Part shown: one piece after another, positions 1 through 56,811 of the stretch | How positions within the stretch are numbered: the stretch's first letter is position 1 | Layout of the letters: each line of letters opens with the position of its first letter | IMG/VR virus record: IMGVR_UViG_3300044858_004282 | Span: 1 to 56,811 of that record | Source of the DNA: a virus | Length of the DNA: 56,811 bases | Strand: one strand, 5' to 3' | Notes under the pieces: model-generated | What the model was told of the DNA's origin: nothing | Database searches by the model: none | Seen by the model: the letters and a program-made list of their open reading frames with translations, nothing else | Made by a program: the position numbers and the translations under genes

Positions 1-180
1 CTTAGATTAAAGTCAGAATGGGATAAGGGATATACATCCGAAGGATTGCTTCTGGCTGATGCTCTCAACGATATGATTGAGGCAAAGTACGGGGCGGTGG
101 ATAGAAACCTAACAATTAAATCCCTTGAAGAAACAAGAGTAAGAGATAGCAAATATATAATGGACTTAGATTCATTCTAA
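1..180 (+). CDS. C-terminal end of an unidentified protein (5' truncated by window edge)
   Basis: An open frame runs from the first base to a TAA at 178-180 and encodes the last 59 residues of a protein, ending YIMDLDSF. It contains a plausible amphipathic helix (ADALNDMIEAKYG). It is the only plus-strand gene seen, and a strong intrinsic terminator starts 15 bases after the stop, which supports it being a real transcribed gene. No family was recognised. It points towards the otherwise minus-strand genes, so a transcription-unit boundary lies at this end. Confidence 0.75.
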   Translation, partial: LRLKSEWDKGYTSEGLLLADALNDMIEAKYGAVDRNLTIKSLEETRVRDSKYIMDLDSF

Positions 181-195
181 GATAACTTCCCCTAT

Positions 196-235
196 GGGGC
201 ATATGGCTTTAATTAGCTATATGTCCCATTTTTTT
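196..235 (+). terminator. Rho-independent terminator
   Basis: A 13-bp stem (196-208 with 215-227, containing G-U pairs) with a 6-base loop is followed directly by A and seven T residues. It ends the plus-strand gene whose stop codon is at 178-180. Confidence 0.9.
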
Positions 236-246
236 ATGCCCAATTT

Positions 247-416
247 ATGGGCCAAATTTTCTCTTTACGACGCATGTAAAAATATGCTGGAATTTGTATG
301 CATATTGAATAAAATCTGTCAAAATCTGTATAAAATATCTCATTATATGAGACAAATTATACAGAATTAGACATAATTTTTTGCCATAAATATGGGCCAA
401 AATTGCTCTTTACGAC
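247..416. repeat. Pair of 25-bp direct repeats
   Basis: Copies at 247-271 and 392-416 share ATGGGCCAAA and CTCTTTACGAC and differ at only two or three positions. Both are followed about 10 bases later by CTGGAATTT. They lie on the two sides of the palindrome at 325-365. Confidence 0.85.
325..365. repeat. 41-bp hyphenated palindrome
   Basis: Outer arms TCTGTATAA (325-333) and TTATACAGA (357-365) are perfectly complementary. Four-base spacers enclose a second perfect dyad, TCTCAT-TAT-ATGAGA (338-352). The nesting is symmetric about position 345, so it could form a cruciform or an RNA hairpin, or bind a dimeric protein. Confidence 0.85.
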
Positions 417-587
417 CAAATAAAAAAATTTCCTGGAATTTTATATGAAAGCTATTGACAAATATTGGCCAATATGCTTTATATGGGCGCTATTGACATT
501 ACGCCCCATCATATGATATGCTCAATTACACACATATGTTTAGATAGTTATAATGATAGTATTTAGATCTAAATTGATAGTATGATT

Positions 588-613
588 CTCCACTTTACTC
601 CACAATACTCCAC
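588..613. repeat. Three CTCCAC iterons at 10-bp spacing
   Basis: CTCCAC occurs at 588-593, 598-603 and 608-613, each followed by a four-base A/T spacer. The exact one-helical-turn phasing puts the three sites on the same face of the DNA, as in iteron arrays bound by initiator or partition proteins. Confidence 0.6.
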
Positions 614-713
614 TAAATAAGCCTCTAGGAGGCTCATACAAGGGAGATAAAGGGAGGGGGGATATAATGGGTAGAGACCAAATTGCTTTAATTCTCTAAA
701 GCTTATCCTTGGT

Positions 714-1082
714 CTATTTGGTAGGATTGGTTGATATTAATCCACAATGGCTACATACATTATCTTTAAATAAATGTACTGCAAGGGAAGTATCCTCTTG
801 TTTCTTATCTGTTCTCTTGAATATATCTCTTAGTAGGTCTATAGGGGAAGTCTTATCCTCTTCTGGTAGCCCGCCGTGTTTGTGCAATATCTTGAGTAGG
901 ACCCCTGCTATGAATAGATCATCGCTAAATGCCGCCCAGGGAAATAATATATCAAATGGGTCAATTGGGACAGATAGGTACATAACGCACAAAACGGCTA
1001 TGATCTTGATATGTAGGGGACATCTATCAAATTGAGCTTTATATGGCTTAAATGTTTTGTTAAGACTCTTTATTTTCCCCAA
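714..1082 (-). CDS. YkvA-like (DUF1232) small membrane protein
   Basis: About 122 residues. The central stretch LSVPIDPFDILFP followed by SDDLFIAGVLL matches the DUF1232/YkvA pattern, in which P-x-D-x-x-P is followed by a D-D-hydrophobic segment; members are small membrane-associated proteins of unknown function. The C-terminus holds CSHC, a possible half metal site. The likely start is TTG at 1080-1082, which overlaps the 3' end of the 43-aa gene at 1070-1201; the start is not certain. It is the last gene of the leftmost minus-strand operon, and a compound hairpin (675-715) follows its stop. Confidence 0.7.
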   Translation of the reverse strand: MGKIKSLNKTFKPYKAQFDRCPLHIKIIAVLCVMYLSVPIDPFDILFPWAAFSDDLFIAGVLLKILHKHGGLPEEDKTSPIDLLRDIFKRTDKKQEDTSLAVHLFKDNVCSHCGLISTNPTK

Positions 1083-1201
1083 TATGGGACACCATTTTCA
1101 TCATAATCATTCCACTCTTCACCGCTCATATCAATATCTTTAAGCATCTCTTCTATAACTAATTTAAGACGCATTGATCTGTCAGGATCAATATCGCTCA
1201 T
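1070..1201 (-). CDS. 43-aa hypothetical acidic protein
   Basis: ATG at 1199-1201 overlaps the TGA stop of the upstream gene as ATGA, the usual sign of translational coupling. The product starts MSDIDPDRSMRLKLVI, is predicted helical, and ends in an aromatic tail (GVPYWGK). No family recognised. The downstream DUF1232 gene overlaps its last codons. Confidence 0.6.
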   Translation of the reverse strand: MSDIDPDRSMRLKLVIEEMLKDIDMSGEEWNDYDENGVPYWGK

Positions 1202-1410
1202 CAGTATCCCCCAAGACATTCATTACGAGTATGATATAGCCTGATCTTAGTCAATATCTTCTTAGTTGGAGCGTTTAATGGTTCTTCACATGCACCGCAT
1301 GCCATGTCCCATTCACCGCTAAAGAAGTCATATTTGGCACCCTTAAAATTGGCATATTTGTGTGCCACAAAGGTATCAAATGGATCAGGTATTTCTAAGT
1401 TCTGAATCAT
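1201..1410 (-). CDS. 69-aa hypothetical protein with a CxxC motif
   Basis: Begins MIQNLEIPDPFDTF and contains CGAC plus a C-terminal Cys (ECLGGY), so metal binding is possible. It is the first gene of the leftmost operon. A consensus-like promoter with its -10 box six bases before the ATG drives it, which predicts a leaderless mRNA. No family recognised. Confidence 0.65.
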   Translation of the reverse strand: MIQNLEIPDPFDTFVAHKYANFKGAKYDFFSGEWDMACGACEEPLNAPTKKILTKIRLYHTRNECLGGY

Positions 1411-1416
1411 ATATTC

Positions 1417-1445
1417 AGTATAGCATTTATGTCAGGTACTGACAA
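1417..1445 (-). promoter_or_regulatory. Promoter with overlapping operator-like dyad
   Basis: On the minus strand, TTGTCA (1440-1445) and TATACT (1417-1422) are separated by 17 bp, and the -10 ends six bases before the ATG at 1410. A perfect dyad TGTCAG-GTA-CTGACA (1430-1444) covers the -35 and spacer. The same CAGGTACTG core lies in the same position in the promoter at 3169-3197, which suggests a shared repressor. Confidence 0.75.
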
Positions 1446-1482
1446 GGGGGTCTCTACTTTTCGACTTCACTTTCGGTCAATA

Positions 1483-1650
1483 TTAAGAAGATAATCCTTT
1501 AAATGAATGACATGCACATACGCCTACTATCTTATATGTTTGATCTATTTCAGCTAAATCATTATATGTAGCTATGGCTTGGCAGTAATGACATTTATCT
1601 GTCTTGTCCGCCTTTTCTAGATATGCTTCAAGGTTATCTAGTATACCCAT
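1483..1650 (-). CDS. 55-aa zinc-ribbon-like hypothetical protein
   Basis: Starting at ATG 1648-1650, one base after the upstream stop codon, the product begins MGILDNLEAYLEKADKTDK and carries CHYC and CAC-H metal-ligand pairs. An alternative longer start at 1695 would overlap the upstream gene by 44 bases and is less likely. Probably a small Zn-binding protein; partner unknown. Confidence 0.6.
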   Translation of the reverse strand: MGILDNLEAYLEKADKTDKCHYCQAIATYNDLAEIDQTYKIVGVCACHSFKGLSS

Positions 1651-1651
1651 A

Positions 1652-1879
1652 TTACTTGTTCCTTGGTATGAGGTTCTGAGGGCCTTCTGTGCCAAATAGG
1701 GACTTCTTTACAGGTACGCAGTTGGGAACTCTTTTCCCGCCCTTGTCCTTCATACCTACCTGCTTGTATCCGCTCCAGCAAGCCTTCTCAATGTTATCCC
1801 ATTTATCTTCATCTGGGTTGTCTGATTGATACCCTTTTGAGATCTCTTCATCTGTTAATTCAATATTATCCATACTCAT
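1652..1879 (-). CDS. Small phage protein with CWxGY...VPNCVP motif
   Basis: 75 residues. The segment CWSGYKQVGMKDKGGKR followed by VPNCVP resembles a short module often seen at the ends of phage head or structural proteins and in stand-alone small proteins of large viruses; its role is not known. The N-terminus is acidic (ELTDEEISKGYQSDNPDEDK). Its start overlaps the stop of the upstream gene (1876-1879, ATGA). Confidence 0.65.
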   Translation of the reverse strand: MSMDNIELTDEEISKGYQSDNPDEDKWDNIEKACWSGYKQVGMKDKGGKRVPNCVPVKKSLFGTEGPQNLIPRNK

Positions 1880-2124
1880 ATCTTACCATATCTTTCTTCA
1901 TCTGAAAGAATGTCCATAAGAAGTCCTTGTGGCACGTCGTGGCCTGCTTTGATATGCTCTCTCACATGGGTAATCAAATGCCCATCATCGTGGATCTCTT
2001 CTGACATTGAGAATAAGGAATACTCATCTGAACGTTCATTTAGCCAACATGCAGCACATTCTATCCATCCGCCTACATGAGCGTATATATAAATGTCGCT
2101 GTCTGTAAATCTAGAGTATGCCAT
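1876..2124 (-). CDS. 82-aa Cys/His metal-binding hypothetical protein
   Basis: CAAC followed by H..EH...GH gives a plausible zinc site in the middle of the protein (WIECAACWLN, HVREHIKAGHD). A purine-rich ribosome binding site (GGGGGAACC) precedes the ATG. Proteins of this shape are frequent in actinobacterial phages; the function is unknown. Confidence 0.65.
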   Translation of the reverse strand: MAYSRFTDSDIYIYAHVGGWIECAACWLNERSDEYSLFSMSEEIHDDGHLITHVREHIKAGHDVPQGLLMDILSDEERYGKI

Positions 2125-2136
2125 TGGTTCCCCCTA

Positions 2137-2382
2137 TTAATGTATCTTGCTTATTCCCTTTTTAGACCAGTGTAAATAAGATTTAACACCTACTATCCCA
2201 TAAAGGATAGCGCCAAGAATAAAACCGTACTGCTTTGTTATCAAAGCATATGCAGTCCACATAAATTCATTAAATATGAACCAGAGCCAACCAAATCTTT
2301 TCTTCCTGCCAATTACAAACATAGCTGCAGCACCGCTTAAAACAAGCACGTATGAGGCGTAGCTATTTACCCACTGTTCCAT
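2137..2382 (-). CDS. Small membrane protein, PnuC-like topology
   Basis: 81 residues with three hydrophobic segments (about 8-25, 30-48, 52-68) and aromatic-rich text such as FGWLWFIFNEFMWTAYAL. The pattern recalls half of a PnuC/SWEET-type transporter, but it is too short to be a complete PnuC. Could be a subunit of an oligomeric membrane protein. Ends in a basic cytoplasmic tail. Confidence 0.6.
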   Translation of the reverse strand: MEQWVNSYASYVLVLSGAAAMFVIGRKKRFGWLWFIFNEFMWTAYALITKQYGFILGAILYGIVGVKSYLHWSKKGISKIH

Positions 2383-2401
2383 ATTTAATATACCCTTATC
2401 G

Positions 2402-2593
2402 TTAGGTATCTATTATACCATCAGTTGTGTCAACGTAGTTGACTGGGATCTCTCTATTTTCGCCGACCTCACTAATTGCGATCAAATCTTCATGATATTG
2501 AATATGATAATCTCTTAATTGATGAGTTACTGCACAATAACAAATAGGGCAATTTGTTATCCACTGAGACTTATCTTCCCAATGTTTAGGCAC
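2402..2593 (-). CDS. 63-aa C2H2-like zinc finger protein
   Basis: CPIC followed by H....H (NCPICYCAVTHQLRDYHIQ, then YH) makes a plausible small zinc finger. The start is GTG at 2591-2593. Its Shine-Dalgarno element GGAG lies inside the 3' acceptor strand of the tRNA-Arg gene just upstream (2598-2668), so tRNA processing and translation of this gene compete for the same bases. Confidence 0.6.
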   Translation of the reverse strand: MPKHWEDKSQWITNCPICYCAVTHQLRDYHIQYHEDLIAISEVGENREIPVNYVDTTDGIIDT

Positions 2594-2597
2594 TAAG

Positions 2598-2668
2598 CTC
2601 CAGGTGAAGGAATCGGACCTTCATTATCGGTTTCGGAAACCGCTCTACGACCATTATAGGAACCTGAA
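2598..2668 (-). tRNA. tRNA-Arg (anticodon CCG)
   Basis: All arms fold. The acceptor is TTCAGGT with ACCTGGA, the D-stem is CTAT/GTAG, the anticodon stem is GCGGT/ACCGA (outermost pair mismatched) with loop TTCCGAA, and the T-stem is GAAGG/CCTTC with loop TCCGATT. The discriminator is G and CCA is not encoded. Reads the CGG codon. It has no promoter of its own and is probably cut from the transcript of the operon starting at 3160. Confidence 0.8.
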
Positions 2669-2671
2669 ATG

Positions 2672-2935
2672 TTAGTCTGCCTTGCTTAGGAATTGATCTT
2701 CCCATAAACCGATAAGGGATTTATTACCAATATCATCAAAATAGTAACGGTTTGCTTTACTATCATATGTCCAACCATACCACATATCGCCTTCCATCCA
2801 GCTTGAGGATGCTATCTTCATTCCTTCTGGGTCATTAACAATTGTATCTAAATGATCATACATATGAACTTCATCGAAGACATATTCTCTAAGGCTTGTC
2901 CAACTGAATATACGTCTTGCTAACCATTCAATCAT
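2672..2935 (-). CDS. 87-aa hypothetical protein
   Basis: The chosen ATG (2933-2935) overlaps the upstream TGA by eight bases, consistent with coupling. Begins MIEWLARRIFSWTSLREYVF and is rich in Trp, Tyr and acidic residues (MEGDMWYGWTYDS). A longer frame from 2968 exists but would overlap the upstream gene more. No family recognised. The tRNA-Arg gene starts four bases after its stop. Confidence 0.6.
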   Translation of the reverse strand: MIEWLARRIFSWTSLREYVFDEVHMYDHLDTIVNDPEGMKIASSSWMEGDMWYGWTYDSKANRYYFDDIGNKSLIGLWEDQFLSKAD

Positions 2936-3032
2936 CTTTTGGATCCTTTTCCCATGTAAGCTTTCCATCTTTATATACTGGCCAATATCCCAAAGGACGC
3001 CAGTCCATTTTCATAATCTTAGGCTCTTTCAT
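2928..3032 (-). CDS. 34-aa hypothetical protein
   Basis: ATG at 3030-3032 overlaps the TGA of the 43-aa gene upstream (ATGA). The peptide contains DWRPLGYWPVYKDGK and is strongly aromatic. It fills the space between two genes with overlaps on both sides, which is the main support for it being translated. Confidence 0.5.
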   Translation of the reverse strand: MKEPKIMKMDWRPLGYWPVYKDGKLTWEKDPKDD

Positions 3033-3160
3033 ACTGCCAACTGAATTGGAATCATTGCAGCACATCTTTCACAATATTGATATGTTGATCCAGTATATGG
3101 GCATGTGCCTGCTTCTACAAGAATGTGGCCTTTAATTTTGCATATAATCTTATTTATCAT
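3029..3160 (-). CDS. 43-aa zinc-ribbon peptide (CPYTGxxYxYCERC)
   Basis: Contains CPYTG then YCERC, a compact four-ligand metal site with an upstream Cys (MINKIICKIKGH). It begins eight bases after a perfect -10 box, so the mRNA is nearly leaderless. First gene of an operon that includes the tRNA-Arg. Small proteins of this pattern occur in actinophages; the function is unknown. Confidence 0.65.
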   Translation of the reverse strand: MINKIICKIKGHILVEAGTCPYTGSTYQYCERCAAMIPIQLAV

Positions 3161-3168
3161 TATAGTTT

Positions 3169-3197
3169 ATTATATAATATACGACAGGTACTGTCAA
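3169..3197 (-). promoter_or_regulatory. Perfect-consensus sigma70 promoter with operator-like dyad
   Basis: TTGACA (3192-3197) and TATAAT (3169-3174) with 17-bp spacing on the minus strand. The dyad GACAG-GTA-CTGTC (3183-3195) overlaps the -35 and upstream spacer. It shares the core CAGGTACTG with the promoter at 1417-1445. The ATG it serves is at 3160. Confidence 0.85.
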
Positions 3198-3237
3198 TAG
3201 CCTTCTATTTTCCGCCGCACTTTTTTCGCTAAATTAG

Positions 3238-3423
3238 TTACAATATAGTAGAATCATCAGTATATTTTATAACTGGATCTAATCTATCCCAATGACCTTT
3301 TTCACTACCTTGATAAACCTGTCCAGTTTCTCTGTCTACAAGAAGCCACTTCTCTGGTGATTTAGTTTTAACCTGCAGCAAAACGGAGTTAGATAAAACT
3401 TTAAAGATAAACCCTTTTCTCAA
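3238..3423 (-). CDS. 61-aa hypothetical protein
   Basis: Begins MRKGFIFKVLSNSVLLQVK and is predicted to be a small beta-rich fold (SPEKWLLVDRETGQVYQG). It starts directly after the groES-like gene and is probably co-transcribed with it. No family recognised. Confidence 0.55.
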   Translation of the reverse strand: MRKGFIFKVLSNSVLLQVKTKSPEKWLLVDRETGQVYQGSEKGHWDRLDPVIKYTDDSTIL

Positions 3424-3425
3424 CT

Positions 3426-3722
3426 TTACCCCTTAATCGCTAGTACGCTTTTTGTATTCAAAAGCAAATACTTTTCTCCGTCTTCATCTTCAATATCAGT
3501 TCCACTGTTTTGGTTATAATACACACTATCCCCAATGGCTAGCCCATTAATTGGTATAAGCTCACCCTTATAGTTGTGTTCACCATTTCCAAGATCAAGT
3601 ATCTTTCCAACCCTGAGAGGAGAATCGCTAAGCGAAGCCATTAAAACTATACCAGATGAAGTAGTTCTATCCTCTACCTTATTCTCTTTAACTAACAATA
3701 AGTTGCCAAATGGCTTAATCAT
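3426..3722 (-). CDS. GroES-like co-chaperonin (Cpn10)
   Basis: 98 residues, the normal Cpn10 length. It starts IKPFGNLLLVKENK, has the mobile-loop region (TTSSGIVLMAS), and ends with the Cpn10 strand pattern IGDSVYYNQNSG ... LLLNTKSVLAI. It would form a seven-subunit lid for the host GroEL; no GroEL is encoded nearby. Phages such as T4 carry their own GroES analogue (gp31) for capsid folding, so a similar role is plausible. A GAGGAG ribosome binding site lies in the end of the 53-aa gene upstream. Confidence 0.85.
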   Translation of the reverse strand: MIKPFGNLLLVKENKVEDRTTSSGIVLMASLSDSPLRVGKILDLGNGEHNYKGELIPINGLAIGDSVYYNQNSGTDIEDEDGEKYLLLNTKSVLAIKG

Positions 3723-3725
3723 TTT

Positions 3726-3887
3726 TTACTCCTCGAACGACTGTTGACTTGCCCAAAACCGATCCTGTGCCGATTTATCTTGTATTTTTTTTGCTTCCAT
3801 AATTACAGAAATTTCTTGATACAGTCTATATCCCAGATATCCGCAGACAGCTAAAGATAAAATAAAAATAATAATAAGTGTTTTCAT
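3726..3887 (-). CDS. 53-aa single-pass membrane protein
   Basis: Begins MKTLIIIFILSLAVCGYLGY, one N-terminal membrane segment or signal anchor, followed by a charged helix. The ATG (3885-3887) lies seven bases after a perfect TATAAT box, predicting a leaderless transcript. First gene of the groES-like operon. Function unknown. Confidence 0.65.
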   Translation of the reverse strand: MKTLIIIFILSLAVCGYLGYRLYQEISVIMEAKKIQDKSAQDRFWASQQSFEE

Positions 3888-3894
3888 ATATTAT

Positions 3895-3923
3895 ATTATA
3901 CTATACACAATGCGGTCAGTCAA
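3895..3923 (-). promoter_or_regulatory. Leaderless-type promoter before the groES-like operon
   Basis: TTGACT (3918-3923), 17-bp spacer, TATAAT (3895-3900), then seven bases to the ATG at 3887 on the minus strand. Confidence 0.8.
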
Positions 3924-3931
3924 TAGCATAA

Positions 3932-4225
3932 TCAAGATAATCCTAAAAAGTGTTTTGAAAGTGCAGTTATGGCAAGCAGTGACCATATTATATTAAACCA
4001 TATTAATGTTGGAAGAGTCTTTACTGTTGATGACCATATCAATGCTAGGCTGGTAACTAAAGCAAATATGAATAGCCACCAAATTTGAACTCCAAAAATA
4101 AGTCCTGGGATAATAATTGCAGCCTTTGTCATAAATGCAAAAAACTCAACCGTGTTTGGCAGATTCCAGTACTCTCTGTGGCGCATAGTGCCAAGAGCAA
4201 CTATCCAATCTTTTCTAAACTTCAT
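3932..4225 (-). CDS. 97-aa membrane protein at the end of the halogenase operon
   Basis: Two or three hydrophobic segments (about 27-45, 48-64, 71-90: IWWLFIFALVTSLALIWSS, TLIWFNIIWSLLAIT) after a basic N-terminus (MKFRKDWIVALGTMRHREYW). Its start overlaps the end of the halogenase gene by 11 bases, so it is translated with it. Export, membrane docking or self-protection are possible roles for a membrane protein in such an operon, but nothing in the sequence decides. Confidence 0.65.
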   Translation of the reverse strand: MKFRKDWIVALGTMRHREYWNLPNTVEFFAFMTKAAIIIPGLIFGVQIWWLFIFALVTSLALIWSSTVKTLPTLIWFNIIWSLLAITALSKHFLGLS

Positions 4226-5804
4226 TGTGAAATCTTTCTTTTAAGTATTTATGGTGATTAGGTGCATCTTTAATTGCCTCTGTCCACTTTTTCACAGAAG
4301 ATTCGCTTCTGGATTTAAAAGTTTGAGCAATATCATTAAAGTCTTTTGATGGATATATATGTTGCCACTCTCTAATTACCTGCTTGGTTACTGGACCCCA
4401 TTCATTTCCTACAGCAATACAATGAAACCCGCACCATCTATCAACATGCAAAGACTTGTTGCTTACCTTATTCATAATTTCTGAGCTAAATGACATTAAG
4501 TGTTCTGAATTAAGAAATGCTCTGCTATTTGGCAGGACATCTCTAGTAGACATGAACTTCCAAAACTCTGTGTCTGTTCTTGAAGTTAATATGTAATGTA
4601 ATTGAACAAAAGATGAAAATGAATCAAAATCTCTTTTTACTTCAAGGTTATATGCTTCTTGATCAAACTTATTATAGTGACCCCTGGATATCATTCTTGA
4701 AATAAGCAGTGAGTGTGAGTGTATAAATCTTAAACCGTTTGATTCAAGTGGCTCTAAGAAAGCTCCAGATAGACCTATAGCAACAACATTTTTGTTCCAT
4801 GGCTTAGATACTATCCCAGACCTAAAACTAATTTCTCTAAAGCTTAGGCCTTCAATTCTGTGTTCACCGTGAGTCTTTCTTAAATGATCTTTAAATTCTT
4901 CCAAGGCATCTTCTGATGATGTAAATTTATCTGAGTATACATATCCAGTGCCTATTCTAGAATAAAGTGGAGCATTCCAAACCCAACCATAACCAAGGGC
5001 TGTACAATTGGTAAATAGTTCTACTTCTTTCTCTGGATCTTCATAAGGTATCTGTACCGCCCACGCTTTATTTACTGGCAACCTGTCTTCATGAGATTCA
5101 AATTCTGTTCCAAGGGCTTCTGTTATAAGAAGTCCTTTAAAACCAGAGCAGTCTATATATAGATCTGCATCGCAAAACTCTCCGTTGTTTAACTTAAGAC
5201 CCTGTATTCCATTTTTATCTTTGATAACCTCATCTATATTTGCCTGAATATGCTTTACGCCCCTAGGCTTTGCATATTTTTCCTTTAAGTATTCAGCAAA
5301 TTTTATTGCATCAAACTGCAATGCCATGTCTTTCATGAAATCAAATCCATCCATCTGCTTTAAGCTCTTTGGCATAAAAACTTTATTTTCCTTCATCATT
5401 ACTGATGATGGAAATAGGTAGTCCACATAGCTTTGTTTTGTTGTTGAAGGATCTAATGATTTTAATATATGCCAGTCGTTTGCTCCTCTTTGAGTGCAGT
5501 TACCCTGGTAAGGATCACCAAATGGATAATGGAATCCACCATCGCCTAAAGCGTAAAAGTCTGTAAACTTAATTGATAGTTTGTATGCAGCGTCAGTAAA
5601 CTCCATAAATTCTTCGTGATCTATTTCTAAAGTGCTCAGCCAAGCTATAAAGCCAACTGTAGTAGACTCTCCTACGCCAATCTTTGGTACATCTGGACTT
5701 TCTATTAGGGTTATATCTCGATCTGGATACTCTTTGATCAAAGTAGATGCTGTCATCCATCCAGCAGACCCGCCACCAACTATGACTATTCTATCTGATT
5801 TCAT
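4215..5804 (-). CDS. Flavin-dependent tryptophan-halogenase-like enzyme
   Basis: About 529 residues, the normal size of PrnA/RebH-type enzymes. An N-terminal FAD fold has GGGSAGWMTA (11-20) and VGESTT (45-50). The catalytic Lys sits in AAYKLSIKF (Lys ~76, equivalent to PrnA Lys79). The WxWxxP signature is present as GWVWNAP (~274-280), and the glutamate of FLEPLES (~352) corresponds to PrnA Glu346. Family members use FADH2, O2 and halide to form hypohalous acid and halogenate tryptophan, other aromatics or Trp in peptides; a separate flavin reductase is needed and none is seen here. Start ATG 5802-5804 preferred over TTG 5805-5807. Phage halogenases are known (the cyanophage enzyme VirX1). 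It sits in an operon with two 2-oxoglutarate oxygenases. Substrate unknown. Confidence 0.9.
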   Translation of the reverse strand: MKSDRIVIVGGGSAGWMTASTLIKEYPDRDITLIESPDVPKIGVGESTTVGFIAWLSTLEIDHEEFMEFTDAAYKLSIKFTDFYALGDGGFHYPFGDPYQGNCTQRGANDWHILKSLDPSTTKQSYVDYLFPSSVMMKENKVFMPKSLKQMDGFDFMKDMALQFDAIKFAEYLKEKYAKPRGVKHIQANIDEVIKDKNGIQGLKLNNGEFCDADLYIDCSGFKGLLITEALGTEFESHEDRLPVNKAWAVQIPYEDPEKEVELFTNCTALGYGWVWNAPLYSRIGTGYVYSDKFTSSEDALEEFKDHLRKTHGEHRIEGLSFREISFRSGIVSKPWNKNVVAIGLSGAFLEPLESNGLRFIHSHSLLISRMISRGHYNKFDQEAYNLEVKRDFDSFSSFVQLHYILTSRTDTEFWKFMSTRDVLPNSRAFLNSEHLMSFSSEIMNKVSNKSLHVDRWCGFHCIAVGNEWGPVTKQVIREWQHIYPSKDFNDIAQTFKSRSESSVKKWTEAIKDAPNHHKYLKERFHNEV

Positions 5805-5866
5805 CAATATGAATCCATTCTAATTAACAACATACTGAACAGCAACAATGGTGTTACTTCAATACT

Positions 5867-6634
5867 TTAGCAGGTTTCTCCGTTAGAAATTTCTCTATCA
5901 TTTAAATCTTTAAAGCATGTTCCGTAAAGAGTATGCCTTTCTCCATTTTTTACTGGAGTTACACGATGAGTAAATTCTTTTGTCATTGGAATTGATATTA
6001 GCATTCCAGCTTTAGGCTTAATTACATACGGCTTATAAGCAAATTCAAGCTGTCCGTCTTCAAAGTCTTCATTTATATACATAGACCATGCTGCAGTCAT
6101 TCCAAAATCATTAAACTCTGTATCTCCAAGTTCTGCTGCCATACTTTTTTCCCAGTGCCACTGATATGCACCGCTGTGATCTGAATCATCTAAAGGCCAG
6201 AATGATTGTAAGGTTATGTCTTCATTCAATCTATTTGGAAGTACTACTTTCATTCTATCGAATACTCCTTCAGACTTGTACCACAACTCTGGGTGATATC
6301 GTGAATCTGTTTCATCTGGAAATATTGCGCTGTTGCTTAAATCTATACCACGTGTTGGGCATATAGTTCCTTCTGGGTGCATTCTATAGTTAACCCCAAT
6401 AAATTTATTTCTAATGGAGCTAGATCTTGATGTTAGATACCATCCAGTTTTATCATCGCAAAATGGCTTTATGTAATCGAGTTCTTCTTTTGTAAGAAAA
6501 TCTGGAATATACCATAGCTCTTTATCTATTATAACTTTTCTATCTTCTAGAATTTGCTTATTCTTAATAAAATAATCTTTAAAGTTTTTTTCTCGCTCAG
6601 AACCAACAGAATCTTCTATTTCATTAAACTCCAT
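5867..6634 (-). CDS. 2-oxoglutarate/Fe(II)-dependent oxygenase (first)
   Basis: 255 residues. The C-terminal half has the double-stranded beta-helix pattern. An H-x-E metal motif lies in AYQWHWEKS, a strand GQLEFAYKPYVIKPKAGMLI follows, then the distal His and the 2OG-binding Arg in FTHRVTPVKNGERHTLYG. Family members hydroxylate Pro, Asp, Lys or small molecules. It starts with a DYIKPF-type N-terminal helix region typical of prolyl 4-hydroxylase-like phage enzymes. It lies between the 98-aa gene and the halogenase in the same operon. Substrate unknown. Confidence 0.8.
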   Translation of the reverse strand: MEFNEIEDSVGSEREKNFKDYFIKNKQILEDRKVIIDKELWYIPDFLTKEELDYIKPFCDDKTGWYLTSRSSSIRNKFIGVNYRMHPEGTICPTRGIDLSNSAIFPDETDSRYHPELWYKSEGVFDRMKVVLPNRLNEDITLQSFWPLDDSDHSGAYQWHWEKSMAAELGDTEFNDFGMTAAWSMYINEDFEDGQLEFAYKPYVIKPKAGMLISIPMTKEFTHRVTPVKNGERHTLYGTCFKDLNDREISNGETC

Positions 6635-6636
6635 TT

Positions 6637-6933
6637 TTAGCTCTCCAATTCTATTTCTTCTATGTTTTCTTTAAAGTACTGGTTAGATAGATCATAAAAC
6701 CATTTAGTAAGTTGATCCAATCTGACTACTCTTGTTTCAATCTTATCTGAGATGATATTGTTTATAGTAACCAGATACGATTCTTCATCTTTTTTTACAT
6801 AAGAAACTTTACCAGTCTCTGTCATAAAAGAATAATCATATGCATCGCCGTTTTTATCAATCCCCTCCGAATTTTCTGGAGAGCCAAAGATAAAGGTTCC
6901 GTGATGCTTTACAGCCTTTTCTAGATCAAACAT
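6637..6933 (-). CDS. 98-aa hypothetical protein between two oxygenases
   Basis: Begins MFDLEKAVKHHGTFIFGSPE, beta-rich then a helical acidic tail (KENIEEIELES). No family recognised. It overlaps the upstream oxygenase by eight bases and lies two bases from the next, so it is translated as part of the tailoring operon; a partner or substrate-presenting role is possible. Confidence 0.6.
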   Translation of the reverse strand: MFDLEKAVKHHGTFIFGSPENSEGIDKNGDAYDYSFMTETGKVSYVKKDEESYLVTINNIISDKIETRVVRLDQLTKWFYDLSNQYFKENIEEIELES

Positions 6934-7816
6934 CTTCCTCTGTAATTATCTGATCAACAATTACTCCCGCTGGAACCGTGCCAGCTTTAATGGCGGCTTC
7001 TTGATTTCTTCTAGCGTTACATTTAATGTCTGCAGAAGTCAAGCTTTCCATTAGTCCTTCTGGTAATTCTTCTGGGTTATCTACTCCAGCATAAGGATTT
7101 TCTAGTAGCGGATGAGCTACCTTATCTTTCCACTGCTGCTTTAATTGATATTGATGAATTCTTTCTTTAAAAATTAATCTTTCCCACTCTTGCAACTGCG
7201 CTTCAGAATACCATGCATCTGCATAATCCCAGAATATAACTATGGTGTATCTTGTTCCAGCGGTAATTTCAGAAACGCTATGAATATTTTCTACACCTCC
7301 AGGGAATGATACGAATGAACCAGTTGGTGGAACAACATCTAAATTGTGATCTCTAAATCTTAAAACCCCACCCTCATAGTCTGGCTGACTATTTAGATAT
7401 ATACCAGAGTACTGCTTGTTATCAGCCCACCCCATATCTTCGCCATCAAGGTCTGTGTTATCTGAGTGATCGTTTGCGTAAGCACCAATCTCCCATTTCT
7501 GTGCATGCATGCTGTTAATCTTCATAGGTCTTCCAGCAGCATCAGAACAATACTGAATCATTCTTTCTCTTAGGTTTGCCATGTATTCTTCAGTTATTGA
7601 AGTACCATGATCTTTGGTAAATGGAGAAACGACATGCATACCGTAAGATCCGTAGAAGCAAATAAATCTCCACTCTTCCTCATTTGCGTTAAAGAACTTA
7701 ATTAATTCTTCACACTCTTCTTTAGAAAGAAAGTTTTCGTACTGCCAAATCCCAGTTCCCCCTCCTCCTAGGAGTTTTCCTCCAAGTTGACTTGTGGTCT
7801 GTGATAATGCTTCCAT
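6926..7816 (-). CDS. 2-oxoglutarate/Fe(II)-dependent prolyl-hydroxylase-like oxygenase (second)
   Basis: 296 residues. WQYENFLSKEECEELIKFF is the usual N-terminal P4H-like start. The metal motif H-x-D is in YANDHSDNTD, and the distal His and 2OG-binding Arg are in ENIHSVSEITAGTRYTIVIF. The conserved GGVLRF and GSFVSFPGG strands are present. The C-terminal ~90 residues are an extra charged helical tail. First large gene after four tiny genes, translated 2 bases after the 58-aa gene. Confidence 0.85.
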   Translation of the reverse strand: MEALSQTTSQLGGKLLGGGGTGIWQYENFLSKEECEELIKFFNANEEEWRFICFYGSYGMHVVSPFTKDHGTSITEEYMANLRERMIQYCSDAAGRPMKINSMHAQKWEIGAYANDHSDNTDLDGEDMGWADNKQYSGIYLNSQPDYEGGVLRFRDHNLDVVPPTGSFVSFPGGVENIHSVSEITAGTRYTIVIFWDYADAWYSEAQLQEWERLIFKERIHQYQLKQQWKDKVAHPLLENPYAGVDNPEELPEGLMESLTSADIKCNARRNQEAAIKAGTVPAGVIVDQIITEEDV

Positions 7817-7818
7817 AA

Positions 7819-7995
7819 TTAAACCTTCTTTCTACCAAATTTTTTAGGTGGAACTGCTGGTGTTTCTCTTCTAATTCCATGCTTATTGACATCAATTTTC
7901 ATTGGTGGTCTTTTTTCCTGTATACCAGATTTAAATTTACCCTGAGAAGGATTCTTTTTTGTTGCCTCTCCAGAGTTTACAACATTTTCTGACAC
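7819..7995 (-). CDS. 58-aa basic, proline-containing peptide
   Basis: GTG start at 7993-7995 overlaps the upstream TAG (TAGTG). The product runs MSENVVNSGEATKKNPSQGK, then Lys/Arg/Pro-rich text including EKRPPMKIDV and PAVPPKKFGRKKV. It looks unstructured. It directly precedes the second 2OG oxygenase, so it is a candidate hydroxylation substrate. No family recognised. Confidence 0.55.
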   Translation of the reverse strand: MSENVVNSGEATKKNPSQGKFKSGIQEKRPPMKIDVNKHGIRRETPAVPPKKFGRKKV

Positions 7996-8102
7996 TATGC
8001 TCCCTTAATTTGTGAGATGGTCACAACATTGTTACTAGCTGGTGATGGAGCTGATTCATTTTGAATCTGCTCATCTTTTCCACATGAACAATCTTTACAC
8101 AT
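7995..8102 (-). CDS. 35-aa Cys-rich micro-protein
   Basis: Starts MCKDCSCGKDEQIQNESAPS: three Cys within seven residues, metallothionein-like, then a Ser/Ala/Pro-rich tail. Overlaps both neighbours (TAATG at its start, TAGTG at its end). Resembles the adjacent 30-aa gene (MCFECGCES), so the two may be a tandem duplication. Confidence 0.55.
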   Translation of the reverse strand: MCKDCSCGKDEQIQNESAPSPASNNVVTISQIKGA

Positions 8103-8194
8103 TATTGATTCCTCTGATCTGATACATCCTGGATACTAACTTCTTTAACTCCAGTCTCGCTGCCTACGCTTTCGCAACCGCATTCAAAGCACAT
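8102..8194 (-). CDS. 30-aa Cys-rich micro-protein
   Basis: MCFECGCESVGSETGVKEVS, three Cys in the same spacing (C-x2-C-x-C) as the next gene. Its TAA stop overlaps the next ATG. Possibly a small metal-binding or iron-donating peptide for the Fe(II) enzymes downstream, or a precursor peptide; neither is proven. Confidence 0.5.
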   Translation of the reverse strand: MCFECGCESVGSETGVKEVSIQDVSDQRNQ

Positions 8195-8195
8195 A

Positions 8196-8348
8196 TTACT
8201 TAGGACCTTGAGCCTGCGCTTGGTTTGAAACGTCTGTTGATGGGAATGCTGCCTTTGGATCAGCTGCGTACTGCTCGTTGTTTCCCCATACTGTTGAATC
8301 GTTTACCTTTGGTGATGTAAATCCGTTTAAATCTTTTCCGTCTGACAT
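8196..8348 (-). CDS. 50-aa polar peptide, first gene of the halogenase operon
   Basis: A strong ribosome binding site (AGGAGT, six bases before ATG 8346-8348) precedes MSDGKDLNGFTSPKVNDSTV, then WGNNEQYAADPKAAFPSTDV and a tail ending AQGPK. It is polar, low in hydrophobic residues, and contains a single Trp. It follows its own promoter. The best translation signal in the operon and its first position suggest it is made in quantity. It could be a structural or decoration peptide, or a substrate of the halogenase and oxygenases. The last codons share a 13-bp sequence with the end of the 46-aa gene. Confidence 0.6.
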   Translation of the reverse strand: MSDGKDLNGFTSPKVNDSTVWGNNEQYAADPKAAFPSTDVSNQAQAQGPK

Positions 8349-8375
8349 GTTATTACTCCTATAGGTTATTTATTT

Positions 8376-8414
8376 AAGCGGGACTAGTATTCCGCTTATG
8401 ACTCTATTATAGCA
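8376..8414 (-). promoter_or_regulatory. Extended -10 promoter and leader hairpin
   Basis: Minus-strand TGC-TATAAT (8406-8414) is an extended -10 element; no good -35 was seen. The ~60-base leader contains AAGCGG (8376-8381) pairing with CCGCTT (8392-8397), a 6-bp stem upstream of the ribosome binding site, which could be an operator or a stability hairpin. Confidence 0.6.
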
Positions 8415-8423
8415 TTTAGTTGA

Positions 8424-8546
8424 TTAAGATCTGTATATCTGATGCCAGCAATCGTCACAAATATCTATGATAGGGCCTTCTGGCTTTGAAGTAAGTCTGG
8501 TTGCTTTTTTACCGCATCCCGCCATTTCACACAATCCACTAAACAC
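8424..8546 (-). CDS. 40-aa zinc-ribbon protein
   Basis: CEMAGCGKKATR and ICDDCWHQIY give two Cys pairs in a treble-clef-like arrangement, a compact zinc ribbon common among small actinophage proteins. GTG start (8544-8546) overlaps the upstream TAG. Function unknown. Confidence 0.6.
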   Translation of the reverse strand: MFSGLCEMAGCGKKATRLTSKPEGPIIDICDDCWHQIYRS

Positions 8547-8686
8547 TACTTAGGACCTTTTGCCCTTTGGCCTCTATACCCAGTTTTTTTAATATTCATT
8601 GAACCAGGCTTTTTTTGTCCGCTGGCATATGTTGCTGCTTGTCTTTGAGCCAAAGCTCTCTGCATCTTATCTAGGTGCTTTCCCAT
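8546..8686 (-). CDS. 46-aa basic hypothetical protein
   Basis: MGKHLDKMQRALAQRQAATY then SGQKKPGSMNIKKTGYRGQR and a tail ending KGPK. Highly basic, possibly nucleic-acid binding. Its ATG overlaps the upstream TAA (TAATG). It shares the last 13 bases, encoding GPK-stop, with the 50-aa gene at 8196-8348. Confidence 0.55.
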   Translation of the reverse strand: MGKHLDKMQRALAQRQAATYASGQKKPGSMNIKKTGYRGQRAKGPK

Positions 8687-8946
8687 TACTTAACCTTACC
8701 GCCAAACTTTGCCCAAATTCTTTTAAAGGCTTTTTCAGTTTTTGGCCAAATCATCTCAAAAACAGAATAACCAAAAAGTTCCCACAGAATATATCCTAGA
8801 AGACCAATACCAAATTCGTCAAGATATTCATATTCCCATTTCCCAGTAATAAAATATATTACAGTAGAAAAAATTAAAGCAGAAACAGTTACATGATATA
8901 TGGTGTAGCAAGTCGCCTTTATGGAAACTTTCTTTATTGATTCCAC
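8686..8946 (-). CDS. 86-aa membrane protein related to DUF2061
   Basis: MESIKKVSIKATCYTIYHVT followed by hydrophobic segments ALIFSTVIYFITG and IGLLGYILWELFGYSVF. The order (K-A-x-x-Y/W-R/T, TM, loop, TM) resembles DUF2061 small membrane proteins such as the one at 20760-20963. GTG start overlapping the upstream TAG. Function unknown. Confidence 0.6.
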   Translation of the reverse strand: MESIKKVSIKATCYTIYHVTVSALIFSTVIYFITGKWEYEYLDEFGIGLLGYILWELFGYSVFEMIWPKTEKAFKRIWAKFGGKVK

Positions 8947-9119
8947 TACTTTACTGCCTTCTTAGCTGGTGCCTTCTTAGCAACCTTCTTTGCTGGTGCC
9001 TTCTTAGCAACCTTCTTTGCTGGTGCCTTCTTAGCCGAAGTCTTAATTTCTTCTAGCATGGCTTCAACCTGAGATTCAACTGAATTGAATCCTAACCAAT
9101 TTTTTAAATTCTTTAACAT
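8946..9119 (-). CDS. 57-aa protein with lysine-rich KAPAKK repeats (histone-tail-like)
   Basis: An N-terminal amphipathic helix (MLKNLKNWLGFNSVESQVEA) leads into a tail of three near-identical KKAPAKKVA-type units. The DNA is also repeated, in 30-base units with about the same codons. Such Lys/Ala/Pro tails occur in histone H1 and in the C-terminal tails of actinobacterial HU proteins, and bind DNA without sequence preference. A DNA-packing or DNA-masking role is plausible. ATG overlaps the end of the upstream gene. Confidence 0.65.
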   Translation of the reverse strand: MLKNLKNWLGFNSVESQVEAMLEEIKTSAKKAPAKKVAKKAPAKKVAKKAPAKKAVK

Positions 9120-9265
9120 GATTCCTCTTTTTCTTTTAATTTTCTAATTACTAAACTTAAGACCTCTCGTGGTCTCCAGTCTGGTGGAATTTCTAAACTT
9201 TCCATATCTTTAATTAATTCATTTAAAACTTTTTTTTTAATTACGTGAAAATGATCCCATTCCAT
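9113..9265 (-). CDS. 50-aa helical hypothetical protein
   Basis: Chosen start ATG 9263-9265 gives MEWDHFHVIKKKVLNELIKD and a charged helical remainder. A TAAAAT box seven bases before the ATG may be a leaderless promoter. A longer frame from 9316 would read through the terminator hairpin at 9290-9319 and is rejected. Confidence 0.55.
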   Translation of the reverse strand: MEWDHFHVIKKKVLNELIKDMESLEIPPDWRPREVLSLVIRKLKEKEESC

Positions 9266-9289
9266 AATATCTATTTTATCATAATAGTA

Positions 9290-9319
9290 AATATGGGGCA
9301 GGGGAACCTGCCCCATATT
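9290..9319 (-). terminator. Strong hairpin terminator after the surface-protein gene
   Basis: A perfect 13-bp stem (9290-9302 with 9307-9319, AATATGGGGCAGG and its complement) with a 4-base loop lies eight bases after the stop at 9327. The following U-tract is weak. Confidence 0.75.
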
Positions 9320-9326
9320 AAACTAA

Positions 9327-10733
9327 TTACTTAAGCAAGGTAACCTTAGCTTTTGGATTCTTCTTATTCCACTGAGTAGCCAACTTATTAAATGCAGCCT
9401 TCATAGACTTAATCGCTGCAGCATTATCTGCAGTCAACTTAGCAATCTGTGCATCCTTAGCGAGTAGAGCAGCATCTGATGCAGTCTTTGCATCTGCAAG
9501 TGACTTTGCACCCGCTACCTTCTCTGTTGCTACAGCATCTGCAACTGCCTTATCTGAAGCAGCCTTTGCATCTGCAAGTGCCTTATCTGATGTAGCCTTT
9601 AGATCAGCAAGTGCCTTGGCATGTGAAGCCTTTAGTTCTGCAAGTTCTGCAGTAAGTGTTGCAAGTGAAGCATTCGCTGCTTCCAAGTCCAACTTGAACT
9701 GTGCAATAATCTTATCAGCAGCAACGCCTGCATCTGCAAGTGCCTTTAGAGCGCTTGCTTCTGCCTTCTTTGCATCAGTTGCTTCTGCTGTTGCCTTTAC
9801 TATGTCAGCATTGGCCTTTGCTAGGCTTTCTGCAAGTGCAGACTTTGCCTTAACCTCTGCCTCTAGTTGAGCCTTTGTTGAAGCGTGTGCTGCTCTTTCA
9901 GCAGCAAGTGCTGCTTTCTCAGCAGCAAGTTCTGATACTAGATCACGAACTGTAATTTCTGCAAATGGTGCTAGTGCACGAGCAGGAAGACCAACTACAT
10001 CTACAGTTGTTGCATCCGATGATGTTGTAGGTGAAAATGTGATTAGTGATCGTGTTCCAGTTGTTGGAAGTGTTGCGACAAACTTTGCAACTCCAAAATC
10101 TGAAAGTGTAGCACCAGTTGTTGCTGTTGCTGTGTCTAGTGTTGCTGTTGAAGCAAAAACTGTTGCAGTAATTGACTTAGCAGATACCTTGTTACCAAAT
10201 GTATCTGTTGCAGTTACTGAGATGTCTTGCTTTGTACCAGCAGCACCTGTAGCAGGAGCGGATACTGTAAGAGTATTAATCTTACCAGCAGTTCCCTGTA
10301 CGTAGTATGTAAGTTGTGTTCCACCATTGGTAATTACAACTGTACCGATTGCTGTTGTCTTTGTGTAGACATAAAATGTTGCTGTTGTTCCTGTACCAGT
10401 TGCAACTGTCAAAGATGATGATCCTGATGTTGCTCCTACTGGTGCAGCAGTTGTGTGTAGTGCAGACACGATTGTTGCGTTTGTTGCTACTACAGAAACT
10501 GCTGTTCCTGTGTCAACTGTTGCTACGAACTTAAGTGCGTCTGCAGCGTCAACTGTGTTGTCTGCAGGAACTGGCAATGCGGCAGGTGTTGAGATTGATG
10601 AAGCGGTTGTGTTAGCCGTTCCAGCAAGCTCTACAGCGACTGTCATTACAGCAGCACTTGCAGGTGTTGCTACCATTGTGCCCAAAGTCATGGCTGCAAC
10701 CATGGCTAGTGCGATTTTCTTAAATGAGTTCAT
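9327..10733 (-). CDS. Secreted surface protein with Ig-like region and long coiled coil
   Basis: 468 residues. A clear signal peptide (MNSFKKIALAMVAAMTLGTM ... ATPASA|AV, cleavage near residue 27) is followed by ~220 residues of Thr/Ala/Val-rich beta text. A bacterial Ig-like unit lies around 150-255 (TLTVSAPATG, DISVTATDTFGN). Residues ~265-445 are a continuous Ala/Lys/Glu coiled coil with a conserved basic end, FNKLATQWNKKNPKAK. The layout resembles S-layer or adhesin-like proteins of small aquatic Actinobacteria. A phage-encoded exported protein could coat the infected cell or be a virion decoration. Single gene followed by a terminator, so it is probably a separate transcript. Confidence 0.75.
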   Translation of the reverse strand: MNSFKKIALAMVAAMTLGTMVATPASAAVMTVAVELAGTANTTASSISTPAALPVPADNTVDAADALKFVATVDTGTAVSVVATNATIVSALHTTAAPVGATSGSSSLTVATGTGTTATFYVYTKTTAIGTVVITNGGTQLTYYVQGTAGKINTLTVSAPATGAAGTKQDISVTATDTFGNKVSAKSITATVFASTATLDTATATTGATLSDFGVAKFVATLPTTGTRSLITFSPTTSSDATTVDVVGLPARALAPFAEITVRDLVSELAAEKAALAAERAAHASTKAQLEAEVKAKSALAESLAKANADIVKATAEATDAKKAEASALKALADAGVAADKIIAQFKLDLEAANASLATLTAELAELKASHAKALADLKATSDKALADAKAASDKAVADAVATEKVAGAKSLADAKTASDAALLAKDAQIAKLTADNAAAIKSMKAAFNKLATQWNKKNPKAKVTLLK

Positions 10734-10781
10734 TTAATTTATTCTCCTTATTTCCTCTGTCATCTTTGCGATTACAGAAAT

Positions 10782-10976
10782 TTAGTGTAGTGCATTTACT
10801 TTTACATGGAAAGAGCAGGGATCTCCTCCTTCTTCCCATTCTTGCATTTCTTCATCTGTTAAAGGCGGACCATCGTGTGTATCGCAAAATACATCTGAGA
10901 CCCAGCCTCTATCGTAACCATTTTTGAGCCATATCTCAAACTCTAAATGATTTGAATCTATGTTTTCTAGATCCAT
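10782..10976 (-). CDS. 64-aa acidic hypothetical protein
   Basis: Contains VSDVFCDTHDGPPLTDEEMQ and EWEEGGDPC. This DGPPLTDEE signature is found in small actinophage proteins of unknown function. The start overlaps the thioredoxin gene end by 10 bases. Confidence 0.65.
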   Translation of the reverse strand: MDLENIDSNHLEFEIWLKNGYDRGWVSDVFCDTHDGPPLTDEEMQEWEEGGDPCSFHVKVNALH

Positions 10977-11269
10977 TCTGAAAGTTCTTCTAGCATTACA
11001 TGCTTAGGTTTTGCTCCAGTAATAGTCTTTACTGGTTTCCCCGACTTAAATAGTACCATATAAGGGATAGAAGTTACAGAGTATTCTGCTGATTTTATAG
11101 GATTTTCATCAACATTTAGCTTTCCTACCCAGAGCCCGCACTCATTTGATATCTCATCTAATATTGGAGACACCTTTAAGCATGGTCCGCACCATGGAGC
11201 CCAGAAATCAATAAGGACTAGATTGTGAGAATCTAGTACTCTATCAAAGCTTTCATCTGTAACTATCAA
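10967..11269 (-). CDS. Thioredoxin
   Basis: 100 residues, full thioredoxin length. Active site in FWAPWCGPCLKVSPIL, followed by KLNVDENP, the cis-Pro segment VTSIPYMVLFKSG and a C-terminal G..P helix. It reduces disulfides using host thioredoxin reductase. Two codons from the upstream 69-aa gene, in the operon of the secreted subtilase. May support ribonucleotide reduction, or redox partners such as the peroxidase-like protein at 15395-16282. Confidence 0.9.
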   Translation of the reverse strand: MIVTDESFDRVLDSHNLVLIDFWAPWCGPCLKVSPILDEISNECGLWVGKLNVDENPIKSAEYSVTSIPYMVLFKSGKPVKTITGAKPKHVMLEELSEWI

Positions 11270-11270
11270 T

Positions 11271-11480
11271 CTATTCTCCTTTTAGTTCGTCCGCTGCATT
11301 ATTAAACTTATTCATAAATGTTTGAATAACCCAGAGTGCTGTCTCACCAGCATTTGTAGACATCGCTTTTGAAGCTTCTTCTGTTCTATCTTCAATGGCA
11401 AGGGCGTTGTACCATTTCTGGTACAACTCCTCACCAATTTCCTTGATTATTTCTTCAAGGATAGTTAACTTGCTATCCAT
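11271..11480 (-). CDS. 69-aa helical hypothetical protein
   Basis: MDSKLTILEEIIKEIGEELY then a helical acidic sequence ending NNAADELKGE. Overlaps the subtilase stop by eight bases. No family recognised. Confidence 0.55.
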   Translation of the reverse strand: MDSKLTILEEIIKEIGEELYQKWYNALAIEDRTEEASKAMSTNAGETALWVIQTFMNKFNNAADELKGE

Positions 11481-12435
11481 TGATTACTTTACTCAACTTA
11501 AACAGATAAACATTTTGTCCATAAGAGTTTTCTACTGGATCAGAAGCAGTCTTCATTAATGAAATCAGCTGTGCTGATGTTAATGTAGGCTTTGTAGTCT
11601 TAAGGTGTACGTACTTTGCAGCAATTACCTGAACGGAAACAGATGTTCCATAAGAATACCCGTTAACATTTCCAGGATAAATAGTTGGCTGCTGGATTTC
11701 ACCCCACAGATCTACAAGGTTTACATCATAGTTACTTGTTAAAGAAACTTGAGGCTTATCTAGATTTAGAGTTTCAACTCCACCAACTGCAATTGACTGG
11801 CTAATACATGCTGGCCACTCAATCTTGCCCTTCATACTTGGATTTCCAGCACTATTTCCAGAAGGGAAAAATACTGGTACACCAGAGTTATTTAAATTAG
11901 AAACTACTGTATCAACTGCTGTTGGTAAACAATAAGCAGATGTTGCGCTGCGCTTAATAACTGGAGCATTAGTAGCATGAGATGATGCAACCGCTACAAT
12001 ATTGTACTTAGCTTTGTTGTTATTAACCCATGTTAAAGCGTTTACGAGAGTGTTTAGTCCGTACGTTTGTACCCCGCCCTTTGTTGTGTTTCCAACAATT
12101 CGAATGAATACGATATTAATGTTTGGATTAGCTGCAATTGCTGCAGAAGCCATTTGTGTTCCATGGTTAAAGTTATTTGTTGATAACATACTAATTGGAA
12201 GAACTGATGCTCCTGCGCCCTCCATAAATTTAGTTTTATTTGGACATGATGGCCAATCTAAAATGCATACCTCAGCAACTAGTCTTGACTTAATTGATGG
12301 GATTGATGTGTCTAGCGCTGTGTCTAAAATAGCCAATGTTGGGACAACTGTTTTTGGCTTTAGATTTGCCTGTGCAGGCATTGTGGTAATAGCGAGTGTG
12401 CTGGCGATAATTGCCATAGTTATTAGTTTTTTCAT
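11473..12435 (-). CDS. Secreted subtilisin-like serine protease (S8 family)
   Basis: 320 residues from ATG 12433-12435, chosen because a promoter ends seven bases upstream and because this start gives a proper signal peptide (MKKLITMAIIASTLAITTMP, cleavage after AQA, residue 23). The catalytic triad is visible: Asp38 in LAILDTALD, His91 in FNHGTQMAS, Ser265 in YSYGTSVS. The oxyanion Asn194 is in FPSGNSAGN. Two Cys pairs suggest extracellular disulfides. No propeptide is obvious. Acting outside the cell, it could process phage or host surface proteins. Confidence 0.85.
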   Translation of the reverse strand: MKKLITMAIIASTLAITTMPAQANLKPKTVVPTLAILDTALDTSIPSIKSRLVAEVCILDWPSCPNKTKFMEGAGASVLPISMLSTNNFNHGTQMASAAIAANPNINIVFIRIVGNTTKGGVQTYGLNTLVNALTWVNNNKAKYNIVAVASSHATNAPVIKRSATSAYCLPTAVDTVVSNLNNSGVPVFFPSGNSAGNPSMKGKIEWPACISQSIAVGGVETLNLDKPQVSLTSNYDVNLVDLWGEIQQPTIYPGNVNGYSYGTSVSVQVIAAKYVHLKTTKPTLTSAQLISLMKTASDPVENSYGQNVYLFKLSKVING

Positions 12436-12442
12436 AAAGCTA

Positions 12443-12471
12443 ATTCTACTAAATTCAGCGATGGTTGTCAA
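12443..12471 (-). promoter_or_regulatory. Leaderless-type promoter of the subtilase gene
   Basis: TTGACA (12466-12471), 17-bp spacer, TAGAAT (12443-12448), seven bases to ATG 12435. It lies inside the sequence following the stop codon of the 59-aa gene upstream. Confidence 0.8.
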
Positions 12472-12475
12472 TAGA

Positions 12476-12655
12476 TTATGAATTTTGTGTTGGGTTCTTG
12501 CGTGGATACCATTTACCAGAATCCATGTTTCTTGCTTCCGCCGCTTGTACCTGAGTATTAATTACGTTGCTCATAATCTCATGCATTATATCTAATTCAA
12601 TTCTAAGCTTATATAGTTCAAGCTCTAGCATATCAATTCTTCTTTGTGATCTCAT
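12476..12655 (-). CDS. 59-aa helical hypothetical protein
   Basis: MRSQRRIDMLELELYKLRIE forms a predicted coiled coil; the tail reads MDSGKWYPRKNPTQNS. The gene starts two bases after the upstream stop. No family recognised; a short phage assembly or regulatory helix is possible. Confidence 0.55.
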   Translation of the reverse strand: MRSQRRIDMLELELYKLRIELDIMHEIMSNVINTQVQAAEARNMDSGKWYPRKNPTQNS

Positions 12656-12657
12656 AT

Positions 12658-12864
12658 TTATTCTTCTCTATCCAGTGGCGTTGGCGCCGTTGCTAGTGTG
12701 CCACAATTAGCACACTCCATGTCTAAAAAGTACGTTGCAATTTCACAATCCTCAAAAAGAACTTTAAGGTTCCATATTTCACAACCGCATGGGCATATGT
12801 GTGTTGGTACACCTCTTACGTCCATTGAGTGAGAATAATCTGGTCTTAGGTCGTTGATGTCCAT
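12658..12864 (-). CDS. 68-aa zinc-ribbon protein
   Basis: Two Cys pairs, HICPCGCEIW and MECANCGTLAT, about 30 residues apart form a zinc ribbon. The N-terminus MDINDLRPDYSHSMDVRGVP is a pattern seen in many actinophage zinc proteins of unknown role. A TATAAT box six bases before the ATG predicts leaderless transcription. Confidence 0.7.
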   Translation of the reverse strand: MDINDLRPDYSHSMDVRGVPTHICPCGCEIWNLKVLFEDCEIATYFLDMECANCGTLATAPTPLDREE

Positions 12865-12870
12865 TGTCTA

Positions 12871-12876
12871 ATTATA
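12871..12876 (-). promoter_or_regulatory. -10 box (TATAAT) six bases before ATG 12864
   Basis: Perfect TATAAT on the minus strand at the leaderless spacing. No good -35 match was found, so this rests on the -10 and its position. Confidence 0.5.
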
Positions 12877-12878
12877 CA

Positions 12879-13436
12879 CTAAACTTGAATGTATGTATAG
12901 GGGGCAGATACGCTCATATTAAACTCAGTTGCTGCTTCTAATGCTGCCTTAAGCCTCAGTCTTGGGTTCTTTTGATTCTTTGTAGCATGAAGTGCACCTA
13001 ATGCTATCTGTCCACCGCTTCCTTCTGCCATATAGTTTACTATGTTTTCTCCAACATGGAAGTCTTCATCTATAGTAAAGATTCTACCTTCAAGACCTAC
13101 TATAAAAATTCCACCAGTATCTTCCTCAGATGATGATCCAATGCTTCCGTATCCATGCTCTTTAAATGCAGCCTTAACAGAATCAACAAACTTAGTTCTC
13201 ATAAACTTATCTAATCCAGAATTAGTTTTTGTTGGTGTGTATTTTGGTGGAGTCCACATATACTGAAGAATTTGCCCCATGCGAAATGAATCTGTAAATG
13301 CAATAGCATACTGACCAACTTTAAAACACTTTGGTTCTTTTCTTGACAGGATCCAACCAGTTTTTTCGTCAGAGGCAGCATGGTCTGATGCCATATAAAC
13401 GACACCACCCTGGGCAATTGCAACAATACAAGTCAT
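12879..13436 (-). CDS. Proteasome-beta/HslV-like Ntn hydrolase
   Basis: 185 residues, near HslV length. After removal of Met1 the N-terminus would be Thr (TCIVAIAQGGVVYMASDHAA), the family nucleophile. A Lys near 33 (SRKEPKCFKVG) matches the conserved active-site Lys, and YMAEGSGGQIALGAL matches the GSGG-x-x-A helix of HslV/proteasome subunits. No ATPase partner is encoded nearby, so it may pair with a host unfoldase or work alone. Leaderless-type promoter upstream. Confidence 0.8.
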   Translation of the reverse strand: MTCIVAIAQGGVVYMASDHAASDEKTGWILSRKEPKCFKVGQYAIAFTDSFRMGQILQYMWTPPKYTPTKTNSGLDKFMRTKFVDSVKAAFKEHGYGSIGSSSEEDTGGIFIVGLEGRIFTIDEDFHVGENIVNYMAEGSGGQIALGALHATKNQKNPRLRLKAALEAATEFNMSVSAPYTYIQV

Positions 13437-13442
13437 ATTTCT

Positions 13443-13471
13443 ATTGTACTATTTTAATTATTCTGTGTCCA
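13443..13471 (-). promoter_or_regulatory. Leaderless-type promoter of the Ntn hydrolase gene
   Basis: TGGACA (13466-13471), 17-bp spacer, TACAAT (13443-13448), six bases to ATG 13436. The -35 lies in the last codons of the upstream gene. Confidence 0.7.
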
Positions 13472-13772
13472 GCATCTCATGATATTCTAGGTGATTTAAT
13501 TGATTAATTACATTATCTAATTCAGACTTCATTTCAATTAAATCCTGGATGGCTTTATAATATTTGTCTTTCCACTCAGTTAATTCTTTCTCTAATTGAT
13601 ATAACTCAATCTTAAGATCTTTCATATCTAATCTGAGCTGGTCTTTTTCTTTCTCTTCCCGCCTATTTTTTTCTTTTTTGGCGTCTCTAATACCAGCAAC
13701 GATGGCGGTACCAAAACCACTTAAGCTTGCCGCTAATATTGAAACCACTATGGTGATATATGATATTTCCAT
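13458..13772 (-). CDS. 104-aa membrane-anchored coiled-coil protein
   Basis: One N-terminal membrane segment (MEISYITIVVSILAASLSGF) followed by a long charged coiled coil (KKEKNRREEKEKDQLRLDMK and on to residue ~95). Could be a spanin-like, holin-like or envelope-tethering protein; no family decided. A TATAAT box occurs ten bases before the ATG. Confidence 0.6.
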   Translation of the reverse strand: MEISYITIVVSILAASLSGFGTAIVAGIRDAKKEKNRREEKEKDQLRLDMKDLKIELYQLEKELTEWKDKYYKAIQDLIEMKSELDNVINQLNHLEYHEMLDTE

Positions 13773-13801
13773 TATATATCATATTATACCTTATATTTAA
13801 T

Positions 13802-14041
13802 CTAAACTAATAGCTCAGATGCTGCAATTTCTGCGCCAATATATCTTTTTTTCTGTATAAAATCTTTAACATGCTCATGTCCATTTTGTCTGCCAGCAAT
13901 TAATACTACCCATCTAGGCTCAAACTTGTTGTCTATACATGTTTGACACAAGAACAAGTTAATTGTCAATAATGATGATTTTCTTAAGTTCAATTTATTC
14001 TTTGTCTTGTTACATGAATAACAAAATATCTTTTCACTCAT
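13802..14041 (-). CDS. 79-aa zinc-finger hypothetical protein
   Basis: CYSCNKTKNKLNLRKSSLLT followed by FLCQTCID gives two CxxC pairs; the second half (WVVLIAGRQNGHEHVKDFIQ) is conserved-looking. Small treble-clef protein of the kind common in actinophages. Overlaps its upstream gene by four bases. Confidence 0.65.
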   Translation of the reverse strand: MSEKIFCYSCNKTKNKLNLRKSSLLTINLFLCQTCIDNKFEPRWVVLIAGRQNGHEHVKDFIQKKRYIGAEIAASELLV

Positions 14042-14502
14042 TCAAAAACCTCTTCGCATTCTGTTGCTTTAAAAAAACGACTTACATCAAATCTGATGTT
14101 GTCTCTTGAAAATAGCCCAGCAAAATCTTTTACTAGGCTCTTATATTTGTCTTCTTGCATATCACTTTTATATTTTAATATAATACTTTCTGCCTTTATG
14201 TAGTCTTCTCTTACAAATGTACAGTCTCCTTGCGTTCCGCCAGATGACCTACGAAGTACCTTTTGTGCAAGTTGTCCCCCTGGGCCATACATTGTTACAG
14301 TTAGATATTCTTTTGCAAATCCCCAGTCTGTGTATTTATTATAAGCTTCGGTTACATCAATTGGGCCGTTGTAATGATAAATTGATCTAGCTGGGCTTTC
14401 TCCATCTCTTGCAATAGTTAGCATATAGTGGGTGCTTCCGTTTGAGTTTTCTTTTAAAAAGTTGTCGACTACGGAAATATGTTCTGACTTTAATTCGTTC
14501 AT
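14038..14502 (-). CDS. 154-aa hypothetical protein
   Basis: MNELKSEHISVVDNFLKENS, then a beta-rich half (STHYMLTIARDGESPARSIY, YLTVTMYGPGGQLAQKVL) and a helical, acidic C-terminus. No recognised family. In the WhiB operon with four-base overlaps at both ends. Confidence 0.6.
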   Translation of the reverse strand: MNELKSEHISVVDNFLKENSNGSTHYMLTIARDGESPARSIYHYNGPIDVTEAYNKYTDWGFAKEYLTVTMYGPGGQLAQKVLRRSSGGTQGDCTFVREDYIKAESIILKYKSDMQEDKYKSLVKDFAGLFSRDNIRFDVSRFFKATECEEVFE

Positions 14503-14804
14503 GCCATTGGCCTTCCTTCAAGCTCTACTCTAACCCCATATGACTCAAGTAGCTTTTTTGCCCTAGACACATAGTCTATAACTTTTTCTTTTTCTATACC
14601 ATCAAATTGAATAAAGTTATCTTCATATAATCTTAATGCTAAAAACTCTGGGTACTCCACAACATCCATGAGCAAAAACATTGGCTTTTTTAGTTCCCAT
14701 AACTTTTTTTTCATTTCTAGATTATAAAAAACTGGTTTATTTGGCTCACCAGTCCATTGATTCATTCCATACTTAAAATGATTATTATCATAAACATTAG
14801 ACAT
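14499..14804 (-). CDS. 101-aa hypothetical protein
   Basis: Start ATG 14802-14804 overlaps the end of the whiB-like gene. MSNVYDNNHFKYGMNQWTGE opens the protein; the middle (MFLLMDVVEYPEFLALRLYE) is beta-rich and the end helical. No family recognised. Confidence 0.6.
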   Translation of the reverse strand: MSNVYDNNHFKYGMNQWTGEPNKPVFYNLEMKKKLWELKKPMFLLMDVVEYPEFLALRLYEDNFIQFDGIEKEKVIDYVSRAKKLLESYGVRVELEGRPMA

Positions 14805-15108
14805 TTTGTTTTGCCTTAATCTGTTTCCATACTTCTTTTGTTTTGTGTGCATTTTTCATTTTATCCATTAAGCCAGATGACAAAAATACTCCGCCCCAAA
14901 CTCCGTATTCATTATTCTTTACCCCAGCATCACTACACATTAACATAACTGGGCATGATAAGCAACACTGATCTATAGCCTTAGCCATATTAACATCAGA
15001 CTCGTATTTATCAAAAAATAAATTTGTTTCCATGCCATTGCAGGCAGCTAAATGCCACCATCTTATTGATTGCTCATCTGAATCTAATTCATTTAAAATA
15101 TTTGACAT
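14797..15108 (-). CDS. WhiB-family iron-sulfur transcriptional regulator
   Basis: 103 residues. Four Cys ligands for a 4Fe-4S cluster: Cys23 (HLAACNG) and CCLSCPVMLMC (49, 52, 58). The WhiB turn GVWGG (69-73) is followed by a basic C-terminus (KNAHKTKEVWKQIKAK). WhiB proteins are essentially restricted to Actinobacteria and their phages and act with the main sigma factor, so this is the best single host marker in the window. A phage copy may repress host whiB genes, as phage TM4 WhiB does. Confidence 0.9.
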   Translation of the reverse strand: MSNILNELDSDEQSIRWWHLAACNGMETNLFFDKYESDVNMAKAIDQCCLSCPVMLMCSDAGVKNNEYGVWGGVFLSSGLMDKMKNAHKTKEVWKQIKAKQNV

Positions 15109-15322
15109 ACTTTAGCGGAAGAGTCCATGCCCCTTTTGAATTAACTGGAAACTCATTAGCGATTCCCCAGGAATTATTTTTATAAACGCCCTTGGTGTCA
15201 AAATATCCGCTATTATTTTTCTCCCAAACAATTAAATTATAATTGTTCCAGTATAAATCAAACTTATTCTTAGGAATTTTGTTCCTTAGAATTTCTACTC
15301 CGTTTTCATATAAATGTAGCAT
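15089..15322 (-). CDS. 77-aa hypothetical protein
   Basis: MLHLYENGVEILRNKIPKNK, then Trp- and Tyr-rich text (KFDLYWNNYNLIVWEKNNSG) that looks beta-rich. First gene of the whiB-like operon, with a consensus promoter ~33 bases upstream. No family recognised. Confidence 0.55.
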   Translation of the reverse strand: MLHLYENGVEILRNKIPKNKFDLYWNNYNLIVWEKNNSGYFDTKGVYKNNSWGIANEFPVNSKGAWTLPLKYVKYFK

Positions 15323-15355
15323 CTGTCCAATTTGTCTTTTTTATACCTATACATT

Positions 15356-15392
15356 ATTATACAGGAGCAAAACAGTAGTTGTCAACTGTTTT
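15356..15392 (-). promoter_or_regulatory. Consensus promoter with overlapping inverted repeat
   Basis: TTGACA (15380-15385), 18-bp spacer, TATAAT (15356-15361) on the minus strand. The -35 lies inside the perfect inverted repeat AAAACAGT (15369-15376) / ACTGTTTT (15385-15392), which could be a repressor site or the end of the peroxidase-like transcript. Confidence 0.8.
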
Positions 15393-15394
15393 TG

Positions 15395-16282
15395 TTATTT
15401 ATTTGGGTTAATCATTGAAACTTCACCATTTAGCAATTCTTCAATGTGTGAGCATACAACATCCCACTCTTCTTCAAATAGCTTGTAAGATCTTCCATGT
15501 CCTGGTCCTGGTGCAATTTGTTGTCTGTGTGAAACCATTAATACATGGTCTGCGGCAAGTTCCGCTCTGCCACCCTCTTCTATTGAAATATTAGGGCTAT
15601 GTTCTATTCTAGATAGATCTGATCCAAAGTCTCCATAGTCTAGACCTAGATCATTCATTAGGTTTTCTTTTAGTGTTTTTTCAACATCTAGGTTGAGAAC
15701 TGAAGGAGAATAGTGTTTAACTACAAAACCATCTTTATCTACAAGGTACTTCTCAAAATTTGCAGCTTGAATTGCTCCAGAATAAAATCCTTGGCATAGC
15801 CACCATGAGTAATACTGGTCAAATGGGAATTGTATTCCTAGCTCTAGGGCCTTACCCCATAAATTATTTGCGTGGTCTGAAATTACATTAAAAACTTCGC
15901 TTGGCTCTCCAAATGGCTGGTCTATGCCATTTAGATCCCCGACTATCTCTCTGTTTGGAATTGAGTTTACTTTTTCAGAGAATCCAAATGTAGTCCCGTA
16001 TACATCGCAACCATAGTTTTGTGAATCCATTCCTTCAACTAATCCTTGTGACCATGCTCCCTTTGTAACTCCTGGACCGCAGTAATCATTTGTTGGAAGA
16101 GCTACAATCTCAAAGCCTCTGTCTTTGTATTTCTGCTGAAGCCACTCTAAGACCTCCATTTGGTTTGCATTTCCACAACCTACTGTAGTGTTTACAAACA
16201 TTGTAACCTTACCTTTATACTTTTTCAAAAAGTCTGGTGTACCGTCTGCTGCATTTAATTCTAGATCATATAATGATTTCAT
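15395..16282 (-). CDS. Glutathione-peroxidase-like thiol protein with insertion and extension
   Basis: 295 residues against ~160-180 for the family. The thioredoxin fold is clear: KGKVTMFVNTTVGCGNANQM with Cys36 at the selenocysteine position, FEIVALPTNDY, and NFEKYLVDKDGFVVKHYSP. Two of the usual catalytic partners appear changed: the Gln of NQF is Asp here, and the Trp before NFEKF is Ala. An insertion (~75-155) and a C-terminal extension of ~80 residues are unusual. It may be a peroxidase with altered chemistry or a redox-fold protein with another role. Confidence 0.75.
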   Translation of the reverse strand: MKSLYDLELNAADGTPDFLKKYKGKVTMFVNTTVGCGNANQMEVLEWLQQKYKDRGFEIVALPTNDYCGPGVTKGAWSQGLVEGMDSQNYGCDVYGTTFGFSEKVNSIPNREIVGDLNGIDQPFGEPSEVFNVISDHANNLWGKALELGIQFPFDQYYSWWLCQGFYSGAIQAANFEKYLVDKDGFVVKHYSPSVLNLDVEKTLKENLMNDLGLDYGDFGSDLSRIEHSPNISIEEGGRAELAADHVLMVSHRQQIAPGPGHGRSYKLFEEEWDVVCSHIEELLNGEVSMINPNK

Positions 16283-16434
16283 TTTTTGTCCCCTTTTATT
16301 TTTATTGATGCAATTTTTACAGACTTTACTTCATCGTCTGTGCCAAATACATCCGAGATGTATTCTTTTGCATCATTTTCATCAAAAGCTTCTACCTCTG
16401 CTGAAATTTCTAGCTTAATCAAATATTTATTCAT
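16279..16434 (-). CDS. 51-aa hypothetical protein
   Basis: MNKYLIKLEISAEVEAFDEN, then an alpha-beta pattern ending VKIASIKIKGDKK. Starts right after the endolysin stop and its TGA overlaps the next ATG. Resembles small ferredoxin-fold phage proteins of unknown function. Confidence 0.55.
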   Translation of the reverse strand: MNKYLIKLEISAEVEAFDENDAKEYISDVFGTDDEVKSVKIASIKIKGDKK

Positions 16435-17064
16435 TTACTTTGATACAGTATATCCGTTTTTAGTTAATAAATCAATTGCCGCTTTAACTTTAGGATCTAT
16501 CTTTGCTGGTATCTTTTGTGATGTAGATGGCTTTGATGAAGTCTTTGTTTCAATCTTTGCTGATCCAACAAACTTTGGTCTTCCAAATCCTACGATTGAA
16601 ATAAGAACACCAGCTTTATTTTTCTTGTAAGCACGAAGTTGTTTGCAAACTTCTCCGCCATTTCTTTGGCTTCCAGACTTTTTTGAAGATGTGTTTCCTT
16701 CTATACACCAAACAGTTCCATCCTCATTGTCTTTAACAACAATACCTACGTGAGAAATTCTATCGACGCCATCTGAAGGGAAATCAAAATACGCTATATC
16801 TCCTGGCTCTGGATCTGCAACATCTACATCAATCCAAGCACCAGCTTTTTTAAATGCTGCTGCACCTCCTGGTGTGTAAACAGTATTAGGAATCTTTACG
16901 CCAGATTCTGACCCGCACCAGTTTACGAAACTTCCGCACCATGGTTGGAAGTTTGCTTTCATAAAAGCACCGTATTTAGTTTCGTTGTCTTTAGGACCTT
17001 CAATAGTTCCTAGCTCTGCTGTAGCAACTTCTATTAGACGAGCTGCTGTACCTTGTTCTGCCAT
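16435..17064 (-). CDS. CHAP-domain endolysin
   Basis: 209 residues. N-terminal CHAP amidase/peptidase domain with catalytic Cys43 in FQPWCGSFVNWC, His105 in ISHVGIVV, and the GDIAYFDF strand. A Ser/Lys/Thr linker (~170-185) leads to a short C-terminal helical domain (KVKAAIDLLTKNGYTVSK), possibly for wall binding. Cleaves peptidoglycan to release progeny. Directly after the holin-like gene, overlapping it by one base. Confidence 0.85.
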   Translation of the reverse strand: MAEQGTAARLIEVATAELGTIEGPKDNETKYGAFMKANFQPWCGSFVNWCGSESGVKIPNTVYTPGGAAAFKKAGAWIDVDVADPEPGDIAYFDFPSDGVDRISHVGIVVKDNEDGTVWCIEGNTSSKKSGSQRNGGEVCKQLRAYKKNKAGVLISIVGFGRPKFVGSAKIETKTSSKPSTSQKIPAKIDPKVKAAIDLLTKNGYTVSK

Positions 17065-17474
17065 TAGTCTTTATCCCAATCTAGATCAACTGGTTGCTCT
17101 TCTGGCATTGCTCCATCTGGCTTTGCTGCCAAACGAGCTGCAGTTGCATCAATTTCTGCTTCTAATTTTTTATCTGCCTGTGTATTTTTTGCATCTACTT
17201 CTTTATTTTGTATCTGTGCTGCCATAATATCTTTAGCGCCTGAGTTACCAATTAGAATTCCTGCAAGTGTTCCTGTAATAAATGTTGCAATGCTACCTAA
17301 AACATTAAAGAACATCTTGTCATTTTCTGACTGAGCTCCGATAGGTTGTGTTACAAACAACAACCCATAAATAATTCCAAGAGCCGTCATGAATAGAATG
17401 CTTCCGAGTGTTATTCCTAGAATAAACTTTAAGCGGGCATCTAAATCTGCAGGCGTTAATTTTTGTTTAGCCAT
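17064..17474 (-). CDS. Holin-like membrane protein
   Basis: 136 residues with two membrane segments (~17-40 and ~58-77: ITLGSILFMTALGIIYGLLF, FITGTLAGILIG) and a charged C-terminal coiled coil ending DLDWDKD. Position right before the endolysin fits a holin that times lysis. Family not identified with certainty. Confidence 0.65.
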   Translation of the reverse strand: MAKQKLTPADLDARLKFILGITLGSILFMTALGIIYGLLFVTQPIGAQSENDKMFFNVLGSIATFITGTLAGILIGNSGAKDIMAAQIQNKEVDAKNTQADKKLEAEIDATAARLAAKPDGAMPEEQPVDLDWDKD

Positions 17475-17688
17475 TTGTTATTTCCTGTTCTGGTGTAGTA
17501 GGTGTAATTTTTATTACATCTTTTGTGCAAGTCTGCGTAGCTTCGCATTCTGGAGGATTGCATTCTGCAATTTCCCAATTTTTAGGATCTTGGCATGGAT
17601 AGCGGTATCTATTTAAAGATTCTGGTGAACATGCACTTAATGATATCATCAATAAGCCTGCTAAAGCAATAGCGAATATTTTCCTCAT
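17467..17688 (-). CDS. Small lipoprotein of the lysis cluster
   Basis: 73 residues from ATG 17686-17688. Signal peptide MRKIFAIALAGLLMISLSAC with a lipobox (LSAC), then SPESLNRYRYPCQDPKNWE and five more Cys. The start is supported by a TATAAT box six bases upstream; a longer start at 17703 would hide the signal. Secreted and lipid-anchored; might be a spanin-like or exclusion lipoprotein. Confidence 0.7.
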   Translation of the reverse strand: MRKIFAIALAGLLMISLSACSPESLNRYRYPCQDPKNWEIAECNPPECEATQTCTKDVIKITPTTPEQEITNG

Positions 17689-17694
17689 AGTACA

Positions 17695-17700
17695 ATTATA
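17695..17700 (-). promoter_or_regulatory. -10 box (TATAAT) six bases before the lipoprotein ATG
   Basis: Perfect TATAAT; a weak TTAGAA lies 17 bp upstream. The spacing to ATG 17688 fits the leaderless pattern seen elsewhere in the window. Confidence 0.6.
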
Positions 17701-17702
17701 CA

Positions 17703-17933
17703 CTATTTATCGTCTTTTCTAAGTGGTATAGTTATTAGCCAAATTACAGTAGTTATTAATACTGCAATTCCAACAATATCTCTAGCTGAGCCCGTCAAAG
17801 TTAGCCATGCAATAAAGAAGCCTAGGAGGGTGAATGCCTGGGCAATTAGCTCCATTCCCGCGTCTTTAAACCATTTAGCCAAGCCCTTAGTTGCCTTGCC
17901 TATAAGATTAAACATCTTTTTGATTATCTTCAT
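17703..17933 (-). CDS. 76-aa two-segment membrane protein
   Basis: A basic amphipathic N-terminus (MKIIKKMFNLIGKATKGLAK) is followed by two hydrophobic segments (LIAQAFTLLGFFIAWLTL, IVGIAVLITTVIWLITI). Its start overlaps the PA14 gene stop. Could be a second holin or anti-holin. Confidence 0.6.
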   Translation of the reverse strand: MKIIKKMFNLIGKATKGLAKWFKDAGMELIAQAFTLLGFFIAWLTLTGSARDIVGIAVLITTVIWLITIPLRKDDK

Positions 17934-20113
17934 TTGTTCCTCCTTATGACTGCCCCTGCAATTTGTGATACGATGATCACTGGGACAATTACTTCTTGCG
18001 CTTTTTCTCTCTGATCATCTGTCATATCCATACCTAATTCAGAGAAATTAGATAGTAGTTCTACTGGGTCCACATCAAATACCGCTCCAAGTGGGTCTGC
18101 CAAGAATGCTTCTGTTTGTACTTCTGTTACTGCATCTGCTAATGTAAATGGCATTGGGGTATCCCCTGCTGATTCTGCTCTGTCAGTAAACTCAACAAAT
18201 GCTTCAGCAAGTGCTGGGTTAGACTTCATCTGCTCAGCAATCTCTGCAACTTCTGACGGCTTAATACCAAGGTCTTCTGCAACTTCTACTTTTGCTTCTT
18301 GCGTCAATGCTTTAAGGGTTTGACTTACTGCTGTGACTTGTTCAGCAGAAAGTGTAACTAATTTGTTGTCCTTGCTTGTAAGGTTAGCAATAACTCCAGA
18401 TAAATCTTCTGCTGTTCCTGTACCCTTTTCAGGAATAAGTTCTGCTAAAACCTCATCTTTAACTTCTACATCTGGCTCAGTCCATGGGTTTTCTTCAGGC
18501 TCAGGATCTGGTCCTGGTTCTGGTGAAGGTTCAGGAGTAGGCTCTTCTGTGGGTTCCTCAGTAGGCTCTGTAGTTGGTTCTGTAGTTGGTTCTGGATCTG
18601 GTGTAGGTTCTATTGTAGGTTCAGGAGTTGGCTCCTCTGTAGGCTCCTCCGTAGGTTCCTCTGTAGGCTTTGGGGATGGCTTTGGCGTAGGAGTAGGCTT
18701 TGTTTCCTCTGTAGGCTTTGGAGTTGGAGTTGGAGTTGGCTCTTCTGTTGGTTCAGGGCTTGGTTCCTCTGTAGGTTCTTCTGTAGGTTCTTCTGTAGGT
18801 TCTTCTGTAGGCTTAGGACTTGGTTCAGGGCTTGTTTCTGGAGTTGGTTCTGGAGTAGGCTGATTGGCTGCAGCGTTGGCTGCTGCTTGAGCAATGGCAG
18901 ACTGAATTTCTCTTTGTAGTTGCTCATCATAGTAACGCCATGCGTTATCAATGGCACTATTAACATTACTGATTGCTTGATTGTATGCGCTGATTGCATT
19001 ATTTTTATTTTGGAGTGCCGTTGCAACATTTAAAACTGAGTTGTTATATTCATTTGTTTTATTAGTTAGTGTTTGATTGTAACCATTTAATGTTGAAACT
19101 GCTTGATTATAAACATTTAGTTTGTCATTATATACATCTTGTGCTGAGTTCTTTGCAGCAAGTGCGTTGTTGTAGGCGTTTGTTTGTTCTTGGGTTGCTC
19201 CAGATCCATGAGAAAATGTATTAAGATTGCAACTAAAGTCCTGTCCCCATACTCTTGGGTTGCCAGCATAGTCACAACCTGCACCAGTCCATCCTCCAGG
19301 GATAGCCCAGCCAAGATGATAAGATCCAGGTCCTCCACCGTTGTACCACCAAATCTCTACATCAAATGTTTTGTCTGTAGTTACATCATATACAGGAGAG
19401 TAATTACTCCAAGTTGTTCCTTGCTCTACCCAGTTGTCTATGGCCAATGATCCGTCAATATACATTCTAAAACCATCATCTGTATAACCAGCAAAGTAGG
19501 TTTGAGTAAACCATGACGGTACTGTTATTTTTCCAGTAAATTTAACTATAAAGTTTTCATATCTATTACCACAAACTGGGCGAGTCATATAGTTTCCATT
19601 TAATGTTCCACTACATAAGAATTCATCTGTGGCTGCAAGTCCATCAACCCTAATTAAACTATAAACATCATATGCCAGACCAGCAGAACCAGCACTGTCT
19701 AATGCTTGCTGAGCGTTTGACAGATTGATGTTTGCTACTCCAAGGGCATCGTAGGCATCATTCTTATTGTCTAAAGCAGTGGCTACTGTTACTGTTTGTC
19801 CGTCTACTGCTGATTGGGCTAAGTGTTTTTCTTCAAGTGCTGTGGTTTCTGCGTCAAGGGAGTCATCATATAGGACAGAGGTTTGTGTCCTGGCTTCTTC
19901 TGCAGATACGGCAAGATCATATTTGTCTTCTGCTTCTTGGATTAAGGATATAAATTCATCCTTGTAACCAAGGTCGTCAACGCTATTGTTTAGCTCTTCA
20001 ATTTCTTGAGCTGCTAAGCTTAGTGGATCATCAGAATAAGCGGGTGACATAAAGAGCCAACCAAATGCAAGCATTGTGGCTGCTGTTATTCTAAATAACT
20101 TATTCCTTGTCAA
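17930..20113 (-). CDS. Wall-spanning surface protein with PA14 domain
   Basis: 727 residues, TTG start (an in-frame stop just upstream leaves no alternative). Signal peptide to ~27 (FGWLFMSPAYS|DD). Coiled coils flank a PA14-like beta barrel (~155-275: VPSWFTQTYFAGYTDDGFRM, then YIDG and WYNGGGPGSYHLGW). The long Pro/Glu/Thr linker of EPTEEPT-type units (~410-560) would span a cell wall. A globular acidic domain follows, then a C-terminal membrane segment VIVPVIIVSQIAGAVI with basic RRNK end. PA14 domains often bind carbohydrate. The topology is that of a surface-anchored protein of the infected cell rather than a virion fibre. Confidence 0.75.
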   Translation of the reverse strand: MTRNKLFRITAATMLAFGWLFMSPAYSDDPLSLAAQEIEELNNSVDDLGYKDEFISLIQEAEDKYDLAVSAEEARTQTSVLYDDSLDAETTALEEKHLAQSAVDGQTVTVATALDNKNDAYDALGVANINLSNAQQALDSAGSAGLAYDVYSLIRVDGLAATDEFLCSGTLNGNYMTRPVCGNRYENFIVKFTGKITVPSWFTQTYFAGYTDDGFRMYIDGSLAIDNWVEQGTTWSNYSPVYDVTTDKTFDVEIWWYNGGGPGSYHLGWAIPGGWTGAGCDYAGNPRVWGQDFSCNLNTFSHGSGATQEQTNAYNNALAAKNSAQDVYNDKLNVYNQAVSTLNGYNQTLTNKTNEYNNSVLNVATALQNKNNAISAYNQAISNVNSAIDNAWRYYDEQLQREIQSAIAQAAANAAANQPTPEPTPETSPEPSPKPTEEPTEEPTEEPTEEPSPEPTEEPTPTPTPKPTEETKPTPTPKPSPKPTEEPTEEPTEEPTPEPTIEPTPDPEPTTEPTTEPTEEPTEEPTPEPSPEPGPDPEPEENPWTEPDVEVKDEVLAELIPEKGTGTAEDLSGVIANLTSKDNKLVTLSAEQVTAVSQTLKALTQEAKVEVAEDLGIKPSEVAEIAEQMKSNPALAEAFVEFTDRAESAGDTPMPFTLADAVTEVQTEAFLADPLGAVFDVDPVELLSNFSELGMDMTDDQREKAQEVIVPVIIVSQIAGAVIRRNK

Positions 20114-20164
20114 GTAGGGCCCCTAAGTAAACAATATGTCTACATAGTAATTATACCACTTTAA

Positions 20165-20353
20165 CTATTTAGGATTATCTGTTTTGTAAAAGCCATTACC
20201 TTTAAACTGTATACCAAATGGTGTGAAATGTCTTACCATGTCAGAGTCACATTCAACACATGTATAACCTGGATCACTATCTGTAATTGATCTATTTACT
20301 GACATTAATGCATGTGCTTCATCATATGAGCACTTGTATTCGTATACTGGCAT
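20165..20353 (-). CDS. FmdB-type zinc-ribbon protein
   Basis: 62 residues. MPVYEYKCSYDEAHALMSVN and YTCVECDSDMVRHFTPFGIQ match the FmdB regulatory zinc-ribbon pattern, although the first Cys pair is incomplete (KCSYDEAH, a Cys and a His). Ends FKGNGFYKTDN, also typical. Overlaps the nuclease stop by one base. Confidence 0.8.
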   Translation of the reverse strand: MPVYEYKCSYDEAHALMSVNRSITDSDPGYTCVECDSDMVRHFTPFGIQFKGNGFYKTDNPK

Positions 20354-20760
20354 TACTTCCCGCTTTTCTTCCTAGCTTTTGCTAATGCATCAAAGTCTTT
20401 GATCTTTGTTTCACCCATATAGCCCCAAGCATGTCCATCTTCAATCATCTTTTGATTAATAGATTTATCTGATCCGTCTAAGAAAACCCAACCTAAAATG
20501 CGACCAAACTTTTCAGATGAGTTCATCTTCTCTGTTTTAATAACAACAGTCTTAGCTGAATCAATTGCATTCTTTAAATATGCCTTTGCTTCAAGGCCTA
20601 GTGCCTTCTCCATCTTGTCTGTTGTACGGCTTTCTGGGGTGTCTATACCAGCCAACCTAACTCTTGAAGTAAATGATATATCAAACCCAAGATCAATATC
20701 AACATCAATTGTATCTCCGTCTACTACCTTACTTACTTTCTTTACATAATATTCGAACAT
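20353..20760 (-). CDS. Staphylococcal-nuclease-like (thermonuclease) protein
   Basis: 135 residues from ATG 20758-20760, which overlaps the upstream TAA. SNase fold: VSKVVDGDTIDVDIDLGFD, RVRLAGIDTPESR, KFGRILGWVF, and a C-terminal HAWGYMG helix region. The conserved Asp/Arg/Glu residues are present. Lacks a signal peptide, so it would act inside the cell, for example on host DNA or RNA. Confidence 0.85.
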   Translation of the reverse strand: MFEYYVKKVSKVVDGDTIDVDIDLGFDISFTSRVRLAGIDTPESRTTDKMEKALGLEAKAYLKNAIDSAKTVVIKTEKMNSSEKFGRILGWVFLDGSDKSINQKMIEDGHAWGYMGETKIKDFDALAKARKKSGK

Positions 20761-20963
20761 TATTTTCTCCCCCATTTAATTTTATTCCAACCACGCTCAT
20801 GGAAGTAATAAAGAATTGTTTTTGTTAGTACCTCGAAGCTTGCGATTGCTCCTGCTGTAACTGGCTCTTTAGTTATGATCCATGAAATAACAAATGTATC
20901 TGCTGTTCCAATTATACGCCATGTGATAGCTTTTAGCGCTGACCTTTGCTTAGATACATTCAC
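20760..20963 (-). CDS. DUF2061 small membrane protein
   Basis: 67 residues. NVSKQRSALKAITWRIIGTA, a hydrophobic segment, TAGAIASFEVLTKTILYYFH then ERGWNKIKWG is the full DUF2061 pattern. GTG 20961-20963 overlaps the upstream TGA (GTGA) and is preferred to GTG at 20970-20972. Often found beside kinase/APS genes in bacteria, as here; the function is unknown. Confidence 0.8.
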   Translation of the reverse strand: MNVSKQRSALKAITWRIIGTADTFVISWIITKEPVTAGAIASFEVLTKTILYYFHERGWNKIKWGRK

Positions 20964-21052
20964 GATGGCCACTCCATATTATTTGGCTTGATAATCCAGC
21001 CCCAAACTTTAGATGCCCATCTCTTTACGTTTTTGCGTAGCCGATATAGCAT
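20960..21052 (-). CDS. 30-aa basic Trp-rich peptide
   Basis: MLYRLRKNVKRWASKVWGWI followed by IKPNNMEWPS. It overlaps the end of the kinase gene by 44 bases in another frame and its TGA overlaps the DUF2061 GTG. The coupling supports translation, but the overlap makes this tentative. Confidence 0.35.
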   Translation of the reverse strand: MLYRLRKNVKRWASKVWGWIIKPNNMEWPS

Positions 21053-21770
21053 GGATGTCTGCCCCCAAATCTACTTGCTCAATTTTATATCCTACATCAC
21101 GACCATATACGATATTGGTAATGTTAGGTAGTCTTAACACTAATGCCCCATCCATAAAGTCGTCCTTGGCAATATACTCTTTCACCTGATCAAACTTAAG
21201 TGGATCTTTCTCACTTGTATTGTATGTATTACGGACTCCAAGAAGTACCTGATCTGTTCTTTTCCCAGCCTCTTTGTATAGAGCGTGGTGGCCTTCATGC
21301 CAAGGCTGGTACCTACCAAGCATCAATGTTGTAGGTGCAGACCAGTCATGAAGATTAAAATATTTAATTATTACAGTTGCTTTTTGTTCAGCAGACAGCC
21401 TATGGTCTTCAAATGTTGCATCAAATTCTGTTGGTCTCTCAAACATCTTATTTGTATCTTCAAAACGTCCTTCAGCAATTGTGTCCATAAATATCATAAT
21501 GTCTGGCTTGCCAAAAGCTGCACGAGTTAAATCAGTTGGGCAAACAAAGTCTACAATTGCTGGGGCCACACCTTGCTTTGCAATAAGTCTTGCAGTCTCA
21601 CCCATACGACGAGCATGCTCAATTCTATCTTCTGCGGTAAAACTAAGATCTGAATTAATAGTTGCACGAACTTCATCTGCATTTAAATGAATTGCATTTA
21701 TTCTTTCTTTAAGTGCTTTAGCTAATTCTGTTTTCCCAGATCCTGGTAGTCCAATAATTTGTATAATCAT
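21009..21770 (-). CDS. P-loop kinase fused to a cytidylyltransferase-like domain
   Basis: 253 residues from ATG 21768-21770. The N-terminal half is an APS-kinase-like P-loop domain (IIGLPGSGKT at 5-14, HLNADEVRATINSDLSF, VDFVCPTDLTRAAFG). The C-terminal half is an HxGH nucleotidyltransferase (LGRYQPWHEGHHALY with H158/H161, and ISATQKR near the end). NadR fuses the same two activities in the opposite order. A salvage route that first phosphorylates and then nucleotidylates one substrate would fit. Substrate unknown. Confidence 0.8.
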   Translation of the reverse strand: MIIQIIGLPGSGKTELAKALKERINAIHLNADEVRATINSDLSFTAEDRIEHARRMGETARLIAKQGVAPAIVDFVCPTDLTRAAFGKPDIMIFMDTIAEGRFEDTNKMFERPTEFDATFEDHRLSAEQKATVIIKYFNLHDWSAPTTLMLGRYQPWHEGHHALYKEAGKRTDQVLLGVRNTYNTSEKDPLKFDQVKEYIAKDDFMDGALVLRLPNITNIVYGRDVGYKIEQVDLGADIHAISATQKRKEMGI

Positions 21771-21821
21771 TTTAATCTTTCTGTTAGAAGGGCAGTTTTT
21801 AGACATACCCAGGTCTCACGG

Positions 21822-22238
21822 TTATTTAATTTTTAGAATTTTTGGTTGTTTTTCTTTTGGTAGATTTCTAACTACACGGATATGCAACATGCCATCCTTT
21901 AGCTCTACACTAGAAACTTCCATGTATTCACTTAGTTCAAAGATTCTTGTGAACTTACGTGCAGCGATTCCCTTGTGGACAATTTCTGCATCTGTTACCT
22001 CTGTAATTTCACCTGTGATCCAAAGACTTCCGTCTTCAATTGACACAGTCAGATCTTCTCTTGTGAATCCAGCAACTGCCAGCGTTAACTGATAGTTATC
22101 TTCGTCTAGCTTTAGCAAATCATATGGCGGGAATGCCGTATTGTTTACCTTACTAAGACTATTGAAACGCTCCAACTCTCTGTTGAAGCCAATAAAAAAT
22201 GGATCCTTAAATAGATCCATAGCAAATTGTGTTACCAT
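21822..22238 (-). CDS. Small heat-shock protein (Hsp20 family)
   Basis: 138 residues. Alpha-crystallin domain ~35-130 (YDLLKLDEDNYQLTLAVAGF, SLWITGE, ELKDGMLHIRVVRNLPKEKQ). The C-terminal PKILKI supplies the I-x-I-type anchor. Class IbpA-like proteins hold unfolded proteins; aquatic phages often carry one. An AAGGGGA ribosome binding site precedes the ATG. Confidence 0.9.
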   Translation of the reverse strand: MVTQFAMDLFKDPFFIGFNRELERFNSLSKVNNTAFPPYDLLKLDEDNYQLTLAVAGFTREDLTVSIEDGSLWITGEITEVTDAEIVHKGIAARKFTRIFELSEYMEVSSVELKDGMLHIRVVRNLPKEKQPKILKIK

Positions 22239-22294
22239 TTTATTCCCCTTTCAAGCGAATAAGTTAATTTAGGCCCCATTTGGCAGCCTTTATA

Positions 22295-22323
22295 AGTATA
22301 TCACAATTAACCCTGTGAAACAA
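22295..22323 (-). promoter_or_regulatory. Possible promoter of the Hsp20 gene
   Basis: TTGTTT (22318-22323), 17-bp spacer, TATACT (22295-22300), then a ~57-base leader to ATG 22238. It lies over the end of the SDR gene. Moderate match only. Confidence 0.35.
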
Positions 22324-22975
22324 TAGAGGGGGATATTTCAATAAGATCTATATTGCATCTTTGAGGCAATTCACTTATCCACAATATAGCATTTGCTATA
22401 TCTTCTGCTTCTAATGCCCCATCGTTATGCTGATGGGTATTGATTGCTGCTGGACATATTTCTGTAACCTTTACTTTAAAATGAGATAGCTCTAGCCTAA
22501 ATAATTTTGCAAGTCCAGATATTGATAGCTTTGAGGTAGCATAGTTTCCTCCGCCAGGATAAAAGTGTTTTTTTGCAAATGAAGATATAAATATAATGGT
22601 GGCATTGTCAGATTTTTTAAGGTTTGATATAAAAAGTTTTGACAAATACATTGGACCAGCAACATTAACCATATATGAATGCATAAAGTTATCAGTAGTT
22701 TCTTTAGAAATGGTTTTAGCGCCATCTATTCCTGCACATGAAGCATTGTTTACAATCAGGTCTATGGTCTCATCCTTATATTTGTTATAAAAATTACTAA
22801 TGCTTTTATCATCTGATAGATCTAGGTGTTCAATTTTTATATTTTCAGAATTTAAATTAGATATTCCTTCTGGATGTCTTGAGGTTCCAATTACAAAGTA
22901 GCCATTTTTAGATAGCGTGTGTGCAAGTAGGTTGCCTACTCCGCCACTTACTCCTGTAATGATTGCTTTTTTCAT
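22307..22975 (-). CDS. Short-chain dehydrogenase/reductase
   Basis: 222 residues. Rossmann motif AIITGVSGGVGNLLA, the NNAS segment (IVNNASCAG), catalytic Ser in IIFISSFAKKH and Tyr-x-x-x-Lys in NYATSKLSISGLA. An Arg in TSRHPEG suggests NADPH preference. Substrate unknown. It lies directly downstream of two tRNA genes with an GGAGG ribosome binding site, so it is probably translated from the processed tRNA transcript. Confidence 0.85.
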   Translation of the reverse strand: MKKAIITGVSGGVGNLLAHTLSKNGYFVIGTSRHPEGISNLNSENIKIEHLDLSDDKSISNFYNKYKDETIDLIVNNASCAGIDGAKTISKETTDNFMHSYMVNVAGPMYLSKLFISNLKKSDNATIIFISSFAKKHFYPGGGNYATSKLSISGLAKLFRLELSHFKVKVTEICPAAINTHQHNDGALEAEDIANAILWISELPQRCNIDLIEISPSIVSQG

Positions 22976-22992
22976 AGTGCCTCCGAATCTTG

Positions 22993-23065
22993 TGTCCCCA
23001 GATGGTCTCGAACCATCGACCCGCAGATTAAAAGTCTGCTGCTCTACCAGCTGAGCTATAGGAAC
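22993..23065 (-). tRNA. tRNA-Lys (anticodon TTT)
   Basis: Complete cloverleaf of 73 bases: acceptor GTTCCTA/TGGGGAC, D-arm GCTC-GAGC, anticodon stem GCAGA/TCTGC with loop CTTTTAA, T-arm GATGG/CCATC with TTCGAGA. Discriminator A; CCA not encoded. Four bases from tRNA-Arg. Confidence 0.95.
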
Positions 23066-23069
23066 ATCG

Positions 23070-23141
23070 TACCCCTGGCTGGAATCGAACCAGCGACCAA
23101 CAGATTAGAAGTCTGTTGCTCTTCCTCTGAGCTACAGAGGT
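23070..23141 (-). tRNA. tRNA-Arg (anticodon TCT)
   Basis: Acceptor ACCTCTG/CAGGGGT, D-arm GCTC-GAGC, anticodon stem ACAGA/TCTGT with loop CTTCTAA, T-arm GCTGG/CCAGC with TTCGATT. CCA not encoded. A TATAAT box ends eight bases before its first base. It reads AGA, a codon favoured in AT-rich phage genes. Confidence 0.95.
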
Positions 23142-23149
23142 AAAATTAA

Positions 23150-23178
23150 ATTATACTATTAAAAATCATATTCCTCAA
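23150..23178 (-). promoter_or_regulatory. Promoter of the tRNA-Arg / tRNA-Lys / SDR unit
   Basis: TTGAGG (23173-23178), 17-bp spacer, TATAAT (23150-23155), eight bases to the tRNA 5' end. It lies over the last codons of the upstream gene. Confidence 0.65.
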
Positions 23179-23497
23179 GGGTTTCCAATGGAATGATACC
23201 TTTTTCTTTTGCGATATCATATCCCTCTTTTGTAAAGTTATATGTAGCCCGAAGATCTTCGTCATACTCAACCTGCATTAAATCATTGTTTAATAGGTCT
23301 ATTAGCTCTGACTCTATGTATTGCTCATGGGCTTCCCATAAATCTGGGGCAAGCAAAGGAGTTACATTTTCATTTAGCTCGAATATTGCTTCGCCGTCTT
23401 TTGAAAATCCAACAATTTTTATTGCACCAATATCTATATAGTGCTGAACTTTAATCATTAGTTCTTCTTCGTCTTCTTCATCAAATGGTTTTGACAT
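23159..23497 (-). CDS. 112-aa acidic hypothetical phage protein
   Basis: ATG 23495-23497 with GAGAGG ribosome binding site gives MSKPFDEEDEEELMIKVQHY. The C-terminal half (ATYNFTKEGYDIAKEKGIIP) resembles a winged-helix end. No family named. Sits between tRNA genes; the longer frame from 23518 would run into tRNA-Met. Confidence 0.65.
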   Translation of the reverse strand: MSKPFDEEDEEELMIKVQHYIDIGAIKIVGFSKDGEAIFELNENVTPLLAPDLWEAHEQYIESELIDLLNNDLMQVEYDEDLRATYNFTKEGYDIAKEKGIIPLETLEEYDF

Positions 23498-23510
23498 TAC
23501 TACCTCTCTG

Positions 23511-23584
23511 TGCAACAAGTAGGACTTGAACCTACGATTACCGAATTATGAGTTCGGGGCTTTAACCAACTAAGCTATTGTTGC
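23511..23584 (-). tRNA. tRNA with anticodon CAT (elongator Met or Ile2)
   Basis: Acceptor GCAACAA/TTGTTGC, anticodon stem CCGAA/TTCGG with loop CTCATAA, T-arm GTAGG/CCTAC. The paired first acceptor bases and the lack of GC triplets in the anticodon stem exclude an initiator. Met and lysidine-type Ile cannot be told apart by eye. Confidence 0.92.
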
Positions 23585-23592
23585 CTAGTTGA

Positions 23593-23622
23593 ATTATAGT
23601 ATTTTACTATCAGTTTTGTCAA
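23593..23622 (-). promoter_or_regulatory. Consensus promoter aimed at the tRNA-CAT 5' end
   Basis: TTGACA (23617-23622), 18-bp spacer, TATAAT (23593-23598), eight bases to the tRNA. The predicted first transcribed base is at or next to the mature tRNA 5' end. The -10 box includes the stop codon of the upstream gene. Confidence 0.8.
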
Positions 23623-23842
23623 TAGATTGCTCAACTATTTGCTGAACATACTCTGAAAAATGTTTTCTAATACTTCCTGGTGGCCTGTGACCAATATCAG
23701 ACCATACTCTTTTATACTCATGAATGTTGTCGAATGTTGTTGGGCAAACCAGAACTCCACCATATTCTTTTAATCTTGTTGGAAGAGGCACATGCTTACT
23801 GCAACACTTACACTCTTTAGCTTTTTCTTGATATATACTCAT
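23594..23842 (-). CDS. 82-aa Cys-containing hypothetical protein
   Basis: ECKCCSKHVPLPTRLKEYGG followed by VLVCPTTFDN; a possible zinc knuckle at the N-terminus with a helical tail. It starts inside the end of the terminase gene (four-base overlap). Might be a small HNH-like or terminase-associated protein, but no HNH core is visible. Confidence 0.6.
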   Translation of the reverse strand: MSIYQEKAKECKCCSKHVPLPTRLKEYGGVLVCPTTFDNIHEYKRVWSDIGHRPPGSIRKHFSEYVQQIVEQSIDKTDSKIL

Positions 23843-25641
23843 ACTATTTCCATTCCACTTAGTGCATCAGAAAGATCTCTTGGCATTTGAGAGGGTGCTC
23901 TAATTAAATTAGGGGCATCTGCTGCAATAGATTCTCTATACTGTTTCTTAACAGATGAATAATCATGAACTTCTATGTCTCCAAATGCCGACCTGGTTAA
24001 ACTAATTGCATTATATATAGACCCGCAAACTGCGTCAGCTAAGTCCTTAGAACCTTTTCTGGGGTGATCAACCTTATCACGCATAATTCTTAACTCTAAC
24101 AATTCATCTACGAGTAATGGTATGTGTGGTCCTTTTAGTCTTTCTTCTAAAACAACCATAGCCATATCATCGTAATGTTTTTTAGCTACAGATAGTGTTT
24201 CGGTATTTATTCCATACTGCTTAAGCTGCTGCATCATATCATGAGAGTTCCATCTGTCAAATGTGCATATTCTAATGTTAAACCCTCTGGATCTTAAAGA
24301 TAAAATATAGTCTCTAACTTCGGCAAAGTCTACTGACTTATCCGATGTGGGTGTCCAGTACATTACAGCATCCACCTTAACAATTGGGGCTGGTTGAGAG
24401 TAAGTGTCTGTAACTTTTACGCTAACAAATTTTTCAATATGGGCCATAGATACAGCACAATGGTCATGCTTTTGAGCTAAGTCAACATGTATGTAGTAAT
24501 CCTTGTCTTCTTCTGGAAGGAACCATTCTTCAAATCTTCCGAACCCATCTACAGCTATTGATAGATCGTTAAACGCCATCTCAATTTTTTCACGAGACTT
24601 AAAAAATGCATCAATTGCTTCTGGTGGCATGCAAGCAAATCTTCCTAGGGCATCTGTTACGTCTCTATAAAATGCAATTTTAAAATCTTCTATGCTTCTT
24701 GTTGGATTAACTTCCCATGTTGGCCTACGTATTGCATAAACTCTTGGATACTTATAAGATACAATGTGATCTTCATCCCAAAATATATCAAACTCGTTTC
24801 CTACTGTATTCTCTGGAAGGTCTTGATCTAATTTAAATCTATGCGATCTCGATATAACTTCTTTTTCTGAAATAATTTCATCATACCTTTGCTGAATGTA
24901 ATCATTCTTAAAGCGTGGGAACGAAAGAAGGATTACCTTTCCGTAATCTGGAAAGCGAGAATCTACAGAGGCCCTGTACATGTCATATATACCACTTGCA
25001 GTCTTTGCTTGATCGTGACCGCTTGTACTGTCTAGAGCAAAGCCTGAAATCTCATCAAGGACCGCTACAAGAACGTTATAACCTTCAAACGCTTCTCTTT
25101 CTGAGTGTCCAGAATAAACAGTAACATTCTTATCAAATTTTATTTCTGAAGCTTTTTCAAAGTACTTTCCTATGAACCACGGTGAATGTGTTACTCTATT
25201 TTTAAATCCTTTAAAAAATACATTGTTTGCTTGCTGAGCGTTAATAGCTATGTTAATAATATCAATTGAGTCACCTGGAGGCTTGCCATAATAAGATGCT
25301 GGGTCTTTAAGGCACAATAGTAAATATACTATATAGGCTACAGATATAGTTGAGCAATAATCTTTTCCGCTACCCTTACCCAATTGAGCAACAACCTCAT
25401 TGCATGTCTGCCTATATCTTAATGATCCTTCTTTTTCTCCGAATAGCTTAATCAAAGTTGACTCTTTATATATCTGAGAGGATTTTTCTATAAGAGTATA
25501 TTGATTCTCAGATAACTCAGGAAGACCTAGATAGTTTTTATCTGTTACGAACGTTCTTAAATCGACAGGTCTTTCTTCAAACTCTTCTCCGTCAAGTATA
25601 TCAATGAGGTCATCAAAATTAAATTCCACTGACTTCCTCAA
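23839..25641 (-). CDS. Terminase large subunit
   Basis: 600 residues. ATPase with an unusual Walker A, QLGKGSGKDY (89-95), and Walker B VLVAVLDE (~190-197). The C-terminal RNase-H-like nuclease has acidic residues in YIHVDLAQKHDH (~390), ICTFDRWNSHD (~460) and KDLADAVCGS (~545). It packages DNA into the prohead and cuts it. It sits downstream of the replication genes, far from the tail module, which is not the common order. Confidence 0.9.
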   Translation of the reverse strand: MRKSVEFNFDDLIDILDGEEFEERPVDLRTFVTDKNYLGLPELSENQYTLIEKSSQIYKESTLIKLFGEKEGSLRYRQTCNEVVAQLGKGSGKDYCSTISVAYIVYLLLCLKDPASYYGKPPGDSIDIINIAINAQQANNVFFKGFKNRVTHSPWFIGKYFEKASEIKFDKNVTVYSGHSEREAFEGYNVLVAVLDEISGFALDSTSGHDQAKTASGIYDMYRASVDSRFPDYGKVILLSFPRFKNDYIQQRYDEIISEKEVISRSHRFKLDQDLPENTVGNEFDIFWDEDHIVSYKYPRVYAIRRPTWEVNPTRSIEDFKIAFYRDVTDALGRFACMPPEAIDAFFKSREKIEMAFNDLSIAVDGFGRFEEWFLPEEDKDYYIHVDLAQKHDHCAVSMAHIEKFVSVKVTDTYSQPAPIVKVDAVMYWTPTSDKSVDFAEVRDYILSLRSRGFNIRICTFDRWNSHDMMQQLKQYGINTETLSVAKKHYDDMAMVVLEERLKGPHIPLLVDELLELRIMRDKVDHPRKGSKDLADAVCGSIYNAISLTRSAFGDIEVHDYSSVKKQYRESIAADAPNLIRAPSQMPRDLSDALSGMEIV

Positions 25642-26155
25642 TAATCTCTATAGGCTCAACAATTCCAGTAATTTGTGATAGACGCTTGGCCACTTCCATT
25701 TTACACTTAGGGCAAGTTGCAGTTACTTCTTTTAGAATCTTAACTAAGACTTCTTGCTTTCTTTCCGCCTCTGCTATTTGTCCTGCCATTTCAGCGTTAT
25801 CTAATAGACCGACTTCCTGCAGCATGCCAATTCTTTTTCCTTCAATATCAGCAATTAGTTTTAGCGCTCCAGATTTAACACTAAGCTGGCCAGCCTGATC
25901 TGCATCTTCAACTGTCTTCCAAGCTTCTTTGATAAGCATTGCATAGTGCTGGTCTGCTCCAGAGATAGCCTCCTTAGCACGTTCACGGGCTGATGTGTCG
26001 TTGTGTACGACGCTCTTCCACTCATCTATCAAACCAATAACATCTGCCCTCTTAAGGCCTGTCAGGGTGGCAATTTGGGTAGGGTTGTTTCCTCTAAGTA
26101 GTTCTTCAACTACTTTGTTCATGCGATCAAAATGATCAGCTAATTCGATTTCCAT
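25619..26155 (-). CDS. Putative terminase small subunit
   Basis: 178 residues, overlapping the large subunit gene by 23 bases. An N-terminal helix-turn-helix (NPTQIATLTGLKRADVIGLI) could bind the packaging site; helical middle and a CPKC knuckle (TATCPKCKMEVAKRL) near the end. The assignment rests on position and HTH, not on a family match. A TATAAT box lies eight bases before the ATG. Confidence 0.65.
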   Translation of the reverse strand: MEIELADHFDRMNKVVEELLRGNNPTQIATLTGLKRADVIGLIDEWKSVVHNDTSARERAKEAISGADQHYAMLIKEAWKTVEDADQAGQLSVKSGALKLIADIEGKRIGMLQEVGLLDNAEMAGQIAEAERKQEVLVKILKEVTATCPKCKMEVAKRLSQITGIVEPIEIIEEVSGI

Positions 26156-26163
26156 ATGACTTT

Positions 26164-26169
26164 ATTATA
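26164..26169 (-). promoter_or_regulatory. -10 box (TATAAT) before the terminase genes
   Basis: Perfect TATAAT eight bases before ATG 26155; no clear -35. Confidence 0.4.
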
Positions 26170-26172
26170 CTT

Positions 26173-26514
26173 CTAGTCGACTGAAATAGCAAATTCCTTA
26201 GCAACCTTTAATAATATAAGGTAGCCAATAAGATCATCAATATCATTATCTCCTGGGTATTCCTTACCCTTAATAAGTCTATTTAATTTATCATCAATTC
26301 TAACGTATAACTGCTCTCTTGGACCCGCCTTGGAAAATATACGAACTGGATCTAAGGCTGAATTCCCATATGAAATATTTTTCTTAATGAGCATCTGAGC
26401 AATATCAAGGCAGGTTGTTAAAATTTCATGACCAGCTTCAGTTCCAACTGTAAGCAAATATAGGTCATCATATTTAAATTGTTTTGAATCTTCAAAAACT
26501 GGTGTTGGATTCAT
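26173..26514 (-). CDS. DUF1599 (nucleotide modification-associated) protein
   Basis: 113 residues from ATG 26512-26514. IKKNISYGNSALDPVRIF, then REQLYVRIDDKLNRLIKG and DIDDLIGYLILL match the DUF1599/Nmad1 pattern, an all-alpha MazG-like fold linked with modified nucleotides in phages. Overlaps the upstream HTH gene (ATGA). Confidence 0.75.
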   Translation of the reverse strand: MNPTPVFEDSKQFKYDDLYLLTVGTEAGHEILTTCLDIAQMLIKKNISYGNSALDPVRIFSKAGPREQLYVRIDDKLNRLIKGKEYPGDNDIDDLIGYLILLKVAKEFAISVD

Positions 26515-26645
26515 TTTATTAATCCCTTTTCTTTTAATGCTCTGTATATGGTCATAACCGTTACGCCACATTCATGTGCAATTTCTTCCATGCTCTTTTT
26601 TTGAACAACGTACCTTCTATGAAGCCAATCTTTATTCTTATACAT
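26511..26645 (-). CDS. 44-aa helix-turn-helix peptide
   Basis: MYKNKDWLHRRYVVQKKSME then EIAHECGVTVMTIYRALKEK: almost the whole protein is one HTH unit, like the HTH modules attached to phage homing endonucleases. Its TGA overlaps the next ATG. Could be a mini-regulator or a remnant of a larger nuclease. Confidence 0.65.
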   Translation of the reverse strand: MYKNKDWLHRRYVVQKKSMEEIAHECGVTVMTIYRALKEKGLIK

Positions 26646-26647
26646 TT

Positions 26648-27238
26648 TCACAGATGATCCCATTTAAAATGCTTTCGATATGATGCTAAATCGATAACGC
26701 TTGGGTCCACCCACCAATCTTCTGACTCTGTTCTAACAACAAGCGAGTACCCAAGCGAGTCTAGTATCTCTCTCTGAACATCTCTCATTCCAATATTTCT
26801 CCAATACATATTAGCGTCGTGTTCAAATGTTATAACTGTAAACCTATATGAATTTAATGGAACAGCCAGCAGGCCATGCAAGCTTGTGTAGGCACTTCCG
26901 TCTGGCCTTCCATCTGGCTTATATCCAGAATCTATGTCAACCTGTAAATAATCTATTTGTTTTGGAAATAAATTTTCTTCAAAGTAAGAAATGTAGTTAA
27001 AGTCTAGAGCATCTCCCATGCAAGGATTAGATCTATTATCATTAAACTCTTTCCTTAAGTCTTCTTTTATTTCAAAGGAGACGCCCTTCCAATCAAATTC
27101 ATTCTCTAATTTATTTGTGTTGCTTCCATTTTTTGAATGGAACGCTCCTAGCTCAACGTAATGCCCACCTTTTTTATTCTCAAGAAGCTCTAGAACGAAT
27201 TCTTCCTGTGCGCTTATTTCGTTAAATACCTGTGTCAT
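26648..27238 (-). CDS. FkbM-like SAM-dependent methyltransferase
   Basis: 196 residues. SAM-binding motif GGHYVELGAFHSKNGSNT, acidic strand end GVSFEIKED, IDYLQVDIDSG and TFEHDANMYW fit Methyltransf_21/FkbM enzymes that O-methylate sugars or lipids. Overlaps the upstream nuclease gene by four bases. Confidence 0.75.
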   Translation of the reverse strand: MTQVFNEISAQEEFVLELLENKKGGHYVELGAFHSKNGSNTNKLENEFDWKGVSFEIKEDLRKEFNDNRSNPCMGDALDFNYISYFEENLFPKQIDYLQVDIDSGYKPDGRPDGSAYTSLHGLLAVPLNSYRFTVITFEHDANMYWRNIGMRDVQREILDSLGYSLVVRTESEDWWVDPSVIDLASYRKHFKWDHL

Positions 27239-27801
27239 TTATTTGTTAGAACCTCTCTAGCGTAATAGGCGATGCCGAATGCATCAGCTACATCAAAATC
27301 TTCTATAGATAGACCATGCTTTTTGTTAAAGTAATCTGCCGTTCTTTGCTTACGCATATTTCTTAATTGGTTTTTATACCATGAATCTGCGTATCCTGGA
27401 TTAGCTAAGCGTATTGCCGCCTTCTCTTCTTTAGTCGGGTTCTTGTTCCCAATATACGACTGCCAAGAGCTGGGAGATATAGTAATAACTGAAGCGCCCG
27501 TAGACATAAGCTCAGCAATAACAACGCCATAAACATATGATAATTTTATCACAGCATCTGGAGATCTGACAAGTATAGCCCCCTCAATTGCAATATAATC
27601 ACTCTTTAATTCATCTAGCATCATGGCAACTCTATTTTTAGCATTATATATCTTCTCATATATGTCATTTCCTACAAGATTAATTTTCCCCCACTTTACT
27701 GGTTTATCCCCTTCAATAAGGCAGAAAGCTACAGAAGATGTTGATGCATCTATACCAAGGACTCTACTTGCTTTGGTTCTAGAAAGCTTCGCCAGCGTCA
27801 C
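27235..27801 (-). CDS. RuvC-like Holliday junction resolvase
   Basis: 188 residues. RNase-H fold with Asp in VLGIDASTSSVAF, Glu in YIAIEGAILV and the C-terminal Asp pair in FDVADAFGIAYYA. Resolves branched DNA during replication and packaging. In the recombination cluster with RecA and a Cas4-like nuclease. Confidence 0.85.
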   Translation of the reverse strand: MTLAKLSRTKASRVLGIDASTSSVAFCLIEGDKPVKWGKINLVGNDIYEKIYNAKNRVAMMLDELKSDYIAIEGAILVRSPDAVIKLSYVYGVVIAELMSTGASVITISPSSWQSYIGNKNPTKEEKAAIRLANPGYADSWYKNQLRNMRKQRTADYFNKKHGLSIEDFDVADAFGIAYYAREVLTNK

Positions 27802-28072
27802 TTATCATCCTCAATATCTTATCCCTATCAGATTTAGAATTATCTTTTTCACACTTAGAGCATATGTCTAAGGTGTTATACCTACTTAAAGATGCTTTGC
27901 ATGACTTGCAGTATCTTTTTTGTCCCGATCTAATTGCTTTTTTTTCATAGTACTTTTCCATAATCTTTTTATTGGTTGCAATCCTACAACAATCATCTCC
28001 ACAATATTTCTGATTATGAGTTTTTGGAGTAAACTCTTTGCCATTTGTACAATCTGGATTAGCACATATCAT
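27779..28072 (-). CDS. 97-aa double zinc-finger protein
   Basis: First site CANPDCTNGKEF with QKYCGDDC; second site KRYCKSCKASLSRYN with ICSKC. Two treble-clef-type fingers in one small protein. Placed between two nuclease genes, overlapping both ends, so a DNA-binding accessory role is likely. Confidence 0.7.
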   Translation of the reverse strand: MICANPDCTNGKEFTPKTHNQKYCGDDCCRIATNKKIMEKYYEKKAIRSGQKRYCKSCKASLSRYNTLDICSKCEKDNSKSDRDKILRMISDAGEAF

Positions 28073-28860
28073 TATGAAGGAACCTTAAATCTTTCTATTT
28101 GAACAGTTCCAGTAGGAGTATCTTTTGAATAGCATTCCTTTTTAATTGGGCAGTATGTGCATGGCATCTTAGTTTTTGTTGCACCTTCTGGCTTCATTGG
28201 TAGGTCACCGTCTTTAAAGTTATCCCATACTTCTCTCATCCAAAGGAAAGTATCTTCAATAATCTTTGTATTTCTCTCGTTCATTGATACTGGAATTATT
28301 AATATCTCTTGAGTATTTTTATTTTCATAAAGAAAAAATCCCTCTTTGGCATTTTTTAGCTTCATATAGGTTAATATCTGAAGCAAGTGGTTAGGTGAAG
28401 GACTCATTTCTGCCTGCCTAGCATCCCATACCTCTTGCTTTGCAGTTTTTATCTCACCTATTACTGTCTCGTTATCATATTCCATAATTAGATCAATAAA
28501 TCCACGAATTGGTGGGTACTCGTTAACGATCTCTTCTTCTTCTGCAACCCATTGAGGCATAGTTTTAATTAAGTTCTGAAGTCTCTCGTGGGCCTGGGTA
28601 CCCTGAGCCATGTTAGCGACTGCAACAGCATCATTATTGTCAATAAAGACTGCGCCAGAAAAAGCCATATACCAATACCTTGGGCATGTTCCATGACCAT
28701 AACCCAAAGAGCTTGGGCTAAAAGATTTCTTGGTCATTTCTCCATCCGCTCTTTTAGTATTTTTATATGACTCATCAAGCATTGATGCAAAAAGCTCTGG
28801 ATCAAAAAACTTACCAGTGTGCTTTTTAAACTTTAAATTTTTAACTATGTTTCTACCCAT
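28072..28860 (-). CDS. Cas4-like PD-(D/E)XK exonuclease
   Basis: 262 residues. An N-terminal Cys in GTCPRYWYM and a C-terminal cluster MPCTYCPIKKEC would hold a 4Fe-4S cluster. The nuclease core is IRGFIDLIMEYDNETVIGEI then KTAK (Asp, Glu-x-Lys). Family members resect DNA ends. Fits phage recombination beside RecA; no CRISPR array is present. Confidence 0.85.
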   Translation of the reverse strand: MGRNIVKNLKFKKHTGKFFDPELFASMLDESYKNTKRADGEMTKKSFSPSSLGYGHGTCPRYWYMAFSGAVFIDNNDAVAVANMAQGTQAHERLQNLIKTMPQWVAEEEEIVNEYPPIRGFIDLIMEYDNETVIGEIKTAKQEVWDARQAEMSPSPNHLLQILTYMKLKNAKEGFFLYENKNTQEILIIPVSMNERNTKIIEDTFLWMREVWDNFKDGDLPMKPEGATKTKMPCTYCPIKKECYSKDTPTGTVQIERFKVPS

Positions 28861-29198
28861 TACAAATTATACCTAACGACATACTTAAGTGCATCTACAA
28901 GTTTGTCTATGGACTCCTTTGCTGAATAATAAATATTCTTTTTATTATTATTCATAGTTCCCGCTTTATCTTTTGCTATTGTTGAATAGTAAGAAGCCAT
29001 CATGGCAAACTTGGTTGACATTGCCTGTAGCTCAATAATGAGCTGTGGGGCTTTAGCGGCAGGCACATCTGGGTTTAACAAAAGCTTTACAATAACAGCC
29101 AATGCTCTGTCTAGCTGAGCATCATTCATATACTCATGCAGATCATTGAACTCAGTTATAGAGTTAATTAACTCTAATGTGTTTTTATCCTCTGTCAT
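28860..29198 (-). CDS. 112-aa helical hypothetical protein
   Basis: MTEDKNTLELINSITEFNDL and a long helical middle ending KYVVRYNL. Overlaps the Cas4-like gene start by one base. No family recognised; often such genes sit with SSB in phages. Confidence 0.6.
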   Translation of the reverse strand: MTEDKNTLELINSITEFNDLHEYMNDAQLDRALAVIVKLLLNPDVPAAKAPQLIIELQAMSTKFAMMASYYSTIAKDKAGTMNNNKKNIYYSAKESIDKLVDALKYVVRYNL

Positions 29199-29289
29199 TT
29201 TTAATCTTTTTATCCCACTTATCCATCAATAAACCTACTCCATACCCAATAACAAAGCCAAGTAAGGCTCCATAAATAAAGTATATCAT
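29185..29289 (-). CDS. 34-aa single-pass membrane peptide
   Basis: MIYFIYGALLGFVIGYGVGL then LMDKWDKKIKNDRG: one membrane segment with a GxxxG-type face and a basic tail. Its ATG overlaps the SSB TAA (TAATG) and its end overlaps the next gene, which supports real translation. Confidence 0.5.
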   Translation of the reverse strand: MIYFIYGALLGFVIGYGVGLLMDKWDKKIKNDRG

Positions 29290-29681
29290 TAGAATGGAAC
29301 CTCGGCATATGTTTTATATGAAGGGAAATCGCTGTTGGTTGGAGCCTTATCCTTAGATAATGTGTATGCTGTTACGGAAATAGAATCAGCATTAATCTCA
29401 TATGAGGTGCGCTTAATGCCTTCTTTATCAGTCCAGCTTTCTTCATAAATCTTTCCTACAATAATAACTTCCATGCCCTTTTTAATTACCTGTTTTGACT
29501 GCTCTGCAAGTGTGCGCCAAGCCTTGACTGTCCACCAAGAGGTATTCTTATCTTCCCACTCACCAGTAGTATCATTCTTAACACGATCATTTGTTGCAAC
29601 TCTAAAACGAAGACCATTAGATCCTACAGTTTCTGGTTCGCTGCCAACTCTGCCTACGATTGTAATAATTGGATTAGCCAT
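29289..29681 (-). CDS. Single-stranded DNA-binding protein (SSB)
   Basis: 130 residues. OB-fold pattern of bacterial SSB: ITIVGRVGSEPETVGSNGLR, FRVATNDR, TSWWTVKAWRTLAEQ, VIIVGKIYEESWTDKEGIKR. The C-terminus ends AEVPF rather than DDDIPF, so the protein-docking tip is reduced to a PF end. Confidence 0.88.
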   Translation of the reverse strand: MANPIITIVGRVGSEPETVGSNGLRFRVATNDRVKNDTTGEWEDKNTSWWTVKAWRTLAEQSKQVIKKGMEVIIVGKIYEESWTDKEGIKRTSYEINADSISVTAYTLSKDKAPTNSDFPSYKTYAEVPF

Positions 29682-29982
29682 TTTTATTTTCCTCCCAAAA
29701 TGTAATCAGTTCTTCTAAGACTGACCACTCTATGATTCCAAGACGGACCTTGGAATCCCCTCCTATAATAATTTTAAGAGCAGGATGCATGTCCCTGCTT
29801 ACCTTAAAAGTATCTGTACAGATTTTAGCCCATACATCTTTGTTTAAAGTAAATGATGCTTTGGCCTCTTTGTAGTCTACTACAAAATTTCTCCATTTAG
29901 CATCACCTTTTTGATATTCACCGCGACCACTATTTTTTTGTGCCTTGGCGCCATCTCTTTTTACTTCTGCTCTCTCCGACAT
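29674..29982 (-). CDS. Possible PD-(D/E)XK-type resolvase-like protein
   Basis: 102 residues. The block SGRGEYQKGDAKW, FVVDYKEAKASFTLNKDVWA and HPALKIIIGG recalls actinophage proteins annotated as resolvase or endonuclease-like, with D-x-K/E-x-K-type residues. The function is uncertain. Overlaps SSB. Confidence 0.5.
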   Translation of the reverse strand: MSERAEVKRDGAKAQKNSGRGEYQKGDAKWRNFVVDYKEAKASFTLNKDVWAKICTDTFKVSRDMHPALKIIIGGDSKVRLGIIEWSVLEELITFWEENKNG

Positions 29983-30173
29983 TAATTAAGCTTATGCTTT
30001 GTTTCATGTCCATTAGAGCATGTCCAATACATTTCTAATGTAGCTTGATTAAAATTATAAAATGGAGCTGACAACTCGCATTTACTACATGGTCTTTCTT
30101 GTTCTATTTTCTCAACCCTTTGATCTTGAACATCTTTAGGTTTAGAAGCAAAAAATTCATTAAGATTTGGCAT
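29982..30173 (-). CDS. 63-aa zinc-ribbon protein
   Basis: CSKCELSAPFYNFNQATLEM then YWTCSNGHETKHK resembles the C-terminal zinc ribbon of TFIIS/RPB9-type proteins (CxxC ... CxxGH). Overlaps the RecA gene end by 14 bases. Confidence 0.65.
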   Translation of the reverse strand: MPNLNEFFASKPKDVQDQRVEKIEQERPCSKCELSAPFYNFNQATLEMYWTCSNGHETKHKLN

Positions 30174-31164
30174 TTATTTCTCCTATTAATTTGTCTACAA
30201 CATCTGGATTTTCCTTTAAATACGCTACAGCCTTTGCACGTCCTTGAAAACGTTCTCCATTTACTGTATACCATGCTCCACCTTTTTCTATTATCCCGCA
30301 CATTTCTGCAACGTCAAGAGTTTCTCCGACAAGATCTATGCCAAGTGACTCTCCTTGATAGTAGAAGTCGTATTGGCCAGAGAGGTTAGGGGGACCGAGT
30401 TTGTTATAATCAACAATCCAGTTAACGGGCCTTCCAACTCTTTGTTCAATAATCTTGTCGCCAACCTTAACACCTGCTTTAATAGCATTAGCCTCAGCTT
30501 CTGAAGACCAGAGCTTGATAACGGTAGAGGAGAAGAACTTAACAGCCATTCCTCCTGTTGGGATGTGGCTGGCATGCATAGATCCAAACTGATTTCTTTG
30601 CTGCGATATAAGAACGAGTAGCGTATTTTTGTTTGCATAATTTAACATTTTGACTGCGTGGGTCATGTCCTTAGCTTCAGCGCCAATTTGCTTTGTGTCT
30701 TGCAAATCTTTCATTTCATTTCCGTCTTTTTCAAAGTATATGGCTGGAAGAAGTGCTGAGATTGAATCAACTACAATTAGATCTACACCAGCCTCCATGA
30801 GCTTTGTTGCAACATCCACCATGTCATTAACAGTTTTAGCTGGAGAGTATATTAATTCTTTTGAGTTAACTCCAAGTTTTTCTGCCCACTCTGGATCATA
30901 AGAATGCTCTGCATCAATCCAAGCACAAGTCTTTCCTTCTTTTTGTGCAAGTGCAATCATTTGTAGACAGAACGAAGATTTTCCTGCTGACTTATTTCCC
31001 CAAACTAATATTTGTCGGCCATAAGCAAAGCCTCCATTTAAAGCAAAGGTCAGTCCGATGCTTGGTGTTGGCTGCCTGTCTACTTGGATATCAACTGCAG
31101 ACTGTACTCTTGCTCTAGTCTTGGGGTCAAGTTTTGCTAAAATATCATCTAGGTTCATGTCCAT
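30160..31164 (-). CDS. RecA-like recombinase
   Basis: 334 residues. Walker A VWGNKSAGKSSF (~55-65), Walker B LIVVDSISALLP, the strand LLVLISQQRNQFG and a P-T-GG-M region (HIPTGGMAVKFF) match RecA core motifs. Lacks most of the bacterial C-terminal domain, as is usual for phage RecA. Drives strand exchange in replication and repair. Confidence 0.88.
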   Translation of the reverse strand: MDMNLDDILAKLDPKTRARVQSAVDIQVDRQPTPSIGLTFALNGGFAYGRQILVWGNKSAGKSSFCLQMIALAQKEGKTCAWIDAEHSYDPEWAEKLGVNSKELIYSPAKTVNDMVDVATKLMEAGVDLIVVDSISALLPAIYFEKDGNEMKDLQDTKQIGAEAKDMTHAVKMLNYANKNTLLVLISQQRNQFGSMHASHIPTGGMAVKFFSSTVIKLWSSEAEANAIKAGVKVGDKIIEQRVGRPVNWIVDYNKLGPPNLSGQYDFYYQGESLGIDLVGETLDVAEMCGIIEKGGAWYTVNGERFQGRAKAVAYLKENPDVVDKLIGEINAKS

Positions 31165-31168
31165 TTAA

Positions 31169-31393
31169 TTAATCGTTAGCCAATTCGTAGTCAGATTTAA
31201 CTCCTAGTGGCTCTAGCTTAAACTCAAAAGATAGGCCTTCGTCATTATATGTAACCGAAAGCTGCATATCATCACTTGTTGTCTTCATAAAATCTTCAGT
31301 TGATATTTCAACAGAGCCTATTTTACTTAATATAGCCACTAAAACTCTAGAGGCATTCATTGTCTTAAATACATCTTCTGCGTTATATGTCAT
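31169..31393 (-). CDS. 74-aa hypothetical protein
   Basis: MTYNAEDVFKTMNASRVLVA and a beta-rich acidic rest ending SDYELAND. Between polymerase and RecA, overlapping the polymerase stop by four bases. No family recognised. Confidence 0.55.
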   Translation of the reverse strand: MTYNAEDVFKTMNASRVLVAILSKIGSVEISTEDFMKTTSDDMQLSVTYNDEGLSFEFKLEPLGVKSDYELAND

Positions 31394-34300
31394 TTTACTT
31401 CCTTAACCATAAGTGTTCCATCTTCTAAAGTTTTTAGAACTGGCTCGCATACCATTCCTTCTCGCATCTTTGCCAACGAAAGTGGATACATGCTTGAAAA
31501 TACAATTGCTCTATTTAAATTCTTATCTTTATCTGACATAACAAGGTGAGCCATAGTCTTGCCAGCTTTTGTTTTATATGGTGTATAGCTTATCACAAAC
31601 CTCTGATTTTCGTCAATAGGGTAGGATTTTGCATACAAGTATTTAACAAAAGCATCATCGGAATCTTTATTAATTAAATCAACCTCTACATATCTAGATA
31701 TTCTATTGTCGCCAACAAGAACAAAATACATTTTGTTTGTTTCTATTTTTGTTTGCTCTATATCGAATAATCCTACAGATCCACTTTCATCGACAAGTTC
31801 AATTCTTGACCAGCCATTACCACGCTTGATGCTTTTGGCCATACCAAACATTACGAATGATCCCAGCTCTTCAAATTCATCAATCGGTCTAGCTTGCGCT
31901 TTAATCTTTGGGTCTAAGTTGGAAAGGTTAAATGAAGGTATTCCTAAAAATTCGTAATAAGACTCGGCTTCTTTACCGCTTCTAGGGTTATCATCAAAAG
32001 CAGCGCCCCCAATAGAGTTAAGAGAAGCAATGGCCCTAGAATTAATGCCGCTACCTTTCTTGGATGCTTTGTCAACAAAGTCTTTGTAGTTTTCATATGG
32101 TCTCTTTTCTATAATTTTATTTGCAATACTATCTGAAATAAATTTAATCTCTGCTAATCCAAATCTAATTGAATCCTTTTGTAGTGAAAAGTTTACATCA
32201 GACTCATTTACATGCGGAAGCTTTACTTTAATACCAAGTCTTTTTGCTTCAATCAAATAGCCTGTTCTGGCGTCTTTGTCACCTTCGTTTTTGAGGATCG
32301 AGAATAAAAATTCCAAAGGATAATAGCACTTAAGCCAAGCGGTATAATAAGAAAGCATAGAATAAGCGACAGCGTGACTACGATTGAATGAGTATCCAGC
32401 GTGAGCTTCAAATGTTTTCCAGAGGTTATCTGCTTCTTCTGCGCTGATATGCTTTTTAGCGCCTTGAATAAATTTATCTTTGAATGGACTGAGTTCTTTT
32501 GCATCTTGCTTTTTACCAATAACCTTTCTAACCTTGTCAGCCTCTGACCAAGTCATTCCTCCTAGGTGTACGCATGCTTGCATAACCTGCTCTTGATATA
32601 TAATCACCCCATATGTGTTTTCAGTAAACGGCTTCATGATTGGGTGGATATAGTTAACTGCCTCATTGCCGTGCTTTCGTTTAATGTAAGATGCGCCAAC
32701 TGTATTCATTGCTCCTGGTCTGACCAAAGCATTGGATGCAGCTAAGTCTTCAAATTTATCAACACGCATTTTTATAAGCAAGTTTGTATATGGTGTTGCT
32801 TCTGCTTGAAACACTCCCTTTGTGTACCCATCGTTAAAAATCTTATAAACATTTTCATCATCTAGGGCAATGTCATAAAGATTAATGTCTTTGCCAGTTC
32901 TATTCTTAATTGATTTTAAAGTGTCAGAGATCACAGATAAAGTCTTAAGGCCTAGGGCATCTAGCTTAATAAGACCTATATCTGCAACCGTATCCATATC
33001 GTATGCCACGACTGGAATTCTTCCAGAGACTTCATCGTTTGCATCAGCTCTGGACTCTATTGGCGCATACTTTCTCAAATCATCTTTTGCCACTACAACA
33101 CCTGCAGCATGTACTCCAACACTTCGAATTTTTCCACGAAGTCTTTCTGCAAGCCAAGTTACTTCTGGATACTTTGCTCTAAACTCTTTTGTATTAGGAG
33201 AATCCATAAAGTCTTCAAAGGTATCAATTGATTTCATTGCACGGTTAACATCTGAAAGTGGAACCATAAATACTCTAGCAGCATCTCTAATAACACCCTT
33301 ATCTTTAAAATAAGTAAATGTAGAAATTGATGCAACGTGCTTAAACTTTTTCTTTAAGTAATCCTTTACCTCTTTGCGACGGCGGTCTTCAAAGTCGGTA
33401 TCAATATCTGGAAAGTCATTACGTTCTGGATTAATAAATCTAAAAAACAGAAGATCATATTTAATTGGATCTACATCTGTAATCCCAAGAGCATAGCAAA
33501 CCAATGAGCCAGCTGCAGAACCACGACCTGGTCCAACCATAATATTATTTGACTTAGCCCATGTAATCATATCTGCCACAACTAGGAAATATGAAGCAAA
33601 TGCCTTATCTTTAATTATAGATAACTCTTCTGCAATTCTATCCAAGTAGACCTGATCTTTGTCTAGGGATAGTCTTTTAAGGCCTTCTAAGGCCATATCA
33701 GACAGTTTCTTGTCAGCATTGGTCTTTGGGATAGGTAGCAGATCTAGCCCCTCATAGAAGTCATATTCCTCAATCTTGTCTGCAATCTCCATTGTATTAT
33801 CATATATATCTGTACGAGTAATGCCTGCCTTATTAAAGTCCGCCTCAATTTCAGACCTACTTTGAATAAATAGATTATAGTCTTGAAATGATATTCTACG
33901 GTCTGGATACAAGTAATTAAATCTATCCAGCATATCTGGCATTTGTCTAGACATTTCAAAATCTGCATCTTTATCTGACTTAGGAGATGTTGATAAAATA
34001 AGCATTGCTTCTTCTAGTACTCTATCTTCTTCTTTAGCAAAGTGGGCATCACCTGTTGCCACCGCCTTGATTCCCAGCTCATCTGCAAATTCAAGAAGCT
34101 TTGAGTTTATTTCTTCGGGGTTGTGAGATTGAACCTCAACATAAAAGTCTTTACCAAAAGTTTTCTGAAAATCTTTGAGAACCATTTTAGCTTCAGAGAA
34201 CTCGCCTTTTTCAATAGCCTTAGAAATAAGACCGTTAAGACATCCAGACAATACAATAATACCTTCTGCATAATCGTTTAAAACCTCTCTGTCAATTCTT

Positions 34301-34659
34301 GGCTTGTGATAAAAGCCTTCTGTCCAAGCAAGCTCTTGGAGTGTGTTTATATTCTCTAAGCCCTTTTTATTTTTAGCTAAAAGAATAATGTGATTGTAAG
34401 CCTGAATAGATTTATCAGTCTTTGAAGATCTATCAAATCTATCTGTGGGTGAAATATATGCCTCAACCCCAAGTATTGGCTTGATTCCTTGCTCTTTGCA
34501 GGCTATTTGCATTTCTCGGTGAGAAGACAATGTTCCATGGTCAGTAATCGCCAGGGAAGTTTGTCCAGCTTCTTTTGCAGCTTTTACGAGCTCGGCAGGA
34601 GAATTAAGCCCATCCATTAATGAATAGAAAGAATGCACATGCAAATGTGTGAAGTTCAA
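31390..34659 (-). CDS. DNA polymerase III alpha subunit (DnaE-type)
   Basis: 1089 residues, TTG start with a GGAG site. PHP domain at the N-terminus (THLHVHSFYSLMDGLN). Palm motifs PGRGSAAGSLVCYALG (~376-391) and NDFPDIDTDFEDRR (Asp ~418 and ~420), with the third Asp in IKLDALGL. HhH and OB-like regions at the C-terminus. A bacterial family C replicase rather than a typical phage family A or B enzyme; some actinophages carry DnaE-like polymerases. Main phage replicase. Confidence 0.95.
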   Translation of the reverse strand: MNFTHLHVHSFYSLMDGLNSPAELVKAAKEAGQTSLAITDHGTLSSHREMQIACKEQGIKPILGVEAYISPTDRFDRSSKTDKSIQAYNHIILLAKNKKGLENINTLQELAWTEGFYHKPRIDREVLNDYAEGIIVLSGCLNGLISKAIEKGEFSEAKMVLKDFQKTFGKDFYVEVQSHNPEEINSKLLEFADELGIKAVATGDAHFAKEEDRVLEEAMLILSTSPKSDKDADFEMSRQMPDMLDRFNYLYPDRRISFQDYNLFIQSRSEIEADFNKAGITRTDIYDNTMEIADKIEEYDFYEGLDLLPIPKTNADKKLSDMALEGLKRLSLDKDQVYLDRIAEELSIIKDKAFASYFLVVADMITWAKSNNIMVGPGRGSAAGSLVCYALGITDVDPIKYDLLFFRFINPERNDFPDIDTDFEDRRRKEVKDYLKKKFKHVASISTFTYFKDKGVIRDAARVFMVPLSDVNRAMKSIDTFEDFMDSPNTKEFRAKYPEVTWLAERLRGKIRSVGVHAAGVVVAKDDLRKYAPIESRADANDEVSGRIPVVAYDMDTVADIGLIKLDALGLKTLSVISDTLKSIKNRTGKDINLYDIALDDENVYKIFNDGYTKGVFQAEATPYTNLLIKMRVDKFEDLAASNALVRPGAMNTVGASYIKRKHGNEAVNYIHPIMKPFTENTYGVIIYQEQVMQACVHLGGMTWSEADKVRKVIGKKQDAKELSPFKDKFIQGAKKHISAEEADNLWKTFEAHAGYSFNRSHAVAYSMLSYYTAWLKCYYPLEFLFSILKNEGDKDARTGYLIEAKRLGIKVKLPHVNESDVNFSLQKDSIRFGLAEIKFISDSIANKIIEKRPYENYKDFVDKASKKGSGINSRAIASLNSIGGAAFDDNPRSGKEAESYYEFLGIPSFNLSNLDPKIKAQARPIDEFEELGSFVMFGMAKSIKRGNGWSRIELVDESGSVGLFDIEQTKIETNKMYFVLVGDNRISRYVEVDLINKDSDDAFVKYLYAKSYPIDENQRFVISYTPYKTKAGKTMAHLVMSDKDKNLNRAIVFSSMYPLSLAKMREGMVCEPVLKTLEDGTLMVKEVK

Positions 34660-34684
34660 CTTAATTCTCCGCCTATACTCTCTC

Positions 34685-35365
34685 TTACCAGTCTACGCTG
34701 CTGCTTGTTGATGAAGACTCTCGTTCTTCTTGAGATGATTCACCTGTATAAAATGATGCTTGCTCTGAGTATGGTACGCTACGAACTGCTGTCTTGTCCA
34801 AATCAAACAACTCGACAGAAGAAAAGTCAAATGGCTTTTCATCTTTAGCTGCAGGGATAGGGATAATTGTGTAGCTAGTGTCTGTTTTTGTTCCAGACCT
34901 CTTTATTTGCCATGTTAGGTTGGTAATACTTCCAGTTAGCTCAGCATATTCAGCTACTGTTGGAGTTATTGTCTTACCGCTAATTCCCTGTGAAAGAATT
35001 GCAACGTATGGATCATTTTTTCCATCATTTACTAAAACGTTAACATACATTCGTTTTTTGGCATTCCAGTTGGTCTTTGGATTTGATCTATTTTGTTCAC
35101 AGCCGTAGCATCTGCCTTCATCATCAAAGGAGCATAAAGCTTTTCGTCTGTAATCCTTTGGGCTTGTATGTTCTACAGCAAAGAAGCCGTAGCCTAGCTT
35201 AGCGTCATAGTTTGGAGAATTTGGATCTAACTCCTGAAGAAATCTAATAATTACCTTTTCTCCATCTTCAATCTTTAACCACTTTGCTTTACTATCTTCT
35301 CCATTTGAATATGAAGTCTTTTCCATGGCTCTTGCCATTCCTGCTAGTCCTACGATTTTTGACAT
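34685..35365 (-). CDS. Phage single-stranded DNA-binding / replication accessory protein (gp32-like)
   Basis: 226 residues from ATG 35363-35365 (AAGGAGA site). EKVIIRFLQELDPNSPNY, a Cys cluster ALCSFDDEGRCYGCEQN, KRMYVNVLVNDGKNDPYVAI and a Ser/Glu-rich acidic tail (SSQEERESSSTSSSVDW). The zinc-site OB region and acidic C-terminal tail are features of T4 gp32-type proteins. So the phage seems to have two ssDNA-binding proteins. Confidence 0.65.
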   Translation of the reverse strand: MSKIVGLAGMARAMEKTSYSNGEDSKAKWLKIEDGEKVIIRFLQELDPNSPNYDAKLGYGFFAVEHTSPKDYRRKALCSFDDEGRCYGCEQNRSNPKTNWNAKKRMYVNVLVNDGKNDPYVAILSQGISGKTITPTVAEYAELTGSITNLTWQIKRSGTKTDTSYTIIPIPAAKDEKPFDFSSVELFDLDKTAVRSVPYSEQASFYTGESSQEERESSSTSSSVDW

Positions 35366-35385
35366 GTATTTCTCCTTATGTATGT

Positions 35386-35421
35386 AACGGTATATATCCG
35401 TTTGTGACCACAAATTTTGTG
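35386..35421. promoter_or_regulatory. Operator-like cluster of inverted repeats
   Basis: AACGG-TATATAT-CCGTT (35386-35402) is followed by three alternating half-sites TTTGTG, CACAAA, TTTGTG (35401-35421), which form two overlapping dyads. It occupies the gap between the primase stop and the gp32-like gene ribosome binding site. Probably a repressor-binding or autoregulatory site; no clear promoter boxes. Confidence 0.5.
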
Positions 35422-35424
35422 AGG

Positions 35425-36414
35425 TTATGTTCTATATTCGAAATTAGATATGGCATTTGTTATACAGGCTTTAATATCTTCATCAGACATATCACCTGCA
35501 TCTTTTACACCCTCTGGATATATTCTACCATAAGAATGCGATGCCCACAAGATGTTTTTGTTACTTAGTTTATATGCAATTGTTGAGCCTAAATCTCTTC
35601 CCGCCTTGTCTGCATCTGTCATAATAATAACTGTATTAAAATATCTATTTAATAGACTAAGGTTTTGTCCAGATATGTGACCACCAAGCGTAGCAACAAC
35701 ATTTGGAAACCCAGCTTGGTGAACACGAATTGCATCAAAACTGGACTCTACAACAATAACCCTATCTCCAATTTTTTTAGCACGGTGTATATTAAACATA
35801 GTCTTACTTCTTGGAAGGTCTTTGCTATTCTTAAATCTCTTATCAGAAATAGATCTACCAACAACACCTACTGCTACCCCGTCTGGGCTATGAACTGGGA
35901 CAGTTATCATGTCCATATTGTCTGAATATCCTAATGAAAAATGTTTAATTGAATCTAAATCAATACCACGAGACTTTAAATATTCCTGAGCTTTGTTGCT
36001 ATTAATTAATCCATTATGCAAGTTAATCAATTTGTCTGCTGGAAATTCAATAAAGTCTGGCTTATCTTCTAAGATATCCTTTAATGATTCATCAAAGTTT
36101 TCTAGCGACTCAGACTGCTTTGATTCAATATATCTTAAAGACTGAAATTCATTTTTGTTTAAAATCTTTTTTACTAGATCGTTTAAGGTTCCAGCCTCAC
36201 CGCAAGAAGGGTTAAAACAAATGTAGGCACCCTTTGTTTTACTTATACTAAAGCTTGATGTGTGTCTATTTGAATGAAATGGGCAGTATGCTAAAAAGTC
36301 GTTGGATGTTTCTCCAACCATATCTATTCCTAGGCTTTGTACTATTGACCTTACGTGGGCATGGGAATATTCCGTTGTATCAACTTTCCTTGTGTCATAC
36401 CCTCTAATTGCCAT
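35425..36414 (-). CDS. DNA primase (DnaG-like)
   Basis: 329 residues from ATG 36412-36414. An N-terminal zinc finger (YCPFH ... ICFNPSC) is followed by a TOPRIM domain (VIVVESSFDAIRVHQAG, IIMTDADKAGRDLG). Makes primers for the DnaE-type polymerase; pairs with the DnaB-like helicase upstream. The longer start at 36465 would overlap the 96-aa gene fully and is less likely. Confidence 0.88.
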   Translation of the reverse strand: MAIRGYDTRKVDTTEYSHAHVRSIVQSLGIDMVGETSNDFLAYCPFHSNRHTSSFSISKTKGAYICFNPSCGEAGTLNDLVKKILNKNEFQSLRYIESKQSESLENFDESLKDILEDKPDFIEFPADKLINLHNGLINSNKAQEYLKSRGIDLDSIKHFSLGYSDNMDMITVPVHSPDGVAVGVVGRSISDKRFKNSKDLPRSKTMFNIHRAKKIGDRVIVVESSFDAIRVHQAGFPNVVATLGGHISGQNLSLLNRYFNTVIIMTDADKAGRDLGSTIAYKLSNKNILWASHSYGRIYPEGVKDAGDMSDEDIKACITNAISNFEYRT

Positions 36415-36641
36415 GCTTTCTTCTTTCCTACATAAACTCCATGGAGAGTCATTAAGAACTTCCATGTCTGTCCGTCAAATTCTACCGAAAAAGCTGGGTC
36501 TATGTCAAGTACCCTGGCGTATCCAGAATCTTTCATTTGGCTTACAAGCAAATCTTCATATTGTTTTTTAATTCTGATCATGTCAGAATCATCTAAAAAC
36601 TCAACTCTTATCTGAAACCTTTTAATATTTTTATGGGTCAC
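36351..36641 (-). CDS. 96-aa hypothetical protein
   Basis: MTHKNIKRFQIRVEFLDDSD and a beta/helix mix (FSVEFDGQTWKFLMTLHGVY). Overlaps the helicase stop (four bases) and the primase start (64 bases). Possibly a primase-helicase accessory protein. Confidence 0.55.
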   Translation of the reverse strand: MTHKNIKRFQIRVEFLDDSDMIRIKKQYEDLLVSQMKDSGYARVLDIDPAFSVEFDGQTWKFLMTLHGVYVGKKKAWQLEGMTQGKLIQRNIPMPT

Positions 36642-37873
36642 TTGCTCAGCTCTGGAAGGTCTTCATAGATTGGAGTAATTACTCCCCTATTTATATCCCA
36701 GTCAAGGAAGAACCTAAAGTCATGTCCATGTCTATTCTTTCTAGAGACAACCTCAATAAGATCTGTATTGGCATGCTTATGAATTGCAATAGCCATATCA
36801 GCATCATACTCAATGGCTTTTGACCATGCAACCTGACTCATCATTGGGGGTTCCTTTTGATCTGAGATATCATCTGCAGTTGCAGCAGTAATATCAATAA
36901 TAGGAATTCCATTTGTTACAGCAAGGAGTTTGAAGTCTCTTGAGATATTTCTATTTCTTTCAACTTCAGAATTGCTTCTCTTATTATCATTGAACAGCTG
37001 ATGGTAGTCAAGGATAACTAGATCTGGTTTATGTTGATCGATCTTTCCTTGAATAGTTGCTGGTGTTACTTCTCCAGCACCTTCATTTGAGACAAGGATA
37101 AAACTATTCTTACCTTCGGTTTTTTTCTTTCCCCAAGTTTTAAAATCATCAATGTTAATATCACCCTTAGAAAGATCGCTGGCTCTGAATAATCCAGATC
37201 CTAGCATTGTGTAAATTCGATCTCGCATATTTTCTGGAGCCATTTCAAGAGAAACAATCATTGGCTTAAACCCTTGCTCCCAAGCTTTGCATGCCAAGTA
37301 AGATGTGAACCATGTCTTTCCTCGGCCTGGCCATCCAATTGCAACAATGAGGTGACCTGGAGCCATACCAGTTGGGTAGGCCTTATCTATAGCTTCAAAG
37401 CCAGTTAAAATTCCTGGGCTTCCTCCCATTGCTAGAGATCTAGTTTTAACTGACTCATAGTGTCTTTCAGCTGAGTCAAGGTCTGTGATATCTAAGTCTT
37501 TAACATTATTAGTGTATCTACTTAAGTTTGCTAATTGAGACTGCATTGTTCCAAGCACTCTAGATGGTGCATCTTCTTTTAGAGATGAGCCAGCCTGCAT
37601 AAGAATTGTCTTTAGCTTGTTGCCCACAAATTCATTTTTTAGTTTGTCTAAATAGTATCCAGTCTCCCCTTTTGTTTCAACTGGCTCAAAGTCTTTAAAC
37701 TTATCCTGCAAAATTCCAACCTCTGGAACTGCCCTAAACTTATAATAGTATGACTTGAGGCCTTCCCAGATATCTTTATGAGATACAAATAGGTCGTCTG
37801 AATTATCTGCAAGAATGGTGCTTATGTCTTTGTTTTTACAAACTGCTGAAATTAGTTCTGCTTCTGTATTCAC
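36638..37873 (-). CDS. DnaB-like replicative helicase
   Basis: 411 residues. Walker A AIGWPGRGKTWF (~178-189), Walker B PDLVILDYHQLF, and a C-terminal loop with GVITPIYEDLPE. The N-terminal helical domain is short. It unwinds DNA for the polymerase. The 104-aa gene just before it may encode its loader. Confidence 0.88.
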   Translation of the reverse strand: MNTEAELISAVCKNKDISTILADNSDDLFVSHKDIWEGLKSYYYKFRAVPEVGILQDKFKDFEPVETKGETGYYLDKLKNEFVGNKLKTILMQAGSSLKEDAPSRVLGTMQSQLANLSRYTNNVKDLDITDLDSAERHYESVKTRSLAMGGSPGILTGFEAIDKAYPTGMAPGHLIVAIGWPGRGKTWFTSYLACKAWEQGFKPMIVSLEMAPENMRDRIYTMLGSGLFRASDLSKGDINIDDFKTWGKKKTEGKNSFILVSNEGAGEVTPATIQGKIDQHKPDLVILDYHQLFNDNKRSNSEVERNRNISRDFKLLAVTNGIPIIDITAATADDISDQKEPPMMSQVAWSKAIEYDADMAIAIHKHANTDLIEVVSRKNRHGHDFRFFLDWDINRGVITPIYEDLPELSK

Positions 37874-38187
37874 TAATTATCCTCAACCATTCTTTTAGTT
37901 TCTTGCAACAGACGGCTTCTGTTAACTTTATCTTCTTTAATTTGAATCATCATGTCTTCTATTCTGTCAAAATTATTGTAAAAGAAATTAAGTGGGTGTC
38001 TGTTCTTCCCAGTCTTAAAATAATATTCTAATACGTCTTTAGCTCTATCAAACCCTATGCTATCAATTACATCCTGCATAGCCCACTTCTCTTTATATCT
38101 ATTAATTGTTGGCTTTGACTTATAAGCCTCCTCATATAAATTAGAATACAAAGAAAGTAGGATGTAGGGTTCTTTATTTGCTGCCAC
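37873..38187 (-). CDS. 104-aa helical protein, candidate helicase loader
   Basis: Begins MAANKEPYILLSLYSNLYEE and contains KNRHPLNFFYNNFDRIEDMM. All-alpha and one base from the helicase start, where phages often encode a gp59- or DnaC-like loader. Family match not established. Confidence 0.5.
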   Translation of the reverse strand: MAANKEPYILLSLYSNLYEEAYKSKPTINRYKEKWAMQDVIDSIGFDRAKDVLEYYFKTGKNRHPLNFFYNNFDRIEDMMIQIKEDKVNRSRLLQETKRMVEDN

Positions 38188-38383
38188 GCAATTCCTCTTC
38201 TACTTCTTGTGTCTTTTGAATTAGCTTATCTTCTACAAACTTATAGACTCGATCTGCTGCGGCATCTACTGTTTCGCCTTCTCTAACAAAGTCGTCAACT
38301 CCGATACCAATCTTAATGCTTTCAAAGTTTCCAAGGTTGCGTGTAAAAGATAGATCTACTCTAACTTGAGTTCCTTTTTCCAT
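38174..38383 (-). CDS. 69-aa hypothetical phage protein
   Basis: EKGTQVRVDLSFTRNLGNFE then SIKIGIGVDDFVREGETVDA; a short beta hairpin region with a charged helix at the end. Widespread small phage proteins look like this; role unknown. Overlaps both neighbours. Confidence 0.6.
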   Translation of the reverse strand: MEKGTQVRVDLSFTRNLGNFESIKIGIGVDDFVREGETVDAAADRVYKFVEDKLIQKTQEVEEELRGSK

Positions 38384-38505
38384 TAGTGCTCCGCCTTTCT
38401 ATGTCTGCTTAAAGTGTCATGGGCAAAAATGCCCCAACGAACTACTAATTCTTTTTTACATATTTCACATACTACAACTCTTGCTGGTGCTACTCTGCTT
38501 TCCAT
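38383..38505 (-). CDS. 40-aa C2H2-type zinc finger
   Basis: MESRVAPARVVVCEICKKEL followed by VVRWGIFAHDTLSRHRKAEH: CxxC and H....H spacing of a classical finger. Its TAA overlaps the next ATG, and its start lies within the last 16 bases of the upstream gene. Confidence 0.6.
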   Translation of the reverse strand: MESRVAPARVVVCEICKKELVVRWGIFAHDTLSRHRKAEH

Positions 38506-38972
38506 ACTGGCACAAAGTTCCCTTCTGTTGTCTTAGTATACAATATAGTGTTGTGTTTGAGAAGAGCCTTCATCTCATTTTTTGAAGGCATGTTATTAGA
38601 ATACCCTGATTCTAATATAAACTCATGAATGTCCATAATGTCCGATTCACTATACATAAACTTATACCATGTACTATCTGGGTTACCTATTGGATATACC
38701 TTTTGAGGATATCTTATCTTCCCGTCCAAAATATAATCTTCTATAGTAACTTTATGCTTACCTAGCATCTGGGCTACCTGACTAGTTGAATAAGCATTCT
38801 CCATAGTTTTTAAAACTTGTGAATAAGAGTATAGCAATCTCTTTTTATCTGGATAGCACCAAGCAACCATTTGGTCTTTAGATCTTGAATGACTTAATAC
38901 TTTATGTATCTTGTTATTTAAGAAGAAATACCGAATGCTCTTAGCTGACTGTTTTCTCTTTTTTCTATCCAT
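38490..38972 (-). CDS. Helix-turn-helix DNA-binding protein
   Basis: 160 residues. A central AYSTSQVAQMLGKHKVTIED is a MerR/excisionase-type HTH, and the DGKIRYPQKVY wing follows. The N-terminus is basic (MDRKKRKQSAKSIRYFF). Possible regulator of the replication operon or recombination directionality-type factor. Confidence 0.7.
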   Translation of the reverse strand: MDRKKRKQSAKSIRYFFLNNKIHKVLSHSRSKDQMVAWCYPDKKRLLYSYSQVLKTMENAYSTSQVAQMLGKHKVTIEDYILDGKIRYPQKVYPIGNPDSTWYKFMYSESDIMDIHEFILESGYSNNMPSKNEMKALLKHNTILYTKTTEGNFVPVWKAE

Positions 38973-39106
38973 TTACCTAATGCACTCGTGTCCTTATTAA
39001 TCATCCATCTTTTACCGCACATCATGCAGAAAAGCTCTACGTGTAATTTTTGTGAAAACACTCTATCGACAAAAACTCTCCCCTGGCATTTATTGCATTT
39101 CATCAT
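38918..39106 (-). CDS. 62-aa zinc-ribbon protein
   Basis: MKCNKCQGRVFVDRVFSQKL and HVELFCMMCGKRWMI place two CxxC pairs ~20 residues apart, a classic ribbon. Overlaps the HTH gene by 55 bases and the phosphoesterase stop by four. Confidence 0.65.
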   Translation of the reverse strand: MMKCNKCQGRVFVDRVFSQKLHVELFCMMCGKRWMINKDTSALGKWIEKRENSQLRAFGISS

Positions 39107-39903
39107 AGCGTAAATAGTTTCCCATCAACAACACATGAGTAATCTGGTGCCACATGGATCATCTGAATATGTGGATAATCATTTACAATATGTGCAATGG
39201 CAAAACCTTTTTGCCAATCGTGGTGCTGCATGTACTTCATTCCTGGACCCTTTTCATCGCACATGTGACCAAGTTCATAGCCACGAAGAGTTTCTCCCTC
39301 TCCATTATTTCTTAATTCATATGTAACTAAGTGGGAAGCAATTCTATGAGAGTGCCCTCTAATTAAAGAAATTTGAAGATCTTCCATATCTTTTCGGACT
39401 GATCCTGTTGATGCAATAGAGAGACCATGATGAACATGGATGTCTCCAAAGCGGCGCTTAGGCAATTCATTATAATGAATATATTCATACCCTAGTGAAT
39501 CTAATCCCCATAGAGCTTCTGGAGTAACCTCATTAATATAATCTGGAAGCTTTGCATCTACATAATTAAAAATTCTAACATCGTGATTTCCAAGAGCAGA
39601 AAATAGCTGTGCCTCTGGGAGCATCTCTCTAGTCTTTGTATAAAAATCTCTTGCGCCTTTTGCTTCATGTCGCATCATTGGAACAATTAAATCTCGGCTA
39701 TCTGTCTTATGAAGATTTAAAAATTCTGCAGATCTTCCTTCTGTGTACTTACTATAGCATGCTTGATCGTCCGTATCACCAAGGTAGTCAACAACATCTG
39801 GCTTAAACCACTTCATAACTTTAAACCAAAGTGCGATCATTTTATCATCCTGATATGGGAATTGCTGGTCGGATGAAATCATCCACTTTAAATCGTTGCT
39901 CAT
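39103..39903 (-). CDS. Calcineurin-like metallophosphoesterase
   Basis: 266 residues. Motifs in order: ISSDQQFPYQDD, DYLGDTDDQA, LFSALGNHDVRIF, IHVHHGLSIAS, IRGHSHRIA. The D-x-H of motif I is D-x-Q (SDQQ), a change from the standard. May be a nuclease or phosphatase in replication. First gene of the replication operon; the leader carries an attenuator-like hairpin. Confidence 0.85.
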   Translation of the reverse strand: MSNDLKWMISSDQQFPYQDDKMIALWFKVMKWFKPDVVDYLGDTDDQACYSKYTEGRSAEFLNLHKTDSRDLIVPMMRHEAKGARDFYTKTREMLPEAQLFSALGNHDVRIFNYVDAKLPDYINEVTPEALWGLDSLGYEYIHYNELPKRRFGDIHVHHGLSIASTGSVRKDMEDLQISLIRGHSHRIASHLVTYELRNNGEGETLRGYELGHMCDEKGPGMKYMQHHDWQKGFAIAHIVNDYPHIQMIHVAPDYSCVVDGKLFTL

Positions 39904-39920
39904 TATTTACCTTAATATGT

Positions 39921-39985
39921 AAAAAAGTCACGGGTACGTGACTTTGATGTTACATTAATTGTAACATATTTATTGAGATTGTCAA
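39921..39985 (-). promoter_or_regulatory. Promoter, operator dyad and terminator-like hairpin before the replication operon
   Basis: TTGACA (39980-39985), 16-bp spacer, TACAAT (39958-39963). The perfect dyad GTTACA-N5-TGTAAC (39949-39965) covers the -10 and likely start. Next come a 9-bp stem (39924-39932 / 39937-39945, AAAGTCACG with its complement) and six U residues. All of this lies upstream of ATG 39903. Confidence 0.75.
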
Positions 39986-39991
39986 TAGAAG

Positions 39992-40417
39992 TTATGCTGT
40001 TTTGCTTGGTTTTGTACCAGCAGCAATAATATCAAATGTTGGAGTTCCGCCAATTACTGCACCACTTTTGTTGTTAACGGTAAGCTTAAAAGCACCTATT
40101 CCTCCAGTAATTGACCATTGAAGATTATACTTATAAAGATTTCCTCTTGGTGTGGCTGTAAGAAATACATCAGTGTATCCATTCCAATCCATGATAATGT
40201 CCTCTGTATTACCAGTGCTGTCTTTATTTAATCCATTTTCAAATACAACTCTGTATGCTTTTGTATGGGTAACATTTAAAACAGACACATCTTTTGCCGT
40301 AGCTTGGCTAAGACTATAAGTATCTTCTGCTTTAAGCAGGGCTGCAGAAATATCGGCTTGCATCTTTCTTAACTTCTGAGCGTCTACTGGCTCACCATCT
40401 TGAAATACCTCTGTCAT
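39992..40417 (-). CDS. 141-aa structural-like hypothetical protein
   Basis: The helical start MTEVFQDGEPVDAQKLRKMQ is followed by a beta-rich Ig-like C-terminal half (LYKYNLQWSITGGIGAFKLT). Last gene of the tail module; could be a small virion or fibre-assembly protein. Confidence 0.6.
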   Translation of the reverse strand: MTEVFQDGEPVDAQKLRKMQADISAALLKAEDTYSLSQATAKDVSVLNVTHTKAYRVVFENGLNKDSTGNTEDIIMDWNGYTDVFLTATPRGNLYKYNLQWSITGGIGAFKLTVNNKSGAVIGGTPTFDIIAAGTKPSKTA

Positions 40418-40418
40418 T

Positions 40419-40607
40419 TTAAACCTCTTCTAACTTAGTCTCTAGTGATTTTGAATATTCATCAACAGCTTTTTGATGGCTATCCTTTTCTTCAGACAGC
40501 TGTGTTAATTCTGCACGGAGTACAGCAATTTGAGTTTCATAGTTAGAAACTATTTCACCAATTCTTTGTTGCAATGCAGTAATAATTAATTCAGCTTTAT
40601 CTACCAC
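40419..40607 (-). CDS. 62-aa coiled-coil protein
   Basis: MVDKAELIITALQQRIGEIV continues as one heptad-rich coiled coil to the end. Two bases from the next gene. Possibly a fibre chaperone or lysis-associated coil. Confidence 0.55.
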   Translation of the reverse strand: MVDKAELIITALQQRIGEIVSNYETQIAVLRAELTQLSEEKDSHQKAVDEYSKSLETKLEEV

Positions 40608-40610
40608 TTT

Positions 40611-40835
40611 TTATTCCTCTTCTGTTAATAGTAATTCTTCTGCGACAAGAGCTGATCTCTTGGCATTTAGATTTGCAATTCTTGCTGTATAAGCATCAAA
40701 CTGCTCTTGGTCTCTTGGCGTTACAGCAGAAATCTGAATAACTTCTATTTCAGAAGCATAAATAGAGTAGTCTAGCTGCTTAATGGCCTGGTCAATAATA
40801 GATTTTTTTTCTATGTTAGTTAGTGTTGTTGTCAT
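40611..40835 (-). CDS. 74-aa helical hypothetical protein
   Basis: MTTTLTNIEKKSIIDQAIKQ, two helices (DQEQFDAYTARIANLNAKRS), acidic end LLLTEEE. AAAGGAGG ribosome binding site and its own promoter. Similar helical hairpin style to the 69-aa gene upstream, perhaps related. Confidence 0.55.
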   Translation of the reverse strand: MTTTLTNIEKKSIIDQAIKQLDYSIYASEIEVIQISAVTPRDQEQFDAYTARIANLNAKRSALVAEELLLTEEE

Positions 40836-40852
40836 TTTATTCCTCCTTTCAT

Positions 40853-40880
40853 ATTATAGCATTTAACCTTGATTAGTCAA
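40853..40880 (-). promoter_or_regulatory. Promoter with hairpin over the -35
   Basis: TTGACT (40875-40880), 16-bp spacer, TATAAT (40853-40858) with extended TGC. CCTTGA (40867-40872) and TCAAGG (40877-40882) form a 6-bp dyad over the -35. Confidence 0.65.
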
Positions 40881-41072
40881 GGAACTCTTTTCTTGGTTTA
40901 GCGCCTCTATAATTCTAGCATAGTTATCTATGTCTATTATATTTTCTTCTATTTTCCCTTGGTTACCCAAATTATTTAAGATTGGCTTAGCCATAATACT
41001 TTCCTCAAGGCGTTTATTCCAAAACCCTATCTTTAAATCAATTAAGTATATCTTTTCTTCATTACTTAGCAT
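40863..41072 (-). CDS. 69-aa helical hypothetical protein
   Basis: MLSNEEKIYLIDLKIGFWNK and a second helix ending EALNQEKSSLTNQG. Follows the fibre gene by seven bases. Possibly a paralogue of the 74-aa gene downstream. Confidence 0.55.
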   Translation of the reverse strand: MLSNEEKIYLIDLKIGFWNKRLEESIMAKPILNNLGNQGKIEENIIDIDNYARIIEALNQEKSSLTNQG

Positions 41073-41079
41073 AATATCA

Positions 41080-44000
41080 TCAGCTCATAGATTTAGTGAA
41101 TGATGCAACAGCGGAGTCTCCGCCAGCATTTCTAGCAGATACATAAATTGTATAGTCTCCAGGCCCTTGCCATCCATTTCCATCGTATCCTGGTCGGAAA
41201 GTTGTTCCACTGTAGCTGTATGCGTTACTTGTAGTAAAAACAGTTCCAGTAGGTCCTGTGCAAAAAACAGAGTACGCGGTTGGAGAGTTTGTAAAAGACC
41301 AAGAAAAGGTTCCTCCGAGTACCAAGCTGTTGTCTCCAGTTATAGTAGAAAGGACTGGTGCTGGTGTAGCAGGGGCACTTGTTATTGGCCCTAGCTCTTC
41401 ACCAGCCGTAAAGGTTCCATTATTAGAGGTTCCTGCCGCATTTGTTGCTGTAGCAAATGCCCTATAATATTTTCTATTATTAGAGTCATTAAAATCACTT
41501 GGTGGAATAACATAAGTGCTGCTTGTTACGTTACCAGCTGATTTAACAAGGGTCTCACTTGTGGCAACAAAAGCAGTTCCACGATATAAGCGCAAGTCAT
41601 AGCTTGTAGGAGATCCAAGCCATTGACCTACTCCAAATGTGAATGTGGTTCCGACGGCAAGTCCTCCAGATAATGTTGGGACTGATATGTTAACTGGAAC
41701 AGATGCAGCAGCAGTTGTAGTAAGACTGTAGTTTGCAGATGCGGTATTGCCAGTTACCGATGTTACCGTTACTGTTCCTGTGTAGGTTGTTCCAGCAACT
41801 AGTGCAGTTTTAGATAATGTTTTTTCTGATGATCCAGATCCAGAAAAAGTTCCAGTTGAGCTCCATGTGTTTTGATTTGTTGAACTCCAGTTAATTGTTC
41901 CTGCAGTTTGAGAAATTCCACTGTTTGCTAACATTGATATTGTTGGAATTACAGCTGCTTGAGTTACAGAAAATGAAGTAAGAGTAGTGCCGTTTGGACT
42001 GATTCCATTTGATGCTGTTAATACAAGACGAAAGGAAAGAGCGTTTGATCTTTGCGCTTCAGTCGGAGTAAAAGTTGATGCGGTAGAAAGAGTTTCCCAA
42101 TAGAATCCAAATCTATTAAGGGCTTGCCATTGATATCCAAAAGTTATTGGTTGTGCTCCAGACCATCCAGATGTTTCGGCACTAAATGCTGTACCAACCG
42201 CCCCGCTAGAAGGAGAAACTGTTGTAGTGCCTCCAGTAGGTGGCTGGCTAGCTATTGCTGCAATTAATGTTCTATTGTCATCAACCCCATCTTGAGTTGA
42301 AATCCTATTCATTGAAGCAGTTGGTAAAAGAGTTGATGTCTGTGCTGTTGTAGAAGACCAGCTTTGTGACACAGTTGCTCCATTTTGTACCGCTACTATG
42401 CTTGGAGTAATTGTTGTCAGGCTGTTATTTACAATGTACACGTCTGCATAACTTTGGTTCCAATAAAATTTAACTTGATATCTTGCAACCTGTGTTGCAT
42501 CAGTATAATAGTTACCCCACCATGTTACCCAATAATTAGTAGCGTCTGCAAAAACCCACAGTCCACCAGTTGATGTATTTGAAGTAGCTGAAACTGCACC
42601 TTGCCTTAAATCTCCATTTAATGGTGCTATTGTTATTCCAGATTTATTAAATGACGGGATTGTTACGCTGCCAAAGGGGTCGGATTGTTCTTCTATTCCT
42701 CCCCAGTTTATGTAACCATTTGTTGAAACATATATATTAGTTCCTGAAGTAAATGCTGAAGGCAGAGTTATTCTTCTTTGAGATCCAGTAACTTGAACGT
42801 TTGTATAAAAAGTGTAGTTAGATGTAGATGTGGTAGAAAATGCAACAGGCTTTGTTATAGTTGATAGAGAGACTTGAGATCCTGCGGTTCCTGCTTTAGT
42901 GGCACCCATCTGATTTAAATCAGAATATGCTGTTACACCAGTTATTGTTACGGTAGGGTTAGCAGCACCAGATATTGTAATTGATGCTGGCATAGAATTT
43001 GTGTTTAGTGCAAATGTACCATTACCGCTAGACGCTCCAGATATTGTATAATTTATTTTCCAGCTCTGAGCTCCAGATGTTGAGCTAACGTTAAAACGAA
43101 GTGCTCTAGATGTTCCAATTGCTTTAGTAAATGTGCTTATTGGAGAATTTGATGCTGTAGAAGATATGTTTGTAACCGTATCAAATGAACCTCCAGTTGG
43201 AACAAAGTTTCCTGAAGAGTTATACTGATTTAAAGTTGATACCGTTTGAACAGATGGATCTGCTAAAGTTCCTCCAGCTGATGATCCAGCTCCATAACTC
43301 CAAAGCTCATAAGATTCTGTATCAGAAGGAAACGATGAACTCATTTCAATAAGCACAGTGTTTGATGTTGCAGATACTCGCTGCTGGACAGGTGCAGATG
43401 GAGTAGTTACAGAACTTATATTAGTTAAAGAATATGTAAATGAAGGCATACTTGCACCAATTTGTGCAACTACATAGTCTGTGACATCATTGTATGGAGC
43501 TAATGCATAATCAAGATCAGTATCTGAAGATGAGTTTTTTAATCTTAATTCAACATGAAGCCATTTGCCAGTTGTAGATACTCCACCAAATGTTGTTGGT
43601 ATTGTAAAAAAATCTTCTCCTGTAAGAACAGTAGTATTTTCAGTTAATATAACAGAAGATACAGATGTTGAGTTCCACAATTTAGATTGTGTAGGAGTTT
43701 CATATTGACTATCTAATATATACCATCTAAACATAGAATTAGTTTTGTCAATAGATCTGTACCATTGATTTGCAATAGAAAAGGATACATCTTTTCTTTC
43801 GCCTGCTGAAACATCATTATTTGTTTTAAATGCTAAATTGTTAATAACTGGTTGCTGCTTAATAATTCTAACTGGCTGGCTATATGAAGTTCCAGTTGAT
43901 CCATTTGATAATGTAATTCTGTCTCTGTACCAAACATACTTTCCGTCATATTGTAAAATTACAGATTCACTATTTCTTAGCTTGTCTCCATCAAAGTTTC

Positions 44001-44496
44001 CTTCGTCATTTGTAATAGGTTGTGCCGTTTCCGCAACAGGAGTGCTAGCCTGCACAAAAGTTCTGCTTCTTGAAGCAAGGGTCTCAATATTCTGCCAATC
44101 TTGACCATCTCTTCCCCACAAAAATGTTGTAGCAGTACTTCCTTGAGCAATAGATGTAGATCCAGGTCCCATCTCTGCAAAGTCGCCCACTACTGTACCA
44201 GTATAACTATCATACCTTATTGAAGCGGAGGTCTCAGGATATGGCTGTCCAGCAAATTTACCAAAGATCTTTTGCCATGTTCCAGAAGAAGTAAATCTGT
44301 ATAAGGCTCTAATTCTTCTCCAGGATCTCGTGTCATCCGTATATCTTCCTGGAACTGTAGTTAAACTAGCTGTTTCGTTATCGCTAGTCCTTCTATACAT
44401 ATTTTTATGCTTGCGCCAATGTTTTGAAGAATCTGTAAAATTTGATGCTGGTGTATTTGGATAAGATGATGGAGTTGTTTTTCTATATATTCCCAT
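41080..44496 (-). CDS. Large tail fibre / receptor-binding-type protein with Ig-like repeats
   Basis: 1138 residues. The N-terminal ~90 residues carry repeated Arg/Tyr/Trp motifs (SSKHWRKHKNMYRRTSDN, DDTRSWRRIRALYRFTSSG). A beta-rich middle follows, then a nidogen-like block (~560-700: INWGGIEEQSDPFGSVTIPS, YWVTWWGNYYTDA). Several Ig/FN3-type units run to the C-terminus (~740-1138), ending GGDSAVASFTKSMS. Thr/Ser-rich, no membrane segment. Likely the host-contact fibre. Confidence 0.75.
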   Translation of the reverse strand: MGIYRKTTPSSYPNTPASNFTDSSKHWRKHKNMYRRTSDNETASLTTVPGRYTDDTRSWRRIRALYRFTSSGTWQKIFGKFAGQPYPETSASIRYDSYTGTVVGDFAEMGPGSTSIAQGSTATTFLWGRDGQDWQNIETLASRSRTFVQASTPVAETAQPITNDEGNFDGDKLRNSESVILQYDGKYVWYRDRITLSNGSTGTSYSQPVRIIKQQPVINNLAFKTNNDVSAGERKDVSFSIANQWYRSIDKTNSMFRWYILDSQYETPTQSKLWNSTSVSSVILTENTTVLTGEDFFTIPTTFGGVSTTGKWLHVELRLKNSSSDTDLDYALAPYNDVTDYVVAQIGASMPSFTYSLTNISSVTTPSAPVQQRVSATSNTVLIEMSSSFPSDTESYELWSYGAGSSAGGTLADPSVQTVSTLNQYNSSGNFVPTGGSFDTVTNISSTASNSPISTFTKAIGTSRALRFNVSSTSGAQSWKINYTISGASSGNGTFALNTNSMPASITISGAANPTVTITGVTAYSDLNQMGATKAGTAGSQVSLSTITKPVAFSTTSTSNYTFYTNVQVTGSQRRITLPSAFTSGTNIYVSTNGYINWGGIEEQSDPFGSVTIPSFNKSGITIAPLNGDLRQGAVSATSNTSTGGLWVFADATNYWVTWWGNYYTDATQVARYQVKFYWNQSYADVYIVNNSLTTITPSIVAVQNGATVSQSWSSTTAQTSTLLPTASMNRISTQDGVDDNRTLIAAIASQPPTGGTTTVSPSSGAVGTAFSAETSGWSGAQPITFGYQWQALNRFGFYWETLSTASTFTPTEAQRSNALSFRLVLTASNGISPNGTTLTSFSVTQAAVIPTISMLANSGISQTAGTINWSSTNQNTWSSTGTFSGSGSSEKTLSKTALVAGTTYTGTVTVTSVTGNTASANYSLTTTAAASVPVNISVPTLSGGLAVGTTFTFGVGQWLGSPTSYDLRLYRGTAFVATSETLVKSAGNVTSSTYVIPPSDFNDSNNRKYYRAFATATNAAGTSNNGTFTAGEELGPITSAPATPAPVLSTITGDNSLVLGGTFSWSFTNSPTAYSVFCTGPTGTVFTTSNAYSYSGTTFRPGYDGNGWQGPGDYTIYVSARNAGGDSAVASFTKSMS

Positions 44497-44497
44497 A

Positions 44498-47400
44498 TTA
44501 GTCTACCGTCATCCATATATCTCCCGCAACAAAGGGTACAGTATCGTACCGTGACAATTTGCTATTATAAATTTGTCTTGACTGGTTAGCTACGGTAGGT
44601 ATAGTCGTTCCTCCATAATGAAAGGCTCTTCCTTTTGTTAATTGTGCATTTTGATTAAGTACAACTGTCGCATCTCCACCATAGTTATTATCATCTCCAA
44701 ATATTATATTAGATGCTCCTGTAAAACTTAATGTTGCTCCATTTAATACAACATCACTAGTTCCACCACCATATGACAATGTTCCATTTCCAAGACTGAA
44801 TGTAGTTCCAGATGTAAGCGACCCACCAAAATATGCATTGCCTGCTGTATCAATACTAAATTTACCACTTGCAGTAGAAATTCCACCAGCTCCAATTGTT
44901 ATTGCTCCTGCACCAGCTGTTACATTTCCTTCAAACGCTCCCGCTGTTGCTCTTATTGTTCCTTTTACTTCTAAAGTTCCTGTTCCTCTACTGGTCCATT
45001 TAACAAAAGCATTATTGTTTCCTATATTTAATGATGGGTACAATACTCCAGCTCCAGAGTCCCATCCAATATAAAATCCAGTTACTGTACTATCATATGA
45101 ACTTTTAGCATAAGTATTGCCTGATTCTACAAATGAAGAATATATTCCTCTTCCTTGAGTATTTACTTTTAAATCTTCAAGCAGACCAGCATTTACACCA
45201 GTACCAAATCTATCTTCATAGTTTGTAACTTTTGCTAATGCTGAATTAGCTTTCTCTATTGCGTCTGTAGCATCTGCGTCTGCGACTATTACCCAGGATG
45301 AGCCGTCATACCTATAAGGCTTATTTTTATTAGAAGAGTTTATCCACAAATCTCCAGAGACAAATGATTGTCCTGATAGATTAGGTCTAGTTGGGGTTGT
45401 TAATTGTGTAGCATAAAATGTTCTATTCTTTAAATTAGCTATTGTTCTTGCTGATTCTGAATCTTGTGCTATCGTCCATGCTGGTGGATTAAGTGTAGTA
45501 TTCCATATCTTTAGAATATAGTTGTTTCCAGTATCAACCCAAGCATCTCCACTCTTATGTCCTGTAGCAGGAACTGGGGGAGTACTTGATGAATAATAAA
45601 TTTTAGATGTATCATTTAATAGTCCGCCAAGTGATGAACCCTCTTGTACTGTAATCTTTCCAGATATTATTGCTCCCGTAGCATAAAGTTGACCATCTGC
45701 ATTTACCTGGAAACCAGCTTGTCCGCCTACTGTAGAACTATTTATTGCTGGAGTATTGGTTGTACCAGCCCACAAAACAATATCTGAGCCATCAGTAGCC
45801 CTTGGCCTTATTCCAACATAAGAGCCACCATTTGTAGCAATAATAGATGTAGAAGAAGCATTTGATCCAGATGTTAGAGTTATATTACTTGAAGATATTG
45901 TATTTGGCGCTACAGTCCAATTTCCTATTCTAGCTCTATCTGTTCTAAAAGTAGGAGCGTTAGCTTCAGCATTTGAAATTATTTGTGTTGTTTCTGCCCC
46001 ACTTGCATCGTAAGCATAAAGTCCTAGATAATTTAGATTCACTCTGTTATTAGAGTTAGCTACAGTTCTGGCAATTACTGATCCGCCGCCAGTCATTGTT
46101 AAGTTGCCAGTTATGCTTCCTGAAGCAGCATTTATTTCTCCTGTTACTTTTAGAGTTGCACCCTCCCAAATTAAATGATTAGAAGCACTTCCTATTTTAA
46201 TATTTCCAGAGCTGTACCAATAGTTGTTTGCATTTATATATAAGCCATCGGTTCCCGTTGCTCCGCCAGCTGAAGTTCCTATCTTCATTGTTCCATTGTT
46301 TACGGTCATAGCCCCATCAAAATTACCAGATGATGCTTTTATCACTCCATTAACCGTTAAGCCCGCACCGTCAAAATACAGTCTATCTCTTAAAGAAAAT
46401 TTTCCAGTAGTATCTAAATAAAAAGGAGTTCCTGGACTTGTTCCAGCATCTGCATACGTACCAACTCCGCTATATAACTTAAATGGGCTAGCAGAAAGAC
46501 CTGTTCCAGAAGCATCTATTTTTATAGCAGTATTTACAGTAGAAGTTGCAACTCCTGTTTGATTTGATAAAGACCCACTAGCTCCAGATCCACCAACCAC
46601 AACAACAAATGTATTGGTTGTTGTGGATTGTATCGCAAAACTTGTAATATTAAATGCTGTGTTGGACATACCAGTTACTGATACCAGTGTCCCGTTTCCA
46701 AATCCATGAGTATCAGAAGTTGTATATGTTATATTTCCTGCAGATACAGAGGCTCCTGTAACCACTGCAGACCTGGCACCTACAGTAATAACTTTATTTG
46801 CAAGTAAAGCTGAGGAGTTTACTTGGTCTGCTGTTATTTCTCCAGCTCGTATTACGTTTGCACGAATTGCATTTGCAGCAATATCTCCATTATCAATTGC
46901 AGATGGTATTCCTGAGCCCTGGGTTCCATAAGATGTTGCAGGACCATCTGCATCTTTAGCTAATACTTTTACATAGTAAGTTGTTCCATATGTTAAGGAA
47001 GTTGATGTTCCTGGAAGAGTTTTTATTATTGCAAACGTTCCAGTAACCTGTAAAGCTAATGTTGATACTGAAGGAGTAAAATTATTTGTTGTGGATAAAT
47101 GAATTTCATATGTTACAGGATCTGAATTTGTTATTGCTGTCCACTTAACTTCAAGTGCTCCGTATAAAGGATTTACTGTGGCTGCAGGGGAGCTGGAAGG
47201 TACCTGACCATCGGTAGGTTCAACTCCAGATACCGATACGCTACTGCTTTGAACAGGATCACTAAGTGTTCCATACATATCTTGAGTTTGAACTTTAATG
47301 TAATATGATCCTGCAGATAGACCGCCAAATGATATATTTGTGCTAAAGGCAAATTGTGTAGTAATTAAAACATCAGTTGATAAATCTTGCCACAGCTCTA

Positions 47401-48922
47401 TCTTATACCTGTCAACTCTTGCTGGCTGAACTGATGGCGCTGTCCATGAGCCTAGAACTCCAGATGCTGCAGCAGTTAAAGAAACTGAACTTGGAGGATT
47501 TGCCGATAATGATTGTGTTACGCTATTTATATCTGAAGAAAATGCGCTCAAATTATTTAGGCTATCATATGATGCTGCTGATATATTGTAGGTTGTATTT
47601 GGCTTTAGCCCGCCAAAAGTATATGGGGTAGTTGCTGCTGTATACGGAACAATGTCTGTTTGGTAAAGGGTAGCGCCACTCTCTCTAAATCTTAATCTAT
47701 GAGATTTAGTACTTGTATCTGAGTTAACAATATTAACAGTTATAGTTGATGATGTTGAAGATACGAAGTTGACTGTGGGTACTGCTGGCGGAGTTTCATC
47801 TGTTGGATCAATTTTATCTGGAGTGACAGAAACTATATTGCTATACCCAGTAAGCCCTCCACGCACTCTAGAAAATCTTGCTCTTACTTGACGTGCAAGA
47901 GAGTTTGTAGTTGGAACATAAGCTGGATTTGAAGTATACGAGCCCTGATCTACCCAAGTATCTCCGCCATCTGTGCTATCTTCTATGTATATCTTATCAA
48001 ACTCGGAGTTATTTGTAAATGAAACAATATAGGACATAGGACCTTTTATTGCTGAAATAACTGGTGGTGTTAGTGGATCTACATATGCAGTCACATTGTA
48101 TCCAACTACTGTGCTTGTTTGCAGATTTTTATCTCTTACAAAAATAAATGCGTCATAGTCTGTTTGAAATGCAGTTACCTGACCAAATATAGCTGCCAGT
48201 CGTCCTTCGGTAAATACAATCTTATGCTCTAATGGTGGAATTTTAGTTTTATCAACATTTGTATACAAAGTAATGTCTTTGCCATCCGCAATTAGTTGAA
48301 CTGCAAACGAGTCAGCCATGCTGTTTTTAGGTAAATTTACAGGGAATTTCCAAAATAACACTAGATCTCTTTTAACCCATTCATGTCTAACTTCATAAAC
48401 TGGATCTGGCTGCTCTAATAGAGTCACACAAAATTCATTTGAAAATGGTGAAAATTTTCCATCTTTAGTTTCTGCCTGAAGTTTTACGCAGTATGTAGAT
48501 ACTTTTGTTGCATTGATCTGTATCGTTCCCGCCTTTGTAAAAAATGATGCATAGCGTACATACTGTTCTCCAAAATCTCCGCCTTTAATCCAGACATTAA
48601 CTTGTTTAAATATTGAAGAATCATACGGAACAAGGCTGGAGTTTAATCCGCTCCAGTTGATGTATAGTATTGAGCTTATTGCATCTAAGTCTTGTTCTCT
48701 AAACTGTGGGGCCAGAAGGCCTTCTTGTTCAGGTGTTGTAAAATTATATGGATCTGAAAAAGGGCTCGTGCCTTTGGTCTTATCTGAAAATACCCAGGCT
48801 GCTTCTAGAGAGTATTGAGTAGCAAAATCTAAATCGGATATCTCTACCTCCCAGTAGTCTCCGTCTTTACTCTGGGTAATTCTTCCTAAATCTTTATACT
48901 GTTCAGTCACACTAGACTCCAA
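44498..48922 (-). CDS. Giant tail fibre/tip protein with FN3 repeats
   Basis: 1474 residues. The N-terminal ~560 residues are FN3-like units (PPAVPTVNFVSSTSSTITVN, GLKPNTTYNISAASYDS). The middle resembles host-specificity J-type or spike-stalk text (DIAANAIRANVIRAGEITAD), followed by repeated short beta units (GNFDGAMTVNNGTMKIG, GSITGNLTMTGGG). The C-terminal half has three copies of a unit with P...(S)GD-W-x-(D/N) (HKSGDAWVDTGN, FVSGDLWINSSN, FVAGDIWMTVD). Sits between baseplate-like and fibre genes. Confidence 0.75.
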   Translation of the reverse strand: MESSVTEQYKDLGRITQSKDGDYWEVEISDLDFATQYSLEAAWVFSDKTKGTSPFSDPYNFTTPEQEGLLAPQFREQDLDAISSILYINWSGLNSSLVPYDSSIFKQVNVWIKGGDFGEQYVRYASFFTKAGTIQINATKVSTYCVKLQAETKDGKFSPFSNEFCVTLLEQPDPVYEVRHEWVKRDLVLFWKFPVNLPKNSMADSFAVQLIADGKDITLYTNVDKTKIPPLEHKIVFTEGRLAAIFGQVTAFQTDYDAFIFVRDKNLQTSTVVGYNVTAYVDPLTPPVISAIKGPMSYIVSFTNNSEFDKIYIEDSTDGGDTWVDQGSYTSNPAYVPTTNSLARQVRARFSRVRGGLTGYSNIVSVTPDKIDPTDETPPAVPTVNFVSSTSSTITVNIVNSDTSTKSHRLRFRESGATLYQTDIVPYTAATTPYTFGGLKPNTTYNISAASYDSLNNLSAFSSDINSVTQSLSANPPSSVSLTAAASGVLGSWTAPSVQPARVDRYKIELWQDLSTDVLITTQFAFSTNISFGGLSAGSYYIKVQTQDMYGTLSDPVQSSSVSVSGVEPTDGQVPSSSPAATVNPLYGALEVKWTAITNSDPVTYEIHLSTTNNFTPSVSTLALQVTGTFAIIKTLPGTSTSLTYGTTYYVKVLAKDADGPATSYGTQGSGIPSAIDNGDIAANAIRANVIRAGEITADQVNSSALLANKVITVGARSAVVTGASVSAGNITYTTSDTHGFGNGTLVSVTGMSNTAFNITSFAIQSTTTNTFVVVVGGSGASGSLSNQTGVATSTVNTAIKIDASGTGLSASPFKLYSGVGTYADAGTSPGTPFYLDTTGKFSLRDRLYFDGAGLTVNGVIKASSGNFDGAMTVNNGTMKIGTSAGGATGTDGLYINANNYWYSSGNIKIGSASNHLIWEGATLKVTGEINAASGSITGNLTMTGGGSVIARTVANSNNRVNLNYLGLYAYDASGAETTQIISNAEANAPTFRTDRARIGNWTVAPNTISSSNITLTSGSNASSTSIIATNGGSYVGIRPRATDGSDIVLWAGTTNTPAINSSTVGGQAGFQVNADGQLYATGAIISGKITVQEGSSLGGLLNDTSKIYYSSSTPPVPATGHKSGDAWVDTGNNYILKIWNTTLNPPAWTIAQDSESARTIANLKNRTFYATQLTTPTRPNLSGQSFVSGDLWINSSNKNKPYRYDGSSWVIVADADATDAIEKANSALAKVTNYEDRFGTGVNAGLLEDLKVNTQGRGIYSSFVESGNTYAKSSYDSTVTGFYIGWDSGAGVLYPSLNIGNNNAFVKWTSRGTGTLEVKGTIRATAGAFEGNVTAGAGAITIGAGGISTASGKFSIDTAGNAYFGGSLTSGTTFSLGNGTLSYGGGTSDVVLNGATLSFTGASNIIFGDDNNYGGDATVVLNQNAQLTKGRAFHYGGTTIPTVANQSRQIYNSKLSRYDTVPFVAGDIWMTVD

Positions 48923-49772
48923 ACGACAGATCTAGTTTAAACTCTATCTTAGATTCTCTTCCAAGGACCTTGATCATTGTTGAGTCAAGTATCGATCTGG
49001 CAATTAATCCGTATTCTGGGTCAAAGGTGTCCTCGTCATTTATTCTAAGGCCATCCATAGATACAGATGTTTGAGCTGATGTTGGTGTAATTATTACTCC
49101 AACCTTACTAACGCTCTCTGGATTAAATGTTCCTGTTGTTACTCCGCTAGACATAAATACAGACTTAATGTTATTCCCTACCGAATGACCAGAAAAAGTA
49201 AACTGTATATAGTCTGAATCAGAGCTGTAAAGTCTAACCTTTATAGAAGACAGGTTTGCATCATTTGCTTTATAGCAAAGGCACATTGTATCAAGTGGGT
49301 TATACCCAGAAATATCTAAATTTGACAGTGGATAAGTATACTCTTGTGGGGATGTAGAGTTTGAAGTAAAAGTTAAAGAGCTATCTAAAACTCTGCTGTT
49401 AACTTGATCTAGCGCTGGCTCTGGAGTCCATTCATAAGGCAATTCGAAATTTGAAATAAACTTGCTACTATAAAGATGTCTAGCATATGATTGTCCAGAA
49501 TATATACCAATCTCATTAATTTTTCCAGATATGTTTGTAGGAAGAGTAGCAGAAAAAATTACGGTATAAGTTGTTGGAGATGTTGTTGTATCAATATTAA
49601 TTCCGCCTTGCCTAATTGGAACCCTATAGAATTCAAACCCTAATCTTGAGTTTGTATCAGATATTGGATACTCAGAATTTGTTGCAATACCCAAAGCCAT
49701 CTCTTTTGAATCCAGAGAGGAGGTTCCTGCAATATAGCTAGTTAAAAATCTTTTTCCAAATTTTGTTATCAT
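48912..49772 (-). CDS. Tail / baseplate protein
   Basis: 286 residues. MITKFGKRFLTSYIAGTSSL then a long beta-rich body (TYTVIFSATLPTNISGKINE, SDSDYIQFTFSGHSVGNN). The N-terminus resembles phage tail-collar or baseplate proteins. Overlaps both neighbours by 4-11 bases. Confidence 0.65.
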   Translation of the reverse strand: MITKFGKRFLTSYIAGTSSLDSKEMALGIATNSEYPISDTNSRLGFEFYRVPIRQGGINIDTTTSPTTYTVIFSATLPTNISGKINEIGIYSGQSYARHLYSSKFISNFELPYEWTPEPALDQVNSRVLDSSLTFTSNSTSPQEYTYPLSNLDISGYNPLDTMCLCYKANDANLSSIKVRLYSSDSDYIQFTFSGHSVGNNIKSVFMSSGVTTGTFNPESVSKVGVIITPTSAQTSVSMDGLRINDEDTFDPEYGLIARSILDSTMIKVLGRESKIEFKLDLSFGV

Positions 49773-50092
49773 GGTCTTCCTCCCTGTGTGTCTGGCTTAG
49801 TTAGTGCAAGAGCGAACCCATCTATCTCTTCTTTGCTTGAATTGTAAATTCTAAATTTTGCTTTTATTCTTTGTACATTAGAAGAGTCGCTATAAGGAAG
49901 AAACCCTTTAAAAATTATATCGCTGAGCTGTGGTCTTTCTGGGCCTCCTGGGCCATCATCTCCGCCCCCGCCTCCGCCAAAGCCATCTGACTCTCCAACA
50001 GATTTAGTGTCTCCAATATTACCCTTCCAAACATCGGCTAGGCGTGGATCATCGTCATATATTACGGATATCTTTCCTGATTGAATTCCCAT
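49769..50092 (-). CDS. 107-aa tail-region protein with glycine-rich linker
   Basis: MGIQSGKISVIYDDDPRLAD, a GFGGGGGGDDGPGGPERP linker, then a small beta domain (AKFRIYNSSKEEIDGFALAL). A TATAAT box six bases before the ATG suggests an internal leaderless promoter. Function unknown. Confidence 0.6.
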   Translation of the reverse strand: MGIQSGKISVIYDDDPRLADVWKGNIGDTKSVGESDGFGGGGGGDDGPGGPERPQLSDIIFKGFLPYSDSSNVQRIKAKFRIYNSSKEEIDGFALALTKPDTQGGRP

Positions 50093-50098
50093 TTATTT

Positions 50099-50104
50099 AT
50101 TATA
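50099..50104 (-). promoter_or_regulatory. -10 box (TATAAT) six bases before ATG 50092
   Basis: Perfect TATAAT at leaderless spacing in the short gap after the minor tail gene; -35 weak. Confidence 0.5.
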
Positions 50105-50115
50105 CCATTACGCTA

Positions 50116-53100
50116 TTAGATTGCTCTACACGAAATTGAGGTAGTTAATCCTTCCCTATATTCTAGTGTGCATTTTGTGACTATATATTTATTGTTTAAT
50201 TCTGTCATGCCCAATATTGGGTAGCTTATGCTAACCATATCTCCAGCAGATATTAAAGGATTGCCAAACACGCTCATCTCAACAACTCTTCCTTTGTTCA
50301 ATACGCTTGCCTTTATCCATTCTGCCAGCGCTTTAGCGTCTGCTTCTGATTGAATCCAGGTTGATTGAAATATTACTGGCTCTTTATTTGAAGAATCTTC
50401 TGACTGATCTGTATCGTAATCTATAAAACCAGACCTAGTAATTGAATTTCCAAGTACGTAAAAGCTTGTGTTGTTGCTATCGTCTAGTGGTACTGTTACA
50501 GAGCTATTATTTAGAACATATCCTTCTGCTCCAAATGGCTGCAATTTTTGGTCTAAAAGAGTTACATATTTATTTAAAGATGTTCTAAACATAATAGGCT
50601 TTGCTGGCCTGTCATCATATGAAATTTTTGTTTTTTTAATTTCTCTAGCTGTTGTTCCAAACTCAAAGACTGATCCAGCATTATCCGAACTAGTATCTCC
50701 ATCATTATAAATGATATCTCCATAAAGCATTGAAAGGGTATCGTCTGAATAAACACCATTATGCTCATAAGCAGAACGGCTTTTATTCTTTTCATATACC
50801 TCTTCAGTAATGTCATCTGCATAAACATACTCAAAATAAGCAGTTCCTTGACCACAGTGAAGTCCTACATTTTTAGTAATTGCCATTGGAGGTATATAAG
50901 TACTTGGGGAATCTGTTCCGCTATCGGTTGCTGTTATCTTAAACCCATTAATAAAAACTGTTATTTCATTTTTAAGTGTGCTAGTTTTTTTAACAAACAC
51001 GTCGATTCCGTACTCTACTCCAGGATCTACTGCTCCCATTGTTTTTGTAGAAATTTGCTGACTATCTTTTAAAACTGTAAGTTTTCCATTTTGATTAACT
51101 TTTACAATCATTATGTTTTTCTGTAATCCTGCAAATGCTGTTGTTCTTACTAGTAAAAAGTATCCATTAGTTCCAGTAGAGTTTAAACAAAATCCTATTC
51201 CCCCTACTTGCTCTACAGTGTTAAGCTGGCTTTCAAAAAACATTCTTGTTCCAAATGCAAAATAGTTTTTAGATGTGTCAATTGAGTTAAATTCTTTAAC
51301 AGCAATACTAAAACTTTTTTTGTCTTTATCTAAATTAGGAATTGACAAAAATCCCTTTTTAATCTTTCTTCCTTCTTGTGCAGATGGAATATAATAATTT
51401 CCTGATTCTTTTTTAGACTGAGCGGTATCGGGTGTGGCCAAAGTTATATTCCACATGTTAAACTTGTTTGGATTTTGCGTGGCAGGTGGTTTTGGATTTA
51501 TATATGAATCTGGCGCTACGTCATGTGTAGTTTTAGAAGTTTTCAATGCTCCTCTTGTTTTAATATTGTATCTATTTATTGGCTTAAAAAATTCATATCC
51601 TGGTTTTGCTAATGATGAATATTTCCATATATCTGACTGAGTTTTAATTAGAACTGGAGGTGCAAATTCATCTTCTCCCTTTGGCACATATTGATAATAT
51701 ACTCCATCATATTCAATAATTTCTCCATTAATCAAAACATATCCGTTGAACTGATCCATGATTCTATCTGTTCTGGCGCCAATTACCGTATTTGGATTAA
51801 GCTCGAAGTCTGTACTAGAAAGTGTTATTGGTTTTGCAAGCGCCCCAGCTCCTAGAAACGATGTATCTGATTTCCATAATGGTGAAGATGATTCATTATT
51901 TGTAGATGTAAATGCTGTTGCATACCTTACTCTAACTTGATTTGCAGAAAAAAGTTCTTTTGTTGATAAAGACTGTATGTTTGGTGCGTATGATAAATTT
52001 GTTCCAGATTTTATATCTTCACTAGTAAATGTCCAAACAGAAGATCTATTCTTATCATACATAAAATCTCTACTATAGAAGTTTAAAATGTTATCCTCAT
52101 CAACTACAGCGTTCATTTGAATATCTCTGCATAATTCTTGCAGCACATCCCAAACTGTTTTATCTCCATCTGACCACCAATATGCTAGTGATGGTATTGA
52201 GTTATCATCAACTTTATTCAAAAGCCCTCTTTTTAAATTAATTTTATAAGTAGAAAATCCAACTGAGTCTAGTATTCTTTTAATAATTGAAGTTACTGGT
52301 GAGTCTTCAACTAGCAATTGTGGGCATACAGTATCTTGTAATATTTTTGCTGAGTCTGTAGCATCTATTGAAGCTTCTCCAAATTCTGAAAGGCTCCAAG
52401 AGTTTATATAAAATAGGCCTTGGTAAACCTTTTGCATTGAAGAGCCTACGCCTATATTTACATAAGGTCTGATAATAGCATTTTTAAACAAGTAAATCTT
52501 AGTGTCATCTATTGTAGTAGAAAACCTATCATACTCAATAATTGATCTAGATGTAGAGTGTGGTTTTATTATAGATAAGTTTAAATAGTTTGCTGTTATT
52601 GCTCCTACTGGAACAACAGATGTATCATCTGACGTAGTTTCTTTATTAACTAAAAATGAAACAACGTCTGAATCAAGGGAAAGTACCCACCTAGGGCTAA
52701 GCTCAATAACACCAATAAACTTTCCAGTATTAGAATTTACTGCAGACAAAGATATCTTTTTTAATTTTTGAGAACTAGTATAATTTATTGTCGATGAGTC
52801 AGTTGACCATGTTGATCCATTATAATATATTGCTACTTCACCAGTTATTATGTTAATCGCAGAGCCAGGACCAGCAACAGATATAGTTGTATCATCTTCC
52901 TTTACTCCAGTTATGGTCCAAGAATCTGGTGTATCATGATTGATTTCAAACCTAGCAATAATTTTATTTGTAGGTATTAGCTTGGCTGTAGTTTTTGCCT
53001 CATCGGAAAAATATTGTAATGATATATTAATGTCTTTATTTTTAGGGGCAAGCCAATATTTGTATACCATGTCTGGGCCAGGATAGTAAAGTCTTGGATT

Positions 53101-53427
53101 TGTTCCCATTTGTATATCTCTAGGATTTTCAAAAGAATCTACTGGAGTATCTGTGTATCCAGTTGTATGAACTAAATATTTAATGCCTGCAGATAAAGGC
53201 CTAAATGGTTTATATATTGTATCTATTGGAAACAACTTTTGGAAAGCAACTGTATAGTTGTTCTCCATTGCATCAGATGTTGCAGTTATATATTCTACCA
53301 TTGTGTTTAAATTATACTCAATTGTAGCACCAGCTGATGTTGAAACTGAATATCCCTTTTTAAGCAAATCGCTTGTAGCGGTTGTTACGGATATCATACC
53401 TGCTCCAAAGTTATACTTACATCCCAA
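50116..53427 (-). CDS. Large minor tail protein with lectin-like domain
   Basis: 1103 residues. The N-terminal half is beta-rich; the region around 380-470 (WWSDGDKTVWDVLQELCRDI, DEDNILNFYSRDFMYD) resembles tail-hub/tip proteins. A concanavalin-like unit lies ~690-850 (GIGFCLNSTGTNGYFLLVRT, TVFINGFKITATDSG). The C-terminus (GNPLISAGDMVSISYPILGM, EYREGLTTSISCRAI) matches the end of phage hub-type proteins. Probably tail tip/central hub. Confidence 0.7.
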   Translation of the reverse strand: MGCKYNFGAGMISVTTATSDLLKKGYSVSTSAGATIEYNLNTMVEYITATSDAMENNYTVAFQKLFPIDTIYKPFRPLSAGIKYLVHTTGYTDTPVDSFENPRDIQMGTNPRLYYPGPDMVYKYWLAPKNKDINISLQYFSDEAKTTAKLIPTNKIIARFEINHDTPDSWTITGVKEDDTTISVAGPGSAINIITGEVAIYYNGSTWSTDSSTINYTSSQKLKKISLSAVNSNTGKFIGVIELSPRWVLSLDSDVVSFLVNKETTSDDTSVVPVGAITANYLNLSIIKPHSTSRSIIEYDRFSTTIDDTKIYLFKNAIIRPYVNIGVGSSMQKVYQGLFYINSWSLSEFGEASIDATDSAKILQDTVCPQLLVEDSPVTSIIKRILDSVGFSTYKINLKRGLLNKVDDNSIPSLAYWWSDGDKTVWDVLQELCRDIQMNAVVDEDNILNFYSRDFMYDKNRSSVWTFTSEDIKSGTNLSYAPNIQSLSTKELFSANQVRVRYATAFTSTNNESSSPLWKSDTSFLGAGALAKPITLSSTDFELNPNTVIGARTDRIMDQFNGYVLINGEIIEYDGVYYQYVPKGEDEFAPPVLIKTQSDIWKYSSLAKPGYEFFKPINRYNIKTRGALKTSKTTHDVAPDSYINPKPPATQNPNKFNMWNITLATPDTAQSKKESGNYYIPSAQEGRKIKKGFLSIPNLDKDKKSFSIAVKEFNSIDTSKNYFAFGTRMFFESQLNTVEQVGGIGFCLNSTGTNGYFLLVRTTAFAGLQKNIMIVKVNQNGKLTVLKDSQQISTKTMGAVDPGVEYGIDVFVKKTSTLKNEITVFINGFKITATDSGTDSPSTYIPPMAITKNVGLHCGQGTAYFEYVYADDITEEVYEKNKSRSAYEHNGVYSDDTLSMLYGDIIYNDGDTSSDNAGSVFEFGTTAREIKKTKISYDDRPAKPIMFRTSLNKYVTLLDQKLQPFGAEGYVLNNSSVTVPLDDSNNTSFYVLGNSITRSGFIDYDTDQSEDSSNKEPVIFQSTWIQSEADAKALAEWIKASVLNKGRVVEMSVFGNPLISAGDMVSISYPILGMTELNNKYIVTKCTLEYREGLTTSISCRAI

Positions 53428-53990
53428 TAAGTCTGAAGTCCTCTTTTTACAACTGTAAAATCAGCAGATGTAAACATTACAGTATAGGTGTAGTCATCTA
53501 CAAGAGCTCCGTCTGATTGCTCTATAAGATCTGTTGAAAAAACTGTTGGGTTAAGCTTTATTTTAAATGCTCCTCTACCAGCTACGCTTTCATAAAAATT
53601 CTTTATATCTTCTGCTCCCCAGCCACCATCAACTGTTTCGTTTCTAAAAGAAGGAAGCATGTCCCAAGAAGCGCTAACACTTATCTTGTCTGCAATAAAA
53701 TACTTTCTCATAGTTCCATTTGACATTCTGGCTGACTGCTCAATTCTAGTGTTATCTAATGTCAGTGGGCCTCTATTGTGCTCAGTAACTCTCCTAAATT
53801 TTGTCGTAGTTGTTTTATTAGCATACGCAAGGCCGTTTCTAGTTGCAGTTGTAGCATCATATTTATTTCCTGGAGCAGTTACTGTTGCTCCTTTGTAGTC
53901 AAATGTGTTAGTAGCTGGATCAATTGCAAATGGGTCTGGTGCTTCTATGTATAATATTGACCCTTTAGATAGATTTTGAAAACTCATCAC
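53394..53990 (-). CDS. Distal tail-like protein
   Basis: 198 residues between the tape measure and hub-like genes, the usual place for a Dit-type protein. Beta-rich: RRVTEHNRGPLTLDNTRIEQ, KISVSASWDMLPSFRNETVD, YTYTVMFTSADFTVVKRGLQ ending WDVSITLEQV. Overlaps the next gene by 34 bases. Confidence 0.65.
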   Translation of the reverse strand: MMSFQNLSKGSILYIEAPDPFAIDPATNTFDYKGATVTAPGNKYDATTATRNGLAYANKTTTTKFRRVTEHNRGPLTLDNTRIEQSARMSNGTMRKYFIADKISVSASWDMLPSFRNETVDGGWGAEDIKNFYESVAGRGAFKIKLNPTVFSTDLIEQSDGALVDDYTYTVMFTSADFTVVKRGLQTYWDVSITLEQV

Positions 53991-56811
53991 CCACCAACCT
54001 TTCTATTTACTCCAGATGCCATTTCTTTAATTCTCATTTCTCTATGTATTTCCATTGCAACGTCTTTTGCTGTTACTGTAGTTCCATTTAGCTCTACATT
54101 AATATTATATACTGATCCTGATGCTACTGCTGAAGATGTAGCATTTGGATTGAATGGATTCATATTCGCTGGGATCACAGCTTCATTTTTATGAATTAAC
54201 GCTAGCATATCTTGTGGAACCATATTGATTCCCGCCTTAAATTTAGGCAGTCTCATTCCTGCTGATTCAATTAATCCACCTAATGCTTTATGAGGTACTA
54301 ATGTAGGATTTCTAAGCATTGCAAGTATTTGTGACTCAAGTGAGGAAGGTAGCTGTCCCTTACCCATCCTTTCAATAAGATCCTTAACCATTTGGCCAGT
54401 TACAGTATGCTTTTGTATTTGTGCAATTGAATTTTCTACCGTGGTGTAGGCTATTGCATCGGTACCTAGCTGATCAAAATTTTCTACTCTAGTTGGGTTA
54501 TCTGTTACCGATTTTCCTATTTCTGGAATAGCAACTCTTGTTCCATTTCTATGAATAATTGCCTTTATTCCATTTTCTGCTAGCCATGGAGAAATGTCGT
54601 CAAAATATCTTTGGAAAATCCTATCCCTAAGTGCTCCAGGGGCTGTAGCACGTGGATATCTTCCACCCTCTTGACCTATCAACATGCTTATAACATAGTC
54701 CTTAGATTGATGATCTTGAAGTTTAATTTTACCCGACTCTATGTCTCTTAATAATTTTGCAAACACATAGGGCTGCTGTGAAGCTAGCGTGTTTGCATTA
54801 TGTCTAAGGTCTATTACATCTTCTTTCTTTAATGCAGATGTAACAGAATAGACTGTATTCTCTGGAGATCTCATAAGGTATGCTAAGGCCTGCCTGTAAT
54901 CTTCTGCGGCAAACATCTGACCGCCGTACCAGCTGTCTAATCCAGTTCTATTTTTTAAATCAATTTTTCCATCTACCGTTGGTAGGTTTCCACCATGGAA
55001 TAAAGATTTACTTAAAAGCTCTTCTACTGTGGATACTGATTTCGTCAATGGAGAAGTGTAATTAAATGTAGCTCTTAACTTTAAGCTGTCGGCAATTGAC
55101 TCTGCAGTGTATTCGTCATGAACCCTTAACCCTTCAAAGCCAGGAACCTTCTGGTGTGCAAGAACTGCGACTTCGTGTTGAGTCAATGTTCTTGGGTCTG
55201 GTTTTTTCGCTAAATAATGTCTTGCAAGTATTTTTTTGTATGTTTCATATTCCCAAGGTTTTACTCTTGGTCCTGTACTCATAGTGCCTTTTGGTAAACC
55301 ACTTACATCAAAACCATCAAACTGTCCTCTGAACATTTCGATTGGTGATAATGGTGGAGCTGCTGGTAGTGCTGCAGAAGCTGCGGCATTTGCAGCCATA
55401 CGACTAGATGAACGCCATGGAGTTAAAAATGTTAATGCCCCAGCATAATCCACAATCTTTCCAGCAGTAGGGTCAATTTTTCCAAGTGGGCCCTCATCTG
55501 TTTTATTGGTGACAGATCTATATACTGAAGGTATTCCTGTAAACTCTTGGAAATCCTTATCTTGGACTTTAGTAGGCTTAGGTACTATGCCCTTTGTCAG
55601 GCTGCTTAGGCCAGTTTGCCCTAGGTACCCTGCCTGATTTATAATATCCATAATCATTGATGATGCTGGATTTGTTCCACTATTCATTGCATTCTTAAAG
55701 AACCTAAATGCCTTTGTAATTGGATTTACATCATGCTTGTGACCGACTGCCCCACCTGCGTGAAACATAAGTGGACCAAGTCCGTAGACACCGCTTCCAA
55801 TGCCTCCCATAGAAGCTCCAGAGCCTGCGTAACGCATTGGATCCTTGTCAATACCCATTCCTGGGCCGCTAGGCTTATTTGGCTGCTCAGTCATCTGATG
55901 CCAGTAATCTGAGCGATTGGCTATCTTTCCACTAAATGGAAGTCCTGGTATCTCTGTTCCGCCCCAAATGTCTTTACCCTTACTAGGACCGTATCTTAAC
56001 TCTCCCCATCTTTGAGTATAAGGGCTGCCTGATGGTGTTCCATCACTCCAATAATTTGGCATATCTTCAGAGTATGGAGACCATTTAAATTTAGATCCTG
56101 GTAAATTTCTTCCATGTCTATGCCCAACTGGACCTCCTTTATGTAATCTAAGCACTTTATGCAGAGCATCTACAACGTCTGGTCCGCCAGCAGCGTCTAC
56201 AGCTTTTGCACTAAATACATATTCTCCATCTGAAAGCATTGCTGGAATAGAATCTGATGTTGCAGTTCCTTCGCCAAATACTTTTCCACCTTCATGGTAA
56301 GACTTTAATCTTCCGTTTCCACCTGGTAGAGCAGCAAACCATGCACCAACTGTTTTTCCATCCTTCGTAACTTTACCATTTGAATAGTAAATGTATCCGT
56401 TTGTATCCTGGTAAGTAAGTTTGCCACCATTTGCTTTAGCAAATTTTAAGTTAGCATCGGCATATCCTGTAAACTCTCTATTGTTTAGACCTTTTATAGG
56501 TACTATGAAAGTTTCTCCAGATACACCATTTGCGCCTTTAGGTGGTGCTACTGGTAGACTCTTATATTCTTTTTCTGATATCTCTCTGCCAGATGAATCA
56601 AAATATTTTTTAGGATCTCCTGGCATACCTGTTCCAGTAGTCTTTCCAGCAACACCAGTCTTTGATAATTTGTTTGGATTAACTCCTAAAGCTTGAAGCA
56701 AATCTACTCTAAGTCTATCTAAGTTAGTTTTACCACCAGTTATTTTTTCTGCAATATCAGATACTGCCAACATATCTTTACTAAATTGCTTAAGAAGATC
56801 TGGGTTTATTA
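53987..56811 (-). CDS. Tape measure protein, C-terminal part (5' end beyond window), with embedded enzyme-like domain
   Basis: The frame is open through the right edge (NPDLLKQFSKDM before the first internal Met), so the start lies outside. Typical tape-measure C-terminal motifs occur twice: SDSIPAMLSDGEYVFSAKAV (~173-192) and LIHKNEAVIPANMNPF (~859-874), numbering from Met at 56773. Between them are Gly/His-rich linkers (GGPVGHRHGRN, GGAVGHKHD). A folded insert at ~505-760 has LFHGG, GGQMFAAEDYRQALAYL, TVYSVTSALKKEDVIDL and GIKAIIHRNGTRVAIPEIG, resembling the ART/polyvalent-protein toxin fold. It sets tail length and passes into the host with DNA. Confidence 0.8.
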   Translation of the reverse strand, partial: INPDLLKQFSKDMLAVSDIAEKITGGKTNLDRLRVDLLQALGVNPNKLSKTGVAGKTTGTGMPGDPKKYFDSSGREISEKEYKSLPVAPPKGANGVSGETFIVPIKGLNNREFTGYADANLKFAKANGGKLTYQDTNGYIYYSNGKVTKDGKTVGAWFAALPGGNGRLKSYHEGGKVFGEGTATSDSIPAMLSDGEYVFSAKAVDAAGGPDVVDALHKVLRLHKGGPVGHRHGRNLPGSKFKWSPYSEDMPNYWSDGTPSGSPYTQRWGELRYGPSKGKDIWGGTEIPGLPFSGKIANRSDYWHQMTEQPNKPSGPGMGIDKDPMRYAGSGASMGGIGSGVYGLGPLMFHAGGAVGHKHDVNPITKAFRFFKNAMNSGTNPASSMIMDIINQAGYLGQTGLSSLTKGIVPKPTKVQDKDFQEFTGIPSVYRSVTNKTDEGPLGKIDPTAGKIVDYAGALTFLTPWRSSSRMAANAAASAALPAAPPLSPIEMFRGQFDGFDVSGLPKGTMSTGPRVKPWEYETYKKILARHYLAKKPDPRTLTQHEVAVLAHQKVPGFEGLRVHDEYTAESIADSLKLRATFNYTSPLTKSVSTVEELLSKSLFHGGNLPTVDGKIDLKNRTGLDSWYGGQMFAAEDYRQALAYLMRSPENTVYSVTSALKKEDVIDLRHNANTLASQQPYVFAKLLRDIESGKIKLQDHQSKDYVISMLIGQEGGRYPRATAPGALRDRIFQRYFDDISPWLAENGIKAIIHRNGTRVAIPEIGKSVTDNPTRVENFDQLGTDAIAYTTVENSIAQIQKHTVTGQMVKDLIERMGKGQLPSSLESQILAMLRNPTLVPHKALGGLIESAGMRLPKFKAGINMVPQDMLALIHKNEAVIPANMNPFNPNATSSAVASGSVYNINVELNGTTVTAKDVAMEIHREMRIKEMASGVNRKVGG

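Follow-up and report, generated by a model that had tools for sequence, protein, structure and literature searches.

The window analysed here is a 56,811-nucleotide stretch of DNA from a lake-type phage (IMG/VR record IMGVR_UViG_3300044858_004282, positions 1 to 56,811), and within it the region at 3932-8414 contains nine open reading frames, all on the minus strand and of the sizes given in an earlier note on this sequence. That note had read the region as one phage operon and possibly a RiPP-like system; we see three units. The first is a leader, composed of a promoter and an RNA hairpin, followed by four tiny genes (p50, p30, p35 and p58). The second is a variable cargo slot behind p58, here occupied by two 2OG-Fe(II) oxygenases and p98. 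The third, an insertion with oxyB on one side and the p53 promoter on the other, consists of a VirX1-like halogenase and memb, a membrane protein of 97 aa. The features, including a second site elsewhere in the window, are as follows.

8406..8414, minus strand: extended -10 promoter element TGCTATAAT of the tiny-gene operon
8375..8398, minus strand: leader RNA hairpin between promoter and p50, with a 7-bp stem and a CUAG apical loop, from covariation
8196..8348, minus strand: p50, first tiny gene (20 distinct sequences)
8102..8194, minus strand: p30, tiny protein with N-terminal MC.ECGC (35 distinct sequences)
7995..8102, minus strand: p35, tiny protein with N-terminal MCK.C.C (25 distinct sequences)
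7819..7995, minus strand: p58, basic tiny protein with the core D.N.HGIRRET..GRKK and a GTG start (alignment; 293 stretches confirmed, best 80 of 293 kept)
6926..7816, minus strand: oxyA, 2OG-Fe(II) oxygenase
6637..6933, minus strand: p98, usual companion downstream of oxyA
5867..6634, minus strand: oxyB, 2OG-Fe(II) oxygenase
5808..5866, minus strand: spacer upstream of the halogenase, containing a weak promoter-like site (TTGAAG 5862-5857, 17 nt, TTCAGT 5839-5834), from junction comparison
4215..5804, minus strand: VirX1-type flavin-dependent halogenase, 529 aa from the ATG at 5804 or 530 aa from the TTG at 5807
3932..4225, minus strand: memb, 97 aa, with three long helices predicted; it shares 11 nt (4215-4225) with the halogenase gene
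3895..3923, minus strand: p53 promoter-like site TTGACT-17-TATAAT, bordering the inserted halogenase-memb pair on the right, from junction comparison and promoter scan
20758..20762, minus strand: empty second site, where a DUF2061-like stop overlaps an SNase-like start (TAATG) and where other phages have the halogenase-memb pair, from site comparison

The related-locus sets, in which loci carry L numbers, hold the best 80 of 221 loci for memb, 80 of 293 for p58, and 80 of 153 and 80 of 232 for two others. Many IMG/VR contigs are near-identical, so the fractions given below overstate the number of independent cases. The proposed promoter at 8406-8414 is backed by conservation, as TGnTATAAT is present, mostly near -66 of p50, in 38/38 distinct upstream sequences. 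In the leader hairpin 97.1% of cells are paired, six of eight pairs are changed on both sides, and covariation is 0.512 versus 0.204 in shuffled alignments. The four tiny ORFs have pN/pS values of 0.34-0.59 (28-54 distinct copies each; 0.34 for p58) and, judged from their sequences, are conserved genes. To the left of p58, which forms the right edge of this conserved row, p50 is found in 67/80 contigs, p30 in 70/80 and p35 in 58/80 (best 80 of 293), and the row is kept in many relatives that have neither the halogenase nor these oxygenases. An Rfam search returned tRNAs only.

The slot behind p58 is variable. A gene at least 60% identical to oxyA is present in only 26 of the 80 p58 loci (best 80 of 293); in L269 the slot holds a single gene without a Pfam family match, and in L302 only ORFs of 65 and 76 aa, with tiny genes present at both loci. 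Both oxygenases of the window match 2OG-FeII_Oxy_3 (PF13640), as had been proposed, oxyA over the cut-off (E 1.6e-7; phrog_61 E 1.4e-18) and oxyB marginally below it (E 9.5e-6, 26.9 bits versus a cut-off of 27; phrog_61 E 4.7e-12). The only PADLOC hit in a scan for defence systems was a generic 2OG model, for these same two genes. The related-locus search yielded 54 loci for oxyA, and p98 is matched in 49 of the 53 loci L012-L064. An oxygenase-halogenase unit was considered as a general rule and rejected: of 44 records with a halogenase or memb, 25 contain PF13640 genes, and in only 8 of these 25 is the distance to the halogenase, as read from the positions, about 5 kb or less, so the adjacency seen in the window is not general. 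Cyanophages in which a 2OG gene adjoins a halogenase were counted as a separate case from this 44-record survey.

The claim of a single operon with nearly all genes start-stop coupled was not confirmed between oxyB and the halogenase. There, about 60 nt separate the end of oxyB (5867) from the halogenase start, which is an ATG at 5804 or a TTG at 5807. The promoter position in this gap is weak in the window (TTGAAG-17-TTCAGT) and good in the relative L004 (TTGAAT-17-TACAAT); a general sigma-70 scan performed at chance, with 18 sites versus 18.5 expected. In seven compared relatives without the halogenase, the oxyB/p53 site is empty.

The description of a tryptophan-halogenase-like enzyme with intact catalytic motifs was borne out. 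The protein matches PF04820 (Trp_halogenase) with E 6.1e-99 and 332.4 bits versus a cut-off of 21, over profile positions 1-408 of 458, and phrog_2928 with E 1.3e-133. Its best PDB match is VirX1 (6qgm, E 7.6e-86 over 1-527), and tryptophan halogenases such as RebH and PrnA are further near relatives. Flavin-dependent halogenases feature an FAD-binding GxGxxG and a hallmark W.W.IP. In the window GGGSAGW, K76 and E352 (530-aa numbering) are intact, the last two being the catalytic Lys and Glu of these enzymes; across 27 representative halogenases the Lys and Glu are invariant and the glycine motif reads GGG(S/T)AGW. The W.W.IP region reads WVWNAP in the window, keeping both Trp and the Pro with Ile replaced by Ala, wvwnip in VirX1 and WMWKIP in most group-2 enzymes. 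Viral halogenases are already known, and 66 named phage records match this one. VirX1 and the cyanophage prnA-like genes (phrog_2928) share with it a full-length match, the catalytic Lys and Glu and a phage origin, but differ at W.W.IP and in genome context. VirX1 reportedly iodinates diverse substrates, as the title of its paper has it, and we know of no viral halogenase for which a natural substrate has been established. The available portions of PMC10452541, PMC3037559 and PMC10611076 give none. The last of these names a tryptophan halogenase in the lake phage DSL-LC01 (OQ999401), a freshwater actinophage whose genome likewise carries such an enzyme, where the gene lies between collagen-like genes and a glycosyltransferase and memb is neither annotated nor found.

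The predicted helices of memb span residues 22-44, 49-65 and 72-94. Among 46 divergent members 27 columns are invariant, and the invariant polar residues are N24, E27, K34, S59, T73 and N78 in the predicted helices and S66, T67, K69 and T70 in the loop 66-71. The pN/pS of memb is 0.22, the third lowest among 13 genes measured. No PHROG, Pfam, NCBIfam or PDB match was found at the limits used, stray Pfam hits being confined to one member each (E 0.09 and 0.19). Unlike the window, the named phages with halogenases have no memb match, and the halogenase class therefore does not always need memb. A search of genome contigs for a host homologue gave 33 stretches, none confirmed, with a pattern of two conserved stretches that could miss distant relatives. 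Foldseek gave no hit at E <=0.001. With VIA-align, one model placed MPC1 first (9giy_A, Z 8.5, rmsd 5.2, 95 aligned) and in the same look also found SemiSWEET (4rng_C, Z 6.5, rmsd 4.1, 76 aligned), while a deeper-alignment model placed ExbB first (Z 7.5) and lowered MPC to 7.0. The memb model is thus similar to the three-helix MPC and SemiSWEET carriers, but no PDB sequence matches and the top family differs between the two looks; no fold match backs memb as a transporter, and the modelled likeness is a lead only.

The earlier note had given memb no role, yet memb is the most constant partner of the halogenase, and the two form a portable two-gene pair. Of 95 loci fetched without memb as bait, L311 duplicates the contig of L173 and was set aside; in 91 of the remaining 94 distinct contigs, memb and the end of the halogenase gene share 1-14 nt; at L007 and L229 the halogenase is present and memb is absent from the locus. 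Among the loci fetched, a halogenase is found in 22/22 memb-bait records of at least 60 kb, at a distance of roughly 9-40 kb from memb in L399, L408 and L419, and the 10 of 40 memb records showing no halogenase are pieces of 10-40 kb (40 of the best 80 of 221 memb loci). In 23 of 129 divergent memb loci, a set that includes contigs fetched twice, memb follows a DnaG-like primase (L131 was checked by Pfam), and the primase-type records L399 and L419 still have a halogenase. Among 20 long records picked by p58 or oxyA, both genes are present in 2 and absent from 18, a table that amounts to about one event because the two are close relatives.

Memb is the constant member of the pair, at 72-82% identity beside halogenases only 27-32% identical. 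The halogenase and memb trees conflict: keeping the window's halogenase group together on the memb tree is rejected (AU p 0.018, the group having been chosen after identities had been seen), whereas the mirror test, placing the window trio with group 2 on the halogenase tree, is not rejected at 0.05 (p 0.086), so a partner swap is not fully secured. Portability is evident from filled and empty versions of both the oxyB/p53 site and the DUF2061/SNase site, the latter named for its presumed DUF2061-like and SNase-like flanking genes; group-2 pairs lie mainly at a site flanked by DUF2061-like and nuclease-like genes. No third gene was seen travelling regularly with the pair. Auxiliary metabolic gene lists show the halogenase alone, and among the papers found by search no title or abstract opening names a small membrane protein as the partner of a halogenase; the pair can now be counted in aquatic viromes.

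The reading that we prefer, and to which as a whole we give about even chances, is that of a tiny-gene operon with a cargo slot and an inserted halogenase-memb pair that performs membrane-linked halogenation. We infer that the overlapping genes are probably translated in a coupled way and that the halogenase would use host-derived reduced flavin, oxygen and halide. An electrophilic halogen species would form at the conserved Lys/Glu site and be transferred to an electron-rich ring, and memb would perform a required membrane step, by anchoring the enzyme, bringing substrate or halide, or carrying product out. The likely purpose would be to alter the host envelope or an exported molecule during infection. 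Given that memb is constant while the halogenase varies, the membrane is the place to seek the target of the viral halogenase, and as a two-gene unit the pair is small enough for expression and testing.

A bolder form of this reading is possible but doubtful: memb may found a new phage system, in which a constant membrane module is combined with interchangeable enzymes that use oxygen: a halogenase in most cases, at times accompanied by a 2OG or Asp/Asn-type hydroxylase. Its role would be to re-dress, while the phage infects, a host molecule that is either exported or bound to the membrane, for example against superinfecting phages, with the invariant mid-helix Lys K34 and the Ser/Thr/Asn residues handling an anion (halide or product). 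Phage Gtr-type surface-conversion cassettes are likewise short portable units of a constant small membrane protein and exchangeable enzymes. The likeness is in logic only, as 0/20 memb members have a GtrA Pfam match and a halogenase stands in place of the glycosyltransferase.

Gene neighbours bear on an alternative that we consider unlikely, namely that tail fibres or other adhesins are the substrate, both of the halogenase and, separately, of the 2OG oxygenases, with residue changes that affect host binding or stability. The halogenases of S-CREM1, Sf-CH11 and S-WAM1 adjoin tail-fibre, structural or collagen-like genes together with 2OG enzymes, and that of HTVC008M adjoins a phytanoyl dioxygenase and structural genes; the collagen-like neighbours in DSL-LC01 come with no 2OG gene annotated nearby. 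L106 has the order collagen-like tail fibre, halogenase, memb, glycosyltransferase (the collagen Pfam hit is under cut-off), and in L010 a LamG protein lies behind memb. With such neighbours, the note's two other suggested targets, a virion protein or a cell-surface molecule, are still possible. The window halogenase also weakly matches, far under cut-offs, models of LodB and QhpG, which are flavoenzymes acting on protein residues. However, the pair adjoins no tail genes in the window, its main group-2 site has DUF2061-like and nuclease-like flanks, no 2OG gene is annotated within 4 kb of the halogenase in Syn10 and S-B64, and cytoplasmic modification of a virion protein needs no membrane partner. 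Collagen-type repeats occur near the pair in 0/80 group-2, 1/10 group-1, 1/80 first memb and 17/129 divergent memb loci, and nowhere in the window, so a collagen substrate is not general.

It also seems improbable that a free metabolite such as an indole, phenol or quinone is halogenated, with memb exporting the product or conferring tolerance. The kinship with RebH and PrnA, the substrate range claimed for VirX1 and the invariant polar residues of memb are consistent with such chemistry, but no further gene regularly accompanies the pair, memb has no exporter-family match and the fold searches disagree on its top family.

We give very little credence to the main idea of the earlier note, in which oxygenases and halogenase modify one of the tiny peptides in a RiPP-like pathway. 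Tiny genes, oxygenases and halogenase do adjoin in the window, L002-L004 and L006, a p50-like gene (47-49%) lies near the pair in L132, L137, L141 and L346, and oxyA has one weak match, far below cut-off, to the peptide 2OG model YhhC. Enzyme and peptide nevertheless fail to co-occur: 22 of 25 long halogenase records have no detectable p58 and 21 of 25 no detectable p50, as counted with one query sequence each, which could miss diverged copies. Relatives thus keep the halogenase without the small genes, a pattern that the note itself had set against its idea; in L016, L019 and L060, among the remaining long records, the halogenase is at another locus. A search run without a positive control found no p58 in seven group-1 records. 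Conversely, 18 of 20 long records from phages of the window's kind keep p58 and lack the halogenase, and the tiny genes persist in L269 and L302 beside slots without Pfam-matched oxygenases (L302 by ORF size alone). The single Trp of p50, put forward as a candidate site, is present in 4 of 5 distinct copies with a halogenase in the locus and in 9 of 15 without, and is missing in the halogenase-bearing L004/L067, so it is neither required nor specific. No class-defining RiPP enzyme (YcaO, LanM, radical SAM or similar) was found by Pfam and PHROGs in the ten proteins at 3426-8348, and the tiny peptides are unlikely to be the halogenase substrate.

That memb is an unrelated, selfish or general phage gene, placed behind halogenases only through shared cargo sites, could draw on the primase-memb arrangements and on the presence of memb at more than one genome site, but is highly improbable in view of the gene overlap, the halogenases in all long memb records fetched, even in L399 and L419 with kilobases between the two genes, and the low pN/pS of memb.

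The minus-strand genes read earlier from the sequence are present as described: the tiny genes p50, p30, p35 and p58, the oxygenase gene oxyA with its companion p98, a second oxygenase gene oxyB, the halogenase, and a 97-aa membrane protein (memb). Pfam and PHROGs name both 2OG-Fe(II) oxygenases and the tryptophan-halogenase-family protein, with oxyB slightly below the Pfam cut-off. The top PDB match of the halogenase is the viral enzyme VirX1 (6qgm; E 7.6e-86, residues 1-527), and the catalytic motifs were rightly called intact, given that the enzyme keeps GGGSAGW as well as both catalytic residues, Lys (K76) and Glu (E352); the position of the W.W.IP motif reads WVWNAP. Because of its family and intact residues, the enzyme would be expected to use reduced flavin, oxygen and a halide to halogenate an electron-rich ring. 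Each of 46 halogenase-positive records in two sets of records holds exactly one halogenase; adjacent halogenases were found in the divergent memb set. The window, 56,811 bases, is a complete IMG/VR virus record, and its DNA polymerase III alpha subunit is nearest, among named phages, to those of Streptomyces phages such as BillNye (57%), which weakly suggests an actinobacterial host. It also encodes an 81-aa membrane-type protein (2137-2382, minus strand) that is conserved widely in these phages and has no NCBIfam match.

The halogenase and memb form a single unit. Among 94 contigs fetched with the halogenase or oxyA as bait (memb was not a bait, and one duplicate was removed), memb overlaps the halogenase stop by 1-14 nt in 91, the exceptions being L007 and L229, where memb is missing from the locus, and L010, where the two genes lie 2.1 kb apart. 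It is also the constant part of the pair, with 72-82% identity to the window copy beside halogenases that are only 27-32% identical. Over 46 divergent members memb keeps 27 invariant columns, including N24, E27, K34, S59, T73 and N78 within predicted helices; S66, T67, K69 and T70, also invariant, lie in the loop that joins the second helix to the third. Two AlphaFold models (pLDDT 78 and 73.5) have a short N-terminal helix followed by three long helices, and differ in their top structural matches, the mitochondrial pyruvate carrier (Z 8.5) versus ExbB/TolQ (Z 7.5). A pattern search of genome contigs with two conserved stretches found no cellular relative. Halogenases are already known from phages: 66 records of named phages match, a review (PMC10452541) counts 20 of 153 cyanophages with halogenases and 76 with 2OG enzymes, and the DSL-LC01 halogenase is mentioned in PMC10611076. 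Searches of titles and abstract openings listed no paper that couples a halogenase with a small membrane protein. What stands out as surprising is that the membrane partner is so constant.

From the overlap of the two genes, their co-occurrence and their conservation we infer that memb takes part in halogenase function, and the best-fitting role would be a membrane step in which memb tethers the enzyme or transports its substrate, halide or product. In other loci a glycosyltransferase, a sulfotransferase, a carbamoyltransferase, and hydroxylases of the 2OG and Asp/Asn types are encoded near the halogenase, which suggests modification of envelope or surface molecules. Modification of a virion protein is a live alternative, with the halogenase lying beside tail-fibre, structural or collagen-like genes in DSL-LC01, L106 and several cyanophages.

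The earlier note had also suggested, as one option, that the operon may modify a small peptide, with the single Trp of p50 as a candidate site. That site is unlikely, because Trp occurs in 4 of 5 distinct p50 copies with a halogenase in the locus and in 9 of 15 without one, and Trp is missing from the p50 of L004 (listed as L067), a relative that carries the halogenase. Nor do the small peptides look like halogenase partners, since p58 was not detectable in 22, and p50 in 21, of 25 long halogenase-bearing records. In favor of this reading, a looser neighborhood does exist: a p50-like gene (47-49% identity) lies a few kilobases from the halogenase-memb pair in L132, L137, L141 and L346 (G095:94421-94555), where p58 was not detected. 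We regard the pair as cleanly separate from the tiny-gene operon, which we count as a surprise. The pair moves. In seven relatives without the pair (L013, L014, L016, L018, L020, L023 and L029) the promoter of p53, the gene beyond the pair, comes straight after oxyB, whereas L002-L004 have the pair precisely between oxyB and that promoter. A second site is flanked by what we take to be DUF2061-like and SNase-like genes; in 80 loci of the second halogenase lineage (group 2), the former lies just upstream in 55 and the latter just downstream in 65. This site is empty in the window, near 20,760. The records of L016, L019 and L060 combine the tiny-gene operon and an empty first site with a pair immediately ahead of the SNase-like gene, and in these three no DUF2061-like gene was seen on the upstream side of the pair. 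All 20 fetched records of at least 60 kb obtained from p58 or oxyA contain both halogenase and memb (2 records, close relatives) or neither (18). A 468-aa protein of the window (9327-10733, minus strand), with an apparent signal peptide, a Lys/Ala-rich C-terminal half and no PHROG match, resembles proteins encoded close to the halogenases of L008 and L141.

In the set of 129 divergent memb loci (some contigs counted twice), memb is directly preceded by a halogenase in 53 and by a DnaG-like primase in 23; in the other 53 the halogenase is further upstream on the same strand in 34, elsewhere in the locus in 8, and not found in the fetched stretch in 11. Genes between the two, in the representatives scanned, are 2OG-FeII_Oxy_5, Asp_Arg_Hydrox or 2OG-FeII_Oxy_3, or have no Pfam name. 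A halogenase is present in all 22 memb-bait records of at least 60 kb among the loci fetched (8 + 11 + 3), counting the record of L008, which the memb bait found too; the match in the record of L323 is weak and in two pieces. No halogenase was seen in 10 of 40 memb records checked, these 10 being pieces of 10-40 kb. L131, L399, L419 and similar loci have the primase directly before memb, and the idea that memb merely hitchhikes beside the halogenase fares poorly, as the long primase-type records of L399 and L419 also contain one, roughly 9-40 kb from memb, and likewise in L408. The trees conflict, and a swap of partners is likely, though not proven. In the halogenase tree the window trio groups with L005, L006, L008, L009 and L132 (96/98); in the memb tree the trio shares a clade of 16 rows with L035 and 12 group-2 rows (100/99). 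The AU test rejects imposing the halogenase grouping on memb (p 0.018; log-likelihood lower by 18.0); uniting the trio with all group-2 rows was not decisive for memb (p 0.078) or halogenase (p 0.086). Separately, phrog_7084/phrog_17480 genes, whose function is unknown, and genes resembling them recur on the flanks of the halogenase (L010:3209-6905, L327:222-1771, L007:10112-11582), and a carbamoyltransferase gene lies near it at L229:5569-7011 (Nol-like by PHROGs) and L223:6491-7510 (by eye only).

The tiny genes form a separate core. From 293 confirmed stretches found by the p58 search, 80 loci were kept and counted; p50 lies to the left of p58 in 67 of these, p30 in 70 and p35 in 58, whereas oxyA (at least 60% identity) occurs in 26 and the halogenase in 4. 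The pN/pS values of the tiny genes are 0.59 (p50), 0.42 (p30), 0.38 (p35) and 0.34 (p58). The promoter placed earlier ahead of p50 is supported by conservation: every one of the 38 distinct upstream sequences has an extended -10 element, TGnTATAAT, usually close to -66 and always between -62 and -88; all 38 also have a loose ribosome-binding-site pattern. Between this element and p50 lies a strongly covarying hairpin:

8375-8398, minus strand: leader RNA hairpin with a CUAG apical loop

Across 34 distinct leaders 97.1% of cells are paired, both sides have changed in 6 of 8 pairs, and the covariation score is 0.512 versus 0.204 +/- 0.020 in shuffled controls; sliding the hairpin partner lowers pairing to 28-48%. 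No matching family was returned by an Rfam search, and the loop pattern occurs exactly once in the window, plus one match with one mismatch. As the hairpin begins about where the transcript should begin, one guess is that it protects the 5' end of the messenger.

In 48 loci the interval behind p58 is closed by p53/GroES, and its length is 592-3,935 nt. Its cargo varies in the representatives scanned: 2OG and Asp/Asn-type hydroxylases, a cytochrome P450 with a short-chain dehydrogenase, a luciferase-like monooxygenase, a peroxiredoxin, a sulfotransferase-like gene, a glycosyltransferase, or a single gene without a Pfam match. L238, L248, L264, L287, L294, L297 and L305 illustrate this cargo hotspot. 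The adjoining micro-proteins p30 and p35 (window 7995-8194, minus strand) share an N-terminal CxxCxC that is kept family-wide and is perhaps metal-binding.
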